Source: Cellulomonas sp. P24 (GTDB lineage: Bacteria; Actinomycetota; Actinomycetes; Actinomycetales; Cellulomonadaceae). From it: a stretch of DNA of 64,000 nucleotides. Under the pieces are notes generated by a model. The model made no database searches. It worked only from the letters and a program-made list of their open reading frames with translations, and had not been told where the DNA came from. Made by a program: the position numbers and the translations under genes. Location: the NCBI RefSeq assembly GCF_024704385.1, contig NZ_JAJDFX010000002.1, positions 3,906,001 through 3,970,000 on the forward strand. Reading direction: 5' to 3'. Positions 1 to 64,000 of this stretch are shown here, piece after piece; position 1 is the first letter of the stretch, and each line of letters starts with the position of its first letter.

Positions 1-462
1 CTCCTTGTGCCCGACGAACGCGGTGAACGCCTCCGGCAGCCCGGCGAGGAGCGGGTCGCCACGCCCCGACTCGGTGAGGTGGATCTCGACCGGCCCGACC
101 GGTTCGGCGTAGGTGCGGTCGACGACACCACCGCGGTAGCGGCCGAGGGTCCCGACCCCGTAGCAGGCGCCGAGGAACGGCACCCCTCGGTCGACGATCT
201 CAGGGACCAGGGCGTCGAGCTCGGCCTCGACGCGGCGCTGAGTGGGGCTCTTGCTCGCTTCAGGGTCGCTTGACGTGTACGGGCTGCCGCCGACGACGAT
301 CCCCGACCACTCCGCGAGGTCGAGGTCCGGCAACGGCTCCGCCTCGAGCCGCACACGACGCAGCGCGCCCTCGTCGAGACCGCCGAACCGGAGGAAGGCC
401 GCGTACTCCGCATCGGCGACGTCGTCCTCGGCACGGGAGGCCAGCAGCAGGAACGGCTTCAC
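1..462 (-). CDS. Class I glutamine amidotransferase (GMP synthase-like), 3' part missing
   Basis: The gene runs off the left edge; 154 codons are visible from a GTG at 462. The translation begins VKPFLLLASRAED and carries VVGGSPYTS near residue 60 and FLGACYG near residue 100, where the Cys is the expected amidotransferase nucleophile (class I GATase, GuaA/YfeJ-like stand-alone type). These enzymes hydrolyse glutamine and deliver ammonia to a partner; the stand-alone members have mostly unknown partners. The distal His-Glu of the triad lies outside the window. The GTG is preceded by TAGCCT and 6 nt, which indicates a leaderless transcript and supports this start. Confidence 0.85.
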   Translation of the reverse strand, partial: MKPFLLLASRAEDDVADAEYAAFLRFGGLDEGALRRVRLEAEPLPDLDLAEWSGIVVGGSPYTSSDPEASKSPTQRRVEAELDALVPEIVDRGVPFLGACYGVGTLGRYRGGVVDRTYAEPVGPVEIHLTESGRGDPLLAGLPEAFTAFVGHKE

Positions 463-468
463 GCCCCG

Positions 469-474
469 AGGCTA
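469..474 (-). promoter_or_regulatory. -10 box TAGCCT, leaderless promoter of the amidotransferase gene
   Basis: On the minus strand TAGCCT is followed by 6 nt and then the GTG at 462. This TANNNT-N6/7-start geometry recurs at several genes in the window. No convincing -35 element was identified. Confidence 0.5.
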
Positions 475-493
475 GCCGTCGTCGGGGTGGCCG

Positions 494-574
494 GCAGACC
501 GGAGTCGGGCGGCCCTGGCAGCAGACCGGAGTCGGGCGGCCCTGGCAGCAGACCGGAGTCGCGCGGCCCGGCCT
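494..574. repeat. Three tandem copies of a 27-bp unit
   Basis: A 27-bp unit beginning GCAGACCGGAGTCG is repeated head to tail at 494-520, 521-547 and 548-574. The first two copies are identical and the third diverges near its end. The block lies between the divergently oriented 5' end of the amidotransferase gene and the 3' end of the LmeA-like gene, so it is not coding in either. Confidence 0.85.
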
Positions 575-606
575 CGTGACCGCTCGCGCGGCAGGAAGCG
601 GGTCGG

Positions 607-1314
607 TCAGCCTCGGGAGGAACCCATGAGGTCGGACAGCGCGACGTCCGCCGCCGTGAGCGTGACGCGGACGCCACCAGCCACGACAGCCGTGCCGGTG
701 AGCTCGACTCCTGCCGGGAGCCCGTCGACAGGGACCGCGAGGTCGCTGAGCGCGGTGCGCAGGTCGGCGGGCATCGCGTCGACCGGGACGGCGACGCCGG
801 CCAGCGTGACGGCGACCAGCTCCAGCCGTACCGCGCCGACCGTCGGGCGGGGCCGCAGGGTCGCACTCACGGGGAATCCGAGGACGGCGGCCGTGGCGAC
901 GAGCGTGTCACCGGCGGCCCGAAGGTCGAGGTCCAGCCCGGTCCGTTCGGCGATGAGCGATCGCACCGTCGCGAAGGAGAGCGTGGCATGCACGAGCGCA
1001 CGCTGGACCGTGTAGGGGGAGGACGTGCCGACTCCGTGCGCCTCGAGGTCGACGGCGGAGACGGTGAGACCGTCGAGACGCGCGCCGTCGAGGTGCACGC
1101 GGACGTCGGTCAGCCGGCCCGCCACGAGCTGGTTGAGGAACGGGAAGCCGAGGACCTCCACCCGGGGGTCACCCACGAGGTCCGGGACGTTCGAGCGCAC
1201 CTGCTGGACGACGGCGTCGTGGGCCTCGCCGGCGGCCACACGGTCGACCACCACGACCCCACCGACCACGAGGGCCAGCGCCACCATGCCGGCCGTGACT
1301 CCACGTGCACTCAT
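607..1314 (-). CDS. DUF2993/LmeA-family lipid-binding protein
   Basis: A 235-residue protein with an N-terminal hydrophobic segment (about residues 6-25, signal peptide or anchor) followed by a DUF2993-type domain (LmeA family, phospholipid-binding, beta-rich, with repeated V-x-L-xG-x-RLDGLTVSAVDLEAHG patterns). The family acts at the actinobacterial envelope; in mycobacteria LmeA is linked to lipomannan elongation. The start is taken as ATG 1314 because TAGAGT lies 7 nt upstream (leaderless); a GTG at 1323 would add three residues but overlaps the -10 box. It stands alone, divergent from the metallo-beta-lactamase gene. Confidence 0.75.
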   Translation of the reverse strand: MSARGVTAGMVALALVVGGVVVVDRVAAGEAHDAVVQQVRSNVPDLVGDPRVEVLGFPFLNQLVAGRLTDVRVHLDGARLDGLTVSAVDLEAHGVGTSSPYTVQRALVHATLSFATVRSLIAERTGLDLDLRAAGDTLVATAAVLGFPVSATLRPRPTVGAVRLELVAVTLAGVAVPVDAMPADLRTALSDLAVPVDGLPAGVELTGTAVVAGGVRVTLTAADVALSDLMGSSRG

Positions 1315-1321
1315 GACGGCC

Positions 1322-1327
1322 ACTCTA
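1322..1327 (-). promoter_or_regulatory. -10 box TAGAGT, leaderless promoter of the LmeA-like gene
   Basis: TAGAGT on the minus strand, 7 nt before ATG 1314. The spacing places the transcription start on or next to the start codon. Confidence 0.5.
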
Positions 1328-1388
1328 CGAGCGCCTGACCAGGAGCGTTCGCGTGGCGGGGAGCCAGGGGGAGGCGGACGATCGGCAC

Positions 1389-2780
1389 ATGAGCACCGTC
1401 GACGCGAGCGTCAGGCTGAGCTTCCTCGGCGCTGCCGGGGTCGTGACCGGCAGCAAGTTCCTGGTCGAGCACGGCGATCATCGCCTCCTCGTCGACTGCG
1501 GGCTGTACCAGGGCGAACGCGAGTGGCGACGGCGGAACTGGGCGCCCTTCCCGGTGCCGCCGGACAGCATCGACGACGTCGTCCTCACGCACTGCCACCT
1601 CGACCACTGCGGCTACGTCCCCGCCCTCGTCCGGGACGGGTTCGCCGGACCGGTCTGGGCGAGCCGGGGTACCGCGGCGCTCGCGGCGATCGTGCTGCGC
1701 GACAGCGGCCACCTCCAGGAGCGGGACGCGGAGCTGGCGCGCGACGGCCGGTACTCGCGTCACGACCCGCCGCTGCCCCTCTACACGGTCGCCGACGCCG
1801 ACCGTGCGATCACCCGGTTCCGTGCCGTCGACTTCGGGACGGACACCGCCCTGACCGAGCGGGCCGGCTTCGGTCTGACCCGTGCGGGACACGTGCTGGG
1901 CTCGGCCAGCATCCGGCTCCACGTGGACGAGGCGAGCATCCTGTTCTCGGGTGACCTCGGACGGACGGCCCACCCGTTGCTGCGCCCGCGCGAGACGCCG
2001 CCGGCCGCCCGCACGGTGGTGATCGAGTCCACCTACGGCGACCGGACGCACCCGGACCCGGGCGACCACCCGCACGCCGCGCTCGCGGACGCGATCCGTC
2101 GGACGATCGCTCGCGGCGGGTCCGTCCTGATCCCGGCGTTCGCGATCGACCGCACCGAGCTCGTCCTGCACGCACTGTCCGCGCTGCGACGGACGGGTCA
2201 GATCCCCGCGGTGCCGGTGTACGTGGACAGCCCGATGGCCCTCGCGGCGCTGGACGTGTACCGCGAGACGATCATGCGTGCCGAGTTCCGGCCCGACGTC
2301 GAGCCGACGATGTTCGATCTCCCTCTGCTGCGCACCGCGCGGTCGAGCGAGGAGTCGATGGCGCTCAACGACCCCCGGTCCCCGTGCCTCATCATCTCGT
2401 CGTCCGGCATGGCCTCCGGGGGACGCGTCGTCCACCACCTGCCGCACCTCCTCCCTGATCGACGCAACACGGTGGCGTTGACGGGCTACCAGGCGCGAGG
2501 GACCCGGGGGCGGGCCCTGCTGGAGGGCGCGCGCGAGGTGAAGGTGATGGGCCGGTACGTCCCGGTGCGGGCCGAGATCGTCAACGACGAGGAGTTCTCC
2601 GTGCACGCCGACGCCGGCGAGCTCCTCGGATGGTTGCGTGAGCTGCCGGAGCCGCCCGAGACGGTGTACGTCGTGCACGGTGAGCCAGAGTCGTCGGCGG
2701 CGCTCGCGGCGCGCATCCGCGAGGAGCTGGACTGGTGCGTCGTCGTGCCGTCCGCGGGGGAGCGGGTGCTGGTGAGCTGA
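1389..2780 (+). CDS. beta-CASP metallo-beta-lactamase fold RNA exonuclease-like protein
   Basis: A 463-residue protein of the CPSF/Ysh1-like MBL-beta-CASP family (Ysh1/RnjA relatives), predicted to be a zinc-dependent RNA nuclease. The HxHxDH metal motif THCHLDH is at residues 67-73, followed by the metal-ligand region GHVLGSAS and FSGDLGR. The beta-CASP part contains EST-YGDR, SSSGMASGGRVVHHL and the C-terminal VHGEP motif. Length fits the bacterial CPSF-like subgroup. ATG 1389 is preferred over an upstream in-frame GTG at 1353 because a GGGGGAGG-like ribosome site precedes it and the fold begins immediately with RLSFLGAAGVVTGS. Confidence 0.88.
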   Translation: MSTVDASVRLSFLGAAGVVTGSKFLVEHGDHRLLVDCGLYQGEREWRRRNWAPFPVPPDSIDDVVLTHCHLDHCGYVPALVRDGFAGPVWASRGTAALAAIVLRDSGHLQERDAELARDGRYSRHDPPLPLYTVADADRAITRFRAVDFGTDTALTERAGFGLTRAGHVLGSASIRLHVDEASILFSGDLGRTAHPLLRPRETPPAARTVVIESTYGDRTHPDPGDHPHAALADAIRRTIARGGSVLIPAFAIDRTELVLHALSALRRTGQIPAVPVYVDSPMALAALDVYRETIMRAEFRPDVEPTMFDLPLLRTARSSEESMALNDPRSPCLIISSSGMASGGRVVHHLPHLLPDRRNTVALTGYQARGTRGRALLEGAREVKVMGRYVPVRAEIVNDEEFSVHADAGELLGWLRELPEPPETVYVVHGEPESSAALAARIREELDWCVVVPSAGERVLVS

Positions 2781-2798
2781 CGTGCGGATACTTGTCCG

Positions 2799-3179
2799 GT
2801 GCCCACGACGCCGTGCCCGTGCCTGACCGGTCGACCGTATGCCGAGTGCTGCGGGCAGTTCCACCGTGGCGACGCGCTCGCGCCGACCGCCGAGCTCCTC
2901 ATGCGGTCGCGGTTCAGCGCGTACGCCGTCGGTGACGTCGCCTACGTGCGACGGACCTGGCACGCGACGACGTGCCCTCCCGAGCTCGAGCTCGACGACG
3001 CGCTGCGGTGGTACCGCCTCGACGTCCTCGGCACGACCGGTGGCGGACTGTTCGACGCGGACGGCACGGTGGAGTTCCGGGCGTTCTACCGTGCGCCGTC
3101 GGGAGCGGGAGTGCTGCACGAGGTGAGCAGGTTCGTCCGCATGGACGGGGAGTGGGTCTACCTCGACGCGATCGTGTAG
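2799..3179 (+). CDS. YchJ-family (UPF0225) protein with SEC-C-like Cys motif
   Basis: A 126-residue protein starting at GTG 2799. The N-terminus has the Cys cluster CPC-LTGRPYAECCG-QFH, characteristic of the SEC-C zinc motif in YchJ proteins, followed by the conserved LMRSRFSAYAVGD segment and the cystatin/NTF2-like YchJ domain ending in WVYLDAIV. Function is not established for the family. It follows the nuclease gene by 18 bp and is probably co-transcribed with it. Confidence 0.85.
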   Translation: MPTTPCPCLTGRPYAECCGQFHRGDALAPTAELLMRSRFSAYAVGDVAYVRRTWHATTCPPELELDDALRWYRLDVLGTTGGGLFDADGTVEFRAFYRAPSGAGVLHEVSRFVRMDGEWVYLDAIV

Positions 3180-3191
3180 CAGGGTGGTGGC

Positions 3192-3815
3192 GTGCACGTG
3201 CGACCCATGACCCCGGCAGGTGTGGTCGATCACCTGGTCGACCTGATCGCGTCGCGGTCCGAGGACCGGGTCCGGGTCCTGGTCGACGGTCATCCGTCGA
3301 CACGTCCGGAGGAGCTCGCGGACGGCCTCGTCGATCCGCTCCGGGTGAGGGGGCGCCCGGTGGTGCGGGTGCATGCGATGGACTTCCTCCGCCCCGCGTC
3401 GGTGCGGCTCGAGCACGGGCGGACCGACGTCGACGCGTTCTACGACCAGGTCGACGTCCAGGCCCTCGCCCGCGAGGTCGTCGACCCGTGGAGCAGTGGT
3501 GGACGCGGGCGCTACCTGCCCTCGCTCTGGGACGCGCGAATCGACCGGGCCACGCGCGAGCCGGCGCGGGACGTCCCCGCCGGTGGGGTGCTCGTCGTGG
3601 ATGGCAGCCTGCTGCTGGGGCGGTGGCTCGAGTTCGACCTGACCGTCCACCTGGCGCTCGGGCCGGCAAGCCTCGACCGCCGCACCCCGGCCGAGGAGGC
3701 GTGGACGTTGCCGGCCTACGCGCGCTACTCCGACGACGTCCGGCCCGAGGCGGTGGCCGACGTCGTGGTGCGCGCCGATGACGCGAAGCGGCCGGCCCTT
3801 GTCCTGCCCGACTGA
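3192..3815 (+). CDS. Uridine kinase-like P-loop protein with degenerate Walker A
   Basis: A 207-residue protein from GTG 3192, 12 bp after the YchJ gene. The overall pattern (VLVDGH at the N-terminus, RVHAMDFLRPAS, DVDAFYDQ, VLVVDGSLLL, FDLTVHLALG) resembles uridine kinase/phosphoribulokinase-type P-loop kinases of actinobacteria. At the Walker A position the sequence reads VDGHPSTRPEEL, without the usual G-x4-GK-S/T, so nucleotide binding may be weak or lost. The reaction cannot be assigned; a regulatory or pseudo-kinase role is possible. Confidence 0.6.
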   Translation: MHVRPMTPAGVVDHLVDLIASRSEDRVRVLVDGHPSTRPEELADGLVDPLRVRGRPVVRVHAMDFLRPASVRLEHGRTDVDAFYDQVDVQALAREVVDPWSSGGRGRYLPSLWDARIDRATREPARDVPAGGVLVVDGSLLLGRWLEFDLTVHLALGPASLDRRTPAEEAWTLPAYARYSDDVRPEAVADVVVRADDAKRPALVLPD

Positions 3816-3864
3816 GACGTCCGGGGGCTGGCGCCCCGTCGTGGCCGGTCCCGGCGGCGCGGGC

Positions 3865-3915
3865 GACGGACCTGCGCGGGTGACCGACCTGCGCGGGTGA
3901 CCGACCTGCGAGGGT
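3865..3915. repeat. Three tandem copies of a 17-bp unit
   Basis: Consecutive 17-bp units GACCGACCTGCGCGGGT occupy 3865-3881 (one mismatch), 3882-3898 and 3899-3915 (one mismatch). They lie just upstream of the marR promoter region. No protein-coding function is evident. Confidence 0.85.
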
Positions 3916-3956
3916 GCGGTCGACTTGACGTCCTGGCCGGCGCCGGGGTCAACTGG

Positions 3957-3969
3957 TTGCGTGATGCAA
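3957..3969. promoter_or_regulatory. Candidate MarR operator TTGC-N5-GCAA
   Basis: TTGCGTGATGCAA is a 13-bp dyad with perfect 4-bp arms, about 60 bp upstream of the preferred marR start. A TTGACG hexamer at 3925-3930 could be the -35 element of the same promoter. The position suits autorepression of the marR-exporter operon; the assignment to this regulator is inferred from location. Confidence 0.5.
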
Positions 3970-4023
3970 GTAAGTTCGGCTGCCGACCCGGCCACGCCCG
4001 GCGGCGTCGGCGGAGTCCGGTCC

Positions 4024-4575
4024 ATGCCGGACCCGGCGCCGTCTGCGGCAGGAGCCCCTGGCCGGTCCCGGGCCTCCGACGCTCACGAGGCCGATCGCGC
4101 GAGGGACCGCGAGCTGGTCAGCGCGCTCTTCGCGGTGCTCATCCGCCTCCCGCACGTCCGCATCGACGAGCCGGTCGACAAGACCGGCCTGGCGATCCTG
4201 CACGAGCTCACCTGGTCGGGCACGACGCGCCCGTCCGACCTCGCCGCGCAGATGCACATCGACATCTCGACGGTCAGCAGGCACCTCCAGGCGCTCGAGG
4301 CCCAGCTCCTGGTGGTCCGCACGCGTGACCCGGAGGACGCCCGGGCGCAGCGCGTGGACGTCACGGATCGCGGCAACGAGGTGCTCGGCCGGTTCCTCGA
4401 CGGTCGCTCCGCCTCGTTGCGCGCGGCGATCTCCCACTGGGCGGCGGAGGACACCGCCGCTCTGCGACACCAGCTGGGGCGTCTGGCCGACGACCTCGCA
4501 GCGACTTCTGCGTCGACGCGCCCGTGCGCCGTCGGCAGCACCACCCGGACCCACGACACGACGGAGACACCGTGA
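4024..4575 (+). CDS. MarR-family transcriptional regulator
   Basis: A 183-residue protein with the MarR winged helix: [21 protein letters not shown] then [19 protein letters not shown] (recognition helix) and a wing [17 protein letters not shown] 4024 has GGAG 8 nt upstream; ATG 3964 would add 20 residues but overlaps the operator-like dyad and has no ribosome site. The last codons overlap the exporter start by 4 bp (GTGA), so the two proteins are translationally coupled. It presumably represses the operon until a drug or metabolite binds. Confidence 0.85.
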
Positions 4576-6152
4576 GCACCCCCACCCCCGACGCACCGGC
4601 TCAGCCCAGCGGCGTCATCCCCACCGCCTTCACGCACCGACAGATCATGGTGATCCTGATCGGGTTGATGACCGGCATGCTGCTCGCGGCCCTCGACCAG
4701 ACGATCGTGTCCACGGCCCTGCCGACGATCGTCGGAGACCTCGGTGGCCTCGAGCACCTGTCGTGGGTCGTGACCGCCTACCTCCTGGCCTCGACCGCCT
4801 CGACGCCGCTGTACGGCAAGATCTCCGACCTGTACGGCCGCAAGCCGATCTTCCGGTTCGCGATCGTGGTCTTCCTGATCGGGTCCACCTTCGCCGGGGT
4901 GTCGACCAACATGGGCGAGCTCATCGCCGCGCGCGGCATCCAGGGGCTCGGCGCCGGTGGACTGATGTCGTTGGCCTTCGCGATCATCGGCGACGTGATC
5001 CCGCCCCGCGAGCGCGGGCGGTACCAGGGGTACTTCGGGGCGGTGTTCGCGGTCTCGTCGGTCGCCGGTCCGCTGCTCGGCGGGTTCTTCGTCGACCACC
5101 TGTCGTGGCACTGGATCTTCTTCATCAACATCCCGCTCGGCATCGTCGCCCTCGTCGTCACCGACCGGGCGCTGCACGGGCTGCGGCACGTGCGCCGTGA
5201 GCACTCGATCGACTACACGGGTGCGGTCCTGCTCGTCGTCGCGGTCAGCAGCCTGCTGCTCGGCCTCGTGCTCGGCGGCACCGACGGGTGGACCTCGCCG
5301 ACGATCCTCGCGTACCTGATCGGTGGCGGGGTGCTGTCGGTCGTGTTCGTGTGGTGGGAAGGTCGCGCGACCGAGCCGATCCTGCCGCTGCGGCTCTTCC
5401 GGAACCGCATCTTCTCGGTGTCCTCGTCCATCGGGTTCATCATCGGCTTCGCGATGTTCGGTGCGATCGTGTTCCTGCCGATCTACCTGCAGATCGTCCG
5501 CGGGGTCTCGCCGACCCAGTCGGGTCTCGAGCTCCTGCCGCTGATGGCCGGTCTGTTCGTGACCTCGGTCGGGTCCGGGCGCCGGATCACGACGACGGGC
5601 CGCTACAAGCGGTTCCCGATCATCGGCACCGCGCTGACGGCCGTCGGGCTCGGCCTGCTCTCGACGATCGGCGCCGACACCCCGTACTGGCGCACCGCGC
5701 TGTTCATGGTGGTCCTGGGATCGGGCATCGGCCTCGTCATGCAGGTCCTGGTGCTGGCGATGCAGAACTCGGTCGACCTCAGCGACATGGGGGTCGCCAC
5801 GTCGTCGGCCACGTTCTTCCGCTCGATGGGTGGCACGTTCGGCACCGCGATCTTCGGGACCGTGCTGGCGAACCAGCTCGCGTCACAGCTCGCGGAACGG
5901 CTACCGGCGGCGGCACTGAAGGGTGTCGACCCGTCGCGGCTGACCGGGTCGCCGCAGGTGATCGCGGCGCTGCCCCCAGCGGTCCGCGAGCCGGTGATCG
6001 CGTCGTTCGTGTCGGCGCTCGACGCCGTGTTCCTCACGGCGGTCCCCGTCCTCGTGGTGGCCTTCGTGCTGACCTGGTTCCTCCAGGAGATCGAGCTGCG
6101 GACCCATCACGGCGCGCCCGAGGAGTCGGTGGAGCCGTCGGTCACGATCTGA
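4572..6152 (+). CDS. DHA2-type (14-TM) MFS multidrug exporter
   Basis: A 526-residue membrane protein starting at the GTG that overlaps the marR stop. It has the DHA2/EmrB signature [19 protein letters not shown] in TM1, motif A ([11 protein letters not shown]) in the first cytoplasmic loop and fourteen hydrophobic stretches. It is predicted to be a proton-coupled exporter in the cytoplasmic membrane. Substrate is unknown. The 3' end overlaps the convergent Fur-family gene by 46 bp. Confidence 0.92.
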
Positions 6153-6661
6153 GCGCACGCGGCGCACTGGCCCGACATCGCGACGTGGGTCGCGTCGAGG
6201 ACGAATCCGGTGCGGTCGCGGACCCGTGCCGTGACGTCGTCGAGGAGCTCGGGAGGCAGGTCGACGATCGCCCCGCACGAGCGGCACTGCGCGTGCAGGT
6301 GCTCGCCGCCGGCGCCGACCAGGTGGTACGCGGTCGGCCCGTGACCGAGGTGGATGTGCTGGACCACGCCGAGCGCGGTGAGCGTGTCGAGGGTGCGGTA
6401 CACGCTGGCCCGGTGCACCCGAGCGTCGACGGCGGCGACCGCCTCGACGAGGGCGTCGACCGTGACGTGGGTGTGCTGGGCGGCCAGGGCCGTGAGCACG
6501 GCACGACGAGGGCGTGTCATCCGTTCGCCGTCGGCGCGGAGCCGGTCGGCGACGTCGGCGAGCACTCCGTCGAGCGCAGCGCCCGCGAGCACACCATCGA
6601 ATGCGACGCCCGGCTCGAGGCCGGGGTCGGCGCGACGGGACGGCTCGTGCGGGGACCCCAT
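6107..6661 (-). CDS. Fur-family metalloregulator, probably nickel-responsive (Nur-like)
   Basis: A 184-residue Fur-family repressor. Residues 50-105 form the winged helix ([14 protein letters not shown] is the recognition region); a HxH follows at 121-123, with CxxC pairs at 126/129 and 166/169 that build the structural zinc site of Fur/Zur/Nur proteins. About 45 residues precede the helix, longer than usual. It is divergent from a nickel-type ECF transporter, and the shared intergenic region has a palindrome matching the Streptomyces Nur box (TTGCNN-N5-NNGCAA), which favours Nur over Fur or Zur. Sequence alone does not prove the metal. The stop overlaps the exporter gene tail to tail. Confidence 0.8.
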
Positions 6662-6723
6662 CGCCCCATCATGGCGCGGATCGGGTGCGCGGAGTGCCGC
6701 CAGCCCCACCGCCGACGGTCCTC

Positions 6724-6740
6724 TTGCGAGACTGTCGCAA
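6724..6740. promoter_or_regulatory. Nur-box-like operator TTGCGA-N5-TCGCAA
   Basis: A perfect 6-bp inverted repeat with a 5-bp spacer. It matches the published Nur box layout tTGCaa-N5-ttGCAA. Its left arm coincides with the -35 position of the nikMN promoter, so binding would block polymerase, and it is 63 bp from the divergent regulator start. Confidence 0.7.
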
Positions 6741-6745
6741 CACGC

Positions 6746-6751
6746 TAGGCT
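6746..6751 (+). promoter_or_regulatory. -10 box TAGGCT of the nickel transporter operon
   Basis: TAGGCT lies 16 bp after TTGCGA (6724-6729), giving a plausible sigma-70-type promoter fully overlapped by the palindrome. The leader to ATG 6794 would be about 37 nt and contains a GAGGTGAGACAGG ribosome-site region. Confidence 0.55.
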
Positions 6752-6793
6752 CCGAGCCACAGGCGTGCAGCGTGGCGGCGAGGTGAGACAGGG

Positions 6794-7894
6794 ATGCACA
6801 TTCCCGACGGGTACCTGTCCCCGGAGACCTGCGCCATCGCCTACGCCGCGGTGGTTCCCGTGTGGATCGCCGCGTCGCGCCGGGTGACGGCGACCCTCAC
6901 GACGGCGAGCGTCCCGGCGCTGGCCGTGTTCTCGTCCGTGAGCTTCCTGGTCATGATGATCAACGTGCCGATCCCGGGCGGGACGTCGGTGCACGCCCTT
7001 GGTGCGGTGGCCGTCGCGATCGTGCTCGGACCGTGGGCCGCGGTCATCGCGGTGTCCGTCGCGCTGGCGTTCCAGGCTCTCCTGTTCGGTGACGGCGGCG
7101 TCCTCGCCTTCGGGGCGAACGCCCTCAACATGGCGGTCCTCATGCCGTTCGTCGGTGTGTGGGCGTACCGGCTGGTCGCCGGGCGCTCGGCGCTCACCTC
7201 ACGTCGGCGCCTCGTCGCGGCCGGTGTCGGCGGCTACGTCGGGATCAACGCCGCGGCCCTCGCCGCCGCCGTCGAGTTCGGTATCCAGCCCGGCTTGTTC
7301 CACACGGCGTCCGGTGCCCCGCTCTACGCTCCCTACCCGCTCTCGCAGACGATCCCGGCGATGGCCCTCGCCCACCTGACGATCGGGGGAGCGGTCGAGG
7401 CCGTGCTCACGGCCGGTGTGCTGGCGTACCTGGTCCGTGTCGACGTCCGTCGGCTCGTCCCGCAGCACCCGGGGGTACCGGTGCACGCGGGGCCGACCTC
7501 GCCTGCGCGCTCCCGGCTGGGCCGGCTCACACCGACCCGGGCCGCCTTGGGTGCCCTGGTGGTCATGGTGGTCGTGTCCCCGCTCGGGCTCCTGGCGCCG
7601 GGCGGCGCCTTCGGCGAGGACGCGCCGGGTGACCTGGACCTCGCCTCTCTCGGGCTCGCGGCCGTCCCGACGGGGCTGAACCGGCTGAACGGGTTCTGGA
7701 ACCACACGGTCCTGCGCGACTACGGCTTCGCCGACGGGCAGAACGCGACACTCGCGTACTGGTTGTCGGCACTGGTCGGTATCGCGGTCGTGTGCTCCGC
7801 GGTGTTCGCGGTCGGGTGGCTGGTCGCGCGGCTCGGTCGGCGCCGCGAACCGGTGGCCGGTCCGGCGACGGACGGGCAGCAGGTGGAGCCGTGA
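6794..7894 (+). CDS. nikMN: Nickel/cobalt ECF transporter S component, CbiM-CbiN fusion (NikMN)
   Basis: A 366-residue membrane protein beginning MHIPDGYLSP, the hallmark N-terminus of CbiM/NikM in which the first residues coordinate the metal. Residues 1-about 215 form the CbiM core of six to seven TM helices; after a linker the last 130 residues have two TM helices around a periplasmic loop, as in NikN/CbiN, so M and N are fused. The protein captures Ni2+ (or Co2+) for the ECF module encoded downstream. The Nur-box-like operator upstream favours nickel. It overlaps cbiQ by 4 bp. Confidence 0.85.
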   Translation: MHIPDGYLSPETCAIAYAAVVPVWIAASRRVTATLTTASVPALAVFSSVSFLVMMINVPIPGGTSVHALGAVAVAIVLGPWAAVIAVSVALAFQALLFGDGGVLAFGANALNMAVLMPFVGVWAYRLVAGRSALTSRRRLVAAGVGGYVGINAAALAAAVEFGIQPGLFHTASGAPLYAPYPLSQTIPAMALAHLTIGGAVEAVLTAGVLAYLVRVDVRRLVPQHPGVPVHAGPTSPARSRLGRLTPTRAALGALVVMVVVSPLGLLAPGGAFGEDAPGDLDLASLGLAAVPTGLNRLNGFWNHTVLRDYGFADGQNATLAYWLSALVGIAVVCSAVFAVGWLVARLGRRREPVAGPATDGQQVEP

Positions 7895-8844
7895 CGGCGC
7901 CCGCTCTCGTCCGGCGCACCTCCTCGCCCGGTTCCACGCCGGCGTGGTTGCTTGCCGTCGAGCAGCATCGTCCCCCGTGCACGCCGAACGGGCACCGTCG
8001 TCGACGGTCGTTCGTCACGAGGACGCTGCGAGGCGGCACCGACCTGATGCGTCAGGTCCTGTTCAGCGACGAGCTGGCGGCCCGGTCCGGGGTGCTGCAG
8101 CGGCTCGACGCGCGCGTCAAGCTCGTGAGCCTGGTGGCGCTGCTGCTGGCGACGAGCCTGGCGCACCACGTCGCGACGATCGCGGTGGTGTACGTCGGCA
8201 CGCTGGTCCTCGGTCGGGCGTCGCGCCTCCCGGCGGGTGCCGTCGCGCGCCGCGTGTGGCTCTCCGTGCCGGTCTTCGCCGGGGTCGCGGTCCTGCCAGC
8301 GACGCTGTCGTTCGTGCGGCCCGGCGACGTCGTGCTCACGCTGTGGTCGTGGCACGGCGTCCCTCAGGGCGTCACGGCGCAGGGGCTGGCGACCGCGCTG
8401 CTCCTCGTGGCCCGGGTGGCCACGTCGATCTCGCTCGTCGCCCTGCTGACCCTGACGACGCCGTGGACCCGCGTACTGGATGCCCTTCGGGTCCTCGGGG
8501 TGTCACGCGTCGTCGTCCTGGTGGTCGGGATGGCGTACCGCTACCTGTTCGTGCTGCTGGGGGCGGTCACGGACCTGTTCGAGGCGCGCGCCGCGCGGAC
8601 GATCGGCGCCCAGCGCCACGACCGGGCGGCGCGCGCGTTCGTCGGGGCGACGGTGGGCACGCTGTTCGGGAAGGCCCATCGGCTCACCGAAGAGGTCCAC
8701 CTGGCGATGGTGGCGCGCGGCTACCGCGGGGACGTCCACGGGGTGCGGGCTGGTCGCGTGGGTGCCGCTGACGTCCTCGCATGCGGTCTTGCCGTGGCCG
8801 CGGCGGTGGCGGTGTGGGGAGGGGACCGGCTGCTTGGCTCCTGA
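7891..8844 (+). CDS. nikQ: ECF transporter T component (CbiQ/NikQ)
   Basis: A 317-residue protein if translated from the GTG that overlaps the nikMN stop (GTGA). The family core starts near residue 53 with VLQRLDARVKLVSL and includes five to six TM helices and the two coupling helices with A-R-G (MAYRYLFVLL... and LAMVARGYRGD). ATG 8047 would give a 265-residue protein closer to the usual CbiQ length, so the first 52 residues may be an unneeded extension. It couples ATP hydrolysis by the downstream ATPase to the metal-binding component. Confidence 0.82.
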   Translation: MTAPALVRRTSSPGSTPAWLLAVEQHRPPCTPNGHRRRRSFVTRTLRGGTDLMRQVLFSDELAARSGVLQRLDARVKLVSLVALLLATSLAHHVATIAVVYVGTLVLGRASRLPAGAVARRVWLSVPVFAGVAVLPATLSFVRPGDVVLTLWSWHGVPQGVTAQGLATALLLVARVATSISLVALLTLTTPWTRVLDALRVLGVSRVVVLVVGMAYRYLFVLLGAVTDLFEARAARTIGAQRHDRAARAFVGATVGTLFGKAHRLTEEVHLAMVARGYRGDVHGVRAGRVGAADVLACGLAVAAAVAVWGGDRLLGS

Positions 8845-9604
8845 CGTGGTGCTCCGATGCCGTGACGTGACGTACTCCTACCTCGACCGGTTCCCTGCCT
8901 TGCGTGGTGTGTCTCTCGACGTCGCGCGCGGCGAGAGGGTTGCGGTCCTCGGGGCCAACGGCTGCGGCAAGTCGACGCTCCTGAAGGTCCTCGACGGGCT
9001 CGTGTTCCCGACGGCGGGGGAGGTCCACGCGTTCGGGACCCAGATCACCGAGACCGCGCTCGAGGACGAGCAGCTCTCGGCCGGCTTCCGTTCCCGCGTC
9101 GGCCTCGTCTTCCAGAGCTCCGACGCCCAGGTCTTCTCACCGACGGTCCTCGACGAGGTCGCGTTCGGCTGCCTCCAGCTCGGGATGTCGCGGGACGAGG
9201 CGCTCGCGAGGGTCGAGGACGTCCTGGCCATGCTGGATCTCACCGACCTCGCGGACCGGGCGCCGTTCCAGCTGTCCGGAGGGCAGAAGAAGCGCGTCGC
9301 GATCGCGTCCGTGCTCGTCATGAACCCCGACGTCCTGCTGTTCGACGAACCGACGGCAGCGCTCGACCCACGGACCCGGAGCTGGCTGATCGAGCTCGTC
9401 GTCGAGCTCGGCACGGCAGGCAAGACGATCGTGCTCGCGACGCAGGATCTCGACGCGCTCGAGCTCCTCGCCGACCGTGCCGTCGTGATGTCCGAGGACC
9501 ACACGATCGTGCGTGACGGTCGCCCCACCGAGGTGCTCGACGACCGCGACCTGCTGCTGTCCGTCAACCTGATCCACGAGCGGACCCGGCTGCCCGGGCA
9601 CTAG
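8834..9604 (+). CDS. nikO: ECF transporter ATPase (CbiO/NikO)
   Basis: A 256-residue ABC ATPase. Walker A is GANGCGKST (residues 40-48), the Q-loop is LVFQSSDAQVFSPTV, the signature is LSGGQKKR and Walker B is VLLFDEP. The TTG at 8834 has GGAGGGG 9 nt upstream and overlaps cbiQ by 11 bp; GTG 8846 is the main alternative and removes four residues. It is the energising subunit of the nickel/cobalt transporter; only one ATPase gene is present, so it probably works as a homodimer. Confidence 0.88.
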   Translation: MAPDVVLRCRDVTYSYLDRFPALRGVSLDVARGERVAVLGANGCGKSTLLKVLDGLVFPTAGEVHAFGTQITETALEDEQLSAGFRSRVGLVFQSSDAQVFSPTVLDEVAFGCLQLGMSRDEALARVEDVLAMLDLTDLADRAPFQLSGGQKKRVAIASVLVMNPDVLLFDEPTAALDPRTRSWLIELVVELGTAGKTIVLATQDLDALELLADRAVVMSEDHTIVRDGRPTEVLDDRDLLLSVNLIHERTRLPGH

Positions 9605-9637
9605 CGGTGCGGTCGGGTGGGCGGCATCGTGAGGTGC

Positions 9638-10387
9638 ATGACACAGGTCACCCTCGCGGGTCCGCACGGTCCGCTGCCCGTCTACGTCGCGCGGCCCGAC
9701 GGCGAGGGGCCCTGGCCCGGTGTGGTGGTCGTCCACGACGCGTTCGGGATGACGACGGACGTCCGTGCGCAGGCAGACTGGCTCGCCGACGCGGGGTACC
9801 TCGCGGTGGTGCCGGACCTCATGTCCTGGGGTGGGACGGCCCGGTGCCTCCGATCGCTCTTCGGGGAGCTCCGCAGACGTCAGGGGAGAGGTTTCGACGA
9901 GATCGAGGCGGCACGCCGGTGGCTCACCGAGCAGGACGGCTCGACCGGCCGGGTCGGCATCATCGGGTTCTGCATGGGCGGCGGCTTCGCCCTCCTGCAT
10001 GCGCCGCGGAGGGACTACGCCGCGGCGAGCGTCAACTACGGGCAGGGCATCGGCACGCCGGACCCCTACGGTGCCGAGTTCCTCGCCGGGGCGTGCCCGG
10101 TGGTCGGGAGCTACGGCGGCGCCGACCGCAGCCTCCGGGGCAAGGCGAGACAGCTCGAGGCGACGTTGGCGTCACTCGGGGTCGAGCACGACGTCAAGGA
10201 GTATCCCGGCGCGCCCCACGGCTTCATGAACGACCACGACCCGGCCGAGATCCCGCCCGTGATGCGGATCATGACGCGCATGCTCGGCGCACACCACGAC
10301 GCCGAGGCGACGGCGGACGCCCGGCGGCGCATCCTGTCGTTCTTCGGGACTCATCTGAGCGAGGAGTCGGCGGGGCACCGCGACTGA
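9638..10387 (+). CDS. Dienelactone hydrolase family protein
   Basis: A 249-residue alpha/beta hydrolase. The nucleophile elbow is GFCMGG, so the nucleophile is Cys as in true dienelactone hydrolases; Asp is expected in the SYGGAD region and His in YPGAPHGF. Such enzymes open dienelactone in chlorocatechol breakdown, but many actinobacterial paralogues have other ester or lactone substrates. No aromatic-degradation genes are adjacent. It stands alone, convergent with fadD, with a predicted hairpin between them. Confidence 0.85.
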   Translation: MTQVTLAGPHGPLPVYVARPDGEGPWPGVVVVHDAFGMTTDVRAQADWLADAGYLAVVPDLMSWGGTARCLRSLFGELRRRQGRGFDEIEAARRWLTEQDGSTGRVGIIGFCMGGGFALLHAPRRDYAAASVNYGQGIGTPDPYGAEFLAGACPVVGSYGGADRSLRGKARQLEATLASLGVEHDVKEYPGAPHGFMNDHDPAEIPPVMRIMTRMLGAHHDAEATADARRRILSFFGTHLSEESAGHRD

Positions 10388-10395
10388 CGCGTCGT

Positions 10396-10446
10396 GCTGT
10401 GGCCGACCGGCTGCGCGGGCCCGTGCCGGTCGACGCGGCGCACAGC
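10396..10446. terminator. Candidate bidirectional terminator hairpin
   Basis: Nested inverted arms GCTGTG/CACAGC (10396-10401 and 10441-10446) and CGACCGG/CCGGTCG (10404-10410 and 10426-10432) lie between the convergent stops of the dienelactone hydrolase and fadD. There is no T-tract. Confidence 0.4.
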
Positions 10447-10448
10447 GG

Positions 10449-12137
10449 TCAGAGCGTCGGGAGCACCCTGTCACGCACCTGCTTGCGGAGGATCTTGCCC
10501 AGCAGCGACCGCGGGGTGTCCTCGATCGGCACGATCCGCCGCGGCACCTTGTAGGCGGCGAGCAGCTCGCGGCAGTGGGAGCGGAGCGCCTCCTCGTCGA
10601 ACACGGCGTCCGGCGCCAGCTCGACGGCCGCGACGACCATCTCGCCGCCGCGCTCAAGAGGCTTGCCGATCACGGCCGCGTCCGTCACCGAGGGATGGAG
10701 GCGCAGCACGGCTTCGACCTCGGACGGCGAGACGTTGAACCCTCCGGTGATGATGAGCTCCTTGGCGCGGTCGACGATGGTGGTGAAGCCGTCGGCGTCC
10801 ACGGTCACGATGTCCCCGGTGCGCAGCCACCCTCCGGGCAGGAGCGTCGCCGCGGTCTCCTCCGGGTTGTTCCAGTACCCGGAGAAGACCTGCGGACCCT
10901 GGAGCAGGAGCTCGCCCGGCTCGCCCTGGCGGACCTCGACGGTCGGGTCGTCCTGGTCGACGACCTTCATGCGGGTGGACGGGAACGGGACACCGATCGT
11001 GCCGGTCCGACGCGTCGGGTGGAACGGGTTGCCGAGGGCGACCGGTGACGACTCGGTCATGCCGTACCCCTCGACGAGGAGGCCACCGGACATCGACTCC
11101 CACAGCTCGACCACGTGGTCCGGGAGGTTCATCGCCCCGGAGATGCAGAACCGGCACGAGCGGAGCGAGACGCCCTTCTCGCGGGCGGCCATCGCGGTGC
11201 GCTCGTAGATCGGCGGCACCGCGCAGTAGACCGTCGCGGGGGACTTCTTCATGGCGTCCAGGACGAGTGCCGGGTCGAACATCGGGAACAGGACGAGAAG
11301 TGCCTGCTTGCGGATCCCGTACGTGAGGTACAGCGTCATGCCGAACGCGTGGAACATCGGCAGGATCGCGTAGAAGATCTCCTTGCGGTACTCCGCGCCG
11401 TGCATCCACGCCTCGCCCTGCAGCGCGTTCGCGTAGAGGTTGAGGTGGGTGAGCATCGCTCCCTTCGGGTGACCGGTCGTCCCCGAGGTGTACTGGATCG
11501 CGGCGAGGTCGTCCACCGTCGGGCGAGGGTGCGCCGGGTCGAGCCGGCCGTGCGAGAGGAGGTCCGCCCACGAGATCGTCCCGGGCGCGGGGGCCGTCAG
11601 CGCGGCACGCGAGGCGCGCAGGCGCGGCACGGGCAGGTGCAGGGCCAGGCGCTTGAGCGGCGGGAAGGCCTGGAGCAGGTCGACCGCGACGACGTGGTCG
11701 ATCTCGACGTCGGACGGGAACGACCGGACCGCGGCGACGGCCTTGTCCCAGGCGATGACGACGCGCGCCTGGTGGTCCTCGAATTGGTGCCGGAGCTCTC
11801 GCGCCGTGTACAGCGGGTTGTGCTCGACGACGACCGCACCCAGTCGCAGCACGGCGTAGAACGCGACGACGTGCTGCGGGCAGTTCGGCAGGATGAGCGC
11901 GACGCGGTCGCCGGCGCGCACGCCGAGGCGGTGCAGACCCTCCGCGGCACGGTCGACCTGCTCACCCAGCTCGGTGTACGTCGTCCGTCGACCGAAGAAC
12001 TCCAGGGCCGGGTGGTTCCCCGCCTCCGAGACGGATCGCTCGAGCATCTCCACGAGCGACTCGGTCGGGAGCTCGATCTCGGCCGGGACACCCGGCTGGT
12101 AGTTCTTCACCCAGGGCTGCTGGTCGGTGGTCGCCAT
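10449..12137 (-). CDS. fadD: Long-chain fatty-acid--CoA ligase (FadD-like)
   Basis: A 562-residue AMP-forming acyl-CoA synthetase. The P-loop motif YTSGTTGHPKG, the A5 motif EGYGMTESSP, the A7 motif GWLRTGDI and the A10 lysine region SLLGKILRK are all intact, so the enzyme should activate a fatty acid to acyl-AMP and then acyl-CoA. Length is typical. A GGGAGGA ribosome site precedes ATG 12137. It lies downstream of the Qmo-like operon on the same strand but after that operon's hairpin, so it probably has its own transcript. Confidence 0.9.
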   Translation of the reverse strand: MATTDQQPWVKNYQPGVPAEIELPTESLVEMLERSVSEAGNHPALEFFGRRTTYTELGEQVDRAAEGLHRLGVRAGDRVALILPNCPQHVVAFYAVLRLGAVVVEHNPLYTARELRHQFEDHQARVVIAWDKAVAAVRSFPSDVEIDHVVAVDLLQAFPPLKRLALHLPVPRLRASRAALTAPAPGTISWADLLSHGRLDPAHPRPTVDDLAAIQYTSGTTGHPKGAMLTHLNLYANALQGEAWMHGAEYRKEIFYAILPMFHAFGMTLYLTYGIRKQALLVLFPMFDPALVLDAMKKSPATVYCAVPPIYERTAMAAREKGVSLRSCRFCISGAMNLPDHVVELWESMSGGLLVEGYGMTESSPVALGNPFHPTRRTGTIGVPFPSTRMKVVDQDDPTVEVRQGEPGELLLQGPQVFSGYWNNPEETAATLLPGGWLRTGDIVTVDADGFTTIVDRAKELIITGGFNVSPSEVEAVLRLHPSVTDAAVIGKPLERGGEMVVAAVELAPDAVFDEEALRSHCRELLAAYKVPRRIVPIEDTPRSLLGKILRKQVRDRVLPTL

Positions 12138-12198
12138 GAGGGCATCCTCCCGCGAATCGGTCGGTCGTGTGCGCGTGCACGCCGGCGCCGGCGGACGA

Positions 12199-12231
12199 CG
12201 AAGCGCCGCGGACCAGGTCCGCGGCGCTTCG
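12199..12231 (-). terminator. Strong hairpin ending the Qmo-like operon
   Basis: A perfect 15-bp stem (12199-12213 paired with 12217-12231) with a 3-nt loop, starting 9 bp beyond the stop of the qmoC-like gene. No U-tract follows, as is common in high-GC actinobacteria. Confidence 0.7.
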
Positions 12232-12239
12232 CGTGCGTG

Positions 12240-13415
12240 TCAGGCGGTCTGCTTCGACTTGTCCTTGGCCAGGGCGAAGAAGAACAGCGCGACCGGCCGG
12301 TACATCGCGTGGGCGAACTTGGTGAACGGCAGGAGCAGCATGAGCTCCATGGCCACCGCGACGTGGAACAGGAAGACCCAGTAGCCCCACGCCGGTGCGT
12401 CCGGCAGGTACAGCGCGACCTCGATGAAGAACCCGCTCGCCCCGGTGATCCAGAGCAGTATCAGCAGGAGCCAGTCCGACGCGGTGGACTGCGCCGCTGC
12501 CCGGTTGATGTGACGCGCACGGTTGACCATGAACATGCTCACGCCGTACACGAGGGAGATGCCGGCGATCGTGCCGAGCAGCCGCGACGGGTACCAGAGG
12601 GGGATCGGGGTGCCGGTCTCCTTGACCCCGGTGAGGGCCAGTCCCCAGTCGAGGATCGTCGCCCCGAGCAGCCCGAGGAAGCCCCAGATGGACAGTGCGT
12701 GGATCAACCAGCGCCGGCGGTACAGCGGTTCGGCCGGGCTGTCGTCCTTGCAGTCCTCGCGGTAGCGGCGTTGCCCCACCGACTCGATGCCGAGCGACGA
12801 CCACAGCGCCGCGACGGACCGTCCGAGTGCTGCCCGCCCGCCGAGGGTCGAGGAGAGGGTGATCCCTTCACGTCGGGCGACCCCGCGAGCCATCGTGACG
12901 ACGCCGACGACGCCGGCGATCACCATGACGACCATCACCGCGATGCCTGTCCAGTGGATGAGCTCCTCGGGGACGAAGTCGAACAGCGTGAGCGCTGCGG
13001 CGTCCTGCGGCCCGTGCGAGGCGTACATGAACACCGCGAAGAACGCCGCGACCGCGACCGCGATGAGCGAACCGATGACCGGCCGGGTGTAGAGGATCCG
13101 GGAGAGCCCGGTCGGGTCGTAGCTCGCCACGGCGTACCGACGAGCAGCCGCCATGAACTCACCCGGGTCCGCCTCGGTCGGGCAGCTGTCGGAGCAGAGC
13201 CCGCAGTGGTAGCAGGTCCACAGCTCCTTGCTCGAGAGCAGCTCGTCCTTCATGCCGACCTGCGCGTAGCGGATCATGCGGCGCGGGAACGTGCCGTCGT
13301 TGTCCGAGAGTGGACAGGTCGCGGTGCACGTCCCGCAGCTGAAGCACGCGGAGACGTCCGCGGCCCCGAACTTCTTGAGGTCCGAGAGAAGGTCGGTGTC
13401 GACGATCGTGGTCAC
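12240..13415 (-). CDS. QmoC-like / HdrC-HdrE fusion, membrane iron-sulfur subunit
   Basis: A 391-residue protein. Residues 20-80 hold two classical [4Fe-4S] motifs, C24-x2-C27-x2-C30-x3-C34P and C68-x2-C71-x2-C74-x3-C78P, as in HdrC. The rest has about six TM helices resembling the cytochrome-b-like HdrE/NarI module, with His residues inside helices (for example MELMLLL... FTKFAHAMYR). This HdrC-HdrE arrangement is that of QmoC, which exchanges electrons between a soluble flavoprotein complex and the menaquinone pool. It is the last gene of the operon and overlaps the preceding gene by 4 bp. Confidence 0.82.
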   Translation of the reverse strand: MTTIVDTDLLSDLKKFGAADVSACFSCGTCTATCPLSDNDGTFPRRMIRYAQVGMKDELLSSKELWTCYHCGLCSDSCPTEADPGEFMAAARRYAVASYDPTGLSRILYTRPVIGSLIAVAVAAFFAVFMYASHGPQDAAALTLFDFVPEELIHWTGIAVMVVMVIAGVVGVVTMARGVARREGITLSSTLGGRAALGRSVAALWSSLGIESVGQRRYREDCKDDSPAEPLYRRRWLIHALSIWGFLGLLGATILDWGLALTGVKETGTPIPLWYPSRLLGTIAGISLVYGVSMFMVNRARHINRAAAQSTASDWLLLILLWITGASGFFIEVALYLPDAPAWGYWVFLFHVAVAMELMLLLPFTKFAHAMYRPVALFFFALAKDKSKQTA

Positions 13416-13663
13416 GGGGCCACCTCCTGGTGGGCGTTCGCGTAGCGGAAGTAGCCGTCGTCGTCTGCGTCCTCGATCTCGATGAGGTGCCCGTACCGGC
13501 GCATCCCCATCACCCAGTACACGACCTCGTCGGTCGGACGATCGAGTGCCGCCGCGATCTCCGGGACGGTGAGCGGACCGTCCGCCACCGCCGCCAGGAT
13601 CGGTTGGTGCATCAGCATCTCCTCGCGGATGACTTCCCGCGGGTCCCGCAGGGTGGTGCTCAT
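13412..13663 (-). CDS. Small winged-helix-like protein of unknown function in the Qmo-like operon
   Basis: An 83-residue acidic protein, overlapping both neighbours by 4 bp (ATGA at each end), so it must be made in step with them. The core ILAAVADGPLTVPEIAAAL and DEVVYWVMGMRRYGHL looks like a helix-turn-helix followed by a wing (IEIEDADDDGYFRYA). It lacks Cys. Because it sits between HdrA- and QmoC-like genes it may be a structural or assembly subunit rather than a DNA-binding regulator. I do not recognise a named family. Confidence 0.7.
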   Translation of the reverse strand: MSTTLRDPREVIREEMLMHQPILAAVADGPLTVPEIAAALDRPTDEVVYWVMGMRRYGHLIEIEDADDDGYFRYANAHQEVAP

Positions 13664-15387
13664 GAGACCGGCTCCTTCGTCAGGCCCTCGATCGATGCCC
13701 GCATCTGGGCGTCGGTGTATCCGAGCAGGTCGATCGCGTCCTCGGTGCAGACCGGGGCACACCCGCCGCAGCCCTTGCACACCGCCGCGCTGATCGTGGC
13801 CACGTCGCGCCCGTCGCACATGATCATCGAGATCGCGTCGTACGGGCAGGTCGTCACGCACGCGGCGCAGCCCGTGCAGGCCTCGGTGTGGACCGTCGCG
13901 ACGAGGGGGTCGAGCTCGGCGAACCCCTTCATGAGGATGCCGGCGCTCTGGGTCACCGCGGCGAGACCGGATGCGACCGACTCCGACGCGGTCTTGGGAC
14001 CCTGGCAGGCGCCGGCGATCATCACGCCGGAGACCACCGTCTCCACGGGGCGGAGCTTCGGGTGGATCTCGTTGTAGAAGCCGTCACCGCCGACCGGGAG
14101 CTTGAGGAGGTCGGTGAGCCCCGTGTTGTCGCGCGGCACCATGCCGGTCACAAGCACGACCAGGTCGGCCGGGATCGTGAGTTCCTCGTTGCCGGTGAGG
14201 GCGTCGACGACGGTGACGGCGACGTGCCCGTCGGCGGTCCGTGCCACGGTGGGGGGCGTGTCGTCGGGGAACCGCATGTACACCGACCCGCGCTCGCGCG
14301 ACTCGGTGTACATCAGCTCGTACTTCCCGTACGTGCGGATGTCGCGGTGCAGGTGGTACTGACGCACCCCGGTGTCGCGGGCGGCGACCTTGATCGAGGC
14401 ATGCACCGTGGCCGAGCAGCAGAACTTCGAGCAGTACTCGTTCCCGCCCTCGGGCTGCCGGTTGCCGACGCAGTAGACGTACGCGATGGTCTTGACGCGC
14501 TTGCCCTGGTAGACGAGCGGACCGTCGGAGTTGTCGACGAGGGTCATGAAGTCGGGCAGCGTCAGGACGCCTTCGATGCCGTAGCCGAACTCGCCGGCCT
14601 CGGGCTCGTAGCTGTCGAAGCCGGTGGCGACCACGATGGTCCCGACCTCCGTCGTGACCAGCTCGTCCTGCCCCTGGATCCGCACCTCGGTGACGTAGTT
14701 GCCGAAGCTCCCGGACTTCGAGACCAGCTCGGCGTTGGTGAGGATCGAGATCGACGGCCGCTTGGCGATCTCGGAGACGAGATGGGCGATCTGCTCCTGG
14801 CCCGAGGAGTCGTGCGGGAACATCGCGCCGAGCTGTCCGACCCAGCCGCCGAGCGTGGGGGCACGCTCGACGATCGTGACCGCGAGCCCGATGTCGGCGA
14901 GGCCGATGGCGGCGCGCAGGCCCGCGACGCCGCCGCCGACGACCATCGTCCGCGGCAGGGTCTTGACGACGAGCGGCTCGAGCGGGGTCGAGAGCTTCGT
15001 CTTGGCGACACCGGCCCGGACGAGCCCGATCGCCTTCTCGGTCGCACCCTCACGGTCGTCGGTGTGCGCCCACGACGCCTGCTCGCGCACGTTGACCTGG
15101 GTGTACGCGTACGGGTTGAGGTCCGCCCGCTTCGCCACCCCCCGGAAGGTGATCTGGTGCAGCTTGGGCGAGCACGAGGCCACGACCAGACCGTCCAGCT
15201 TCTTCTCCTGGATGTCCCGGATCATCTCGTGCTGGGTACCGTCGGCGCACGCGAACATCGTGGTCTCGGCGACCACGACCTCGGGGTCGTCCTTGAACGC
15301 CTCGCGCACCTTCTCCACGTCGACGTAGTCGGAGATGTTGCCACCGCAGTGGCAGATGTAGACGCCGATGCGTCGGTCCTCACTCAT
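13660..15387 (-). CDS. HdrA-like FAD/iron-sulfur protein (QmoB-type)
   Basis: A 575-residue HdrA-type flavoprotein. The N-terminus has the HdrA motif ICHCGGNI (residues 11-18), then ASCSPKLHQ, the FAD dinucleotide fold VVGGGVAGLRAA near residue 150, and the GNRQPEGGNEYCSKFCCS cluster typical of HdrA. Two ferredoxin-type [4Fe-4S] motifs close the protein, C504-x2-C507-x2-C510-x3-C514P and C537-x2-C540-x2-C543-x3-C547. It should act as the electron hub between the NAD(P)H-type partner, the MvhD-like subunit and QmoC. It overlaps both flanking genes by 4 bp. Confidence 0.85.
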   Translation of the reverse strand: MSEDRRIGVYICHCGGNISDYVDVEKVREAFKDDPEVVVAETTMFACADGTQHEMIRDIQEKKLDGLVVASCSPKLHQITFRGVAKRADLNPYAYTQVNVREQASWAHTDDREGATEKAIGLVRAGVAKTKLSTPLEPLVVKTLPRTMVVGGGVAGLRAAIGLADIGLAVTIVERAPTLGGWVGQLGAMFPHDSSGQEQIAHLVSEIAKRPSISILTNAELVSKSGSFGNYVTEVRIQGQDELVTTEVGTIVVATGFDSYEPEAGEFGYGIEGVLTLPDFMTLVDNSDGPLVYQGKRVKTIAYVYCVGNRQPEGGNEYCSKFCCSATVHASIKVAARDTGVRQYHLHRDIRTYGKYELMYTESRERGSVYMRFPDDTPPTVARTADGHVAVTVVDALTGNEELTIPADLVVLVTGMVPRDNTGLTDLLKLPVGGDGFYNEIHPKLRPVETVVSGVMIAGACQGPKTASESVASGLAAVTQSAGILMKGFAELDPLVATVHTEACTGCAACVTTCPYDAISMIMCDGRDVATISAAVCKGCGGCAPVCTEDAIDLLGYTDAQMRASIEGLTKEPVS

Positions 15388-18125
15388 GCCAGCACCTCCG
15401 CCGCGACTGCTGCGTGCTCGACGTGTCCCGCGTGCTCGAGGTGAGCCGCGACCTGGGCGACTGCGGCCCCTGCGTGCAGGATCGAGTCGACGATGTCCTT
15501 GACCCCGGCCGCGGTGCCGGCGACGAAGACGCCGGGGATGTCGGTCCGGCCGGGTTCGAGCTCGTCGTCGGGTTCGGCGACGTAGAAGTACTCGTCGAGA
15601 CCGAGCCTCTCGCCGGTGAAGAGCTTCTCCACCTCGCGGTTCGGCTGGATCCCCACGGCGAGGACGACGAGGTCGTACTCGGCCTCGACGATCGCACCGC
15701 CGTTCTCGATGTCCTCGTAGCGGACGATGAGATCGCCGTTCTCCTTCTCGGTGATCTTGGCCACGCGCCCCTTGATGTACTCGGCGCCCATGTCCTTGGC
15801 CTGCTCGTAGAACTCGTTGTAGCGCTTGCCGGCGGCGCGGATGTCCATGTAGTGCATGGTCACGTCCGCGAGCGGCAGCGCGCCCATGATCAGCTGGTTC
15901 TGCTTGACGGAGTACATGCAGCAGACCTTCGAGCAGAGCGGGTTGCCGGACGTCTTGTCCCGGGAACCGGTGCACGAGACGTACGCGATGCGCTCGGGCA
16001 CCTTCCCGTCGCCCGGACGGAGAACCGTGTTGAACGGGCGCGTCGGTGCGAGGAGGCGGTCCATCTGCATGCCGGTGATGACGTTGGCGTAGGTGCCGTA
16101 GCCGTACTCGGGCTTGAGATCGGCGGCGAAGAGCTTGTACCCGGTCGAGACCACGACCGCGCCGACGGTGATCTCCGAGACGACCTCACGCTTGTCGAAC
16201 CGGATGGCGTCGGCCGGGCAGGCGGACACGCACTCCTGGCACTCCGAGCAGACGCCGCAGTCCAGGCAGCCGCCGGCACCGGCGCGGGCCTCGGCCTCGG
16301 TCAGCGCGGGTTCGAGCTCGTCGAAGTCGACGGGAGCGGGGGAGAAGCGGGTGTCCGGCGTGATGGGCTCGCGCCGGGTGTGGCTCTTCTGCCGTGCCAG
16401 CACCTCGGCCTTGTCGACCGCACCGAGCAGGTCGTCGAGGGCGGGGAAGGTGCCGAGCTCGCGGCCGTTGACCCAGTTGTCGATCATGTAGGCCGCGCGC
16501 CGACCGGCACCGACGGCCCGCGTGATGTCGGTCGCGCCGCTCGTGACGTCGCCCGCCGCGAAGAGGTACGGGACCTCGGTCTGCAGCGTCGTCTCGTCGA
16601 CGGCGATCCGGCTGCCACGCTGGACGCTTGCCAGGTTCTCGAACGGGGTCGGGTCGGGAGCCATCCCGATCGCCGAGATCACGGCGTCGCAGGCGATCAC
16701 GAACTCGCTCCCCGCGATCGGCTCCGGGCGGCGTCGTCCGGACGCATCGGCCTGACCGAGCTGCATGCGCTGGCAGCGGAGACCGGTGACGGCACCGGCA
16801 GCGTCGGTGACGACCGAGACCGGGGCCACGAGGTACTCGAACTCGACGCCTTCCTTCTCGGCGTCCTCGATCTCGGCCGCGTGCGCGGGCATCTCCTCGC
16901 GTCCGCGCCGGTAGGCGACGCGGACCTCGAGGGCACCGAGGCGCCGGGCCGTGCGTGCGGTGTCCATCGCGACGTTGCCGCCGCCGACGACGACCACGCG
17001 CTTCCCGGTGAGCTCGGGGGCCTCGTCGACGCGCACCTGCCGGAGGAAGTCGAGACCGGCGAGCACGCCGTCGGCGTCCTCACCCGGCACGCCGAGCGAC
17101 GTCGCGCGCGGGGTGCCGGTGGCGAGCAGCACGGCGTCGTACCCCTCGGCCTTGAGGGCCTCGAGGTCGCTGATGGACGAGTTCGTCACGATCTCGACGC
17201 CGAGGGCGGTGACGTTGGCGATGTCCTGCTCGACGACCTCCTGCGGGAGGCGGTAGGCCGGCAGCGCGTGCCGCAGGAAGCCGCCCGGCTGGGCCTCGGC
17301 CTCGTGGATGCGGACCTGGTAGCCGAGCCGCGCGAGCTGCCACGCCGCCGTGAGTCCGGCCGGGCCGGATCCGACGATCGCGACGCTCTTGCCGTTGGGG
17401 GTGGGCATCTCGACGCCCGGTCCGTCCACCTCGGCGTAGTGACGATCGGCGGCGAACCGCTTGAGCCGGCGGATCGGGATCGTCCCCTCGAGGGCGCCGC
17501 GGGAGCACTCCGACTCGCACGGGGCGTAGCACGCGCGCCCCAGGGTCCCGACCAGCGGGGTCGCGTCGAGGACGAGCTGGAACGCCTCTTCGTACTTGCC
17601 GCTCCGGATCAGCGAGACGTAGCCGTGCGCCTTGATGCCGGCAGGGCAGTTGTCGATGCACGGCGACGTGCCGGCCCGCGTGATCACGGCCTTCTTCGGC
17701 ACGGCCTGCGGGAACGCGATGTAGGCCGCGCGGCGTGCCACGAGGTCGGAGTTGAACTCGTCGGGCACCGCGACGGTGCAGGCGGTCTGGCACTCGTTGC
17801 AGCCGGTGCAGGCGGCCCAGTCGACGAACGTCGACTTCTCCTTCACGGTGGCGCGGAACGCACCGTTGCTCTCCCGCTTGACCCCCAGGACCTCGCTGTA
17901 GGTCTTGGTGGTGATGTTGGGGTGGTTGATGGTCGACGACATCTTCGGGCCGGAGATGCAGCTCGCGCAGTCGAGGGTCGGGAAGACCTTGCTGAGCAGG
18001 ATCATCCGTCCGCCGACGCTCGCCTCCTTCTCGACGAGCAGGACCTTGTAGCCCATGTCGGCGAGCTTGATCGACGACTCCATCCCACCAATGCCACTGC
18101 CGATCACGAGGACGTCGTAGTCCAT
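15384..18125 (-). CDS. HdrA-like protein with inserted GltD-type NAD(P)H oxidoreductase module
   Basis: A 913-residue multidomain flavoprotein. Residues 1-120 begin an HdrA module (GSGIGGMESS FAD motif; C106-C109-C112-C116 cluster). Residues about 150-570 are a complete GltD-like unit: Cys at 156, 160, 199, 203 and 207 for [4Fe-4S], FAD motif VGSGPAGLTAAW at 251-262, NAD(P)H motif VVGGGNVAMDTA near 380 and the AAGDVTSGA end motif. Residues 619-635 are Cys-rich (CLDCGVCSECQECVSAC), and the HdrA part resumes with CTGSRDKTSGNPLCSKVCC at 717-735. The predicted role is electron transfer or bifurcation linking NAD(P)H to the Qmo-like complex. It starts at ATG 18125. Confidence 0.85.
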   Translation of the reverse strand: MDYDVLVIGSGIGGMESSIKLADMGYKVLLVEKEASVGGRMILLSKVFPTLDCASCISGPKMSSTINHPNITTKTYSEVLGVKRESNGAFRATVKEKSTFVDWAACTGCNECQTACTVAVPDEFNSDLVARRAAYIAFPQAVPKKAVITRAGTSPCIDNCPAGIKAHGYVSLIRSGKYEEAFQLVLDATPLVGTLGRACYAPCESECSRGALEGTIPIRRLKRFAADRHYAEVDGPGVEMPTPNGKSVAIVGSGPAGLTAAWQLARLGYQVRIHEAEAQPGGFLRHALPAYRLPQEVVEQDIANVTALGVEIVTNSSISDLEALKAEGYDAVLLATGTPRATSLGVPGEDADGVLAGLDFLRQVRVDEAPELTGKRVVVVGGGNVAMDTARTARRLGALEVRVAYRRGREEMPAHAAEIEDAEKEGVEFEYLVAPVSVVTDAAGAVTGLRCQRMQLGQADASGRRRPEPIAGSEFVIACDAVISAIGMAPDPTPFENLASVQRGSRIAVDETTLQTEVPYLFAAGDVTSGATDITRAVGAGRRAAYMIDNWVNGRELGTFPALDDLLGAVDKAEVLARQKSHTRREPITPDTRFSPAPVDFDELEPALTEAEARAGAGGCLDCGVCSECQECVSACPADAIRFDKREVVSEITVGAVVVSTGYKLFAADLKPEYGYGTYANVITGMQMDRLLAPTRPFNTVLRPGDGKVPERIAYVSCTGSRDKTSGNPLCSKVCCMYSVKQNQLIMGALPLADVTMHYMDIRAAGKRYNEFYEQAKDMGAEYIKGRVAKITEKENGDLIVRYEDIENGGAIVEAEYDLVVLAVGIQPNREVEKLFTGERLGLDEYFYVAEPDDELEPGRTDIPGVFVAGTAAGVKDIVDSILHAGAAVAQVAAHLEHAGHVEHAAVAAEVLA

Positions 18126-18171
18126 CGGTGACTCCAGTTCTGTGTTGTCTGCGGCGCGATCCTGCGACGCG

Positions 18172-18651
18172 CTAGATGAACAGGTTGACGTTCGCCTCGT
18201 CCGCGTCGCCCAGGTAGGAGGCGACTCCGGCGAACTCGAGGCCGTCGATCAGCTCTTCGGCGCGGAGGCCCATGATGTCCATCGACATCGTGCAGGCGAC
18301 CATCTTGATGCCCTGCTCGCGTGCCGTGGCGATGAGCTCCTCGAGCGACATCACGTTCTGCTGGCGCATCATCCGCTGCATGAGCTTGGGGCCGGCGCCG
18401 GCGAAGTTCATGTGCGAGAGGGCGAGCCGCCCGGGACCCCGGGGCATCATCGCGGCGAAGGCCTTCTGCAGCGGGCTCTTGCGCGTCGTCGCGACCTTCT
18501 CCGGTCGCCGAAGGGCGTTGAGCCCCCAGAACGTGAAGAACATCGTGACGTCGTCATCCATCGCCGCGGCACCGTTGGCGATGATGAACGCCGCCATCAC
18601 CTTGTCGAAGTCCCCGCTGAACAGGATGATCGTCTTGCGTGTGGTGTCCAC
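18172..18651 (-). CDS. DsrE2-family sulfur carrier protein
   Basis: A 159-residue DsrE/DsrF/DrsH-like protein beginning VDTTRKTIILFSGDFDK. The only cysteine is C120 in MVACTMSMDIMG, the pattern of the DsrE2 subfamily, where it carries persulfide. Hydrophobic stretches are absent except in the fold core. GTG 18651 has GAAGGAAG upstream. Its place between the MvhD-like and HdrA-like genes and in one operon with tusA points to sulfur relay toward or from the Qmo-like complex. Confidence 0.82.
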   Translation of the reverse strand: MDTTRKTIILFSGDFDKVMAAFIIANGAAAMDDDVTMFFTFWGLNALRRPEKVATTRKSPLQKAFAAMMPRGPGRLALSHMNFAGAGPKLMQRMMRQQNVMSLEELIATAREQGIKMVACTMSMDIMGLRAEELIDGLEFAGVASYLGDADEANVNLFI

Positions 18652-18683
18652 CGTTCCGGCTTCCTTCTCTCGTTGATCGTCGG

Positions 18684-19109
18684 TCACGGGGTGACGTCGA
18701 CGGGGCCCATGTCCACCAACATCTGCGAGAACTCCCGCATGTAGTTGACGAACGGTTCGGCGCACACCGAGCAGACGGCGGCCATCTTCAGCCGCTGGGG
18801 CTCGATCCCTCGGGCCTTCATGAGCTCCTGCGCCTGGGTGACGATGTGCGACGTGCGCTCGGCGCATTCGGGGAGCAGCGCGCACTCCTCGCCGTCCGAG
18901 GCGATGAACACCCCGTCGAGCCCGGTCTCGAACGCGTGCAGGATCCATCCGGGCTTGAGCCCGCTGCTGCACGGGACGCTCATCGTCGAGACGGTGGCCG
19001 AGTAGTGCAGGTGCCTGCTGCCGGCGAGGTCGATGCCCGGGTCGGAGATGTTGTTGGTCGAGAAGACGAGGATCCTCGGCGAGAACCCGGTGACGGTCGC
19101 GGTCGACAC
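18684..19109 (-). CDS. MvhD/FlpD-like hydrogenase iron-sulfur (delta) subunit
   Basis: A 141-residue protein related to methyl-viologen-reducing hydrogenase delta subunit (MvhD), a [2Fe-2S] electron-transfer partner of HdrA. Cysteines at 47 (VPCSSG), 76, 82, 113 and 116 (VCSVC) are the likely ligands; the family's typical GCH segment is replaced by SDGEEC. In Desulfovibrio QmoB this domain is fused to the HdrA part, whereas here it is a separate gene. No hydrogenase genes are nearby, so the donor is probably not H2. Confidence 0.8.
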   Translation of the reverse strand: MSTATVTGFSPRILVFSTNNISDPGIDLAGSRHLHYSATVSTMSVPCSSGLKPGWILHAFETGLDGVFIASDGEECALLPECAERTSHIVTQAQELMKARGIEPQRLKMAAVCSVCAEPFVNYMREFSQMLVDMGPVDVTP

Positions 19110-19116
19110 GATCAGG

Positions 19117-19377
19117 TCACTTCATCTTGCGGAGGTACAGGTGGAGGTACCCGGCATCGTCGAACGAGCCGAGGAACTCGTGCCCCATCTTCTTGGACCA
19201 GGCCGGGAGGTCCTTCAGCGTGCCCGAGTCGGTGGCGAGGACCTCCATCACACCGTTCACCGGCACGCCGCCGATGGCCTTCTTGGCGGCCAGGATCGGT
19301 CCGGGGCACGAGGTTCCTCGTGCGTCGACGACCTGGGCGATCGTGAGTGCCTTGAGCTCCTCAGCGGCGACCGTCAT
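19117..19377 (-). CDS. tusA: TusA/SirA-family sulfur carrier
   Basis: An 86-residue TusA-like protein with the diagnostic DARGTSCPGPILAAKKAI, in which C24 of the CPxP motif carries persulfide sulfur. A strong AAGGAGG ribosome site precedes ATG 19377. It is the first gene of the operon, 7 bp before the MvhD-like gene. In sulfur oxidisers and reducers TusA passes sulfane sulfur between rhodanese, DsrE and Hdr-like complexes, which fits the company here. Confidence 0.88.
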   Translation of the reverse strand: MTVAAEELKALTIAQVVDARGTSCPGPILAAKKAIGGVPVNGVMEVLATDSGTLKDLPAWSKKMGHEFLGSFDDAGYLHLYLRKMK

Positions 19378-19604
19378 GGTGAATCCTCCTTGATAGGGCA
19401 CGTGGTGGCGCGCCGTGGTGGTGGCTAGGTCCGGATCGATACGGGGCGTCGCGTGCGGGGACCGACCGAGACGTCCGATCTGCCGCCGTCGCGCCGACCG
19501 AGTCGTGCGGTGGGCGTCATGCTCAGGTCCACCGTTGGACCGGTACCGATGTGCACATGCCAAGGCTGTACCCCAGGCATCGGATGATTCAGGGTCGAAC
19601 GTCC

Positions 19605-19642
19605 TACCCCCGGGGGTATGCCTTTTTCTACCCCTGGGGGTA
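19605..19642. promoter_or_regulatory. Two tandem CsoR/CstR-type operator palindromes
   Basis: TACCCCCGGGGGTA (19605-19618, perfect palindrome) and TACCCCTGGGGGTA (19629-19642) are centred 24 bp apart inside a 20-bp direct repeat that also includes the trailing TGCCT. The form matches the GC-tract operators of CsoR/RcnR/CstR repressors (for CstR ATACCCC-N-GGGGTAT). CstR senses persulfides, which fits the TusA/DsrE2/Qmo-like operon downstream on the minus strand. No such repressor gene is in the window. Confidence 0.6.
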
Positions 19643-19867
19643 TGCCTCGCCTTACCTCGCAGGCGGGTGCTTCTGCACCTCAGAGGTTTGTCCTGGAGTA
19701 CACCGGGGAGGTCGAGCAGATCGGCCTCCCCGGGTGCGATGTGCCTGGTGAACACGCACGTGCGACAGCTCTGAGGGTGGGTGGCGGCGCTCACCTGGCG
19801 GCGCCCAGGTCGCCGGCAGGCTACTGGTGGAGGCAACCGTCGCGTCGCGCGCGTGGATCGCGGCACC

Positions 19868-19873
19868 TAGCGT
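19868..19873 (+). promoter_or_regulatory. -10 box TAGCGT upstream of the esterase gene
   Basis: TAGCGT on the plus strand predicts a start near 19880 and a leader of about 87 nt to GTG 19967. No clear -35 was seen. Confidence 0.35.
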
Positions 19874-19966
19874 GGAGGTAGGCCCTGCTCCGGCGTGTCG
19901 GCGGCGTCCGCACCGGCGGCAGCGTCCTCGGGCGGGCGGGCGGGCGGGCTGGAGGGGAGGGCGACG

Positions 19967-20851
19967 GTGCGTTGGCGTCGGTGGTCGGGTCGTGTGGCCG
20001 GACAAGGTGCCGGGTGGGGCGCCGTTGCAGTCGCCACCCTCGTCGTCGCCCTGGCCGCAGGGTGCACGGGTGGAACCGGAGACACCTCCCCACGATCTCC
20101 GCGCGTGACCTACGACCCGGCGCAGTCCTCCCGCGTCTTCCTCCCCGACGGGGCCTCGGCGTCGCCGGCTCCGCTCGTGGTCCTCGTGCCGGGCGGCGGA
20201 TGGGTCTCGGCCGATCCCACCGGGTTGACCGGCCTCGCGACGTGGCTCGCGGAGCGCGGCGCCGCGGTTGTCACGATCAGCTATCGCACGTCGTCCGACG
20301 ACGCCTACTTCCCGGTGCCGGCCGAGGACGTCGCATGCGGGCTCGCCGACGCGGCCGCGCGCGTGCGTCGTGCCGGGATCGGTGTCGGAGAGGTGGTCCT
20401 GGTCGGTCACTCGGCTGGGGCCCAGCTCGCTGCCGTCGTGGCCCTCGATCCCGGCACGTACAGCGGTGGCTGCAGCGATCCTGCCGTCGTCCCGGACCGG
20501 CTCGTCGGCCTGGCCGGGCCGTACGACGTGACCCGGATCGACGGTGCGGTCGAGAGCCTGTTCGGGACCGGCACCCCGAGCGCCGACGCCCGACGCGCCG
20601 CGGACCCTGTCGCGGCGGCCGGTCGTCGCTCGGAGCTCGCCGTGCTGCTCGTGCACGGCACGGCGGACGGGTTGGTGCCGGTCGAGCAGACGCAGCGGTT
20701 CGCGGCGGCCCTCAGCGCAGGAGGCCACCAGGTGACCACCCGGTACCCCGACGGCGCGGGCCACGCGTCGGTCTACTCCGCGGGCGTCGCAGGTCCGATC
20801 ATCGCGGACTGGCTGGGCCTGGGACCCGCGCCGACGCCGACCGACTCGTGA
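19967..20851 (+). CDS. Lipoprotein alpha/beta hydrolase (esterase/lipase-like)
   Basis: A 294-residue secreted protein. The first 30 residues form a signal peptide ending LAAGC, a lipobox-like cleavage site, so the enzyme is likely membrane-anchored outside the cell. The fold shows an oxyanion-type VPGGGW, nucleophile elbow GHSAGAQ and late Asp/His in VHGTADGLV and GAGHAS (hormone-sensitive-lipase/BD-FAE-like). GTG 19967 has GGAGGGGAGG 6 nt upstream; a GTG at 19895 would put 24 Ala/Gly-rich residues before the signal peptide and is rejected. Confidence 0.82.
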   Translation: MRWRRWSGRVAGQGAGWGAVAVATLVVALAAGCTGGTGDTSPRSPRVTYDPAQSSRVFLPDGASASPAPLVVLVPGGGWVSADPTGLTGLATWLAERGAAVVTISYRTSSDDAYFPVPAEDVACGLADAAARVRRAGIGVGEVVLVGHSAGAQLAAVVALDPGTYSGGCSDPAVVPDRLVGLAGPYDVTRIDGAVESLFGTGTPSADARRAADPVAAAGRRSELAVLLVHGTADGLVPVEQTQRFAAALSAGGHQVTTRYPDGAGHASVYSAGVAGPIIADWLGLGPAPTPTDS

Positions 20852-20909
20852 CGCGGTTCCCCGGTGAGAGGCCTGAGGGGGCGGCGCCCGAGCGATGAGC
20901 GCGCTCGAC

Positions 20910-20915
20910 TAGGCT
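20910..20915 (+). promoter_or_regulatory. -10 box TAGGCT upstream of the GT2 gene
   Basis: TAGGCT 75 bp before ATG 20985, in the 133-bp gap after the esterase gene. It fits the -10 pattern seen elsewhere in the window. Confidence 0.35.
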
Positions 20916-20984
20916 GGCTCGACATCGTGCGCCCGCGTGCGCCGACCCGTCTCGACCCTTCAGGGCGTTGCCGACAGGACGTAC

Positions 20985-21929
20985 ATGAAGCTCTTCATCC
21001 AGGTTCCGTGCCTCAACGAGGAGGGGAGCCTCCCCGCGGTCCTCTCGTCGATCCCCGACCGGATCGACGGCATCGACGAGATCGTCATCCTCGTGATCGA
21101 CGACGGCTCGACGGATCGCACGGTCGAGGTGGCCCACGAGCACGGCGTCACCCACGTGCTGCGCCACACGCGCACCATGGGCCTCGCCCGGTCCTTCCGG
21201 GACGGGGTCGACTACGCGCTCGCGCGAGGCGCCGACATCGTCGTCAACACCGACGGCGACAACCAGTACCCGCAGGACCGGATCGGAGACCTGGTGCAGC
21301 CGATCCTGGCCGGTCGGGCGGACATCGTCATCGCGGACCGGCAGACGCGCACGATCGCCGAGTTCTCGCCGTTCAAGAAGACCATGCAGCGCTTCGGCAG
21401 CTTCGTCGTCAACCGCGCGGCCAGCACGTCTCTGCCCGACGCGGCGAGCGGGTTCCGGGCCTACTCGCGCGCGGCCCTGCTCAGGCTGAACGTGGTCACG
21501 CAGTTCAGCTACTGCATGGAGACGATCATCCAGGCCGGGAACAAGCGGCTGAGGATCGCCAGCCTGCCCGTCGTCACGAACCCGAAGACGCGCGAGTCCC
21601 GCCTGTTCACGAGCGTGTTCCACCACATGGCGAAGTCGGCGTCGGCGATCATCCGCAGCTATCTGATGTTCAAGCCCTACGTGATCTTCGCGAGCCTCGG
21701 GGTCTTCTTCGGCGTGCTCGCTGCGATCCCGTTCGTCCGGTTCCTGATCCTCTGGGCCAGCCACGGCGACACCGCCGGCAACGTCCAGTCACTCATCTTC
21801 GGGTCGATCATGGCCGTCGCGGCGCTGCTGTCCCTCGCGCTGGGAGTCATCTCGGACCTGCAGCGCACCAATCGCGTGCTGCTCGAGGAGCAGCTCGAGC
21901 GGATCAAGGAGATCCAGTACCGGCGGTGA
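20985..21929 (+). CDS. GT2 glycosyltransferase, polyprenyl-phosphate sugar transferase type
   Basis: A 314-residue family 2 glycosyltransferase. The nucleotide-binding IDDGSTDRT (38-46) and the DGD metal motif NTDGDNQYPQD (88-98) are intact. Two TM helices near residues 231-252 and 262-285 place it in the GtrB/DPM1-like group, which load a sugar from UDP or GDP onto polyprenyl phosphate at the inner membrane face. It is convergent with a large membrane glycosyltransferase that could use the lipid-linked sugar. Confidence 0.88.
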   Translation: MKLFIQVPCLNEEGSLPAVLSSIPDRIDGIDEIVILVIDDGSTDRTVEVAHEHGVTHVLRHTRTMGLARSFRDGVDYALARGADIVVNTDGDNQYPQDRIGDLVQPILAGRADIVIADRQTRTIAEFSPFKKTMQRFGSFVVNRAASTSLPDAASGFRAYSRAALLRLNVVTQFSYCMETIIQAGNKRLRIASLPVVTNPKTRESRLFTSVFHHMAKSASAIIRSYLMFKPYVIFASLGVFFGVLAAIPFVRFLILWASHGDTAGNVQSLIFGSIMAVAALLSLALGVISDLQRTNRVLLEEQLERIKEIQYRR

Positions 21930-21931
21930 CG

Positions 21932-24106
21932 TCACTGCGGCGGTGAGACCGTCCCGGCGTCGTCCAGCACCCCGTACCACAGCGAGCTCCTGCTCCAGCT
22001 GACCGACGTGGGCCGGCCCGTGAGCCGACGCGCCATCTCGCTCGACACCGTGGTCTCGACGGGGGTGCTCGGTTGCGTGGTCCACGGGATCATGCCGCGG
22101 TCGAAGCTCATGACGGCAACGGGTCCCGCACCCCAGGCCGCGCGGACCTGGGCGAGCTGCTCCTCGGTCGGGGGGGTGATGAACTCGACCACGTCGACGT
22201 CGCAGATGATGCGCAAGGTCGCCAGGTAGCGGAACGGGCTGCTGTGGATCCAGACCACGTGGTGCACGCCACCGCGGTCGAGAACGGCGCACGCACTCCT
22301 CGCCTGCTCGTAGCGTCCGCTGAGCTCGATCCGCCCGGCGAGCCCGTTCCAGGTCATCACCGGGAACACCGCGACCGCCACGGCCAGACCGGCCGAGACG
22401 ATCAGCCGGAGGCGCTCGGGCCGCGGGCGCAGGCGACCCCGCCAGGACCGTAGACGCGCAAGCGCCCAGGTCGCGGCGAGGAGGAAACCGGGGATCGTCA
22501 ACGGGACGAGACGACGCACCGCCCAGATCTGGTCGGGCGTGATGTTGACCCGGACGAGGTAGTACGCCGAGCCGACGACGACGACCGCGGTCAACGTGGC
22601 GAGGCGGGCATCCCGCTCGGCGATCGCCCGGCGGACCATGAGGACGAGACCGATGGCGCCGAGCGCGACGACCGTCCACCCGAAGTACCACGCGATCCAG
22701 CTGACGCTGAGCTCGTCGTAGCTGCGCTGCGGGTCGATCGGCAGCCCCAGGCTCGCCTGGAGGTGCGCGATGTCGTTCACCACCGGCGCACCCGAGCGGA
22801 GGTTCCGCTCGACGAGCCACCACGGCCGTGAGATCAGCGTCGTGAGCGCCAGTCCGAGGCCGAGCGCGGCCACGACGCCGGCGTGGCGGCGGTGACGGGC
22901 CAGGGGATTCCGGAGCCACCGGATCGGCGCTCCGGTCGTGCCGACCATGGCGATGCCGAGAGTGACGACGGTCAACGCGAGGAGCGAGGTGACGTTGGTC
23001 AGCTGCTCAGCAAGGTAGGCCGGGCTCTTCTCCCGGAGGTCCCAGTACCCGAGCAGCGCCAACGGGAGAGCGAGCGCCGCCGTGCGGAGCAACCCGCCCC
23101 GGAGGGCGGCCCGGCGGCGCGGGTCGACCGTCGCGAACGCGACCGCGCCGAAGGCGGCGAACACCGCGAGCACCCCGAGGGTCCCGTCGATACGAGCGGC
23201 CGCGGCCGTGCCGAGCAAGGCGCCCGTCAGCCAGAACTGCGAACGACGCAACGTGTGCGCGGCCGACATCGCTGCGGTGAGCCCCGCGAGCATGAACACC
23301 ATCGCCAGCGGCTCGGTGTAGCCGGCGCGCGTGAACGCGAGGAACGGCAGCGACCCGGCGAGGGCGGCCATGGGCAGGAGCGCCCACCAGTGCCCGATGA
23401 GCCTCCGCGCTGCCGCGAACACGGTGACGAGGCCGACGCCGCCGATGACCAGGTTGCCGGCCAGCACGGCGCGGACGCCGCCGAGCCACCCCTCGGCCGC
23501 CAGCAGGCCGGGGAGCATCTTGTTCCCCTGCGCGTAGAGGAGGCCGTCGCGGAGGTCGAAGGCCTCCGTGCCGGCGTGGGCGGCGCTCACGGCGCCCATG
23601 ACGTGCACCGCCGACCCGGCCGGGATCTCCGAGAAGGAGTGGGTCCGGAGCCAGATCGCCTGGAGCGTGAGGAACCCTGGGTCGCGGTTGACGACGACGT
23701 ACGACGAGGCGTACCGGAGGTTCGCCACGACCCAGGCCAGCGAGAATGCGAGAGCGATGGCGCTCGCCAGGACAGCCGACCGGCTGGGGCGAAGCGGGTC
23801 GGGGAGCAACCGCCAGAGCGCCGCGACACCGACGACCGACGCGGGGAGGACCACGAGCGGCTCGAAGGTGTTCGTGAGGATCGCGATCAGGCACACGATC
23901 CCGGTCACCATGAGGACGACCGGGAGGCGATCCGGGAGCGACACCAGGAGCTGGACGAGACCGGGGTGTCGGAGCGTGTCCGGCTCCAGCCGCGAGCCCT
24001 GTCGAGGTGCGTCGCCGCGATCGGCGACGCCACCGGTCGTCCCTGGGTCGCCGGGCGCGGTGCCCTCCTGCTTCGCTGACCCGGTCATGTCGTCGACGCC
24101 CGTCAT
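21932..24106 (-). CDS. Polytopic membrane protein, probable GT-C-type glycosyltransferase
   Basis: A 724-residue protein with about twelve to fourteen TM helices and a C-terminal soluble domain (about 560-724). Between the first helices lies NRDPGFLTLQAIWLRTHS, with a conserved-type extracytoplasmic acidic residue as in GT-C (PMT/ArnT-like) enzymes that transfer sugars from polyprenyl-phosphate donors. No specific family can be named. Two start codons are possible (24106 and 24088); the first overlaps the upstream stop by 4 bp (ATGA), which supports it. With the GT2 gene it likely decorates an envelope glycan. Confidence 0.72.
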   Translation of the reverse strand: MTGVDDMTGSAKQEGTAPGDPGTTGGVADRGDAPRQGSRLEPDTLRHPGLVQLLVSLPDRLPVVLMVTGIVCLIAILTNTFEPLVVLPASVVGVAALWRLLPDPLRPSRSAVLASAIALAFSLAWVVANLRYASSYVVVNRDPGFLTLQAIWLRTHSFSEIPAGSAVHVMGAVSAAHAGTEAFDLRDGLLYAQGNKMLPGLLAAEGWLGGVRAVLAGNLVIGGVGLVTVFAAARRLIGHWWALLPMAALAGSLPFLAFTRAGYTEPLAMVFMLAGLTAAMSAAHTLRRSQFWLTGALLGTAAAARIDGTLGVLAVFAAFGAVAFATVDPRRRAALRGGLLRTAALALPLALLGYWDLREKSPAYLAEQLTNVTSLLALTVVTLGIAMVGTTGAPIRWLRNPLARHRRHAGVVAALGLGLALTTLISRPWWLVERNLRSGAPVVNDIAHLQASLGLPIDPQRSYDELSVSWIAWYFGWTVVALGAIGLVLMVRRAIAERDARLATLTAVVVVGSAYYLVRVNITPDQIWAVRRLVPLTIPGFLLAATWALARLRSWRGRLRPRPERLRLIVSAGLAVAVAVFPVMTWNGLAGRIELSGRYEQARSACAVLDRGGVHHVVWIHSSPFRYLATLRIICDVDVVEFITPPTEEQLAQVRAAWGAGPVAVMSFDRGMIPWTTQPSTPVETTVSSEMARRLTGRPTSVSWSRSSLWYGVLDDAGTVSPPQ

Positions 24107-25098
24107 TCGGGGCTCGAGAGACGAGGTGGGGTCGTCGCCCGCGGCGCCCGACGGGTGTGCACGCGCTCCGCGAGGACGGCGACCGCCGCCGCGCCCGCAT
24201 CGCCGAGCAGCATGAGGACGCGGCTCACCAGGGCCAGAGCCAGCGCGTTGTCGCGGTCGAGCGTCGGCGCCAGCGCGAGCACCAGGGCGGCCTCCCGCGC
24301 GCCGGCGCCCGCGGGCAGCACGACGATCACGAACCCGACGACCCACGCGAGGGCGTAGCCGCCGGTGGCGAGAGCGAACAGCGTGGTCGACGACGCCCCG
24401 AGCCCCAGCGCCATGAGCCAGATCTGCGCGCCGAACGCCAGCCACATGAGCACGCACCAGGCTGCCGCAGCTCCGATAGCCCGACCGGAGAGCAGCTCCT
24501 GCTCGCCGGGGCGACGCAGGATCCGCAGTGCCAGACCTGTCAGCCGGTTGAACACCGCAGGCACGAGCATGACCGCACCGGCGACGGCGACCAGCCCGAG
24601 CCACCAGTACGCCGCGAGTGCCCCGGGTGCCGATGCCGCCAGGCTGACGGCGGCCACGGCGATGCCGACGACGAGCCCGATCAGCATCTGGGTGACGGCC
24701 GCGAACCCGGCGCGCGCACGCGGGACGCCATACTCGTTCGAGAGCTCGGCCTGGGCGAGCAGCGGCCACACGCTTCCCGGCACGTACTTGCCGAGCTGGC
24801 TCAGGAAGTACACGCGCGCGGCGGCCGGCAGCGGCAACCGGGAGCCGAGCCCACCGAGGACCGCACGCCAGGACAGCATCGCACCCACGAGACCGAGCGC
24901 CACGAAGCCCAGGGCACCGAGGACCGCGCCCACGTCCAGCCGCGCGGTGCTACTGGTGATCCCGTCCCACCTCGACACGACGAACCCGGCCGCGAAGAAC
25001 GCGACGACGGCGAGCGCACCCCATCGGAGCAACCGGGGAACGCGCGGGGGCCTCGGTGGCGACCCTGCCGGGGGAGAGTGCTGCTCGGAGACGGGCAC
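24103..25098 (-). CDS. Lysylphosphatidylglycerol synthase TM region/AglD-like integral membrane protein
   Basis: A 331-residue membrane protein of the UPF0104/YbhN-AglD type, with about eight TM helices and family features SQLGKYVPGSVWPLLAQ and LPAGAGAREAALVL. Homologues flip or handle lipid-linked substrates or aminoacyl lipids; here the synthase domain is absent. The start is GTG 25098, preceded by TAGGAT and 6 nt (leaderless). It is co-transcribed with the GT-C-like gene and divergent from the GT4 gene. Confidence 0.8.
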   Translation of the reverse strand: MPVSEQHSPPAGSPPRPPRVPRLLRWGALAVVAFFAAGFVVSRWDGITSSTARLDVGAVLGALGFVALGLVGAMLSWRAVLGGLGSRLPLPAAARVYFLSQLGKYVPGSVWPLLAQAELSNEYGVPRARAGFAAVTQMLIGLVVGIAVAAVSLAASAPGALAAYWWLGLVAVAGAVMLVPAVFNRLTGLALRILRRPGEQELLSGRAIGAAAAWCVLMWLAFGAQIWLMALGLGASSTTLFALATGGYALAWVVGFVIVVLPAGAGAREAALVLALAPTLDRDNALALALVSRVLMLLGDAGAAAVAVLAERVHTRRAPRATTPPRLSSPE

Positions 25099-25104
25099 CG
25101 CTGG

Positions 25105-25110
25105 ATCCTA
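25105..25110 (-). promoter_or_regulatory. -10 box TAGGAT, leaderless promoter
   Basis: TAGGAT on the minus strand, 6 nt before GTG 25098. It serves the AglD-like/GT-C-like pair. Confidence 0.5.
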
Positions 25111-25141
25111 GTCGTCCCGGATGGCCGAACCCTTGTGCGGG

Positions 25142-25147
25142 TAGTGT
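25142..25147 (+). promoter_or_regulatory. -10 box TAGTGT, leaderless promoter
   Basis: TAGTGT on the plus strand, 8 nt before GTG 25156 of the GT4 gene. It also overlaps the alternative GTG at 25144, which argues against that start. Confidence 0.45.
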
Positions 25148-25155
25148 CCTTCGCC

Positions 25156-26247
25156 GTGACCGGCGCCCTGTTCGTGACTCGCACCTTCCCGCCGGCCGTC
25201 GGTGGGATGCAGACGTTGGCGGCGGACGTCTGGGCCACGCTGCGTTCCGGCGCCGGCGTCCCGATGTTCCTGGTCTCGCACGGAGGGAGCTCACGGGGGC
25301 TCCCCTTGTTCATGGTCCGGGCCGTGGTCCGGACCGTGCGACTCACCGTGACGCGACAGGTCGACACCGTCGTCACCGGCGACGTGGTGATGTTCCTCGT
25401 GCTGTCCCCGCTGCTGCGGCTCCTCCGGGTCCGGCACGCCACGTTGGCGATGGGCAAGGACGTCGTGTGGGACCAGCCGCTGTACCGGCGCGTGGTCGCA
25501 CGACAGCTGCCGAAGGCCCCGCTCGTGCTGGCGATCAGCGAGGCGACCGCGCAGGCGGTCCGCGAGGCCGGGGTCGCGGCGAGTCGTGTCCGGGTGGTGC
25601 GGCTCGGCGTGGAGGTGCCGGACCCGCCGGACGACGGTCGTTCGGCATCCCGCGCGGAGCTGACGACCTGGCTCGGCCTCGAGGGGGAACCGGTGATCCT
25701 GCTCGCGCTCGGACGGCTCGTCCGGAGGAAGGGCGTCGCCTGGTTCGTGCGGGAGGTCCTGCCGCGGCTCGACGGTGATCTGGTCTACCTCGTGGCAGGT
25801 GCAGGCGAGGACGAGGAGGCGGTGCGTTCCGCCGTGGCCGAGTCGGGGCAGGAGGCACGTGTGCGCCTGCTGGGCCGGGTGAGCGACAGCGAGCGCGAGA
25901 TGCTCATGCGGGGCTGCGACGTCTTCGTGCAGTCGAACGTCGTGGTGCCGGGGGACATGGAGGGGTTCGGTCTGGTCGCCGTCGAGGCCGCGATGCGCGG
26001 AGCGCTCGTCGTCGCGTCGGATCTTGAGGGGCTGCAAGATGCCGTCGTGGACGGTGAGACGGGTGTGCTGATCGCACCGCTCGACGCAGCAGCCTGGGAA
26101 CGTACGCTGACCGGGTTGGTCGCCGACCCGGGACGGACGCGGGACCTGGCGCACGGCTACGCGGAGGCATGCCGACGGCGCTACTCCCGTGAGCGCATGG
26201 GACGCGAGCTCGGTGCGGTGCTCGGGCTCCGCCGCTCGTCCGTCTAG
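25156..26247 (+). CDS. GT4 glycosyltransferase
   Basis: A 363-residue GT-B retaining glycosyltransferase of family 4. The N-terminal glycine-rich turn PPAVGGMQTLA, the UDP-binding region LALGRLVRRKGV and the E-x7-E motif within GDMEGFGLVAVEAAM are all present. It transfers a sugar to a lipid or glycan acceptor at the cytoplasmic membrane face. GTG 25156 is chosen for the promoter spacing; GTG 25144 would add four residues. It belongs to the same envelope locus as its neighbours. Confidence 0.87.
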   Translation: MTGALFVTRTFPPAVGGMQTLAADVWATLRSGAGVPMFLVSHGGSSRGLPLFMVRAVVRTVRLTVTRQVDTVVTGDVVMFLVLSPLLRLLRVRHATLAMGKDVVWDQPLYRRVVARQLPKAPLVLAISEATAQAVREAGVAASRVRVVRLGVEVPDPPDDGRSASRAELTTWLGLEGEPVILLALGRLVRRKGVAWFVREVLPRLDGDLVYLVAGAGEDEEAVRSAVAESGQEARVRLLGRVSDSEREMLMRGCDVFVQSNVVVPGDMEGFGLVAVEAAMRGALVVASDLEGLQDAVVDGETGVLIAPLDAAAWERTLTGLVADPGRTRDLAHGYAEACRRRYSRERMGRELGAVLGLRRSSV

Positions 26248-26352
26248 GGCCTCGTCCGGCGGAGGGCGACCGGCGGGCGAGAAGTGCGGTCAGATGTCCG
26301 CCGTCCGCGAGCGCGAACCTCGCGACACCGGCCGACCTGCGTCAGTCGGGGC

Positions 26353-27087
26353 TCAGCCAACCATGCGCCAGGCGACAAGGCCGAAGAGCACACCCAGGCT
26401 GTTGGTGGCCCAGTGCATGCCGGCGCTCGCCAGGACGCTCCCGCTGCGACGGCGCAGCTCTCCGGCGACCACGCCCCCGAGCGCGGTGAAGACCACGATA
26501 CCCGCGATGACCAGGATCCCGGCCGCCGCGCCCGCCCCCTTGACCACGTCGCCGATGCCATGGTTCGCCGTCGCGAGGTGGAGCGACGGCAGGATGTGCC
26601 AGAGCCCGAACAGCGCCGACGAGGTGAGCAGGACACGCCAGGTCGCCGCATGCCGCGACAGCATGCCCCACAGGACGGAGCGGAACGCGACCTCTTCGAG
26701 CAGGATCGTGCTGAGCGGGATGATCACGAACGCGGTGAGGAGGGCGCTGTGCAGCCCGAGGTGGTACCGCGCGTCCAGGAAGGCGGGGCGGGTCAGCGGG
26801 AGCAGGATCCCGATGAGATACACGACCGCCACCAGGGCGATCGCCCCCATGCCCCACTGCAGACCGGATCGGAGCCGATCACGATGCAGGCCCAGCTGCG
26901 ACCAGGTCAGTCCGCTCCAGCGGGCGAACGCCAGGAGCGCGACCGCGGCGACCGGTCCCAGCCAGGTCGCGTTGGTGAGCAGGTGCTCGGCGAGGTTCAC
27001 CAGCGCCAGCGCGGCGACCACGACTCCGGTCGCGGCGAGCGCAGGGACGCGACGACGCGTCGGGCCCCTCTGGGCGACGAGGGTCAT
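26353..27087 (-). CDS. CPBP-family intramembrane metalloprotease (CAAX protease-like)
   Basis: A 244-residue membrane protein with about seven TM helices. The CPBP motifs are present: EExxxR as LLEEVAFRSVLWG, FxxxH as FGLWH, and a final HWATN. The protein probably cleaves or processes small peptides or prenylated substrates; bacterial members are often linked to bacteriocin self-immunity, but no such genes are adjacent. ATG 27087 is the first start that gives a hydrophobic N-terminus without a long Arg/Pro-rich extension. Confidence 0.82.
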   Translation of the reverse strand: MTLVAQRGPTRRRVPALAATGVVVAALALVNLAEHLLTNATWLGPVAAVALLAFARWSGLTWSQLGLHRDRLRSGLQWGMGAIALVAVVYLIGILLPLTRPAFLDARYHLGLHSALLTAFVIIPLSTILLEEVAFRSVLWGMLSRHAATWRVLLTSSALFGLWHILPSLHLATANHGIGDVVKGAGAAAGILVIAGIVVFTALGGVVAGELRRRSGSVLASAGMHWATNSLGVLFGLVAWRMVG

Positions 27088-27217
27088 CCGAGGGTGGCCT
27101 GGCTCTCGTGGATGCGCACCGGTCAAGTGTGGCAGCCGGACGTGACGGTGATCGTCGGTCGATGTGGGGGTCTTGTGAGGAGACCACGGCAACGGCCGTC
27201 GGCCGACGTGCCGGACG

Positions 27218-28078
27218 TCAGCGCGCGTCGGCCCCGAGCCGCAGGTCAGCGAGATCGGCGGGTGCCAGGACGTCACCGACGACGGCGGCGGCGACCAGCG
27301 CGTGCAGCGGGTGCAGCGCGGTCCGGAGCTGCACGAGGTCGGTGCCACCGTACGCACCGACGAACGCGGCGGTGACGTCGATCACGGCTCGGAGCTGTGC
27401 GAGCAGGCGGCCGGACGTGTAGGCCGCCCACGCGGCGCGATGCATCGACGTGGCCCACGCCCCAGCGACCCACTCGACCCGCGCGAGGCCGTCGAGCGAG
27501 ACCCGGCCGCAGGACACGGCGCCGAGCAGCTCGACCACCTCTCCGCCGCGAGGTCCGTACAGGGCGGCCGCCGGGGCGGCGACCACGCCCTCGTGCGTGC
27601 GCATCGCACGCCACGGGCCGGCCAGGACCGCGGCGTGGTGAGTGGGCAGGTCGGGCCAGGTCCACCAGGCGCAGACCGCCCCGGCGGCGGCCGCGGCCGA
27701 GGCCGCGACGCGGCTGCCGCCGGCGATCACCACGCGCGGGGCGTCGGGCCAGCGCGCTGCGTCGGCGGCGACGAGCCGTGCGACGCCACCCACGTCGCCG
27801 AGCCGCGCCCGGGCGACCGTCGCCGCCGCAGGTGGACCGTTGCGGGTGACGGCCTCGAGGACGCGCGAGGCCGAGGGTGTCGCGGCGTCCATGAGCTCGG
27901 CCACTCCCCAGGCCAGAGCGGTCGGCACGGGGTCGGCATCCAGCGCGCACAGCCCCAGGTGGGTGACTCCCGTCTCGGTCAGGCGGAAGACGTCACCGAG
28001 CGTGCTGAGCAACTCGGGTGCGCTCGGGTGGCAGGCGGCGTCCGTGGCGAGGACGGTCGGTGACGACAGCGTGTACAT
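27218..28078 (-). CDS. Protein of unknown function, Ala-rich
   Basis: A 286-residue protein with no family I recognise. It is Ala/Val-rich with Gly-rich turns, has no clear signal peptide, and its C-terminal half (AYGGTDLVQLRTALHPLHALVAAAVVGDVLAPADLADLRL) resembles a helical regulatory or carrier domain. No metal or catalytic motif is visible. ATG 28078 is preceded by a good GGGAAGGGAA ribosome site, and codon bias looks normal, so it is probably expressed. It is divergent from the PBP-GGDEF-EAL gene. Confidence 0.55.
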   Translation of the reverse strand: MYTLSSPTVLATDAACHPSAPELLSTLGDVFRLTETGVTHLGLCALDADPVPTALAWGVAELMDAATPSASRVLEAVTRNGPPAAATVARARLGDVGGVARLVAADAARWPDAPRVVIAGGSRVAASAAAAAGAVCAWWTWPDLPTHHAAVLAGPWRAMRTHEGVVAAPAAALYGPRGGEVVELLGAVSCGRVSLDGLARVEWVAGAWATSMHRAAWAAYTSGRLLAQLRAVIDVTAAFVGAYGGTDLVQLRTALHPLHALVAAAVVGDVLAPADLADLRLGADAR

Positions 28079-28358
28079 GCCGTGCGTTCCCTTCCCGTCG
28101 GACGGTGCACGGACGGGCGCTGCGACCGCTCCCGTCCTGGGCGGGAGGTCGCGTCCCCTCGCGGGACCCGTCGGTCCTGGCTTCGACACTAGCCGCAGAA
28201 TCCGGGCAAAGCAGGACGGATCACCCGTCCGGAGCATCGCGGCCCAGGTGGCGGACGGCCGCGAGGTCGCCCGCCATCATGTTCGCGGCCGTTCGGGTCG
28301 ATAGAGAAGTGACGGTCCGTCGCTGACGGGCCAGCCCGACGTCCTGGGGAAGGGGCCG

Positions 28359-31300
28359 GTGGTGACCGACACCGCGACCGTGCTCGTGCTGACCCCGAGG
28401 TTGGGCGGGCGCGACGTCGGCGAGCTGCTCGCGGGACTGACGCGGGAGGTCGCCGGGGCCGATGGACGGCTGGTCGTCGTCGAGACGCTCCCGGAGTCGC
28501 CGCTGGACGCGACCGACCCGCCGGCGGTGTTCGACACCCGGGTCGCGTGGTCTCACGCGGATGGAGTCGTGTGCGTCGGCGAGGCGGTGGACCGGGCGTA
28601 CCTCCAGCAGCTCCGAGACTCCGGACGCGTGGTCGTCGTGGCGACCGCACCCGTCGCAGGCTTCGACGCGCCGGCCGCGATGCCGGACAACCACGGGGGG
28701 ACCTTCACCGCGGTCGAGCACCTCGTCGGGCACGGGCACACCCGGATCGGGTTCGTGGGCGACCTCACCGTTCCCGACGTCCGTGACAGGTACGCCGCGT
28801 ACGTGTCGGCGCTCGAGACCTACGACCTGCCTGTCGATCCCGCGATCGTGCTCGGGGCGGCCGACGGCGCCGAGGCCGGTGGTGGGCGGGCGGCCCGCGA
28901 CCTGCTCGCGAGCCCGCGGCCCCCGACGGCCCTGATGGTCGCGTCGGACCGCACCGCCCTCGGTCTCGTCCGGGCGCTGACCGACGCCGGCGCAGACCTC
29001 CCCGACGACCTGGCGATCGTGGCGTTCGACAACATCGATGCGGGGGCGTTCAGCGCACCGTCGCTGTCCAGCGTCAACCAGCGCCTCGACGAGGTCGGCG
29101 CGCTCGCCGGGCGGCTCGTGCTCGCCGGGATGCGTGGCGAGGCGGTGCCGAACGGTGTCTTCACCTCGCAGCCGGGGGTGCTCATGGTGCGTACGTCGTG
29201 CGGGTGCACGGCGGGCGGGACCCTCGGCCGGGTGGCGACGACCGGCCCGTCGCTCGACGTGTCCCCGGAGCTCTTGCGGGACGAGCTGCAGGACGTGCTC
29301 GTCACGGCGCTCCTCACGGGAGACGACATCGCCGACGGTCCCGCGCGTGATGCCGTGCTCGCGGCGGTCGCCGAGGCGGAGCGATTGCTCCTGTCGGGGG
29401 AGCAGGTGACCGACGCCGGGATCCGCTCGCTGCTGGTGACGCTCGGTCGTCTCACCTCGCGCCCGGAGACGCAGCGCCGGATCGTGGACGCCGTCGCGGA
29501 CTACGCAGAGCGGGTCGCCGTGCCTGCCGGGCGCGGCGGCGGTGCTCCGGCCGCCGCGTCGGACCGTGTCACGGCAGCGTTGTGGAAGGCGCAGGCGGGT
29601 GCCTTCCTCCGCGAGGCGGAGGCAGCCGAGTCGGCGGTCGTCGAGCAGTACGCGGTGGACGCGGGGCTTCTCGACACCGGGAGCGCCGATCCTCGCGAGC
29701 TCCGGTGGCTCGCGGGGACCCACCTCACGGTCGGGTCGCTGGCCCTGTGGGAGGGGGACCCGGGCGCGGGTCTGCTGAGGATCGTCGGGATGTACGACCC
29801 GAGTGGAGCGGTGCCGGACCAGGTCGGCGCTCTCGTGGGTGTCGAGGCGTTCCCGCCGGAGCCGTTGATCGCCGCCGTCGACGCCGCGACCCGGCAGGTC
29901 TGCGTCGTCGTGCCGGTGCGCACGGCAACCAGCGACTGGGGGCTCCTCGCGGTGGTCGGGTCGGTCGACGTCACGTCCCCGCGCGAGACGTACCAGCACT
30001 GGGCGGCTCTGCTGTGCGCCGCGCTCGAGTCCCAGCGCCTGCAGCAGGAGGTGCGGCGCAGCGCGCTGTACGACCAGCTGACCGGGCTCCCCAACCGTCG
30101 GTTGTTCCTCGAGCGGCTCACGGCGGAGATCGCTCGGCAGGCGCGGTCGGGTGCGCCGTTCGCGGTGCTGTTCCTCGACCTCGACGGCTTCAAGCTGATC
30201 AACGACTCGCTCGGGCACCAGACGGGCGACCAGGTGCTCGCGGCGGTCGGCGACCGGATCGCGCACGAGCTCCGAGAGGTCGACACCGGTGCCCGGTTCG
30301 GTGGTGACGAGTTCGCGATCCTGCTCCCGGACACCGACCCGGCCGGAGCCCTGCTGGTCGCGCGCCGGGTCCAGGCGGCGCTCGCGCGGTCGTTCGCGCT
30401 CGACGGGCCGGACGTCTCGCTCCGATCGAGCATCGGCATCGCGACCAGCTGGGTCGAGTACGGGTCGGCCGAGGACATCCTGCGCGACGCAGACACCGCC
30501 ATGTACCGCGCGAAGCTCGACGACCCCGGGACGATCGCCTTCTTCGACGACGCGATGCGCGCGCACGTGGTGCAGAAGCAGCTCCTCCACCTCGAGGTGC
30601 GACGGGCCCTCGAGGAGCACCAGTTCGAGGTCTTCTACCAGCCGATCGTGAACCTCACCTCGGGGCGGACCGACAGGTTCGAGGCACTGGTGCGCTGGCG
30701 GCACCCCGAGCGCGGCCTCGTGCTGCCGGACGAGTTCCTCCCGGTCCTGGAGGACACGGGCCTGATCGTGAGTCTCGGCCACTGGATCCTCGACGAGGTG
30801 TGCCGTCAGCTCGCGGAGTGGGGCCCGCGGGTCGTCAACGTCAGCGTGAACGTCTCGGACCGGGAGTTCTGGCACCAGGATCTGCTGCCCCACGTCCTCG
30901 AGGTGCTTCGCCGTCACCGGCTCACCCCGGACCGGCTCACGCTGGAGATCACCGAGGGGGTGCTGATGCGTCACCCGGCGATCGCGTTGCGCAAGATGCA
31001 CGAGCTCCACGACGCCGGGCTCCGGCTGCACATCGACGACTTCGGGACCGGCTACTCGTCGCTGGAGACCCTGCACCGGTTCCCGGTCGACGCGTTCAAG
31101 ATCGATCGGTCGTTCCTGCGCAGCCTCGCCAGCGGCGACCACACGGTGGAGCTGATGACGTCGCTCGTGGGACTGGGCACGTCGCTGGGGCTCGCGGTGG
31201 TCGCCGAGGGGGTCGAGACGGGCGAGCAGCTCGAGTTCCTCAAGAGCATCGGCTGCGTCACCGGCCAGGGCTACCTGTTCATGCCGGCGGTGAGCAAGGA

Positions 31301-31394
31301 CCGCGCGTCGGATCTGCTGGACCGCAACCTCGCGGACGGGGCCGTGGGCGAGCGGGAGGTGGTCGCCGAGCACGGCGTGCTCGGCGAACGCTGA
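28359..31394 (+). CDS. PBP-like sensor fused to GGDEF and EAL domains (cyclic-di-GMP turnover)
   Basis: A 1011-residue protein. Residues 1-about 275 resemble the sugar-binding half of LacI regulators (GFVGDLTVPDVRDRY, LMVASDRTALGLVRAL, AFDNIDAGAFSAPSLSSV) but there is no DNA-binding helix-turn-helix and no signal peptide. A helical linker and a GAF-like stretch (about 430-560) follow. The GGDEF signature is intact near 647-651, with an RxxD inhibitory site (REVD) five residues before it. The EAL domain has EAL at 775-777 and an intact DDFGTGYSSL. It should both make and break c-di-GMP in response to a cytosolic ligand. GTG 28362 is an equivalent start. Confidence 0.9.
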   Translation: MVTDTATVLVLTPRLGGRDVGELLAGLTREVAGADGRLVVVETLPESPLDATDPPAVFDTRVAWSHADGVVCVGEAVDRAYLQQLRDSGRVVVVATAPVAGFDAPAAMPDNHGGTFTAVEHLVGHGHTRIGFVGDLTVPDVRDRYAAYVSALETYDLPVDPAIVLGAADGAEAGGGRAARDLLASPRPPTALMVASDRTALGLVRALTDAGADLPDDLAIVAFDNIDAGAFSAPSLSSVNQRLDEVGALAGRLVLAGMRGEAVPNGVFTSQPGVLMVRTSCGCTAGGTLGRVATTGPSLDVSPELLRDELQDVLVTALLTGDDIADGPARDAVLAAVAEAERLLLSGEQVTDAGIRSLLVTLGRLTSRPETQRRIVDAVADYAERVAVPAGRGGGAPAAASDRVTAALWKAQAGAFLREAEAAESAVVEQYAVDAGLLDTGSADPRELRWLAGTHLTVGSLALWEGDPGAGLLRIVGMYDPSGAVPDQVGALVGVEAFPPEPLIAAVDAATRQVCVVVPVRTATSDWGLLAVVGSVDVTSPRETYQHWAALLCAALESQRLQQEVRRSALYDQLTGLPNRRLFLERLTAEIARQARSGAPFAVLFLDLDGFKLINDSLGHQTGDQVLAAVGDRIAHELREVDTGARFGGDEFAILLPDTDPAGALLVARRVQAALARSFALDGPDVSLRSSIGIATSWVEYGSAEDILRDADTAMYRAKLDDPGTIAFFDDAMRAHVVQKQLLHLEVRRALEEHQFEVFYQPIVNLTSGRTDRFEALVRWRHPERGLVLPDEFLPVLEDTGLIVSLGHWILDEVCRQLAEWGPRVVNVSVNVSDREFWHQDLLPHVLEVLRRHRLTPDRLTLEITEGVLMRHPAIALRKMHELHDAGLRLHIDDFGTGYSSLETLHRFPVDAFKIDRSFLRSLASGDHTVELMTSLVGLGTSLGLAVVAEGVETGEQLEFLKSIGCVTGQGYLFMPAVSKDRASDLLDRNLADGAVGEREVVAEHGVLGER

Positions 31395-31461
31395 CGAGGG
31401 CAGGACGAAAGGCCCTGGCGGCGGCGCCCGCGTGGCTTCGCGACTCGGGTCGGCGGTCGAC

Positions 31462-31467
31462 TACCGT
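31462..31467 (+). promoter_or_regulatory. -10 box TACCGT, leaderless promoter
   Basis: TACCGT, 6 nt before GTG 31474 of the lipoprotein gene. The preceding gene ends 67 bp upstream. Confidence 0.4.
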
Positions 31468-31473
31468 GCTCTG

Positions 31474-32715
31474 GTGGACATGAACCGGTACAGCGGAGCC
31501 CAGCGCAGATCGACGTCGTCCGGAGCCACCCGCAGGGCGCGCCGCGTCGCCGGCGTGGTGGCGTCCATGGTGCTCGCCCTGTCCGTCACGGCGTGCACCG
31601 CGGGCGGCCCTGCCCCCGCCACGCATGCGGCGGCTGCCGTGTCCGCGGCCGCGCCCACCGCCTCTGCGGCGCCGGTCGTCGCTGCGACCCCGAGCCCGTC
31701 GCCGTCTCCCGCATGGCCCCCGGCGGCCGCAGCGGGAACCCCTGCCGATCTGGCGCCCGGCTCGGACCCGAGCGTGCTGCCCGGCCCGATCATCATCGCC
31801 GACAAGAAGAACAACCGGCTCGTCGTCGTGAGCCCCCAGGGCCAGGTGCTGTGGCAGTGGCCCCAGCCGGGCGACCTCGCAGCGGGCCAGACCTTCACGA
31901 TCCCCGACGACGTCTTCTTCACCCCCGACGGCAAGGACATCATCGCCACCGAGGAGGACGACTTCGTCATCACCGAGATCGACATCGCCACCCGCAAGAT
32001 CGTCTGGCGCTACGGGACCCCCGGGACGCACGGGTCGGGCCCGAACCAGCTGTGGAACCCCGACGACGCCATGATGCTGCCCGACGGCACGGTGGTCGCC
32101 GCCGACATCAAGAACTGCCGTCTGGTGGACCTGTCCTCGTCCTCGCCGGGACCGCTGTGGACCCTGGGCCGGCTCGGCTCGTGCGCGCACAACCCGCCCG
32201 CCCGGTTCGGCAGCCCGAACGGCGTCTTCCCACTCCCCGACGGGCACTTCCTGGTGACGGAGATCAACGGGAGCTGGGTCGACGAGATCGACCGCACCGG
32301 TCACGTGTACTGGTCGACGCACCTGCCCGCGGTGACCTACCCGTCGGACAGCAGCCAGTACAAGCCCGGTCAGTACCTCACGGTCGGCTACACGAACCCC
32401 GGCCAGGCCGTGATCTTCGATGCCTCGGGCAAGGCCTTGTGGCGGTGGAACCCCAGCAGCGGCGCGGGCCGGCTCAACCACCCGTCGCTCGCCGAGGGGT
32501 TGCCCAACGGCGACATCATGCTCAACGACGACTTCAACCATCGCGTGATCGTGATCGACCCGACGCAGAACAAGATCGTCTGGCAGTACGGGCACAACGG
32601 CGTGGCCGGGAGCGGCCCGGGCTACCTGGACAACCCGGACGGGATCGACCTGGTCCCCCCGCACTCGTACGCGAACGCGGTCGGCACGACGCAGGCGACC
32701 CCGGGCTTCTGGTGA
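31474..32715 (+). CDS. Lipoprotein with beta-propeller repeats (NHL/arylsulfotransferase-like)
   Basis: About 413 residues. The N-terminal signal ends in SVTAC, a lipobox, followed by an 80-residue Ala/Pro/Ser-rich linker. The rest contains repeated blades such as ADKKNNRLVVVSPQGQVLWQW, TEEDDFVITEIDIATRKIVW, EINGSWVDEIDRTGHVYWS and NDDFNHRVIVIDPTQNKIVWQYG, typical of NHL/PQQ-like or arylsulfotransferase-type propellers. GTG 31474 or ATG 31480 are both possible. It is probably an extracellular binding protein or enzyme; the substrate is unknown. Confidence 0.72.
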   Translation: MDMNRYSGAQRRSTSSGATRRARRVAGVVASMVLALSVTACTAGGPAPATHAAAAVSAAAPTASAAPVVAATPSPSPSPAWPPAAAAGTPADLAPGSDPSVLPGPIIIADKKNNRLVVVSPQGQVLWQWPQPGDLAAGQTFTIPDDVFFTPDGKDIIATEEDDFVITEIDIATRKIVWRYGTPGTHGSGPNQLWNPDDAMMLPDGTVVAADIKNCRLVDLSSSSPGPLWTLGRLGSCAHNPPARFGSPNGVFPLPDGHFLVTEINGSWVDEIDRTGHVYWSTHLPAVTYPSDSSQYKPGQYLTVGYTNPGQAVIFDASGKALWRWNPSSGAGRLNHPSLAEGLPNGDIMLNDDFNHRVIVIDPTQNKIVWQYGHNGVAGSGPGYLDNPDGIDLVPPHSYANAVGTTQATPGFW

Positions 32716-32785
32716 GCCGGGCGACCGCCTCGGTGTCGGGCCGGCGAGGGAACCGATCGGTGCCGTTCCGCGCGGACGGGGTGCG

Positions 32786-33832
32786 TCAGCGTGAGAGCTG
32801 CAGGCGCACGATCGTGTCGAGCGACGTGATCTTGCCGCCGACGTCCGCGATCTCGCCGCCGACGACGTAGGCCCCGTCCGCCAGCACGGCGACCGCCATG
32901 TCGGACGCCGGTGCCGGGAGCTCTCCGGCAGGGGTGGCCGTGACCGTCGCCGGGTCGAACCGGTAGACCGTGCCCTGGCGGGCGCGGCCGTTCGTGCCGC
33001 CCATCAGCAGGATCGTGCCGTCCAGGGTCGTGGCCGCCGCGTGGGCGAGCGGGGTCGGGAGGTGCCCCGCGACGGTCGTGGTCCCGGTGCTGAGGTCGAC
33101 GCGCTGGATGGCGTCGGTCACCGTGCCCTGGTGCTCACCGCCGAAGACCCACAGCATGGTGCCGTCGGCGACGACGGCCGGGTACCGGACGGTCAGCGCG
33201 AGGTGCCCGACCACGTGGAAGGAGGCGCCGTCGGTCGTGGCGAGGATCTCGGGGAGGGCGGTGCTCCCGGTGTAGCCGCCGACGACGTACGCCGTCGTGC
33301 CGTCACCGACCACCGCGTCGTCCGAGCGGGCCTGGGGCAGGTGCCCGCTGACGGAGGCCGTCCCCCCGCTCAGCGCGACGGCCTGCACGGCCGAGGTGGA
33401 CGCGGAGACGCCGCCGCCGATCACGACGGCCCGGCCCTGGAGCACCGCACCACCGGCGTCGTGCGTGGCCTGGGCGAGGTGGCCGACCGCGTGCACCGCA
33501 CCTGTGCCTGGTGACACCGACAGGATGGTGGCGGTGGTGCTGGTCCCCGCGTCGAGGCCACCGAGCAGCAGGAGCCGGTCGCCTGCGGGCAGCGCCACGA
33601 GCCGGGACACCGTGGTGGGGAGCTTCGCGGCGAGCGGCGTGACGGTCAGCGTCGGCGCGCGCGTCGCGGTCGGTGCGGGGGCGGCTGGTGCGTGGGCAGC
33701 GGAGCTCACCGGAGCCGGGGTGACGGCGCGCACGGCGGCCGTGGGCGCTGAGGTCGAGCCGGTGCTGGCACAGCCGGCGGCGAGGACCATCACGGCCCCG
33801 ACGCTCACGAGGACGCGGCGCTGCGGACGCAT
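32786..33832 (-). CDS. Lipoprotein with Kelch-type beta-propeller
   Basis: A 348-residue secreted lipoprotein: signal with lipobox LAAGC near residue 20, a 60-residue Ala/Pro/Thr linker, then about six Kelch-like repeats with GG doublets (LLLLGGLDAG, VVIGGGVS, AYVVGGYTG, WVFGGEHQG, ILLMGGTNG, AYVVGGEI). It stands convergent to the preceding propeller lipoprotein, 70 bp apart. A binding or scaffolding role outside the cell is likely; no catalytic motif is seen. ATG 33832 has GGAG 5 nt upstream. Confidence 0.75.
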   Translation of the reverse strand: MRPQRRVLVSVGAVMVLAAGCASTGSTSAPTAAVRAVTPAPVSSAAHAPAAPAPTATRAPTLTVTPLAAKLPTTVSRLVALPAGDRLLLLGGLDAGTSTTATILSVSPGTGAVHAVGHLAQATHDAGGAVLQGRAVVIGGGVSASTSAVQAVALSGGTASVSGHLPQARSDDAVVGDGTTAYVVGGYTGSTALPEILATTDGASFHVVGHLALTVRYPAVVADGTMLWVFGGEHQGTVTDAIQRVDLSTGTTTVAGHLPTPLAHAAATTLDGTILLMGGTNGRARQGTVYRFDPATVTATPAGELPAPASDMAVAVLADGAYVVGGEIADVGGKITSLDTIVRLQLSR

Positions 33833-33887
33833 CAGTTCTCCGTTCGTGCAGGGGCGGGCCGGCACCGGGCGGGGGCGCGGTACGGGG

Positions 33888-33893
33888 ACTGTA
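33888..33893 (-). promoter_or_regulatory. -10 box TACAGT of the Kelch lipoprotein gene
   Basis: TACAGT on the minus strand, giving a leader of about 50 nt that includes the GGAG ribosome site before ATG 33832. Confidence 0.4.
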
Positions 33894-33978
33894 GCCGCCC
33901 CGGCCGTGAAGAGGCTGACCGTGCCCCGGGTCGAGGGCGGCTATGACGGTCGCCCGGGAGTCGCTCCGGCGCGGTGGG

Positions 33979-34605
33979 CTACGCCTGCGGCAGGTTCGTG
34001 CCCGTCGGCGTGGCGTCGAGCGGGCCGGTGAGGTAGTGCTGGACCACCGGTCCGACCGTCATGACGAGCTCGTCGGCGGTGGCGTCGCGGACCGCGGGTA
34101 TGCCCAGGACGTAGCGGCCGAGCAGGAGCCCGCCCATCTGGGTCCCGACGAGGGCCGCGCGCAGCGCGCGGTGGTCGTGCGGGGCGAGGCGTCCGACCGC
34201 AGCGAGGATCGTGCGGCCGAGCAGGTCGCGCAGGACCCCGGCGGCGTGCTCGTGCGACATGCCGACGCGGAAGAGGGCCAAGAGCCTGCGGCGGGTCTCG
34301 GGATCCCCTTCCCACACCCCCAGCACCCGGCGGACGAGGGCCTCCCCGGCACGGTCGGGGTCCTGGTCGAGGCCGCTCAGCACGGCCTCCGGGTCGATCG
34401 GCAGCGCGAGCGCCGCAGCCAGCAGGCCCTCCTTGTTGACGAAGTAGTGGTGGATGAGGGCCGGGTCGACGTCGGCCCTGGTCGCCACCGCGCGCATCGT
34501 GGTGCGTTCGAACCCGCGTTCCGCGAACAGGTCGCCGGCGGCGGCGAGGATCGCCTCGCGGGCGCTCGCACCACCGGCCGGGCGTCGACCGCGCGGCGAC
34601 ATCAT
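33979..34605 (-). CDS. TetR-family regulator, last gene of ABC exporter operon
   Basis: A 208-residue TetR protein with the typical N-terminal domain REAILAAAGDLFAERGFERTTMRAVATRADVDPALIHHYFVNKEGLLAAAL (helix-turn-helix about 35-55). Start ATG 34605 overlaps the upstream ATPase stop by 4 bp, so it is co-translated with the transporter. In this group the regulator normally senses the exported compound and represses its own operon. Its C-terminal ligand domain has no assignable ligand. Confidence 0.85.
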   Translation of the reverse strand: MMSPRGRRPAGGASAREAILAAAGDLFAERGFERTTMRAVATRADVDPALIHHYFVNKEGLLAAALALPIDPEAVLSGLDQDPDRAGEALVRRVLGVWEGDPETRRRLLALFRVGMSHEHAAGVLRDLLGRTILAAVGRLAPHDHRALRAALVGTQMGGLLLGRYVLGIPAVRDATADELVMTVGPVVQHYLTGPLDATPTGTNLPQA

Positions 34606-35498
34606 GGCCCCGTCGGGGTGCGGGCGAGCACCATCATGCGTTCCTCGAGGGTGGCCGGCACCGCGACCACCTCGGCGACCATCCCGGCAGCGGTCAGGAC
34701 CTGCTGCACGCGGCCGGCGTCGGCGTCGGCGACACGCACGTCGCGCCCGGCGAGCATCGCCGGCTGGCCCGCCTCGGTGAGCACCGCGAACGCGCGCGCC
34801 CAGTCGTCCGTGCGGACGGCGACGGCCGTGGTCGTGCCGATGACGTCCGTCCGGCTGCCCTGCGCCACCAGACGCGCCTGCGACATCAGCAGCAGCCGGT
34901 CGCACTGCTCGGCCTCCTGCATGTTGTGCGTCGTCACGAGGACGCCGACGCCCTTCTCGGCCTGGTCGTGGATCGTGTCCCACAGCGAGGCGCGCGCGAG
35001 GGCGTCGACGCCGGAGGTCGGCTCGTCGAGCACGAGCACCTGCGGGTCGTGAGCGAGGGCGCACACGAACGCGAGCTGCCGCTGGAGGCCGAGCGGGAGG
35101 TCGGCGACCAGCCGGTCGGCGACTGCGCCGAGGGAGTCCGGCAGGATCGGCGGGGCGACACCGTACGCCTGGGAGCTGAACCGGATGTTCTCGCGTACGT
35201 TCAGGTCGCCGTAGAGCCCCAGGCCCTGCGGCACGTAGCCGAGGTGCGCGCGCCGCGCCCGGGACGGGGTGCCGCCGAGCAGCTCGACGGCACCCGAGGA
35301 CGTGGAGATGAGCCCGAGCAGCATCCGGATCAGCGTCGTCTTCCCGGCGCCGTTGGCACCGAGCAGACCGACGACCTCGCCCGGACCGACGTCCATCGTG
35401 ACGTCGTCGACGGCGACCAGGTCCCCGAAGGTGCGGCCGACCCGATGCGCCCGGAGCAGCACGCGGGGTCGGTTCCCGGTCAGGTGTGGGGCCGTCAC
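34602..35498 (-). CDS. ABC exporter ATPase 2 (ABC-2/YbhF-type)
   Basis: A 298-residue ATPase with Walker A GANGAGKTT, Q-loop VPQG, a signature region PLGLQRQLAFV that lacks the usual LSGGQ, Walker B VLVLDEPT and H-loop VTTHNMQEAE. The start is GTG 35498, overlapping the preceding ATPase stop (GTGA). About 90 residues after the ATPase core form a DUF4162-like C-terminal domain. It pairs with the first ATPase, as the two halves of E. coli YbhF do. Confidence 0.82.
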   Translation of the reverse strand: MTAPHLTGNRPRVLLRAHRVGRTFGDLVAVDDVTMDVGPGEVVGLLGANGAGKTTLIRMLLGLISTSSGAVELLGGTPSRARRAHLGYVPQGLGLYGDLNVRENIRFSSQAYGVAPPILPDSLGAVADRLVADLPLGLQRQLAFVCALAHDPQVLVLDEPTSGVDALARASLWDTIHDQAEKGVGVLVTTHNMQEAEQCDRLLLMSQARLVAQGSRTDVIGTTTAVAVRTDDWARAFAVLTEAGQPAMLAGRDVRVADADAGRVQQVLTAAGMVAEVVAVPATLEERMMVLARTPTGP

Positions 35499-36337
35499 GA
35501 GGCTCGCCGGTCCTCGTGCCGCTGGAGCAGCGACAGCGCGATCACCACGTCCTCCAGATCCGGGACGACGACCGTGCCCGTCGGTGCAGCGTCGCCCTGC
35601 CCGTACTCGCCTCCCGGCCAGTACTCGTGGAACTCGCGACCCCGCCGCCAGGCCCAGGCCCGCCGGTGCGGCGTCGCGGTGCGCGCCACCGTGCCGTCGA
35701 GCCGGGCGAGGACCTCGGCACGCGTGCCGACCGCGAGCGTCGGGCCGCCGTCGAGCGCGAGCAGGCCCGCAGCACGTTCGGCCTCGTCCAGGTACGTCGT
35801 CGACATGACGACGGCGGCACCGGCTGCCGCGGCCTCGGACACGAGCTGCCACAGGTCGACCCGGCTGACCGGGTCGACGCCCGTGCTCGGCTCGTCGAGC
35901 ACGAGGAGCCGTGGGTCGTGCAGCATGGCCATGCTGAAGCCGAGCTTGCGTCGCATCCCACCGGACAGCTGTGAGGCGAGCCGGTCGGCGGCGTCCAGGA
36001 GGCCGGAGCGCGCGAGCAGCGCGTCGCGGCGGGAGGTCAGCGCCGCCCCGGACAGGCCGTAGATGCCCCCGACGAAGTCCATGTTCTGCGTGACCGTGAG
36101 CGCGGGCCAGCTCCCCGCGGTGGCCGGCAGGTAGCCGATCTCGTGCGGCGACGGCGCGTCGACCTGACCGTGCGCGAGCGCCAGCCTCCCGACCAGGGCG
36201 CGCAGCAGGGTGGACTTGCCCGCACCGTCACCGCCGACGACGGCGACCACGGAACCGGGCTCGACCTCGAGGGTCACGTCGTCGAGTGCGAGGGTGTCGC
36301 CGAACCGTACGGTGGCCGACCGGACCGCGTAGGTCAC
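35495..36337 (-). CDS. ABC exporter ATPase 1 (ABC-2/YbhF-type)
   Basis: A 280-residue ATPase. Walker A GGDGAGKST (35-43), signature LSGGMRRKLGF and Walker B LLVLDEPSTG are intact, while the H-loop is YLDEAERA with STT in place of TH, so His is missing and the site may be catalytically weak. The pair of unequal ATPases suggests a heterodimer with one degenerate site. It overlaps neighbours by 4 bp on both sides. Confidence 0.82.
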   Translation of the reverse strand: MTYAVRSATVRFGDTLALDDVTLEVEPGSVVAVVGGDGAGKSTLLRALVGRLALAHGQVDAPSPHEIGYLPATAGSWPALTVTQNMDFVGGIYGLSGAALTSRRDALLARSGLLDAADRLASQLSGGMRRKLGFSMAMLHDPRLLVLDEPSTGVDPVSRVDLWQLVSEAAAAGAAVVMSTTYLDEAERAAGLLALDGGPTLAVGTRAEVLARLDGTVARTATPHRRAWAWRRGREFHEYWPGGEYGQGDAAPTGTVVVPDLEDVVIALSLLQRHEDRRAS

Positions 36338-37419
36338 GACGCGCTCCCGGCCTCGCCGTCACCGTGCGCCGCGATCGCATGCGCGCCCACGTGCTCGTGG
36401 TGGCGTCGGCGACCGGGTGCGAGATCGCGCCTGAAGCGCAGGGTCGCCCCGCTGAACACCACGACGGCCATCACGGTGAGCATCACGAACGGGAGCCACA
36501 ACGAGGCCAGGGAGGCGCCACGCAGCATGACGCCCTGGGAGATCATCGTGAAGTAGGTCAGGGGGAGCAGGTAGCCGATCCAGCGGACCCCGGCTGCCAT
36601 CGCGTCCAGCGGGAAGATCATCCCCGAGAGCAGGATCTGCGGCAGCAGGAACATGAAGGCCGTCTGGATCGCCTGACCGGCGGTCTGCGAGATCGTCGAG
36701 ATGAGGACACCGAGCCCGAGCACGACGAACAGGAACAGCCCGGCGCCGATCGCGAACACGGCGGCGTTGCCGGTGAACGGGACGTCGAACAGCAGCATCC
36801 CGAGACCGGTGATGACGATCATGTCGATGGACGCCACCAGGAAGTACGGCGAGATCTTGCCGAGGATCACGGTGGCCGGTCTGATCGGCATGACGGCGAG
36901 CTGTTCGAGGGTGCCGGTCTCACGCTCGCGCACCAGGCCGATGCTCGTGACGATCGTGCCGATGAAGGTGAGGATCAGGCCGATGATCGCGGGCACCATG
37001 ACCCACGAGGTCTTGAGGTCCGGGTTGTACAGGACCTGGCTGGTGACCTTGTCGCCGAACGTGTTCAGGACCGAGACGATCGCCTGGGACGCGAACAGGT
37101 TGGAACCGTCGACCAGGGCGAGGGCGGGCTGCCGGTCGGCGACGACGGCGACGTCGACGGCGTTGTCCTGGAGCAGCTGCTCGGCGTCCACCTGGGTGTC
37201 GGCCGGTTCGATCACCGTGACGTCGAAGAACGACGACGGCAGCGTCGCGGCGAGCTGGGCGGCACCGGGGCCGACCACCGCGGCCGTGACCGACGGGACG
37301 CGGAAGTTCGCCGCGTAGCCGAAGATCACGAGCAGGAGCAACGGCATCCCGATGAGCATCGCGAGGGTGCGCCTGTCGCGGCCGAGCTCACGGAACTCCT
37401 TGACGATCATGGCTCGCAT
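36334..37419 (-). CDS. ABC-2-type exporter permease
   Basis: A 361-residue membrane protein. The first helix (LAMLIGMPLLLLVIFGYAAN) is followed by a large extracytoplasmic domain (about 40-170) and five C-terminal TM helices, with the family motif RERETGTLEQLAVMPIRP. This is the YbhS/YbhR type of permease; only one is present, so it probably homodimerises. It is the first gene of the operon and starts at ATG 37419 with a complete promoter. Confidence 0.87.
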   Translation of the reverse strand: MRAMIVKEFRELGRDRRTLAMLIGMPLLLLVIFGYAANFRVPSVTAAVVGPGAAQLAATLPSSFFDVTVIEPADTQVDAEQLLQDNAVDVAVVADRQPALALVDGSNLFASQAIVSVLNTFGDKVTSQVLYNPDLKTSWVMVPAIIGLILTFIGTIVTSIGLVRERETGTLEQLAVMPIRPATVILGKISPYFLVASIDMIVITGLGMLLFDVPFTGNAAVFAIGAGLFLFVVLGLGVLISTISQTAGQAIQTAFMFLLPQILLSGMIFPLDAMAAGVRWIGYLLPLTYFTMISQGVMLRGASLASLWLPFVMLTVMAVVVFSGATLRFRRDLAPGRRRHHEHVGAHAIAAHGDGEAGSAS

Positions 37420-37426
37420 GGCTCCG

Positions 37427-37455
37427 ACCGTAGGCCGGTGCCGTACCGACGTCAA
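37427..37455 (-). promoter_or_regulatory. Leaderless promoter TTGACG-N17-TACGGT of the exporter operon
   Basis: On the minus strand TTGACG (37455-37450), a 17-bp spacer and TACGGT (37432-37427) are followed by 7 nt and ATG 37419. It is the best-formed promoter in the window. Confidence 0.65.
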
Positions 37456-37582
37456 CGGATGGTGAATTCGGCACAGGCGCCCACCGATCCGGTGGAGGCC
37501 ACCGACGGCGAGGTGGCCCTGGTCGTGCCCGAGGCGGCCGGGAAGACTGGCCCCGTGACCACCCCGACACCCCCCCGACGAC

Positions 37583-38428
37583 GTGCTCCGCCTGGCCGCC
37601 TTCACGACCGATCCCGCAGGTGGCAACCCTGCCGGCGTCGTGCTGGACGCGGTCGGCTGGACGGACGAGCGGATGCAGGCGGTCGCGCGGGCGGTCGGCT
37701 ATGCCGAGACGGCCTTCGTGGTGCGGGCGCCGCGCGAACGGCAGGGGGTCCGCTCGCTGGCGATCCGCTACTTCTCGCCGGCCGCCGAGGTCCCGTTCTG
37801 CGGGCACGCGACCATCGCCACGGCCGTCGCGCTCGCCGAGCGGCTTGGCGTCGGCGCCTTCGCCTTTGAGACCGCCGTCGGTCCGGTGCTGATCGACACG
37901 AGCGACTCGCCCGACGGGGTCGTGGCGTCGTTCACGAGCGTCGAGACCAGCGTGCGGGGTCTCCCGGGCGACGTCCTCGACGCCCTCCTGGACGCGCTCG
38001 GGCTGGGGCGCGAGGACCTCGACCCGGCCATGCCTCCACGCCAGGCGTTCGCCGGCAACACGCACCCGGTGATCGGGCTGCGGGACCGCGGCGTCTTCGA
38101 CGCCTTCGTGGTGGACCCGGGCCCGCTCCGCCGGCTCATGGATGCGCAGGGGTGGCAGGGGACCGTGACGGTGGTGCACCGCACCGGGACGTCGACCTTC
38201 GAGGCGCGCAACCCCTTCCCGGTCGGGCCGATCAGCGAGGACCCGGCGACCGGTTCTGCCGCAGCGGCGCTCGGTGCGTACCTCCGGGCCGAGGGACTGG
38301 TGACCCCGCCGGTGCGGGTGCTGGTGCACCAAGGCCGACACGTCGGTCGCCCGGGCCTGCTGACGGTGGACATCCCGCCGGACGGCGGCATCGTCGTCCG
38401 CGGGACGGCGATCGCCATGACGGCCTGA
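37583..38428 (+). CDS. PhzF-family isomerase-like protein, possible N-terminal frameshift
   Basis: The gene as read starts at GTG 37583 and gives 281 residues of a PhzF/diaminopimelate-epimerase-like fold: the catalytic-type Glu is in VGYAETAFVV, followed by SPAAEVPFCGHATIATA and the closing SEDPATGSAAAALG. Just upstream a GTG at 37555 encodes VTTPTPP in another frame and would join the reading frame (…DDVLRLAAF) if a run of seven C were six, so the first residues may be lost to an indel. The reaction for this family member is unknown. It is divergent from the exporter operon. Confidence 0.8.
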   Translation: MLRLAAFTTDPAGGNPAGVVLDAVGWTDERMQAVARAVGYAETAFVVRAPRERQGVRSLAIRYFSPAAEVPFCGHATIATAVALAERLGVGAFAFETAVGPVLIDTSDSPDGVVASFTSVETSVRGLPGDVLDALLDALGLGREDLDPAMPPRQAFAGNTHPVIGLRDRGVFDAFVVDPGPLRRLMDAQGWQGTVTVVHRTGTSTFEARNPFPVGPISEDPATGSAAAALGAYLRAEGLVTPPVRVLVHQGRHVGRPGLLTVDIPPDGGIVVRGTAIAMTA

Positions 38429-38469
38429 CGCGACCGCTCGACCCTGACGCCGGGGCCGCCGGTTCCTCC

Positions 38470-38475
38470 TACCCT
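38470..38475 (+). promoter_or_regulatory. -10 box TACCCT, leaderless promoter of the IclR gene
   Basis: TACCCT, 6 nt before ATG 38482. It separates the regulator from phzF by its own transcript. Confidence 0.5.
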
Positions 38476-38481
38476 GGGCAC

Positions 38482-39261
38482 ATGCCGGATGCGACCACGA
38501 GTCAGACCCCGCCCGTCGAGAGCATCGACCGTGCTCTCCTTGCGCTCCAGGAGCTGGCGCGCGTGGGGGCGCGGGGGATCGGACTGGCCGAGCTCGCCGC
38601 TGCGCTCGACCTGAACAAGACGACCGTCCACCGGACCTTGGCGGCGCTGCGGTTCCGGGGGTTCGTCAGCCAGGACCCGGTCTCGGGCGTCTACGCGCTG
38701 GGTCCTGCGGCGATGGCCCTGGCGGACGACTTCCTCAGCGACGAGAACCTGCCTGTGCTGCTGCACCCGGCCCTGATGGCGTTGGCCGACGCGGTGGGTG
38801 AGCTCGTGCACCTCGGGGTGCTGAGCGGGAGCCAGGTCCTGTACCTGGACAAGGTCGAGCCGGAGCGCCCGGTGCGCGTGTGGTCGGCGATCGGGCGACG
38901 CAGCGCCGCGGTGACGACCGCTCTCGGTCGCGCGATGCTCGCCTACCGACGTGTCGACAGGGCAGCGCTGGCCGAGTACCTGCGTGCCGCGGGGGACCGA
39001 CCCGTCGACCCCGAGCGGGTCTGGGACGTCGTCGAGCAGGCGCGGGTGGTGGGGTTCGCCACCGAGGCCCAGGAGAACGAGGTCGGGATCAGCTGTGTCG
39101 CCGTGCCGCTGCTGCGGTCCGGCGTGGCGATCGCGGCCGTGAGCGTCACCGCGCCGGCCGAGCGGATGACCGCGGAGCGGGTGGCCTGGCTGCACGGCGT
39201 GATGTGCGCGGTGCTGCCGGCGTTCCTGCCCGCGGGTCTCGATCTCCCCGACGTGTCCTGA
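38482..39261 (+). CDS. IclR-family regulator, probably of ketodeoxygluconate catabolism
   Basis: A 259-residue IclR protein. Winged helix in residues 10-75 (GIGLAELAAALDLNKTTVHRTLAALRFRGFV), then the effector domain with the typical GELVHLGVLSGSQVLYLDKVE and late EVGISCVAVPLL. It lies just before KDPG aldolase and KDG kinase on the same strand, and KdgR-type IclR members regulate those genes in other bacteria. Its effector would then be 2-keto-3-deoxygluconate or its phosphate; that is inferred from context. Confidence 0.85.
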   Translation: MPDATTSQTPPVESIDRALLALQELARVGARGIGLAELAAALDLNKTTVHRTLAALRFRGFVSQDPVSGVYALGPAAMALADDFLSDENLPVLLHPALMALADAVGELVHLGVLSGSQVLYLDKVEPERPVRVWSAIGRRSAAVTTALGRAMLAYRRVDRAALAEYLRAAGDRPVDPERVWDVVEQARVVGFATEAQENEVGISCVAVPLLRSGVAIAAVSVTAPAERMTAERVAWLHGVMCAVLPAFLPAGLDLPDVS

Positions 39262-39390
39262 ACCCTCCCCGCGCCGAGTCCTGAGGCCTCCCGGCACGCC
39301 GATCGGTCCTGTGGACCTCGCGCACCCCCACGTGTGACAATCGTTCCGCGTAGCGACACGATGGGTGCGCCTGACGAAACGGAACCCTCC

Positions 39391-40014
39391 ATGGATGTGC
39401 TGTCGGCCCTGAGCTCGACCCGACTGGTCCCCGTCGTGGTCCTCGACGACGCGGCGCGGGCGGATGCGCTCGCCGACGCGCTCGTGCAGGGGGGACTGCC
39501 CGTCGCCGAGGTGACGTTCCGGACGTCCGCGGCGCGGGACGCGATCCGTGCCATGGCCGACCGCGGGGACATCCTCGTCGGCGCGGGCACCGTGCTCACC
39601 CCCGCCCAGGTCGACCAGGCGGTGGCGGCCGGCGCGCGGTTCGTCGTCTCGCCCGGGCTGTCGCGTGCCGTGGTCGAGCGTTGCCAGGACCACGGGGTCC
39701 TCGCGCTCCCCGGGGCGGTGACGGCGACGGAGGTGCAGGCGGCTCTCGAGCTCGGCCTGACGACCGTGAAGTTCTTCCCCGCCGGGACCTCGGGCGGCCC
39801 GGCGGCGATCAAGGCGCTCGCGGCGCCGTTCGGACAGGTCCGCGTCGTCCCGACAGGTGGCGTCGGCCCGGCGAACCTCGCCGAGTACCTGGCGATCCCG
39901 TCCGTCGTCGCGGTCGGCGGATCGTGGATGGTGCCCCGCGACCTGATCGCGGCAGGGGACACGGCGGCGATCCGGACGTTGACCGCCGAGGCCGTCGCGC
40001 TCGCGAACAGATGA
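39391..40014 (+). CDS. eda: 2-dehydro-3-deoxy-6-phosphogluconate (KDPG) aldolase
   Basis: A 207-residue class I aldolase of the KDPG/KHG family. The catalytic Glu is E40 in AEVTFRT, the phosphate loop is PTGGVGP, and the Schiff-base Lys is K127 in TTVKFFPAG. It splits KDPG into pyruvate and glyceraldehyde-3-phosphate in the Entner-Doudoroff or uronate route. ATG 39391 gives the normal family start; ATG 39361 would add ten residues. The partner kinase lies 83 bp downstream. Confidence 0.9.
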   Translation: MDVLSALSSTRLVPVVVLDDAARADALADALVQGGLPVAEVTFRTSAARDAIRAMADRGDILVGAGTVLTPAQVDQAVAAGARFVVSPGLSRAVVERCQDHGVLALPGAVTATEVQAALELGLTTVKFFPAGTSGGPAAIKALAAPFGQVRVVPTGGVGPANLAEYLAIPSVVAVGGSWMVPRDLIAAGDTAAIRTLTAEAVALANR

Positions 40015-40097
40015 CGACGGAGCCGGTGCGCACCGGCCCGAACGGCACGACGTGGCGCACGTCGGTCGAGGGGAACTGATGACGAGGGGACTCGAGC

Positions 40098-41201
40098 ATG
40101 GCTGACCTGAGGATCCGTCCGGCGGCGGAGTGCCGGTACGACGTCGTGTCACTGGGCGAGGTGATGCTGCGGCTGGACCCGGGGGAGGGCCGGATCCGCA
40201 CGGCACGCTCGTTCCGGGTGTGGGAGGGCGGCGGCGAGTACAACGTCGCCCGCGGACTGCGGCGTGCGTTCGGGCAACGGGCGGGGGTCGTCACCGCGCT
40301 GGTGGACAACGAGATCGGGCACCTGGTCGAGGACCTCGTGCTCCAGGGCGGCGTCGACACCGCCCTCATCCGATGGGTGCCGTTCGACGGGATCGGGCGC
40401 ACGGCCCGCAACGGGCTGAACTTCACCGAACGCGGATTCGGGGTGCGTGGTGCGATCGGGGTGTCCGACCGTGGCACCACGGCGGTGTCCCAGCTCGCGC
40501 CCGGCGACGTCGACTGGGACCACCTGTTCGGCGAGCTGGGAGTGCGGTGGCTGCACACCGGAGGGATCTTCGCCGCCTTGTCGGCCTCCACCGCCGACGT
40601 GGTGGTCGAGGCGGTGACGGCGGCGAAGCGGCACGGCACGGTCGTGTCCTACGACCTGAACTACCGTCCGAGCCTGTGGAAGGCGATCGGCGGCCAGGCC
40701 AAGGCACAGGAGGTCAACCGGGCGATCGCGCCGTTCATCGACGTCATGATCGGCAACGAGGAGGACTTCACGGCCAGCCTCGGGTTCGAGGTCGAGGGGG
40801 TCGACGAGAGTCTGAGCGTCGTGGCCGCTGACGCCTTCGGGGCGATGATCGCGACGGCCGTCGCGATGTTCCCGAACTTCCGGGTGGTGGCGACGACGCT
40901 GCGCACGGTGCGCACCGCGACGGTCAACGACTGGGGCGCGGTGGCGTGGTCGGCGGAGGACGGTCTCGTGGAGGCGACCCGTCGCGACGGGCTGGAGATC
41001 CTCGACCGCGTCGGTGGGGGCGACTCGTTCGCCTCCGGGCTGATCTACGGCCTGCTCGAGGGAGAGTCGCTCCGGACGGCCGTGGAGTACGGCGCGGCGC
41101 ACGGAGCTCTTGCGATGACGACGCCGGGGGACACGACGATGGCCACTCGGGCCGAGGTCCTCAAGCTCGCCGCCGGAGGCGGAGCGCGCGTCGACAGGTG
41201 A
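40098..41201 (+). CDS. kdgK: PfkB-family 2-keto-3-deoxygluconate kinase
   Basis: A 367-residue ribokinase-fold enzyme. The N-terminal SLGEVMLRLDPGEG and GGGEYNVARGL and the C-terminal DRVGGGDSFASG (catalytic Asp and anion hole) are all intact. It converts KDG to KDPG, the substrate of the aldolase upstream. It is somewhat longer than the typical 310-340 residues because of inserts near 245-270. Specificity is assigned mainly from the neighbouring aldolase. Confidence 0.87.
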   Translation: MADLRIRPAAECRYDVVSLGEVMLRLDPGEGRIRTARSFRVWEGGGEYNVARGLRRAFGQRAGVVTALVDNEIGHLVEDLVLQGGVDTALIRWVPFDGIGRTARNGLNFTERGFGVRGAIGVSDRGTTAVSQLAPGDVDWDHLFGELGVRWLHTGGIFAALSASTADVVVEAVTAAKRHGTVVSYDLNYRPSLWKAIGGQAKAQEVNRAIAPFIDVMIGNEEDFTASLGFEVEGVDESLSVVAADAFGAMIATAVAMFPNFRVVATTLRTVRTATVNDWGAVAWSAEDGLVEATRRDGLEILDRVGGGDSFASGLIYGLLEGESLRTAVEYGAAHGALAMTTPGDTTMATRAEVLKLAAGGGARVDR

Positions 41202-41244
41202 CGTGGGCGGTCAGGCGCCGCGCCCGGCTCTCAACGACCGGCTC

Positions 41245-42804
41245 TCAGTGACCGGCGCCCAGGTGACCGGCGAGGTGCAGGTGCCGCTCGGCGGAGGCGT
41301 CGTTCATGCCGATGATGGTCGCGTTCTTGCCCTTGGCGGCGTACTTGGTCACGATCGCGTCGAGCGTCGCGACGGTCGAGACGTCCCAGATGTGGGAGCC
41401 GGACATGTCGATGACGACGTTGGTCGGGTCCCCGACGTAGTCGAACTGGTAGACGAGGTCGTTCGAGGACGCGAAGAACAGCTCGCCGAGGACCGCGTAG
41501 ACCCGGGTGTCCTCGTCGGGGTGGTCGATGTCGACGACCTCGGTGACGTGTGCGACGTCGCGCACGAAGACCAGCGCCGAGAGGACGACTCCGGTCAGGA
41601 CGCCGTAGGCGAGGCTGTGCGTCAGGACGGTGACCGCCACGGTCGCGAGCATGATCAGCGTGTACCCGCGTGGCATGCGGCGCAGCGTGGCGGGACGGAC
41701 CGAGTGCCAGTCGAACGTCCCCACCGAGACCATGATCATCACCGCCACGAGCGCGGCCATCGGCACCACCGCCACGACGTCGCCGAGGCTCACGACCAGG
41801 ATCAGCAGGAACACGCCGGCGAGGAAGGTCGACAGTCGCGTGCGGGCGCCCGAGACCTTGACGTTGATCATGGTCTGCCCGATCATCGCGCATCCACCCA
41901 TCCCACCGAAGAAGCCGGTGATGACGTTCGCGACCCCCTGCCCCCAGGCCTCCCGGGTCTTGGGCGAGTGGGTGTCGGTGACGTCGTCGACGAGCTTGGC
42001 GGTCATGAGGGACTCCATCAGCCCGACCAGCGCCATGGCGACCGCGAACGGCGCGACGATGCGCAGCGTGTCGACGGTCATCGGTACGTGCGGGAGCCCG
42101 AGCGTCGGCAGCGAGTCCGGCAGCTTCCCCTCGTCACCGACGGTCGGCATCGCGATCCTGGCACCGACGGTCACCGCCGTGAGCACGAGGATCGCGACGA
42201 GCGGCGCGGGTACCGCGGTGGTGACCCTGGGCAGGACGACCATGATCGCGATCCCGACCGCCACGGCCACGTACACCTGCCAGGGGACGTGCGTCAGGTA
42301 CGGGAGCTGGGCGAGGAAGATGAGGATCGCGAGGGCGTTGACGAACCCCACCATGACGGCGCGCGGGATGAAGCGCATGAGCCGCGCCACGCCGAGGACC
42401 GCGAGCAGGACCTGGACGACGCCGCCGAGGATGACGGTCGCGATCAGGTAGTCGATGCCATGGTCGCGCACGACGGGCGCGACCACGAGCGCGACGGATC
42501 CGGTCGCTGCGGAGATCATGGCGGGCCGGCCGCCGAGGAACGCGATCGAGACCGCCATCGTGAAGGCGGCGAAGAGGCCGACCCGTGGATCGACCCCGGC
42601 GATGATCGAGAACGAGATCGCCTCGGGGATCAGGGCGAGAGCGACGACCAGCCCTGCCAGCACCTCGGTACGCAGCCGGCGAGGGGACCTCAGCGCAGCG
42701 GCGACCGAGGTCACGTCGTTCGCGGGCCTCGGGCTTGCGGGCTCTGCGCCGTGGGCACCGGAAGCCCGTCGTGGGCGCAGACGGGCAGAGAGGGGCGTCG
42801 TCAC
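41245..42804 (-). CDS. SulP-family anion transporter, candidate bicarbonate transporter
   Basis: A 519-residue SulP protein with about eleven to fourteen TM helices (AISFSIIAGVDPRVGLFAAF, the SulP signature region) and a C-terminal STAS domain (residues about 420-519: VYAVLGELFFASSNDLVYQF, VVIDMSGSHIWDVSTVATLD). SulP carriers transport sulfate or, as BicA, bicarbonate with Na+. Because it follows RuBisCO on the same strand, bicarbonate uptake is plausible, but sulfate cannot be excluded. GTG 42804 is used; an in-frame GTG at 42951 is possible. Confidence 0.85.
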   Translation of the reverse strand: MTTPLSARLRPRRASGAHGAEPASPRPANDVTSVAAALRSPRRLRTEVLAGLVVALALIPEAISFSIIAGVDPRVGLFAAFTMAVSIAFLGGRPAMISAATGSVALVVAPVVRDHGIDYLIATVILGGVVQVLLAVLGVARLMRFIPRAVMVGFVNALAILIFLAQLPYLTHVPWQVYVAVAVGIAIMVVLPRVTTAVPAPLVAILVLTAVTVGARIAMPTVGDEGKLPDSLPTLGLPHVPMTVDTLRIVAPFAVAMALVGLMESLMTAKLVDDVTDTHSPKTREAWGQGVANVITGFFGGMGGCAMIGQTMINVKVSGARTRLSTFLAGVFLLILVVSLGDVVAVVPMAALVAVMIMVSVGTFDWHSVRPATLRRMPRGYTLIMLATVAVTVLTHSLAYGVLTGVVLSALVFVRDVAHVTEVVDIDHPDEDTRVYAVLGELFFASSNDLVYQFDYVGDPTNVVIDMSGSHIWDVSTVATLDAIVTKYAAKGKNATIIGMNDASAERHLHLAGHLGAGH

Positions 42805-42870
42805 GGGGCTGGCTCCAAGCGTGCGGGTGCACGCGGGCGTGCCCAGAAGGTCAGGTGGGGGAGGGCGCGT

Positions 42871-42889
42871 CGTCACACCCCGCGTGACG
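42871..42889. promoter_or_regulatory. Inverted repeat CGTCAC-N7-GTGACG upstream of the SulP gene
   Basis: A perfect 6-bp dyad in the 222-bp gap between RuBisCO and the transporter, 67 bp before the GTG. It could be an operator or a hairpin in the leader. A TAGAGT -10 candidate is at 42962-42967 on the minus strand. Confidence 0.4.
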
Positions 42890-43026
42890 GCGACCACATC
42901 CCGCCTGCTCGCGACGCACAGGGCGCGGCGGTCGGTGTGGCACTGCGCCACGCGTCGTCCCACTCTAGCGTCGCCCGGCGGCCCCGCCCGGTCGCGAGAC
43001 GGACCGTCGGGGCGCGCCGGGCCTGC

Positions 43027-44403
43027 TCACGCCTGCGGCAGCCGCTCGCGCCACCCCGGGAAGATCGCGTCGGCGTCACCGGGGAAGGACGCGAACGCGC
43101 GGGCGAGCTCGTGGTGGGTCCTGGCCCACTCGACCGTGTCGGCGCCGGCCTTCCAGCCGTCGTAGGCCTGCCGGAGCGAGAGTGCACCGGCGGCGGGTCC
43201 GTCGAGGTGCCCGTAGGCGCCGCCGCCCGCGGTGCTGATGAGGTTGCCGTGCCCGAGGTTGGCGAAGAAACCGGGCAGGCGCAGGGCGTTCATGCCGCCC
43301 GAGATGATCGGGGTCGTGGCCTTGATGCCGTCCCACCTCTGGAGGTACACGGGACCCTGCGCCTCGTCACGTTCGATCATGTAGGCGATCGCGCGGTCGT
43401 CCGACCCGCCCTCCATCTTCCCGTAGCCCATCGTCCCGACATGGATCGCCGAGGCACCTTGCAGGCGCGCCATCTTGGCCAGCACGAAGGCCGTGTAGCC
43501 GCGCTTCGAGCTGGGGGAGGTGATCGCGCCGTGGCCGGCCCGGTGGTAGTGCAGGAACTGGTTCGGGTACTGGCGTCGCGCGGTCGTGACCATGCCGGGC
43601 CCGCCGACGTAGCCGTCGACCAGGAACGCGAGCTTGTTGGCGTCCGGTCCGAAGGTCTCGAGCGCGAAGTCGGCGCGCGCCAGCATCTCGTGATGGTCGT
43701 CCGCCGTGATGTTCATCGAGAACAGCTTCGCCTCGCCGGTCTCGTCCATCGCGCGTTTCATCGCGTCGTAGACCAGGGGGATCGTCTTCTTGATCGGCGA
43801 GAACACCTGGTTGCCCTGGGGCTCGTCGTTCTTGATGAAGTCCCCGCCCAGCCAGAACCGGTAGGCGGCCTCGGCGAAGGGCTCGGGTCGCAGCCCGAGC
43901 TTGGGCTTGATGATCGTCCCGGCGATGAACCCGCCGTCGGTGACCGGGCGTCCGAGGATGCGCCACAGGTCCTGGATGTTCATCGACGGCCCGTCGAACT
44001 GCCGGACGACCTCCGGCGGGACCCAGAAGTCGATCATCTTGGCGTGCGCGATGTCGCCCATGCCCTGGTTGTTGCCGATCGTCAGGGTGAGGAACGAGAC
44101 CATCATCATCCGGCCGTCGGTGACGTTGCGGTCGAACAGGTCGAGCGGGTACGCGATCCGCAGGTCCTCGGTCGCCTCGTCGGCGTGGTAGACGAGGGCG
44201 TCGACACCCTTGGTGAAGTCATCGGTCGTGGAGACCTCGACGTTCGTGCCGGTCGAGGACTCCGCGGCGAAGTGGGCGGCGGCCTCGAGGTAGGCGACGC
44301 CTGCCTTCGGCTTCATCCGGTACGCGCACAGGATGTGCTTGCCACCGGCGATGAGCTCGGCCTCGCTCAGGCTCAGGTCCGCGTAGCGGTGTGACTGGTC
44401 CAT
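43027..44403 (-). CDS. cbbM: Form II ribulose-bisphosphate carboxylase/oxygenase
   Basis: A 458-residue form II RuBisCO (R. rubrum type, no small subunit). Every active-site residue occupies its R. rubrum number: E48, N111, K166 in GTIIKPKLG, carbamate Lys K191 with D193 and E194 in [11 protein letters not shown]287 and H291 in HYHRAGH, loop-6 K329 in MGYGKMEG and S368 in ISGG. The enzyme should fix CO2 onto ribulose-1,5-bisphosphate. AAGGAG precedes ATG 44403, 10 bp after the cbbY stop, so cbbY and cbbM share a transcript. Form II is rare in actinobacteria, so acquisition by transfer is likely. Confidence 0.95.
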
Positions 44404-44413
44404 GTGCTGCTCC

Positions 44414-45175
44414 TTAGTGGGGTGGTCCGGGTCGCGCGGGGGTGCCGGGGTGGTCGGTCACGGGCTGACGGGTGTCGTGGAGGGCGGTGAGGTCGGCGAG
44501 CGTCACCCCGGTGAGGTCGGGCAGGACGGCGAGCGCGCCGGTCATGTCGTCGCCCACCGTGTACGGGCTCCTGGTCACCACCGTCGGTAGGCCAGCGGTG
44601 ACGGCGGCGTGCAGGCCCACCGAGGAGTCCTCGATGGCGAGGCACTCGTCGGGTCGTAGCCGGAGCCGCTCGACGACCCACAGGTAGATGTCGGGGGCGG
44701 GCTTCTTCCGCGGGACGACGTCACCTGCGCCGATGACCTCGAACCAGCCGGGCCCGTCCGGTCCGAGGCCGACCTCGAGCAGAGCGGTCACGTTCTCGGG
44801 GCTGGTCGTGGTCGCGACGGCGAGACGCATCCCGGCCTCGCGGGCCTCCGTCAGGAGCCGGGCCACGCCGGGCCGGAGTCGGACCCGGCCCGCCGACGCG
44901 AACGCGACGTAGCGCCGGGTCTTGTCGGCATGCAGTGCGGCGATGGCGTCGTCGGCATCGGGCCGGGACAGGAAGTCGCGGTCGTGCCGTTCGCAGAAGT
45001 GCCGGATGCGTTCCTTGCCGCCGGTCACGCCGAGCAGCCCGCCATAGAGGGCGACGTCCCAGTGCCAGGGCAGGCCGGCGTGGGCGAACGCCGCGTTGAA
45101 GGCAGGCCGGTGGCCGTCACGCTCGGTGTCGGCGAGCGTGCCGTCCACGTCGAAGACCAGCGCCTGGAGTGCCAT
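44414..45175 (-). CDS. cbbY: CbbY-like HAD phosphatase
   Basis: A 253-residue HAD-superfamily hydrolase. The nucleophile motif is [11 protein letters not shown] (D9/D11), with motif [10 protein letters not shown] and motif [12 protein letters not shown] and EDSSVG. CbbY of Rhodobacter and Arabidopsis removes xylulose-1,5-bisphosphate, a misfire inhibitor of RuBisCO, and this gene is directly upstream of cbbM. ATG 45175 is preceded by TAGCGT and 7 nt (leaderless). It is the first gene of the cbbY-cbbM transcript. Confidence 0.88.
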
Positions 45176-45182
45176 GTGGGTG

Positions 45183-45188
45183 ACGCTA
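45183..45188 (-). promoter_or_regulatory. -10 box TAGCGT, leaderless promoter of cbbY-cbbM
   Basis: TAGCGT on the minus strand, 7 nt before ATG 45175. The palindromic operator candidate at 45211-45240 lies 36-65 bp upstream of the expected transcription start, a position typical for activators. Confidence 0.5.
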
Positions 45189-45210
45189 GGCCGAGCCCGG
45201 GGCGGCGCAC

Positions 45211-45240
45211 CTCACCCCCATGGGGGACGACAGGGGTGAG
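45211..45240. promoter_or_regulatory. CBB operator candidate 1, CTCACCCC-N14-GGGGTGAG
   Basis: Perfect 8-bp arms (45211-45218 and 45233-45240) separated by 14 nt. The left arm overlaps a CCCCCATGGGGG palindrome at 45215-45226. The same arms with the same spacer occur at 47244-47273, so this is a shared site for one regulator. It is upstream of cbbY and cbbM. Confidence 0.65.
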
Positions 45241-45276
45241 ATCACCAGCGACCCGCACCGGCGGCCGGTGCCAGGG

Positions 45277-46500
45277 TCAGCCGGTCGGTTCCGGCGAGTG
45301 CACCACCGGCAGGTCGACGATCACGGTCGTGCCCCGTCCGGGCATCGAGTCGATCCGCAGCGACGCGCCGAGCAACGCGCACCGTTCGGCGATCGAGGAC
45401 AGCCCGAAGTGCGCCCCCTCGGTGCCGTCGGCGCGTGCGGCGGTCCGGTCCGTCGGGGACTGGCGCACGTCGAAGCCGACCCCGTCGTCCGAGATGCCGA
45501 GGACGACGTCGTCCCCGACCCGGCGCAGGGTCACCGTGACGACGCTCGCGTGACCGTGGCGGATCGCGTTGCTCGTGGACTCCTGGGCGATCCGGAACAG
45601 CGCTGCTGCCGCATGGTCGGGGAGGTCGGCGAAGTTCTCCGCCGGTTCGCACACGGCTTCCATGACGGCGTCGGGTGCCGTCTCCGCGAGCGACTCGAGC
45701 GCGGCGACCAGGCCGAGGTCGTCGAGGACGAGGCTGTGCAGGCCGGTGATCGCCGCACGGGTCTGCGTGTACGCCCGGTCGGCCAGCGTCCGGGCGACAC
45801 CGATCTGGGAACGAGCCTGGGCGAGCCGCGTTCCTTCGGGATATGGCGTCGCGCACTCCGCCTCGGCGGCCGCGAGCGACAGGTCTGCCGCGTTCAGGTG
45901 GAACGACATCGAGGCCAGCGCCGTGGTCACCCCGTCGTGCAGGTCCGACGCGATCCGCCGTCGCTCGGACTCCTGCGCGGAGATCGCCTGGGCGATGAGC
46001 CGGTCGCGGTCGTCGCGGTGCGCGTCGACGGCGTTGCGGAGGTCCATCACCTGCAGCCGCAGCCCGAGCAGGTCGGCGCACGGCTGCAGACCGGTCAGGT
46101 CCTCGTCCGTGTACGGCTCGTCGACGCTGCGGTGCACGCCGACCACTCCGAGGATCTGGCCACCGAGACCGCGGGCCGGGACGCACAGGCGTGCCACCGA
46201 CCCGCCGTCGTCGAGACCGAGCAGGTGACGGTGGACCGGGTTGCGCGGTGCGTCGGACCCCAGGCGCATGCCGTGGCCGTTGCGGGCCACGAGGCCGGTG
46301 ACACCTTGTCCGACGGCGACGACGAGCGCCGCCTGCGCGGCCGGATCGGGTGGGAACACCCCCCCGACGGTGAGCGTCTTCCCGTCGGAGAGCTGGATCA
46401 CCGCTCCGCTCGACCGGGTCTGCTCCGCGAAGGCCTTCGCCAGGGCCCCGAGGTCGACGGCCACCGGGGACGCGAGGAGCTGCCACAGCGGAGACCTCAC
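45277..46500 (-). CDS. GAF-containing histidine kinase (NarL-type two-component system)
   Basis: A 407-residue soluble kinase. Residues about 15-150 form a GAF-like sensor; the dimerisation box ESERRRIASDLHDGV carries the phosphoryl-accepting H188 (HisKA_3 type), and the ATPase domain has ESTSNAIRHGHAS and DDGVGF. No TM segment is seen, so the signal is cytoplasmic (possibly redox or metabolite). It is co-transcribed with the response regulator, overlapping its stop by 4 bp (GTGA). Its place inside the CBB island suggests control of the cbb genes. Confidence 0.85.
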   Translation of the reverse strand: MRSPLWQLLASPVAVDLGALAKAFAEQTRSSGAVIQLSDGKTLTVGGVFPPDPAAQAALVVAVGQGVTGLVARNGHGMRLGSDAPRNPVHRHLLGLDDGGSVARLCVPARGLGGQILGVVGVHRSVDEPYTDEDLTGLQPCADLLGLRLQVMDLRNAVDAHRDDRDRLIAQAISAQESERRRIASDLHDGVTTALASMSFHLNAADLSLAAAEAECATPYPEGTRLAQARSQIGVARTLADRAYTQTRAAITGLHSLVLDDLGLVAALESLAETAPDAVMEAVCEPAENFADLPDHAAAALFRIAQESTSNAIRHGHASVVTVTLRRVGDDVVLGISDDGVGFDVRQSPTDRTAARADGTEGAHFGLSSIAERCALLGASLRIDSMPGRGTTVIVDLPVVHSPEPTG

Positions 46501-47165
46501 CGGAACAGCCCTTCTCGCAGGGCGAAGGCGATGGCCCCGCCACGGTCCTGGACGTCGAGCTTGCGGTACAGGCTCCGGATGTGGGTCTTGACGGTGTCCT
46601 CGGTGACGACGAGCGTCGCCGCGATCGCCCGGTTGGAGTGCCCGGAGACCAGGAGTGCCAGGACCTCGGACTCGCGCTGGGTCAGGCCGTGGTTGGCGCC
46701 GGGCCAGAACTCGCCGGACGAGATGCGTGCCGCGGACATGGCCACGCGGCCGGCCAACGCGGCGTCGATCGCGATCTCTCCCTCGGCGACTCGCAGGAGG
46801 TGCGCGACCAGCTCGGCGGCGTCGATCCGCTTGAGCACGTAGCCCCGGGCCCCCGCCCGGAGCGCCTGGAAGAGGTAGTGCTCGTCGTCGTACACCGTCA
46901 GCACGACCACCTTGATCGCCGGGTGCGTCTGCGCCAGCTCCCGCACCAGGTCCAGACCGCTGTCCCGGCCGATGCGTACGTCGCTGACCACGATGTCGGG
47001 GAGGGTCGCGTCGATCGCCCGACGCGCGTCGGCGAGCGTCGTCGCCGTCCCCACGATGGCCACGTCACGGTCGAAGTGGGCGAGCATCGCCGTGAGCCCG
47101 TGCAGCACCATCTCGTGGTCGTCGACGAGCACGAGCCGAAGTGCGCTACGACCGCCATCGGACAC
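46497..47165 (-). CDS. NarL/FixJ-type response regulator
   Basis: A 222-residue response regulator. The receiver domain has the acidic pair DDH at 15-17, phospho-acceptor D62 in VVSDVRIGRD and a conserved LTVY switch, and the LuxR-type helix-turn-helix is at the C-terminus (LTQRESEVLALLVSGHSNRAIAATLVV, then EDTVKTHIRSLYRKL). GTG 47165 is preceded by TAGGGT and 6 nt (leaderless). It is divergent from rpe, with the shared inverted repeat between them; it could replace the LysR-type CbbR usual in CBB clusters. Confidence 0.88.
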   Translation of the reverse strand: MSDGGRSALRLVLVDDHEMVLHGLTAMLAHFDRDVAIVGTATTLADARRAIDATLPDIVVSDVRIGRDSGLDLVRELAQTHPAIKVVVLTVYDDEHYLFQALRAGARGYVLKRIDAAELVAHLLRVAEGEIAIDAALAGRVAMSAARISSGEFWPGANHGLTQRESEVLALLVSGHSNRAIAATLVVTEDTVKTHIRSLYRKLDVQDRGGAIAFALREGLFR

Positions 47166-47171
47166 CTGCCC

Positions 47172-47177
47172 ACCCTA
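47172..47177 (-). promoter_or_regulatory. -10 box TAGGGT, leaderless promoter of the two-component genes
   Basis: TAGGGT on the minus strand, 6 nt before GTG 47165. Confidence 0.5.
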
Positions 47178-47242
47178 CGGCCGACGGTGGACCGGCGCCG
47201 GGTGCTCGTGGGGTCGATGTCGGTGCGGGACCGGACCCGCAG

Positions 47243-47274
47243 GCTCACCCCGCCAACCACCCCTGGGGGTGAGC
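47243..47274. promoter_or_regulatory. CBB operator candidate 2, GCTCACCCC-N14-GGGGTGAGC
   Basis: Arms of 9 bp (47243-47251 and 47266-47274), same 14-nt spacer as the first site at 45211. It lies between the divergent response-regulator and rpe genes, 69 bp upstream of the rpe start codon, so it can affect both. Confidence 0.65.
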
Positions 47275-47341
47275 CGCGCAGGACCGTGTCCGCGGTTCCC
47301 TTGCCGGGTCAGCGACGACGGCTCGCACCTGGAGGCACCAC

Positions 47342-48049
47342 ATGGCACCGCGCGTACCGCTCATCGTCCCGTCCGTCCTGCCGGCGGACGCGGCCCGGCT
47401 CGGCGCAGAGGTCGAGGACCTGTGCGCGGCCGGGGCCGACCGGATCCAGTGGGACGTCATGGACGGGGTCTTCGTCCCGAACCTCACCTTCGGCCCGGAT
47501 GTCATCGCCGCCGCCCGGCGCCACAGCAGCGTCGGGTTCGAGGCACACCTCATGGTCGTGGAGCCGGACGCCCTCCTCGCCCGCTACGTCGATGCCGGGT
47601 GCGAGCTCGTGATCGTGCACGCCGAGACCGCCACCCACCTGCACCGGACCCTGCACCGCATCCGTGAGCTCGGAGCGCGCTCAGGAGTCGCGCTCAACCC
47701 GCACACGCCTGTCTCCGTGATCGAGAACGTGCTCGACGAGACCGACCTGGTGCTCGCGATGACCGTCAACCCCGGGTTCGGCGGGCAGAGCTACATCCCT
47801 GCGGTCGAGGCGAAGGTCCGACGCCTGCGGGCGATGATCGACGCGTCCGGCCTGCCGATCGAGATCGAGGTCGACGGCGGGATCACCGACGGCACGATCG
47901 CCGGCGCCGCAGCAGCGGGCGCCGACGTGTTCATCTCCGGGAGCTGGCTGTACGCGTACCCGGGAGGCAAGGCCGACGGTGTCCAGCTGCTGCGTGATCG
48001 CGCGGCGGCGGCTCTCACCCCCGTGACGGCAGACCTTGGGAGGCGATGA
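47342..48049 (+). CDS. rpe: Ribulose-phosphate 3-epimerase
   Basis: A 235-residue TIM-barrel epimerase. Family motifs are SVLPAD, QWDVMDGVFVPN (catalytic Asp/metal-ligand region), HLMV, MTVNPGFGGQ and VDGGI. It interconverts ribulose-5-phosphate and xylulose-5-phosphate. A CTGGAGG ribosome site precedes ATG 47342. It heads a plus-strand rpe-fbp-prk transcript and the stop overlaps fbp by 4 bp (ATGA), consistent with a CBB regeneration operon (cbbE). Confidence 0.92.
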   Translation: MAPRVPLIVPSVLPADAARLGAEVEDLCAAGADRIQWDVMDGVFVPNLTFGPDVIAAARRHSSVGFEAHLMVVEPDALLARYVDAGCELVIVHAETATHLHRTLHRIRELGARSGVALNPHTPVSVIENVLDETDLVLAMTVNPGFGGQSYIPAVEAKVRRLRAMIDASGLPIEIEVDGGITDGTIAGAAAAGADVFISGSWLYAYPGGKADGVQLLRDRAAAALTPVTADLGRR

Positions 48050-49122
48050 TGCTCACCAACCGCACGACCCTCACCCAGTTCCTCATCGAGGAGCGGCGCC
48101 GGCACGCGCAGTCGCACGGCGACCTGAACGGCCTGATCCTCGACGTCGCCCTGGCCTGCAAGGCGATCTCACGGCTCGTGGCGGGCGGCGACCTCGCCGG
48201 TGTGCTGGGGGCAGCCGGCGCGACGAACGTCCAGGGCGAGCAGCAGCAGAAGCTCGACGTCCGCGCGAACGACTGCTTCCTGCGGGCCACCGAGTGGGGC
48301 GGCCATGTCGCGGGCATGGTGTCCGAGGAGATCGACGACCCCTATCTGCTGCCTGCGGTGTACCCGCGTGGCAAGTACCTGCTGGCCTTCGACCCTCTCG
48401 ACGGCTCGTCGAACATCGACGTCAACCTCTCGGTGGGCAGCGTGTTCTCGATCCTCCGGGCCCCGCGTCCTGGGGCCGACGCCGTGGTCGAGGACTACCT
48501 CCAGGCCGGTCGGGAGCAGGTGGCCGCCGGGTATGCGATCTACGGTCCGTCCACGATGCTCGTGCTGTCGGTCGGCCGCGGGGTGCACGGCTTCACCCTC
48601 GACCCGTCCCTCGGCGAGTTCTTCCTTACCCACCCGGACATGCGGGTTCCGGAGACGGGGTCCGAGTTCGCGATCAACTCGTCGAACTACCGGTTCTGGG
48701 AGCCCGCCGTCCGTCGGTACGTCGACGAGTGCCTCGCCGGGAGCTCGGGGCCACGCGAACGGGACTTCAACATGCGGTGGGTCGCGTCGCTGGTGGCGGA
48801 GGCGCATCGCATCCTCAACCGCGGCGGGGTGTTCCTCTACCCGCGGGACTCCAAGAAGGCGGGCGCGGCCGGCCGGCTCCGTCTGCTGTACGAGGCCAAC
48901 CCGATCGGCTTCCTGATCGAGCAGGCGGGCGGGCGGGCGAGCACCGGTCGCACACCCGTCCTCGAGGTCCAGCCCACCGAGATCCACCAGCGCGTCGGCT
49001 TCGTGTTCGGCGCCGCCGACGAGGTCGCCCGGATCGAGGCCTACCACGCCGAGCCCTCCGACGAGCCCGACCCGAGCATCCCGCTGTACGCCCACCGCGG
49101 CCTGTTCCGCAGCAGCCGCTGA
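48046..49122 (+). CDS. cbbF: Class I fructose-1,6-bisphosphatase
   Basis: A 358-residue class I FBPase. Metal-binding motifs are SEEIDDP and FDPLDGSSNIDVNLSVGSVFS; the substrate-binding part includes NSSNYRFW and RWVASLVAEAHRIL. It is the gluconeogenic/CBB enzyme releasing fructose-6-phosphate. Actinobacteria usually have a class II GlpX enzyme instead, so a class I form here fits import with the CBB genes. It is coupled to rpe by the 4-bp overlap. Confidence 0.9.
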   Translation: MMLTNRTTLTQFLIEERRRHAQSHGDLNGLILDVALACKAISRLVAGGDLAGVLGAAGATNVQGEQQQKLDVRANDCFLRATEWGGHVAGMVSEEIDDPYLLPAVYPRGKYLLAFDPLDGSSNIDVNLSVGSVFSILRAPRPGADAVVEDYLQAGREQVAAGYAIYGPSTMLVLSVGRGVHGFTLDPSLGEFFLTHPDMRVPETGSEFAINSSNYRFWEPAVRRYVDECLAGSSGPRERDFNMRWVASLVAEAHRILNRGGVFLYPRDSKKAGAAGRLRLLYEANPIGFLIEQAGGRASTGRTPVLEVQPTEIHQRVGFVFGAADEVARIEAYHAEPSDEPDPSIPLYAHRGLFRSSR

Positions 49123-49165
49123 ACGATCCCGAGCAGCGTCACCAGCGCCATCAGAGGAGGACCCC

Positions 49166-50047
49166 ATGTCGACGACGCACCCCGTCGTGGCCATCACCGG
49201 CTCGTCGGGAGCCGGGACCACGTCCGTCCGCCGCACCTTCGAACAGATCTTCCGGCGCGAGGGGGTGAACGCCGCCTACATCGAGGGCGACAGCTTCCAC
49301 CGGTGGGATCGGCAGGAGATGAAGGCAGCCCTCGCGCACGCCCTCGAGGAGGGCGACCACACGCTCAGCCACTTCGGTCCCCAGGCGAACCTGTTCGCCG
49401 AGCTCGAGTCGCTGTTCCGGGACTACGGCGAGACGGGCAGCGGCCGGGTGCGGCACTACCTGCACGACATCGACGAGGCCGCGCCCTACCAGCAGGAGCC
49501 GGGGACCTTCACCGCCTGGGAGGATCTCCCGACGGGCACGGACCTGCTGTTCTACGAGGGGCTGCACGGAGCGGTCGTCACGGACGAGGTCGACGTCGCC
49601 CGGCACGTGGACCTCGCGATCGGTGTGGTCCCGGTGATCAACCTCGAGTGGATCCAGAAGCTCAACCGGGACCGGGTCCAGCGCGGCTACTCGACGGAGG
49701 CGGTCACCGAGACGATCCTGCGGCGGATGCCGGACTACGTGAACTACGTGACGCCGCAGTTCTCCCGCACCCACGTGAACTTCCAGCGCGTGCCGGTGGT
49801 CGACACGTCCAACCCGTTCATCGCCCGGACGATCCCGACCCTCGACGAGTCGATGCTGGTCATCCGCTTCGAGAGCCCTCGCGACATCGACTTCCCGTAC
49901 CTCCTCTCGATGCTGCACGGGTCCTTCATGTCGCGACCGAACACGATCGTGTGCCCCGGCGGGAAGATGGATCTCGCGATGCAGCTCATCTTCACGCCGA
50001 TGCTGTGGCGCCTCATGGATCGTCGACGGCAGGCCGGGGCCGCGTGA
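49166..50047 (+). CDS. cbbP: Phosphoribulokinase
   Basis: A 293-residue phosphoribulokinase of the proteobacterial type. The P-loop GSSGAGTTS is at residues 12-20; Asp/Arg residues in YIEGDSFHRWDRQEM and FGPQANLF and the catalytic region FYEGLHGAVV are conserved. It makes ribulose-1,5-bisphosphate, the RuBisCO substrate, and is the diagnostic partner gene for a functional CBB cycle. AGAGGAGG precedes ATG 49166, 43 bp after fbp. Confidence 0.92.
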   Translation: MSTTHPVVAITGSSGAGTTSVRRTFEQIFRREGVNAAYIEGDSFHRWDRQEMKAALAHALEEGDHTLSHFGPQANLFAELESLFRDYGETGSGRVRHYLHDIDEAAPYQQEPGTFTAWEDLPTGTDLLFYEGLHGAVVTDEVDVARHVDLAIGVVPVINLEWIQKLNRDRVQRGYSTEAVTETILRRMPDYVNYVTPQFSRTHVNFQRVPVVDTSNPFIARTIPTLDESMLVIRFESPRDIDFPYLLSMLHGSFMSRPNTIVCPGGKMDLAMQLIFTPMLWRLMDRRRQAGAA

Positions 50048-50140
50048 CCCCGGGGTGCGAAGGGACTTCTGGCCCACGAGCGACGCGCAGACGAGGAGCA
50101 CGATGAACGGTCAATCAGTCGCGAGCTGAAGGAGCGTGCC

Positions 50141-50665
50141 GTGCGGGTGCTGGTGGCAGTGGCCTCACGGCACGGTGGCACCCAGGAGATCGGCGAGGTC
50201 ATTGCCGACGTGCTGAGGGGAGCCGGGCACGACGTCGACGAGGTCGAGCCTGGAGACGTTGCCCTGATCGACCCGTACGACGCGGTCGTCCTCGGCTCCG
50301 CGGTGTACAACGGGCGCTGGCTGCCCGAGGCGCGGGAGCTCGCTCAACGGGCTGCGACGCCCCTCTCCCGGCGCCCGGTCTGGTTGCTGTCCTCCGGTCT
50401 GGCTGCCACGCTGCCTGCCTCGGTTGCGAAGTCCTCGACGGAGATGCGCGACCTGGGGGAGCGCATTGCCGCCCGCGGGCACCGGAAGTTCGCGGGCCGG
50501 CTCAACCGCAGCGTGCTGTCGTTCGCCGAGCGGACGATCATCGCCGCGGCACGCGGTCGTGACGGCGACTACCGGGACCTCGACGCGGTCCGGGACTGGG
50601 CGCGCACGATCGTCGCCGAGCTCGAGGACGCCACGGCGGAGCAGCACCGCCTGCCGCTGCCGTGA
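50141..50665 (+). CDS. Flavodoxin-domain protein (HemG-like)
   Basis: A 174-residue flavodoxin-fold protein. The FMN phosphate loop is ASRHGGTQEI and the isoalloxazine region is GSAVYNGRW, similar to menaquinone-dependent protoporphyrinogen oxidase (HemG) and related flavodoxin-like proteins. Nothing nearby links it to haem synthesis. GTG 50141 has GAAGGAG 6 nt upstream. It may provide a low-potential electron carrier. Confidence 0.82.
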   Translation: MRVLVAVASRHGGTQEIGEVIADVLRGAGHDVDEVEPGDVALIDPYDAVVLGSAVYNGRWLPEARELAQRAATPLSRRPVWLLSSGLAATLPASVAKSSTEMRDLGERIAARGHRKFAGRLNRSVLSFAERTIIAAARGRDGDYRDLDAVRDWARTIVAELEDATAEQHRLPLP

Positions 50666-50766
50666 CCGGTGCGCCCGGTAGGTTCACGCGCGGCTGATCG
50701 CCGAGCGGAGCCGTTCCGGCGTCGGAGCCCCTGAGAGCCCATCGGGAGTCCGGCGGAACCGGCAGG

Positions 50767-51543
50767 TCAGACCACCTCGGCCCGGGTCCACCAGCTCGCG
50801 GTCGCCCAGAGCCCGAGCGCACCGACGAGCACGGGGAGCGTGAGCTGCACCCCGGTGACGCCCGACGCGAGCGCGGCACCGCCCATCCCGGACCACAGCC
50901 CGGGTACGGCCCACGGGAACCAGGCCCCGGCCCCGAGGACCGTCATGACCTGGGTGGCCACGACCACCCCGAGCATCGCCCCGACGGCGGGCAGGTACCC
51001 CCGGCCGACGCTCGCCACGAGTCCGAACGGCAGCGCGAGCAGCGTCGTGAGCACAGCGACGGCGACCGGCACCGCGAGCGCCCGCACGACCACCCCGACG
51101 CCGACCGGGGCGTCAAGCCCGACCATCGTGCCGAGCGGCACCGCCACGACGGCGGCCAGCAGCGAGACCGTCAGGCCCCAGCCCAGGACCACGAGTCCCT
51201 TCGCCCAGGCGAGCCGGGCCCGGCTCACGGGGAGCGCGTACAGCGATCCCACGGTGCCGTCCGAGTACTCCCGGCCGAACACCCAGGAGACCACGACGCC
51301 GACCGCGAGCAGCGCCCCGACCGACAGCAGCTGGGCCATCAGGCCGAGGTAGTCCGACCAGGACGACCCGGTGACCATCGTGCTCACCTTCGCGGTGAGC
51401 TGGCTGTCCCCGCCGAGGGTGTAAGCGGCCATGAAGCCGGCGGCCAGCGCGGGCATGAGGAGCACGAGGACGACGGTCGCAACCATGACGACGCGGGACC
51501 GACGCATCTTGAGCAGCTCGACGGCGAGAGCGGTACGCATCAC
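50767..51543 (-). CDS. ABC-2-type transporter permease
   Basis: A 258-residue membrane protein with six TM helices and the family segment VFGREYSDGTVGSLYALPVSR. It is the third gene of a tetR-ATPase-permease operon and overlaps the ATPase stop by 4 bp. Two adjacent ATGs (51543 and 51540) can start it. Members of this family export lipids, peptides or antibiotics; no substrate can be named. Confidence 0.82.
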   Translation of the reverse strand: MMRTALAVELLKMRRSRVVMVATVVLVLLMPALAAGFMAAYTLGGDSQLTAKVSTMVTGSSWSDYLGLMAQLLSVGALLAVGVVVSWVFGREYSDGTVGSLYALPVSRARLAWAKGLVVLGWGLTVSLLAAVVAVPLGTMVGLDAPVGVGVVVRALAVPVAVAVLTTLLALPFGLVASVGRGYLPAVGAMLGVVVATQVMTVLGAGAWFPWAVPGLWSGMGGAALASGVTGVQLTLPVLVGALGLWATASWWTRAEVV

Positions 51544-52322
51544 CGCACTCCTTCCGGGACGTCGGGTTCGGCGGCGTAGACCATGTCGAAGAAGCGTCGC
51601 TCGACGTCGACGCCACCCGGGTCGAGCCGGCCGATGACGGTGCCGCGATGCATCACCGTGATCCGGTGGGCGACGCGCGCGACCTCATCCAGGTGGTGGC
51701 TGGAGACGAGGACGGCGGCGCCGCGCCCGGCCGCGTCGCGGAGTGCCTTCCGGACGACGAGGACCCCACGCGGGTCGAGGGCGTTCGTCGGTTCGTCGAG
51801 CACCAGCACGTCGGGCCGGTGCGCGAGGGCGCACGCGAGGCCGAGCCGCTGCCGGTTCCCGAGCGAGAGCACCCGGGCGCGACGGCCGGCCCACGGCGCG
51901 AGCGCGAGGGCGTCGACGGCCTCCGCTGCGGCTGCCTCGGCGTGATCACGGGTGAGCTGGTGGAGGCGGGCGGCGGACACGACGTTCTCGGTGACGGTCA
52001 GCTCCGGGTAGGCGAACGGCGTCTCGATGAGATGTCCGACGCGTGCCCAGTCGCCCGAGGTGCAGTCGGCCAGGTCGCGGCCGTGCACGAGGGCCGCGCC
52101 GGCGTCGGCTCGGACCATGCCGAGCAGCAGGCGCATGAGGGTCGTCTTCCCGGCACCGTTGAGTCCGACGAGCGCATGGATCTCACCGGCGGCGACCTGG
52201 AGGTCGACGCCGTCGACGGCGACGAGGTCGCCGAAGGCGCGGCGCAGGCCGCGTGCCTCGAGCGTGCCGGTGCCGGTGCGTGTGGGAGTGCGTGTGGGGG
52301 TGTGGTGGGTCGTGTCGGCCAT
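51540..52322 (-). CDS. ABC transporter ATPase (ABC-2 system)
   Basis: A 260-residue ATPase. Walker A is GLNGAGKTT, the signature region is LSLGNRQRLGLA, Walker B is VLVLDEPT and the H-loop is SSHHLDEV. About 20 Thr/Arg/Gly-rich residues precede the domain. ATG 52322 has GGAGCC close upstream. It works with the following permease and lies 53 bp after the tetR gene in one operon. Confidence 0.85.
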   Translation of the reverse strand: MADTTHHTPTRTPTRTGTGTLEARGLRRAFGDLVAVDGVDLQVAAGEIHALVGLNGAGKTTLMRLLLGMVRADAGAALVHGRDLADCTSGDWARVGHLIETPFAYPELTVTENVVSAARLHQLTRDHAEAAAAEAVDALALAPWAGRRARVLSLGNRQRLGLACALAHRPDVLVLDEPTNALDPRGVLVVRKALRDAAGRGAAVLVSSHHLDEVARVAHRITVMHRGTVIGRLDPGGVDVERRFFDMVYAAEPDVPEGVR

Positions 52323-52375
52323 GCTGGCTCCAGGGACGTGAGGTCGCGATGCAGGGGTGCGCGTTGCCGTTCCGG

Positions 52376-52942
52376 CTATGGCGAGGCGTCCGGGACGTGT
52401 GGCAGGGTCTCGAGGGCGGCGACGATGCGCGGGCCGAGCGGCCCGGCGTCGGGGTCCAGGCCCCAGTCGATGAGGGCCGCCATGATCGCCCCGAGGCAGG
52501 CCCCGGTCGCGACGACTGCCTCGAGGTGGGGCACGCCGGTGTCCTCGAGTGCGGCGGCGACGATGTCCTCGGTGGCCTTGCTGCTCTGCTGACTCGCGGC
52601 TCTCAACCCGGGGTGGCTGACGGCGAGCCGGATGCGGTCCCGCGTCTCGCCGACCGCCGGTTCGGGCATCTGACGCCAGGCGGCGAGCAGCCCTCGCCGC
52701 ACCCGCTCGAAGGCGGGCAGCTCGGTCGGCTGGCACCGGACCGCCTCGGCGATCAGCGGGTCGTAGGGGTCGCCGACCACGACGGACTCCTTGGTCGGGA
52801 AGTGCCGGAAGAACGTCATGTGCGAGACGCCGGCGGCCGCGGCGATCTCGGCGACCGTCGTCTGGTCGTACCCGCGCTCGAGGAAGAGCCGCAGAGCCGT
52901 GCTCTGCAGCAGTGCCGTCGTGCGCTCGGCCCGTGTGCTCAT
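52376..52942 (-). CDS. TetR-family regulator
   Basis: A 188-residue TetR protein with the standard DNA-binding region ALRLFLERGYDQTTVAEIAAAAGVSHMTFFRHFPTKESVV. The ligand domain is unassigned. ATG 52942 is the start, and a palindrome GTTAC-TCA-GTAAC overlaps its promoter. It is the first gene of the tetR-ATPase-permease operon, so it most likely represses that operon. Confidence 0.87.
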   Translation of the reverse strand: MSTRAERTTALLQSTALRLFLERGYDQTTVAEIAAAAGVSHMTFFRHFPTKESVVVGDPYDPLIAEAVRCQPTELPAFERVRRGLLAAWRQMPEPAVGETRDRIRLAVSHPGLRAASQQSSKATEDIVAAALEDTGVPHLEAVVATGACLGAIMAALIDWGLDPDAGPLGPRIVAALETLPHVPDASP

Positions 52943-52951
52943 CTCCGGAAC

Positions 52952-52964
52952 GTTACTCAGTAAC
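52952..52964. promoter_or_regulatory. Candidate TetR operator GTTACTCAGTAAC
   Basis: A 13-bp dyad with perfect 5-bp arms. It overlaps the -10 element TAATGT (52963-52968, minus strand) and starts 10 bp before the tetR ATG, so binding would block transcription. Confidence 0.5.
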
Positions 52965-53009
52965 ATTATGGTTGGCAAGAGAGTGATCGTTCGGCCGTGC
53001 GGGTATGTA

Positions 53010-53033
53010 AAGACATCTTTCTAAAGTAGTCTT
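53010..53033. promoter_or_regulatory. Candidate operator AAGAC-N2-CTTT-N2-AAAG-N2-GTCTT
   Basis: A 24-bp near-perfect palindrome in an A+T-rich pocket. It ends 5 nt before the start codon of the ArsR-like gene and contains the -10 element TAGTCT (53027-53032), which is 6 nt before ATG 53039 (leaderless). It would give tight autorepression. Confidence 0.6.
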
Positions 53034-53038
53034 GATAT

Positions 53039-53644
53039 ATGACCGATCAGAGCCCGCTGAGGTCCGTCCGGTTGACCGACCCCCGGGCGCTGCGCGCCTA
53101 CGCCCACCCGACCCGGATGGCCCTCGTGGGCCTGCTGCGCCGGGACGGACCGCAGACGGCCACGCAGGCGGCCCGGGTCATCGGCGAGAGCGTCGCGAGC
53201 TGCTCCTTCCACCTCCGGCAGCTGGCGCGGTACGGCGTGGTGGAGGAGGCCGGCGGCGGCCGCGGACGCGAGAAGCCGTGGCGAGCGACCGCGATGCTCA
53301 CCAGCTGGGAGGCGGTACCCGAGGACCCTGCCGCCGCCGCAGCCACCGAGGCGCTCCAGCTGGCTGTCGCCGAGCTGTACCTCGAGCAGACCGTCCGGTG
53401 GGTCCGGCGGCAGTCCCAGGAGCCGCCCGAGTGGCAGAGGGCAGCACAGTGCGGCGACAGCCTGCTCCACCTGACCGCCGCCGAGCTGCAGGAGCTGGGC
53501 GACAAGATCCAGGACCTGATGCGGCCCTACCTCGACCGCCTCGAGGACGCGGATGCGCGACCGGCAGGCTCCCGACCGGTCACCGTGCTGCACCTGGCGT
53601 TCCCGAATCGGCTCGCCGACGAACCGACGGGCTCGACCACGTGA
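53039..53644 (+). CDS. ArsR-like winged-helix regulator
   Basis: A 201-residue protein with an N-terminal winged helix (ALRAYAHPTRMALVGLLRRDGPQTATQAARVIGESVASCSFHLRQLARYGVVEEA) as in ArsR/HTH_20 regulators, and a longer helical C-terminal part that may bind an effector or form a dimer. No metal-site motif is seen. It is co-translated with the MFS gene downstream (4-bp GTGA overlap), so it probably controls that transporter. Confidence 0.82.
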   Translation: MTDQSPLRSVRLTDPRALRAYAHPTRMALVGLLRRDGPQTATQAARVIGESVASCSFHLRQLARYGVVEEAGGGRGREKPWRATAMLTSWEAVPEDPAAAAATEALQLAVAELYLEQTVRWVRRQSQEPPEWQRAAQCGDSLLHLTAAELQELGDKIQDLMRPYLDRLEDADARPAGSRPVTVLHLAFPNRLADEPTGSTT

Positions 53645-54945
53645 CCTCCCACGGCACGAGCGGCACCCTCGTGCTCGACCCCGGGCCACGGCGGCCCCGC
53701 TGGCTCCCGACCTTGCTGCGAGACGTGGCCTTCCGTCGCTACTGGACGGGGCAGACGGTGTCGAGTCTCGGCGACCAGGTGTCGGCCCTGGCGATCCCGC
53801 TGATCGCCGTCACCGTCGTGCATGCCGACGCCGCTCAGATGGGCTACCTCGCCGCCGCGACGTGGCTGCCGAACCTGCTCTTCGCGCTGCACGCCGGTGC
53901 GTGGGCGGACCGGCGTTCACGCCGACGTCGCGTCATGATCGCCGCGGACCTCGGCCGTGCCGCTCTCATCGCGACCGTCCCGCTCGCGTACGCCGTCGAC
54001 GCCCTGTCGCTCGTCCAGCTCTACGTCGTGGCGTTCGCCGCCGGAACCCTGGCGGTTCTCTTCGACGTCTGCAACGCTCCGCTGTTCGTCGCCATGGTCC
54101 CCACCGACCGGTACGTCGAGGGCAACTCCCTGGTCAGCGGCAGCCGCGCGATGGCCCAGGTGGCAGGGCCAGGGATCGGCGGCGTCCTGGTCCAGCTGCT
54201 CACGGCCCCGTTGGCCCTGCTGGCCGACGCTCTCTCCTTCCTCGGCTCCGCCCTGTTCCTCTCGCGGATCGCGCCGGTCGAACCACCGGCCGCGGCCAAG
54301 GGCGACGGGCATCTCGCCGCCGGTCGGCGCTTCATCACCGGCTCGGCCATCATGAGGGCGGCCCTGGCAGCCACCGCCACCGTCAACCTCTTCACCTTCA
54401 TGATCAGCGCCCTGTTCGTCCTGTACGCCACCGTCACCCTGCACCTCGGCCCCGGTCTGCTGGGCGGGGTGCTCGGAGCGGGGGCCGTCGGAGGGCTCCT
54501 CGGCGCGGTGCTCGCCGGACCGCTCGCCAGGCGCGTCGGCGTCGGCCGTACCTTCCTCCTCGGCTGCATCGTGTTCCCCGCCCCGATGCTGCTCATCCCG
54601 GCGGCTCACGGCCCGACACCGGTCGTCCTCGGCATGCTCGTCGCTGCCGAGTTCCTGTCCGGTGTCGGCGTGATGTGGCTGGACGTCGCCGCCGGGTCGA
54701 TCTTCGCCGCCGTCGTCCCGGACGCCCTGCGTTCCCGGGTCTCGGGGGCCTACCGAACGGTCAACTTCGGGATGCGCCCGCTGGGGGCTCTCGCCGGCGG
54801 CTTCCTGGCCGGCGTCATCGGGATTCGGCCCACCCTGTGGGTGGCCGTCATCGGGGCGGTGGCGTCGTTCCTCTGGCTGCTGCCCTCACCGATCCCGGCG
54901 CTTCGCGAGCTCCCAGGCGCCGACCGGAGCGCACGGGTCGACTGA
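53641..54945 (+). CDS. MFS transporter (enterobactin-exporter-like group)
   Basis: A 434-residue 12-TM protein of the MFS_3/EntS-like group, starting at GTG 53641 inside the regulator's stop. TM1 begins FRRYWTGQTVSSLGDQVSALAIPLIAVTV, motif A is AWADRRSRRRRVM and later helices include VAGPGIGGVLVQL. Such carriers export drugs or siderophores. Substrate unknown. Confidence 0.87.
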   Translation: MTSHGTSGTLVLDPGPRRPRWLPTLLRDVAFRRYWTGQTVSSLGDQVSALAIPLIAVTVVHADAAQMGYLAAATWLPNLLFALHAGAWADRRSRRRRVMIAADLGRAALIATVPLAYAVDALSLVQLYVVAFAAGTLAVLFDVCNAPLFVAMVPTDRYVEGNSLVSGSRAMAQVAGPGIGGVLVQLLTAPLALLADALSFLGSALFLSRIAPVEPPAAAKGDGHLAAGRRFITGSAIMRAALAATATVNLFTFMISALFVLYATVTLHLGPGLLGGVLGAGAVGGLLGAVLAGPLARRVGVGRTFLLGCIVFPAPMLLIPAAHGPTPVVLGMLVAAEFLSGVGVMWLDVAAGSIFAAVVPDALRSRVSGAYRTVNFGMRPLGALAGGFLAGVIGIRPTLWVAVIGAVASFLWLLPSPIPALRELPGADRSARVD

Positions 54946-55119
54946 CGTGCGGCGCGCCGGGACCGGTCCTGGCTCGGCGCGCGCCCACGCGCCAGCCGGT
55001 CCGCGCCCTCGCGTGATGGGTTCGTAACCAAGAGTTCACCTGGGCGTGGCCCATCCGTCCACGGAGTCCCTCTACAGTGGCCGCATCGTCCACGCGTAGA
55101 ACCCCCGGAAGGCAGGCAG
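54946..55119. other. Intergenic region with promoter of the Phn-like operon
   Basis: This 174-bp gap carries a TACAGT -10 candidate (55073-55078) and, upstream, two GTTC elements at 55020 and 55034. The second continues GTTCACC, like half of an actinobacterial PHO-box unit, but the spacing is 14 rather than the usual 11 bp. I see no gene here. Confidence 0.4.
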
Positions 55120-55830
55120 ATGCGGCAGCCCACCGTCGTCTTCGACTTCGACGGCACGATCGCCCTCGGCCACGGACCCGTGCTCGCCTACGCACGCCAC
55201 GTCGCTGCGCTTGCCGGCGACCCCGGACTGATGGAGGCGGCTCGCGTCGCTCTCGACCGCGTGGACGCCGGCGACGCGGTCTACCGCGACAGCTACGACG
55301 CGGTCCGCCAGGTGGCCCTCGAACGGGAGATCCCGGAGTCGGTGCTCGGGCCGGCCTACCTTGCCAGCCGCCACGAGCTGGGCAGCCGGACCGCACCCGT
55401 CGAGGCTCCCGTCGGCCTGGGGGAGTTCCTCGCCGGCCTGGCCCCCAGCGCACGGCTGGTCCTGGCGACCAACGCTCCGGAGATCCGCGTCGACCACGTC
55501 CTCGAGCTGCTGGGAGCCGCCGACCACCTGGTCGAGCGGCACTTCTCGATCGGCAAGCCCGCCGGGCTCGTCGCGATCGTCGCCGACCACCTGGCCGAGG
55601 GGCCGGTGCTCGCCGTCGGCGACATCTGGGCGTACGACCTCGCCCCGGCCGCCGAGCTCGGCGCTGACACGGCCCTCGTCGGGGTCACCGCACGTGGTGA
55701 CGACCCGAGGCCCACGATGAGCGGAACGACCCTGGCCGACCTCTACGGCGCCATCACGAACTGGGCCGCGACCGCGGTGCCCGAACCGACGGCGCCGGAC
55801 GGCGCCGGCCACCCCCAGGGAAAGGCATGA
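55120..55830 (+). CDS. HAD-superfamily hydrolase in a Phn-like transport operon
   Basis: A 236-residue HAD hydrolase with the catalytic FDFDGTIALG, motif II LATNAP, motif III Lys in SIGKPAG and motif IV VGDIWAYD, all in place for phosphatase activity. It is not phosphonatase (PhnX), which lacks this motif I and has a Schiff-base Lys. It overlaps the binding-protein gene by 4 bp (ATGA), so it probably dephosphorylates the imported compound. Confidence 0.85.
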   Translation: MRQPTVVFDFDGTIALGHGPVLAYARHVAALAGDPGLMEAARVALDRVDAGDAVYRDSYDAVRQVALEREIPESVLGPAYLASRHELGSRTAPVEAPVGLGEFLAGLAPSARLVLATNAPEIRVDHVLELLGAADHLVERHFSIGKPAGLVAIVADHLAEGPVLAVGDIWAYDLAPAAELGADTALVGVTARGDDPRPTMSGTTLADLYGAITNWAATAVPEPTAPDGAGHPQGKA

Positions 55831-56861
55831 CCGACATGCGCAAGACACTCATGGTGCCGGGCCTTCTGGCCGTCGCCGCACTCGCACTGGCGGGCTGCAG
55901 CACGAGTGGTGGCACGAGTGCCACCTCCTCGGGCGGGTCCTCGCCGACCGGTACCGCAGCCTGGCCCTCGTCGATCACCCTCGCGCTGATCCCCAACGAG
56001 AAGGTCACCGACCTCGTCACCTCCACGGCCCCGCTGACCGACTACCTGTCGAAGCAGCTCGGCATCACCGTCACCGGCGTGGTCACCAAGGACTACCAGG
56101 CTGCCGTCGAGGCGGTATGCGCCGGGCAGGCCCAGATCGCCATCGCCGACGCCGGCTCGCTCGCCGCAGCCCAGGACCAGTGCGGTGCCTTCCCGGTCCT
56201 CCAGGACGTGCGCTACGGCGCGTCGTCGTACGCGTCGGAGTTCTTCACCAACATCGCCCACGCCGGCAAGTACTGCACCGACACCCCTGTCGAGGCCACC
56301 TACGGCGCCAACGGGCAGAAGTACCTCTACTGCAACGGCGTCGCCAACGCCGAGGCCAACAAGGGGGTCGGGCCGATCGCCGTCGACGCCCTGAAGAAGA
56401 TCACGCCCGGCACCAAGGTGGCCTTCGGCAACACGACCTCTCCGGCCGGCTACCAGCTGCCCGTGCTCGCACTGGAGAGCGAGGGCGTCAACATCGACAA
56501 CCTCGACCAGGTCCCGGTGACCGGCAACGACAACCTGATCATGGCCGTCTACAACGGTGACGCCGAGGTCGGCTTCGCCTACTGGGACGCCCGCTCGGCC
56601 ATCAAGTCCTCCGAGGTGAAGGACATCGGCTCGAAGGTCGTGGTCTTCGGCCTGTCCAAGATGTACCCGAACGGCGGCGTCGTGATCGGCAAGGACGTGC
56701 CCGCCGACCTCCGTGCGAAGATCACCTCCCTGATGGCAGGCTTCTCCAAGGTCGACCCGGACACGCTGAAGAACATCTTCGGCCAGACCGCGTGGGTGCC
56801 GGCGGACCCGGCGGCGATCGATGTGGCACGCCAGGTCAACGCCCGCTTCTCCGGGAAATGA
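55827..56861 (+). CDS. PhnD-like phosphonate/phosphite-type substrate-binding lipoprotein
   Basis: A 344-residue secreted protein with signal and lipobox LALAGC, a Ser/Gly/Thr linker, and the PhnD/Phosphonate-bd fold (ALIPNEKVTDLVTSTAPLTDYLSKQLGI and AVEAVCAGQAQIAIADAGS). It delivers its ligand to the permeases encoded downstream. Homologues bind phosphonates, phosphite or other organophosphates; the exact ligand cannot be read from sequence. Confidence 0.88.
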   Translation: MTDMRKTLMVPGLLAVAALALAGCSTSGGTSATSSGGSSPTGTAAWPSSITLALIPNEKVTDLVTSTAPLTDYLSKQLGITVTGVVTKDYQAAVEAVCAGQAQIAIADAGSLAAAQDQCGAFPVLQDVRYGASSYASEFFTNIAHAGKYCTDTPVEATYGANGQKYLYCNGVANAEANKGVGPIAVDALKKITPGTKVAFGNTTSPAGYQLPVLALESEGVNIDNLDQVPVTGNDNLIMAVYNGDAEVGFAYWDARSAIKSSEVKDIGSKVVVFGLSKMYPNGGVVIGKDVPADLRAKITSLMAGFSKVDPDTLKNIFGQTAWVPADPAAIDVARQVNARFSGK

Positions 56862-56870
56862 GCACCCTCC

Positions 56871-57695
56871 ATGCATGACGCGATCACTGCCCCGGAGGTG
56901 GGGGACCTTCCCCCCGCCTCCGGGCCGTGGCCCATCCGGCTGACCGATGTCACGGTGCGCTACCCCAACGGTGTGATGGGCCTGCGAGGTGTGTCGTTGG
57001 CGATCGAGCCGGGAGAGATGGTCTCCGTGGTCGGGCTGTCGGGCTCGGGCAAGTCGACCCTGATCCGCACCATCAACGCGCTGGTGCCGGTCACCTCCGG
57101 CACCGTGCAGGTGGGCCCCTACACGGTCAACGAGCTCCGCGGGCGCCGGCTGCGTCAGGTCCGGGGGAGCATCGGGATGATCTTCCAGGGCTTCAACCTC
57201 GCGGACCGCGCGAGCATCTACCACAACGTCCTCGTCGGGCGCTTCTCGCACACCCCGACGTGGAAGACGGTGCTCGGCGTGGCCAGCGCTCGGGATCGCG
57301 AGATCGTGATGAGCGCGCTGGACTCGGTGGGCATGCTCGAGAAGGTGTGGGGCCGCGCCGGGGCGCTGTCCGGCGGTCAGAAGCAGCGGGTCGCGATCGC
57401 CCGCGCGCTGTCCCAGCAACCCCAGGTCATGCTCGCGGACGAGCCCGTCGCCAGCCTCGACCCGCCGACGGCGCACACGGTGATGTCGGACCTGCGCCGC
57501 ATCAACACCGAGCGCGGCCTGACCGTGCTGGTCAACCTGCACGTGATGGATCTCGCCCGGCAGTACACGACGCGGATGATCGGCCTGCGCGCCGGCGAGA
57601 TCGTGTACGACGGGCCTGCCGCGTCGGCGACCGACGCCGACTTCGAGGCGATCTACGGTCGTCCGATCCAGACGCGCGACATCGTGGGGCAGTGA
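56871..57695 (+). CDS. PhnC-like ABC transporter ATPase
   Basis: A 274-residue ATPase. Walker [10 protein letters not shown], signature LSGGQKQR, Walker [14 protein letters not shown] and the [10 protein letters not shown]-loop, as in PhnC. It begins 10 bp after the PhnD-like gene and overlaps the first permease by 4 bp (GTGA). It powers the importer. Confidence 0.9.
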
Positions 57696-58492
57696 TCGTG
57701 AGTCAGCTGTCCGTACCTGCTCGACCGCGCACGTGGCCGCGCGTCGCCGTCGTCGTCGGGGTGATCGTCGTCATCACGGTGCTGACGACGTTGCCTGCGC
57801 TCGGCGGGGTGCACATCGACCTGGCCGCGATCGCACGCAACTGGGACAACGGCTCGCAGCGGATCGCGAAGCTCTTCCACCCGGACCTGTCGATCCTGCC
57901 GCGAACCTGGAAGCCGTTGCTCGAGACGCTCGAGATGGCAGTGGTCGGCGCGGCGCTGTCCGCCCTGCTCGCCCTGCCGCTCTCGCTGTGGGCAGCTCGC
58001 CCGACCAACCCGAGCGCGAGCCGTGCTGCCGTCCGTGCCGTGCTCAACGTCATCCGGGCGGTCCCCGACCTGGTGTACGCGACCATCCTGGTCGCGATGG
58101 TGGGCGTCGGCGCGCTGCCTGGCGTGATCACGCTCGTGCTGTTCGACCTGGGCATCGTGGTCAAGCTCGTCTCCGAGGCCATCGACTCGGCCGACGCGTC
58201 GTACATGGAGGCCGGTCACGCTGCCGGCGGCACGCAGAGCCAGATCAACAGGCTCACGGCACTGCCCCAGACCTGGCCCGTCTACGCCAGCCAGGTGCTT
58301 TACTCGCTCGAGCTCAACGTGCGGGTCTCGTCGATCCTCGGCCTGGTCGGCGCCGGTGGGCTCGGTCGCCTCATCGACGAGGTCCGCGGCTTCTACCGCT
58401 ACGGCGCCCTCTCGACGATCGTCCTGGAGATCCTCGTGGTGGTCATCGCGATCGAGGTCGCCTCCAACTACCTGCGCAAGAGGCTGCGATGA
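57692..58492 (+). CDS. PhnE-like ABC permease 1
   Basis: A 266-residue permease with five to six TM helices and the binding-protein-dependent EAA loop region [26 protein letters not shown]. The GTG overlaps the PhnC-like stop; GTG 57698 would remove two residues. It forms the translocation pore with permease 2. Confidence 0.88.
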
Positions 58493-59322
58493 CGGCCGCG
58501 ACGCTCCCCATCGTGCGGCCCCCTCGGCGCGCGAGCCGCCTCGGCGTGCGCGCGGCGCAGCTCGTGGTCGGCGGTGTGGTGCTCGGGGCAGTCCTGCACC
58601 TGAGGATCAGCTGGTCCGACCTCGCCGGGCTCCCCAGCGACCTGCGCCACTACCTCGGTCTGATGTTCTCCAGCCCGAACTGGAGCCGGCTGCCAGCCGC
58701 GCTGTACCAGACGTGGGTCTCCGTCTCGATGGCGTGGGTGGGCGCCGTCCTCGGCGTGATCCTGTCCACGGTGCTGGGCATCCCGGCCGCAGCCGGGGTG
58801 AGCCCGCTGTGGGTGCGGCTGCCGCTGCGCGGGATCTTCGCCGTCCTGCGCGCCGTCCCCGAGGTGATCATCGCGATCATCATCCTCACCGTGACAGGCC
58901 TCACGCCGTTCACCGGAGCCCTCGCTCTGGCGATCGGTGGCATCGGCACGCACGGCAAGTGGACATACGAGACGATCGAGGCCGTTCCTGGCGGCACCGC
59001 CGAGGCGGTGAGCGCCGCAGGGGGCAACGTGCTCGAGGTTGCCCGCTGGGGACTGTGGACGGCCGCTGCGCCCGAGCTGATGTCGCTCGCGCTCTACCGG
59101 TTCGAGATCAACGTCCGCACGTCGGCGATCCTGGGGCTGATCGGCGTCGGCGGCGTCGGTGACATGCTGACCGGGTACACCCAGTACCGTCAGTGGGACA
59201 GTGTCGGGGTGCTCATCATCGTGGTGATCGCGGTCACGATGGTCATCGACGCGATCTCCGGGGCGATCCGCCGACGCATCATGAGAGGAGCCCGCACTCG
59301 TGACGTGGACGGGACCAGCTGA
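58489..59322 (+). CDS. PhnE-like ABC permease 2
   Basis: A 277-residue permease with about six TM helices and an EAA loop EAVPGGTAEAVSAAGGNVLEVARWGLW. It overlaps permease 1 by 4 bp (ATGA). Two different PhnE genes suggest a heterodimeric pore. Confidence 0.88.
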   Translation: MTAATLPIVRPPRRASRLGVRAAQLVVGGVVLGAVLHLRISWSDLAGLPSDLRHYLGLMFSSPNWSRLPAALYQTWVSVSMAWVGAVLGVILSTVLGIPAAAGVSPLWVRLPLRGIFAVLRAVPEVIIAIIILTVTGLTPFTGALALAIGGIGTHGKWTYETIEAVPGGTAEAVSAAGGNVLEVARWGLWTAAAPELMSLALYRFEINVRTSAILGLIGVGGVGDMLTGYTQYRQWDSVGVLIIVVIAVTMVIDAISGAIRRRIMRGARTRDVDGTS

Positions 59323-60163
59323 CGCACCGCCGTCGGTGCGCATCGCCACGTTAGGACCGTCGCTGCAGCCCAGCGAACGGCGCGTGGCGGATGCGATCGC
59401 CGCGGATCTCGAGGGCTCGGTCGAGTGCACGGCCCAGCAGCTGGCCGACCTCGTCGGGGTGGGACGCGCCTCGGTGATCCGGCTGTCGCAGACCCTGGGG
59501 TACGAGGGCTACCCGCAGCTGCGCGTCGCGCTCGCGCGTGAGCCGGTGCTCGCCACGGGCCGGCAGCCCAAGGCCGGTGACGGCACCTCGCTGGGGACGC
59601 TGCGTGCCGGGATCGACACGTTCGGCCGCAGCCTGCCACGGATCACCGCCGCACTCACCGACGAGGCCGTCGTGGACTTCGTGACGGCGCTCGACCAGGC
59701 CAATCGCGTGGTGATCGCCGCGAACGGGCTCTCGGCGCCGCTCGGTCTGGACGCCGCCATGCGGCTCGGCGCGGCAGGGCGCCCCGCGGAGTACCTGCCG
59801 GACACGCTTGCCCAGGAGATCGCGGCGCGCCAGCTGTCGTCGCGCTCGGTGTGCCTGGCGCTCTCCGGCTCGGGGGCGAACCGGCTGACTCTCCAGGTGG
59901 CATCCGCGGCCCGGGACGCAGGAGCCCGCGTCCTTGCCCTGACATCCTTCGCCAACGCTCCGCTGGTGGCCGTGGCCACCACCGCGCTGATCATCCCCCC
60001 GATCATCGAGTCCTTCCGTGACGAGCTGCTGCACACCTCGCGAGCCGCGCTGACCTTGGTCAGCGAACAGCTGGTGGAGCTTCTGCTCGAGCATCGCGGT
60101 GAACGAGCGGCGGAGTCGCGCGCCGCGGTCCTCACAGTGCTCGGGCAGAGCCTCGGCGAGTAG
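59300..60163 (+). CDS. RpiR-family regulator (HTH-SIS)
   Basis: A 287-residue regulator: the N-terminal HTH_6 domain (LQPSERRVADAIAADLEGSVECTAQQLADLVGVGRASVIRLSQTLGYEGYPQLRVAL) and a C-terminal SIS sugar-phosphate-binding domain (residues about 130-270). RpiR proteins sense phosphosugars, so the imported compound may be a sugar phosphate or its derivative instead of a simple phosphonate. GTG 59300 lies 23 bp inside permease 2. It is the last gene of the operon. Confidence 0.88.
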   Translation: MTWTGPADAPPSVRIATLGPSLQPSERRVADAIAADLEGSVECTAQQLADLVGVGRASVIRLSQTLGYEGYPQLRVALAREPVLATGRQPKAGDGTSLGTLRAGIDTFGRSLPRITAALTDEAVVDFVTALDQANRVVIAANGLSAPLGLDAAMRLGAAGRPAEYLPDTLAQEIAARQLSSRSVCLALSGSGANRLTLQVASAARDAGARVLALTSFANAPLVAVATTALIIPPIIESFRDELLHTSRAALTLVSEQLVELLLEHRGERAAESRAAVLTVLGQSLGE

Positions 60164-60252
60164 GGCCGGGCGCGTGAGCCGGCGTCCGCCATTGGCGCCG
60201 TTGGGGAACGCGTTGGTGCACGTCCGGCCGGTCGCCCAGCTCGGTCGAGCGT

Positions 60253-60293
60253 CGGGGACGCCCGCACCGACGCGGTCGGTGCGGGCGTCCCCG
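60253..60293. terminator. Strong bidirectional terminator hairpin
   Basis: A 19-bp stem (60253-60271 with 60275-60293) and a 3-nt loop, in the 141-bp gap between the rpiR-like gene and the convergent DUF1097 gene. No T-tract follows on either strand. Confidence 0.75.
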
Positions 60294-60304
60294 GTACGGT
60301 CAGC

Positions 60305-60868
60305 TCACTTCACCTCGCGGGGGAAGGTGAACCAGATGTTGAAGAGCGCGAGGAGCACACCGAACACACCCATCGCGATGGCCCAGACCGCCGCCCAGAT
60401 CGGTGCAGCGCCGCCCGTGACGACCTGCGGGAAGCTCCCGGAGAAGTAGACCGCCAGGACCATCGAGATCCCGTTGAAGAACGGCAAGGAGCCCTCTTGG
60501 AGGACCGCGAACCACTTCATCGAGTAGACCACCGCGGACATGCCGACGAACAGCGCGAGCATGACGGCGAGGTCACCCTGGGTCACGAGGCTGGGCAGGA
60601 AGTCGAGGTATGGGATCGCGGCCAGGATCAGTCCCGTGATGATGGCGGAGTACGCGAAGCTCGGCAGGATCGTCTTGATGGCCGACGGCTTCGCGCCGAG
60701 CGTGAAGTACTCCGCCCAGACGATGAACGAGACCCAGACGGCGAAGTTCCACGTGCCGAGCCAGAGTGAGAACGGTACGGAGATCAGGACCGTGGTGCCG
60801 ATCGCCAACCAGAGCGGGATGGTCTCCTTGATCTGCTTGGTGTCGGGTTCAACGGTGGTTGCGGACAT
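60305..60868 (-). CDS. DUF1097-family membrane protein
   Basis: A 187-residue membrane protein with about five TM helices (ETIPLWLAIGTTVLISVPFSLW, FSGSFPQVVTGGAAPIW). It matches the bacterial DUF1097 family, whose function is unknown. It lies on the same strand as the Tm-1-like/PEP-hydrolase-like pair, 155 bp downstream, and could transport a compound they process. ATG 60868 has AGAGAGG upstream. Confidence 0.78.
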   Translation of the reverse strand: MSATTVEPDTKQIKETIPLWLAIGTTVLISVPFSLWLGTWNFAVWVSFIVWAEYFTLGAKPSAIKTILPSFAYSAIITGLILAAIPYLDFLPSLVTQGDLAVMLALFVGMSAVVYSMKWFAVLQEGSLPFFNGISMVLAVYFSGSFPQVVTGGAAPIWAAVWAIAMGVFGVLLALFNIWFTFPREVK

Positions 60869-60952
60869 GACTCTGCCTCTCTGAAGGATCATGGGGTCGT
60901 TGCCCGGCGCGCGCACGCGCGTCGGATCTGCTCCGTCGCGTCGGCACGGCGG

Positions 60953-60982
60953 ACTGACCTCGACGCGCGGAGCGAGGTCGGT
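60953..60982. other. Imperfect hairpin between DUF1097 and the PEP-hydrolase-like gene
   Basis: 10-bp arms with one mismatch, ACTGACCTCG and CGAGGTCGGT, around a 10-nt loop. It may attenuate transcription into the DUF1097 gene. There is no other feature in this 155-bp gap. Confidence 0.35.
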
Positions 60983-61023
60983 CCACCCCGCGCGTCCGAG
61001 GTTCCTTGGTGTGGTGCGGGCGG

Positions 61024-61851
61024 TCAGAGGGTGAGGGCCTTGAAGCGGGCGGCTTGGGCCTTGATGGCGAGCTCGGTGGGCAGGCGTTCCATCGAGGACG
61101 CGCCGTAGAACCCGACGATCCCCTCGGTGTGGTCGAGGATGTACTGCGCGTCATCCGGCTCGGCGATCGGGCCGCCGTGACAGAGCACGAGGATGTCGGG
61201 GTTCACGCGCTTGGCGGCGTCGTGCAGCTCTTGGACCTTGACGGCCGCCTCGTCCAGGGTGATCGCCGTCTGGGCCCCGATGGTCCCGCTCGTCGTCAGG
61301 CCCATGTGCGGGACCAGGATGTCGGCACCGGCTCTCGCCATCGCCGTCGCCTGGTCGGTGTCGAAGGCGTAGGGCGTGGTCAGCAGGTCGCGCTCGTGCG
61401 CGAGGGCGATCATGTCGATCTCGAGGCCGAAGCTCATGCCGGTCTCCTCGAGGTTCGCCCGGAACACCCCGTCGATGAGTCCGACGGTCGGGAAGTTCTG
61501 CACCCCGGCGAAGCCCGCACGCTTGAGGTCGTCGAGGAACGGGCCCATGAGACGGAAGGGGTCGGTGCCGTTGACGCCGGCGATGACCGGGGTGTCCTTG
61601 ACGACGGGGAGCACCTCGTTGCCCATCTCGGTGACGATCGCGTTCGCGTCGCCGTAGGCCATCAGCCCGGCGAGAGAACCGCGGCCCGCCATCCGGTACC
61701 GGCCGGAGTTGTAGATGATGAGCAGGTCGATCCCGCCTGCCTCTGCCGACTTGGCCGAGAGGCCGGTCCCCGCTCCGCCGCCGACGATCGGCTTGCCCGC
61801 CGCGACGGTCGCGCGCAGTCGGGCGAGTGCTGTGGTCCTGTCCATGATCAT
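61024..61851 (-). CDS. Phosphoenolpyruvate-hydrolase-like TIM-barrel protein
   Basis: A 275-residue TIM-barrel protein of the PEP hydrolase/phosphonopyruvate-hydrolase-like family: [18 protein letters not shown] near residue 25, metal/substrate loops [13 protein letters not shown] and [13 protein letters not shown]. It overlaps the Tm-1-like gene by 4 bp. In plants the resistance protein Tm-1 fuses this domain to a UPF0261 domain; here they are two genes in the same order. The natural reaction is not known. Confidence 0.82.
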
Positions 61852-63092
61852 TCCTTCTCTGTGGTGGTCGTACCGGTGATGAGTGCGTGGAGGGCGTTCG
61901 CCGCAGCGAGACCGAAGCCCGGGTCGTTGATCCGGCAGTCGACGTCGGTGACGGGAATGCCGGTGCCGTCGAGACCTTGGTGGATCGCCGCGAACAGCGC
62001 TGCATCGGCTGCCGCGTCCTCGAAGGGGCCGTCGGCGACGTCGATCCCCGAGACGCCCTGGAGGGGCAGGAAGACGGCCACCGGACCTGTCGCAGCGGCG
62101 AGCTTCGTCGCGATGGACGTCCCGAGCGTGGCCATCTCGCTCGCGGACGTCCGCATGAGGGTGACCGTGGGGTTGTGCACGAGGAACCGCCGCCCGGCGA
62201 AGCTCGCGGGGATGGTCGCCTCCGGCCCGAAGTTGACCATGTCGAGCGCGCCGACGCTCACCACCTGAGGCAGACCCATTCGCCCTGCGGCCTCGAGGCG
62301 GTGCGGCCCGGCGGTCAGGACCCCGCCGACGAGGTCGTCGGCCAGCTCGGTGGTGGTCAGGTCGAGGACCCCCGCGAGGAAGCCGGCCTCGGCGAGCGCC
62401 TCCATCGCCTTGCCACCCGCGCCCGTGGCGTGGAAGACGAGAACCTCGTAGCCGAGCTCGGTCAGCCGGGCCCGCGCCTCGTCCACCGCAGGGGTGGTCA
62501 GGCCGAACATCGTGGCGCCGATCAGCGGCTTCTCGTCCTCGGCCGGCGCGTCTGCGGTCGCGGCGTAGTGCTTGGCCATCGCGGCGATCGCCGCGACGGC
62601 GTTGCCGAACACGCGCCGGGAGATCGAGTTGATCCCCGAGACGTCCACGACCGAGTACATGAGCGTCACGTCCGAGACGCCGACGTACGGGCTGACGTCG
62701 CCCGCGGCCATCGTCGAGACGAGCAGCTTCGGCACACCGACGGGCATCGCCTGCATGGCCTTGGCGGCGACCGAGGAACCCCCGGAGCCGCCGACGGCGA
62801 GGAGGCCATCCGCCTGGCCCTCGTCGACGAACCGCTTGACGAGCACGGCCGCGCCACGGGCCATGACTCTCATGCTCGCCCCGCGATCGCGTGCGGCGCG
62901 GAGCTCCTCGAGGTCGTCACCCGCAGCGGCAGCGACCTCGGCGGGAAGGACGTCGGCGATGCCGTGTCCGTCCGAGAACACCCCTGCATCGATCAGGAGC
63001 GTCTCGCATCCCTCGTCGCGGAGCCGGTCGCGCAACCACGCGTACTCCTCACCCTTCGTGTCGAAGGTTCCCAGCAGGATCACTGTTGCCAT
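61848..63092 (-). CDS. Tm-1-like ATP-binding (UPF0261) protein
   Basis: A 414-residue UPF0261 protein of the Tm-1-like family. It starts [21 protein letters not shown], the family's signature, and contains GVGGSGGSS-type glycine loop (residues about 100-110) and [21 protein letters not shown] is 9 nt upstream of ATG 63092, so an in-frame TTG at 63101 is not needed. In bacteria this gene often pairs with the PEP-hydrolase-like gene, as it does here. Confidence 0.85.
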
Positions 63093-63116
63093 CGAAGTCA
63101 ACCTCTCCGTCGGAGC

Positions 63117-63134
63117 GCAGTCTCCGATGACTGC
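63117..63134. promoter_or_regulatory. Inverted repeat GCAGTC-N6-GACTGC, candidate operator
   Basis: Perfect 6-bp arms, 25-42 bp upstream of the Tm-1-like start codon and between it and the divergent MocR gene. It is the obvious candidate for the binding site of that regulator. Confidence 0.5.
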
Positions 63135-63224
63135 CGCGTCCGTGCCTCAGCATCCGCGCGCGCACGGGTCGCCGCCCACGCCAGTTCGGCGCAAGTGGAT
63201 CGCTGGGCCTCGACCGGTGCCCCC

Positions 63225-63230
63225 TAGCAT
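63225..63230 (+). promoter_or_regulatory. -10 box TAGCAT of the MocR-type gene
   Basis: TAGCAT on the plus strand gives a leader of about 30 nt containing GAGGAGG before GTG 63267. Confidence 0.35.
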
Positions 63231-63266
63231 CAGGACCAGCGCACTACCCGATCCGAGGAGGCGACC

Positions 63267-64000
63267 GTGCCCACCCGCTCAGCCGACTCGCACGTCGAGG
63301 TGGCGACGCTGTGCCGCCTGCTCGGCGACTGGCCGGAAGCCGGCCGCACGCTTCCCGACGCGCTGGCTGCGGCGATCGGGGAGCTCATCGACGAGAGCGT
63401 GCTGCGCGACGGTGCGATCCTGCCCTCCCAGCGTGTGCTGGCCGATGCGCTCGGGGTCTCCCGGGTCACCGTGGCCGAGGCGTACGACCTGCTGAGCGCC
63501 GAGGACCTCCTGGCGACTCGGCAGGGCTCGGGCTCGCGCGTCCGCAGTCGCACCGGAGTCGGGTGGTTAGGAGCGAGCAACGCGACCGAGGGGCGACTCG
63601 CCTCGCACACCGGGCACGAGAACCGCTCGATCGATCTCACGAGCGGCGCACTCCCGGGGCTGCCGATGGTCGCCGAGGCGCTCGCCTCGCTGCGCGAGGA
63701 GGACCTCGGTGACCTCGTCGCCGGGGACGGGTACTTCCCGGCGGGGCTGCCTGTGCTGCGCGAGGCCATCGCGGCCCGGTACACGCGCGACGGCTGGCCC
63801 ACGGAGCCCGACGAGGTCCTGGTCACCGGTGGTGCCCAGCAGGCGGTCTGGCTCATCGCCCACACCTTCGTCTCCTCCGGCGACGAGGTCGTCGTCGAGG
63901 AGCCCACCTACCGGGGGTCTCTCGAGGCCTTCCGCGCCTGCGGCGCCCGACTCCTGCCTGTCCCCATGGGACCGACGGGCCTCGACGTCGCGCACCTCGC
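63267..64000 (+). CDS. MocR/PdxR-type GntR-aminotransferase regulator, 3' end outside the window
   Basis: 244 complete codons are visible from GTG 63267, which has a GAGGAGG ribosome site. Residues 25-95 form a GntR winged helix (LPSQRVLADALGVSRVTVAEAYDLL), joined to the aminotransferase class I/II fold (FPAGLPVLREAIAARY, VTGGAQQAVWLI, EEPTYRGSLEAF). The PLP lysine is beyond the edge. Such regulators use PLP or an amino acid as a signal. It is divergent from the Tm-1-like operon and probably controls it. Confidence 0.87.
   Translation, partial: MPTRSADSHVEVATLCRLLGDWPEAGRTLPDALAAAIGELIDESVLRDGAILPSQRVLADALGVSRVTVAEAYDLLSAEDLLATRQGSGSRVRSRTGVGWLGASNATEGRLASHTGHENRSIDLTSGALPGLPMVAEALASLREEDLGDLVAGDGYFPAGLPVLREAIAARYTRDGWPTEPDEVLVTGGAQQAVWLIAHTFVSSGDEVVVEEPTYRGSLEAFRACGARLLPVPMGPTGLDVAHL

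Follow-up and report, generated by a model that had tools for sequence, protein, structure and literature searches.

A Qmo/Hdr-like operon with TusA, DsrE2 and a GltD-inserted HdrA in Cellulomonas and its predicted link to sulfane sulfur

Qmo-like complexes are found both in organisms that have Apr and Dsr and in organisms that do not; homologues lacking these partners have been called 'type II' Qmo, of unknown function, and a published survey calls for experiments on their role (PMC10504309). Expressed 'qmoABC' has been reported from pit-lake MAGs of actinobacteria, which contain dsrAB as well (PMC9326234). An HdrA with an NfnB/GltD module inserted within its ferredoxin domain and the Lys409 equivalent kept, known as type III HdrA, occurs in ANME-1 and Bathyarchaeota, with a published count of nine archaeal sequences (PMC9012536, PMC12054007). 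The sHdr system unites Hdr subunits with TusA and DsrE carriers in Thermomicrobium (PMC6776052) and is under sulfane-sulfur-responsive control in Hyphomicrobium (PMC12423496, PMC10451225), while DsrL, a separate protein acting with DsrAB, serves as the NAD(P)H:acceptor unit of a sulfur enzyme in the cytoplasm (PMC7596348). Hdr loci of D. reducens with a large NADH-binding HdrA have been proposed to reduce DsrC (PMC4759654). On the regulatory side, ScCsoR of Streptomyces recognises ATACC-n6-GGTAT sites in front of PDO and rhodanese genes and of the gene encoding ScCsoR, and sulfane sulfur frees it from the DNA; a TauE sulfite transporter belongs to the same circuit (PMC7533328).

We analyzed an actinobacterial operon of Qmo/Hdr-like type. 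GltD-inserted HdrA has an archaeal precedent; in the open-access literature searched, we found no description of the bacterial operon, and the available parts of PMC6405883, PMC12142623, PMC9326234 and PMC13293266 do not describe it.

Gene order and subunit architecture

The window, a 64,000-nucleotide stretch of the Cellulomonas sp. P24 genome, contains the following features:

19605..19642 (19605-19618 and 19629-19642), no strand assigned: predicted CsoR/CstR-type operator palindrome pair, TACCC-N4-GGGTA, 228-265 nt upstream of the tusA start
19117..19377, minus strand: tusA, sulfur carrier (PF01206, 69.8 bits)
18684..19109, minus strand: mvhD/FlpD-like electron-transfer protein (PF02662, 93 bits)
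18172..18687, minus strand: dsrE2-type sulfur carrier (PF13686, DrsE_2, 212 bits, well above the Pfam cut-off)
15384..18125, minus strand: hdrA with inserted GltD/NfnB module, 913 aa, QmoA-equivalent (HdrA and NAD(P)-binding GltD-type domains)
13660..15387, minus strand: second hdrA (HdrA2), 575 aa, QmoB-equivalent
13412..13663, minus strand: 83-residue conserved protein, predicted winged helix (predicted structure, pLDDT 90)
12240..13415, minus strand: QmoC-like subunit, two [4Fe-4S] motifs and a membrane part (NF038018, 206.3 bits, cut-off 300)
12190..12245, minus strand: stable hairpin at the operon end, after qmoC (folding compared with shuffles; without a T run)

All seven genes lie on the minus strand in the order tusA, mvhD, dsrE2, hdrA-gltD, second hdrA, 83-residue gene and qmoC-like, as the initial annotation had given them, and the family calls hold against Pfam and NCBIfam profiles. 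The ATGA overlaps ascribed to the last four genes are found at two of the three junctions, the third being GTGA like the mvhD/dsrE2 junction, and a gap of about 46 nt separates dsrE2 from hdrA-gltD. The strong hairpin noted at the operon end is indeed stable, folding at -37.5 kcal/mol (z -5.25), a value that 0 of 200 shuffles matched, but it has no T run and is not among the sites of the terminator scan.

The sulfur carriers retain their cysteines. TusA has a CPGP motif with Cys24 in 75 of the 75 homologues scored, and Cys132 of DsrE2 is invariant (56/56 scored); the start codon of the latter is uncertain (18687 or 18651), and its score for the equivalog NF047629 is 86.6 bits against a cut-off of 210. 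Five cysteines are invariant in the homologue alignment of the MvhD-like protein, which is the counterpart of the MvhD part located after QmoB where the locus is apr-linked. The 83-residue protein gave no Pfam or NCBIfam match above cut-off; its model has one PDB fold match with E < 0.001 and many winged helices just above, and we claim only this fold class, as predicted, and nothing narrower.

The HdrA-GltD protein contains both expected domains; rather than forming the simple fusion first described, however, the GltD part (~153-560) splits the internal ferredoxin of HdrA, whose parts cover ~1-150 and ~620-900. The two ferredoxin halves, Cys106-116 before the insert and Cys620-636 after it, are each conserved in 80/80 sequences. 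Lys741, corresponding to HdrA Lys409, is present in 79/79, but residue 689, corresponding to Glu356, is Asp in 75/80 and Glu in 5/80, and bifurcation by this protein is therefore uncertain. A complete GXGXXA nucleotide motif is found in 75/80; residue 386, its last, is Ala in 80/80, and the NAD-type GXGXXG motif is absent. In this motif and in the Asp replacing Glu356 the protein differs from archaeal type III HdrA (PMC9012536, PMC12054007), as it does in being bacterial and in sitting within a Qmo-like sulfur operon. Its AlphaFold2 model is of moderate quality (pLDDT 80.6, pTM 0.61, residues 36-57 and 119-151 below pLDDT 50). The 50 PDB matches listed were Nfn/GltD/DPD-type chains, with Nfn/GltD the best and no HdrA among them; the model therefore supports the GltD insert and not the HdrA part. 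HdrA2 lacks an MvhD part and the internal ferredoxin, and the Lys409 and Glu356 equivalents are each missing in 77/78 sequences. The HdrA2 tree places the window locus, at support 0.99, among actinobacterial loci that include those of Cellulomonas and Actinotalea.

The Qmo/Hdr-like architecture originally suggested is borne out, as two HdrA-like subunits, an MvhD part and an HdrC-cytochrome b subunit are all present. The parts match one by one those of canonical aprA-qmoAB(-hdrCB) loci from four genomes of Bacillota. QmoA of these loci has no GltD insert, and an MvhD part comes directly after QmoB; identity to the apr-linked Qmo parts of these four carrier genomes is about 26-39%. Among QmoC-like homologues, eight cysteines and four histidines (154, 239, 351, 369) are invariant (46/46), the histidines being candidate ligands as expected for two haems b. 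All 47 QmoC-like proteins matched the QmoC equivalog NF038018 and none reached its cut-off, the best match having E 1.4e-63 (~215 bits, converted). The operon thus shares with QmoABC and QmoAB-HdrBC of sulfate reducers the QmoA-, QmoB- and QmoC-equivalents, the exchange of QmoC and HdrCB, and the cluster and haem ligands. Unlike them, it has a GltD insert in QmoA and MvhD as a separate gene, adds TusA, DsrE2, the winged-helix protein and CstR-type operators, and belongs to a genome without aprAB.

Distribution and apr/dsr context

The initial annotation had proposed searching actinobacterial genomes for co-occurrence of the seven genes. We found 382 relatives of the HdrA-GltD fusion in GTDB species genomes and scored the gene set in the best 80 loci. 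These carry essentially the same set, which recurs in actinobacteria but also beyond them, in records titled Actinomycetota, Chloroflexi and Bacillota; the description of a purely actinobacterial system was accordingly too narrow and is rejected. Of the best 80 of the 382 loci, many of which end at contig ends, 75 had tusA, 75 mvhD, 77 hdrA2, 70 the 83-aa protein and 46 a full QmoC-like protein, each at >=75% of the query, and 23 had HdrC and an HdrB-like protein instead of QmoC. As the set recurs in three phyla, it is no chance assembly. Named carriers include Cellulomonas sp. SG140, Actinotalea lenta, Desulfoscipio geothermicus and Desulfotruncus, and the distribution is patchy: among 396 genomes from the order, 1 has a full-length fusion.

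The reported absence of aprAB and dsrAB from the window extends to the whole genome (98.3% complete, 2 contigs), where the profile search found neither aprA nor dsrA over cut-off; the complex is therefore not the Qmo of an APS reductase. Genome-wide presence of these genes was one of the findings that the initial annotation named as refuting its reading, which thus withstands this genomic check. Among 40 cluster-bearing genomes tested, aprA was over cut-off in nine, presumed sulfate reducers, and dsrA in the same nine; the four of these whose apr locus was read have a separate apr-linked qmo. Membership in sHdr was likewise rejected. The profile search found no HdrB1/HdrB2 CCG subunit among the seven genes, and the six PF02754 matches of the genome are all in open frames of 760-1379 aa. 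The operon also differs from sHdr in having no lipoate-binding protein among its seven genes and in its membrane QmoC and NADP(H) module, and from DsrL systems (PMC7596348) in that the genome has no DsrAB.

Operators and predicted regulon

The palindrome pair before tusA was not part of the initial annotation. A terminator-like site called at 19605 by the terminator scan was reread as an operator palindrome; by pattern, both palindromes of the pair (19605-19618 and 19629-19642) match the literature type TACC-n6-GGTA (PMC7533328). The whole-genome search (4.42 Mb, N2-6 spacers) gave 26 sites versus 3 for the reversed control pattern. Across 74 related loci, 29 of 41 motif sites fell within the 450 nt before tusA, representing 2.4% of the bases, and the exact operator preceded tusA in only 19 of the 74, none of them Chloroflexi-titled.

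Seven of the 14 N4 sites in the genome lie before the operon or sulfur genes, three inside predicted genes and three before other genes, with one lacking a clear target. The sulfur targets are a trx and a CstR-like gene; a rhodanese and CoADR-rhodanese; a rhodanese, MBL-rhodanese (PDO-like) and TauE; SQR, DsrC/TusE and a DsrE2-like gene; and a rhodanese lipoprotein (trx and the short rhodaneses named by eye). The persulfide-dioxygenase-like (PDO-like) and CoA-disulfide-reductase-like (CoADR-like) proteins score below NCBIfam equivalog cut-offs, and an SQR-like gene named by eye, with an N3 site, has no Pfam match and reaches 30 of the 525 bits required by NF049943. Three other actinomycetes that carry the cluster gave 25 more sites, of which 12 were within 350 nt before such sulfur genes and 13 had no recognised target. 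A clean split between N4 (persulfide) and N5 (copper) operators proved only partly true: two N5 sites precede copper-type genes (L172 and L179, by eye) and one an ArsP permease, but the others are not before copper-type genes. Four PF02583 proteins are encoded in the genome, two of which (L149 and L150) have two Cys and, read by eye against L147, Gly at the place of the Cu-ligand His. By motif, the operators before tusA and sulfur genes lend the suggested sulfane-sulfur link independent regulatory support. Operator type and SQR, PDO, TauE and rhodanese targets resemble those of the CstR, ScCsoR and YrkD regulons, and the YrkD cluster also has DsrE and TusA homologues, but the available text on these regulons describes no Hdr/Qmo genes (PMC7533328, PMC9918477).

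Proposed function and alternatives

We propose, with a probability of roughly 0.4, that the operon encodes a Qmo-type complex that has been turned from APS metabolism to sulfane sulfur, is induced by the latter, is linked to both NADP(H) and menaquinone, and acts oxidatively on TusA/DsrE2 persulfide. Persulfide would be formed from sulfide or thiosulfate by SQR and rhodaneses, which belong to the same predicted regulon, and TusA and DsrE2 would carry it to an HdrA/HdrA2/MvhD core. Electrons of the carrier-bound sulfur would enter the flavin of the HdrA-GltD protein, which may be able to split them, one branch leading by way of the clusters of the interrupted ferredoxin and the flavin of the GltD module to NADP+, the probable preference, and the other by way of the [4Fe-4S] clusters and haems b of QmoC to menaquinone or, in soluble variants, to HdrC/HdrB; the product may be sulfite or thiosulfate. 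A repressor, possibly the CstR-like protein, would block transcription until sulfane sulfur lifts the block. Surplus sulfane sulfur could then be removed, to the gain of the cell, by a route that needs no O2 and runs alongside the O2-dependent persulfide dioxygenase. The recurrence of the gene set, its match to canonical Qmo loci, the concentration of motif sites before tusA, the sulfur genes of the predicted regulon, the ScCsoR parallel, the invariant Cys of TusA, MvhD, DsrE2 and the HdrA-GltD clusters, the four QmoC His and the retained Lys409 equivalent count for this reading. Against it, a catalytic centre able to oxidise sulfur by four electrons is not apparent, and the QmoC form lacks HdrB; the loci without the exact operator, the motif sites without a sulfur target, the Asp at the Glu356 position and the sub-cut-off scores of the PDO-like and CoADR-like proteins weigh in the same direction.

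Hdr-type enzymes are two-electron disulfide reductases, and a tenable alternative, to which we give somewhat less credence, is that NADPH and/or menaquinol reduce the TusA/DsrE2 persulfide to sulfide, in detoxification or sulfur respiration. The nine carriers with aprA and dsrA and the reductive genes of the predicted regulon (CoADR-rhodanese and thioredoxin) speak for reduction and against oxidation, and the GXGXXA motif suggests NADP(H), usually a reductant (criterion from PMC12054007). SQR, PDO-like and TauE genes in the same predicted regulon point instead to oxidation, the soluble CoADR-rhodanese would already suffice for reduction, and reduction has no need of menaquinone coupling; on direction, we thus slightly favour oxidation.

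The remaining readings fare worse. Flx-Hdr-like NADPH:menaquinone or thiol/disulfide redox balancing, with TusA or DsrC/TusE as thiol partner and sulfur a mere cofactor, would follow the D. reducens proposal (PMC4759654) and fit the DsrC/TusE-family gene (L188) in the predicted regulon, but it is improbable, as the operon has CstR-type operators and includes two dedicated sulfur carriers, and the DsrC/TusE-like protein is encoded elsewhere. In other bacteria, TusA and DsrE-type proteins take part in tRNA thiolation; a biosynthetic role in which the complex serves the redox needs of sulfur carriers (for tRNA thiolation, Moco or Fe-S) nevertheless seems very unlikely for so patchily spread a cluster with persulfide-type operators. 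The QmoA/B/C domain correspondence would suit a classical electron donor or acceptor of APS reductase, a role we give almost no weight: it is already contradicted by the aprA and dsrA searches, the separate apr-linked qmo of the four carriers read and the failure of every QmoC-like protein to reach the equivalog cut-off.

Extending the proposal to the family is more doubtful. It would add to rDsr, sHdr and SQR/PDO another pathway for sulfane sulfur in the cytoplasm, in which an O2-independent Qmo-type complex bifurcates the electrons of carrier-bound persulfide between menaquinone and NADP+, or works backwards by confurcation. QmoC and HdrCB would be interchangeable as outlets, a CstR-type persulfide sensor would switch the complex on in part of its range, and it would be common to heterotrophic Actinomycetota, Chloroflexota and Bacillota presumed to reduce sulfate. 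For one group of Qmo-like complexes, the gene set is now defined, together with its sulfur carriers, a site of NADP(H) entry and a predicted switch that senses persulfide, and the role of Qmo-like complexes is therefore testable in named carrier strains. The operon points to unrecognised reactive-sulfur handling in bacteria of several phyla. If the proposal is true, heterotrophs not classed as sulfur bacteria would be able to pass electrons to or from sulfane sulfur in the absence of O2, and surveys based on dsr, sox or sHdr genes would overlook them.

Gene content and distribution of the operon

The seven genes lie where the initial annotation had placed them, and Pfam and NCBIfam agree on all of its family calls except for the 83-residue protein, which no Pfam or NCBIfam family matched over its cut-off. 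This predicted winged-helix protein may be a structural or regulatory subunit.

10449-12137, minus strand: AMP-binding (acyl-CoA ligase-type) gene, directly 3' of the operon, its relative position kept in the near relative L067
between 12240 and 19377, minus strand: TusA, FlpD/MvhD, DsrE2-type protein, HdrA with a GltD-type NAD(P)-binding module (HdrA-GltD), second HdrA (HdrA2), 83-residue protein, QmoC-like protein

Of the ATGA overlaps claimed among the last four genes two are present, but one junction is GTGA; the terminal hairpin is stable as claimed (z -5.25) but lacks a T run. We found no description of the operon in the openly accessible literature searched; the Hdr loci of D. reducens encode a large HdrA that binds NADH (PMC4759654).

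Among 396 genomes sampled from the order, with the two best candidates scored per genome, only the own genome (4.42 Mb, 2 contigs, 98.3% complete) gave a full-length HdrA-GltD match; 46 others matched at E 1e-60 or better, solely inside residues 109-642, the GltD part. A QmoC-like protein at at least 50% identity occurred in 3 of 396 genomes of the phylum, own included. Scanning 84,980 species genomes yielded 382 relatives of the fusion, and the best 80 were retained. By record titles, of which single MAG titles may be wrong, these best 80 of 382 belong to Actinomycetota (Cellulomonas, Actinotalea, Propionibacteriaceae, Acidimicrobiaceae, Thermoleophilia and others), Chloroflexi and Bacillota (Desulfoscipio, Desulfotruncus, Desulfallas, Desulfofundulus and MAGs), a wider range than that of the "actinobacterial" system proposed initially. 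In the same best 80 of 382, matches that covered 75% or more of the query were found for tusA (75/80), mvhD (75/80), hdrA2 (77/80), the 83-residue protein (70/80), dsrE2-type genes (56/80) and full QmoC-like proteins (46/80); DsrE2 matched at at least 55% identity, at any length, in 48 loci, and in 23 an HdrC-type and an HdrB-like protein occupy the place of QmoC. The one HdrB-like protein tested, from L114, has a single CCG domain.

In a tree of 88 HdrA2 sequences, in which two contigs, judged by their length, apparently appear twice (L066 = L130, L061 = L106) and several deep nodes have low support, the window groups with Cellulomonas-type loci (support 0.99). One large clade has QmoC; several branches outside it carry the HdrCB form, and a separate QmoC form is found in L063/L130/L066. 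L067 and L068 are near-copies of the window's locus; L068 is filed under a Proteobacteria MAG (BP9.bin99) with cluster proteins 91-98% identical to the window's, reflecting either mis-binning or very recent transfer. Four Chloroflexi-titled loci (L086, L087, L092, L123) carry a second, distant tusA and two DsrE-type genes about 5 kb downstream on the opposite strand, close to a gene assigned by eye as TauE/SafE-like.

Relation to apr-linked Qmo and residues of the proposed electron path

Genome-wide presence of aprAB or dsrAB co-regulated with the operon had been named initially as evidence against a non-classical role; neither aprA nor dsrA exceeded its cut-off in the own genome. The three PF01077 matches there lie in two frames, one of 706 aa and one of 533 aa, and are not a dsrAB pair. 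Across 40 cluster-bearing genomes (the own and those of 39 of the 80 loci, mostly MAGs of unknown completeness), aprA was over the cut-off in 9 and dsrA in the same 9. The apr locus, read in four of these nine, has aprA, then QmoA without the GltD insert, then QmoB directly followed by an MvhD part, with HdrC- or HdrB-type proteins at two of the four. This part-by-part match equates HdrA-GltD with QmoA, HdrA2 plus MvhD with QmoB, and QmoC/HdrCB with the same modules. The two sets of proteins share about 26-39% identity in the four genomes, the cluster being a paralogue distinct from the apr-linked Qmo. None of 47 QmoC-like proteins reached the QmoC equivalog cut-off. The gene set does not depend on the GltD insert, as one genome (G007, locus L062) has tusA, mvhD, hdrA, hdrA2, an 83-residue-like protein and QmoC with an hdrA lacking it.

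All cluster cysteines of HdrA-GltD, five of MvhD, four QmoC histidines, TusA Cys24 (CPGP motif) and DsrE2 Cys132 are invariant among the homologues scored, and 67 of 76 HdrA2 sequences retain the ferredoxin Cys507. The GltD module lies between Cys106-116 and Cys620-636 and so interrupts the internal ferredoxin of HdrA, the same position as in HdrA9-11 of ANME-1 (PMC9012536) and in "type III" HdrA (PMC12054007). The AlphaFold2 model of HdrA-GltD is of moderate quality; the 50 PDB matches listed comprise Nfn, glutamate synthase and DPD chains, with no HdrA chain among them. Lys741 of the fusion corresponds to Lys409, held as a mark of electron-bifurcating HdrA, and is Lys in 79/79; the Glu356 equivalent is Asp in 75/80 and Glu in 5/80. 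HdrA2 (n = 78) has His (69), Gln (7), Ala (1) or Lys (1) at the Lys409 position and Lys (59), Glu (1) or others at the Glu356 position. The nucleotide motif of the fusion is GXGXXA in 75/80, with a final Gly in 0/80, which favours NADP(H) by the criterion of PMC12054007; the following Arg406 is replaced in 16/80, so some members may differ.

Predicted sulfane-sulfur regulon and possible direction of the proposed complex

Two TACCC-N4-GGGTA palindromes lie 228-265 nt 5' of tusA and are of the same site type as ATACC-n6-GGTAT, which Streptomyces ScCsoR binds; ScCsoR represses a persulfide dioxygenase, a rhodanese and its own gene, and sulfane sulfur releases it (PMC7533328). A simple terminator scan labels one palindrome (19605-19618) a plus-strand terminator. 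Upstream sequence is available for 74 of the best 80 loci; of the 41 sites in them, 29 are at most 450 nt before tusA, spread over 19 loci, a 98-fold excess whose binomial value (6e-38) is too extreme owing to relatedness among loci (e.g., L067/L068 and L106/L109/L110). No Chloroflexi-titled locus was among these 19 of 74. Nine loci have a CsoR-family gene close to the cluster (PF02583 checked on one). In L126 (8812-9543), an open frame joins an ArsR-type HTH and TusA (PF01022 + PF01206), a regulator adjoining, or fused to, the cluster's first gene.

The own genome holds 26 sites of the looser form (N2-6) vs. 3 of the reversed control pattern. Its 14 N4 sites include two before the operon and five before sulfur genes:

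thioredoxin (by eye) and CstR-like gene
short rhodanese (by eye) and CoA-disulfide-reductase/rhodanese protein
short rhodanese (by eye), MBL-rhodanese protein and TauE
SQR, DsrC/TusE-family gene and DsrE2-like gene
rhodanese lipoprotein

Three of the others are inside predicted genes, three precede other genes and one has no clear target. The CoADR-like protein falls short of its equivalog cut-off; for the PDO-like protein, MBL and rhodanese domains are the only matches. The SQR (NF049943 over cut-off), DsrC/TusE-family and DsrE2-like genes form one likely operon (L188:4494-6620; G000:C2 about 4051.5-4053.6 kb), standing behind its N4 site; the genome has no dsrAB pair. Of the genome's four CsoR-family proteins, two keep the two Cys and have Gly for the copper-ligand His. 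Of 25 more N4 sites examined in three other cluster-bearing actinomycetes, 12 precede a relative of these genes (start within 350 nt, correct direction) and 13 do not. An ArsP-type permease with three YHS domains lies behind TACCC-N5-GGGTA in the own genome (L187:4328-6420).

We conclude that the operon product is a predicted sulfane-sulfur-induced Qmo-type complex, whose sulfur partner would be a TusA/DsrE2 persulfide and whose electron partners would be menaquinone and NADP(H). By textbook values, the midpoint potential of the thiol/persulfide couple lies between those of NADP+ and menaquinone and thus suits bifurcating oxidation or confurcating reduction alike. With the reductive direction of the same complex close behind, we lean towards sulfur oxidation, because SQR, the PDO-like protein and TauE belong to the predicted regulon.
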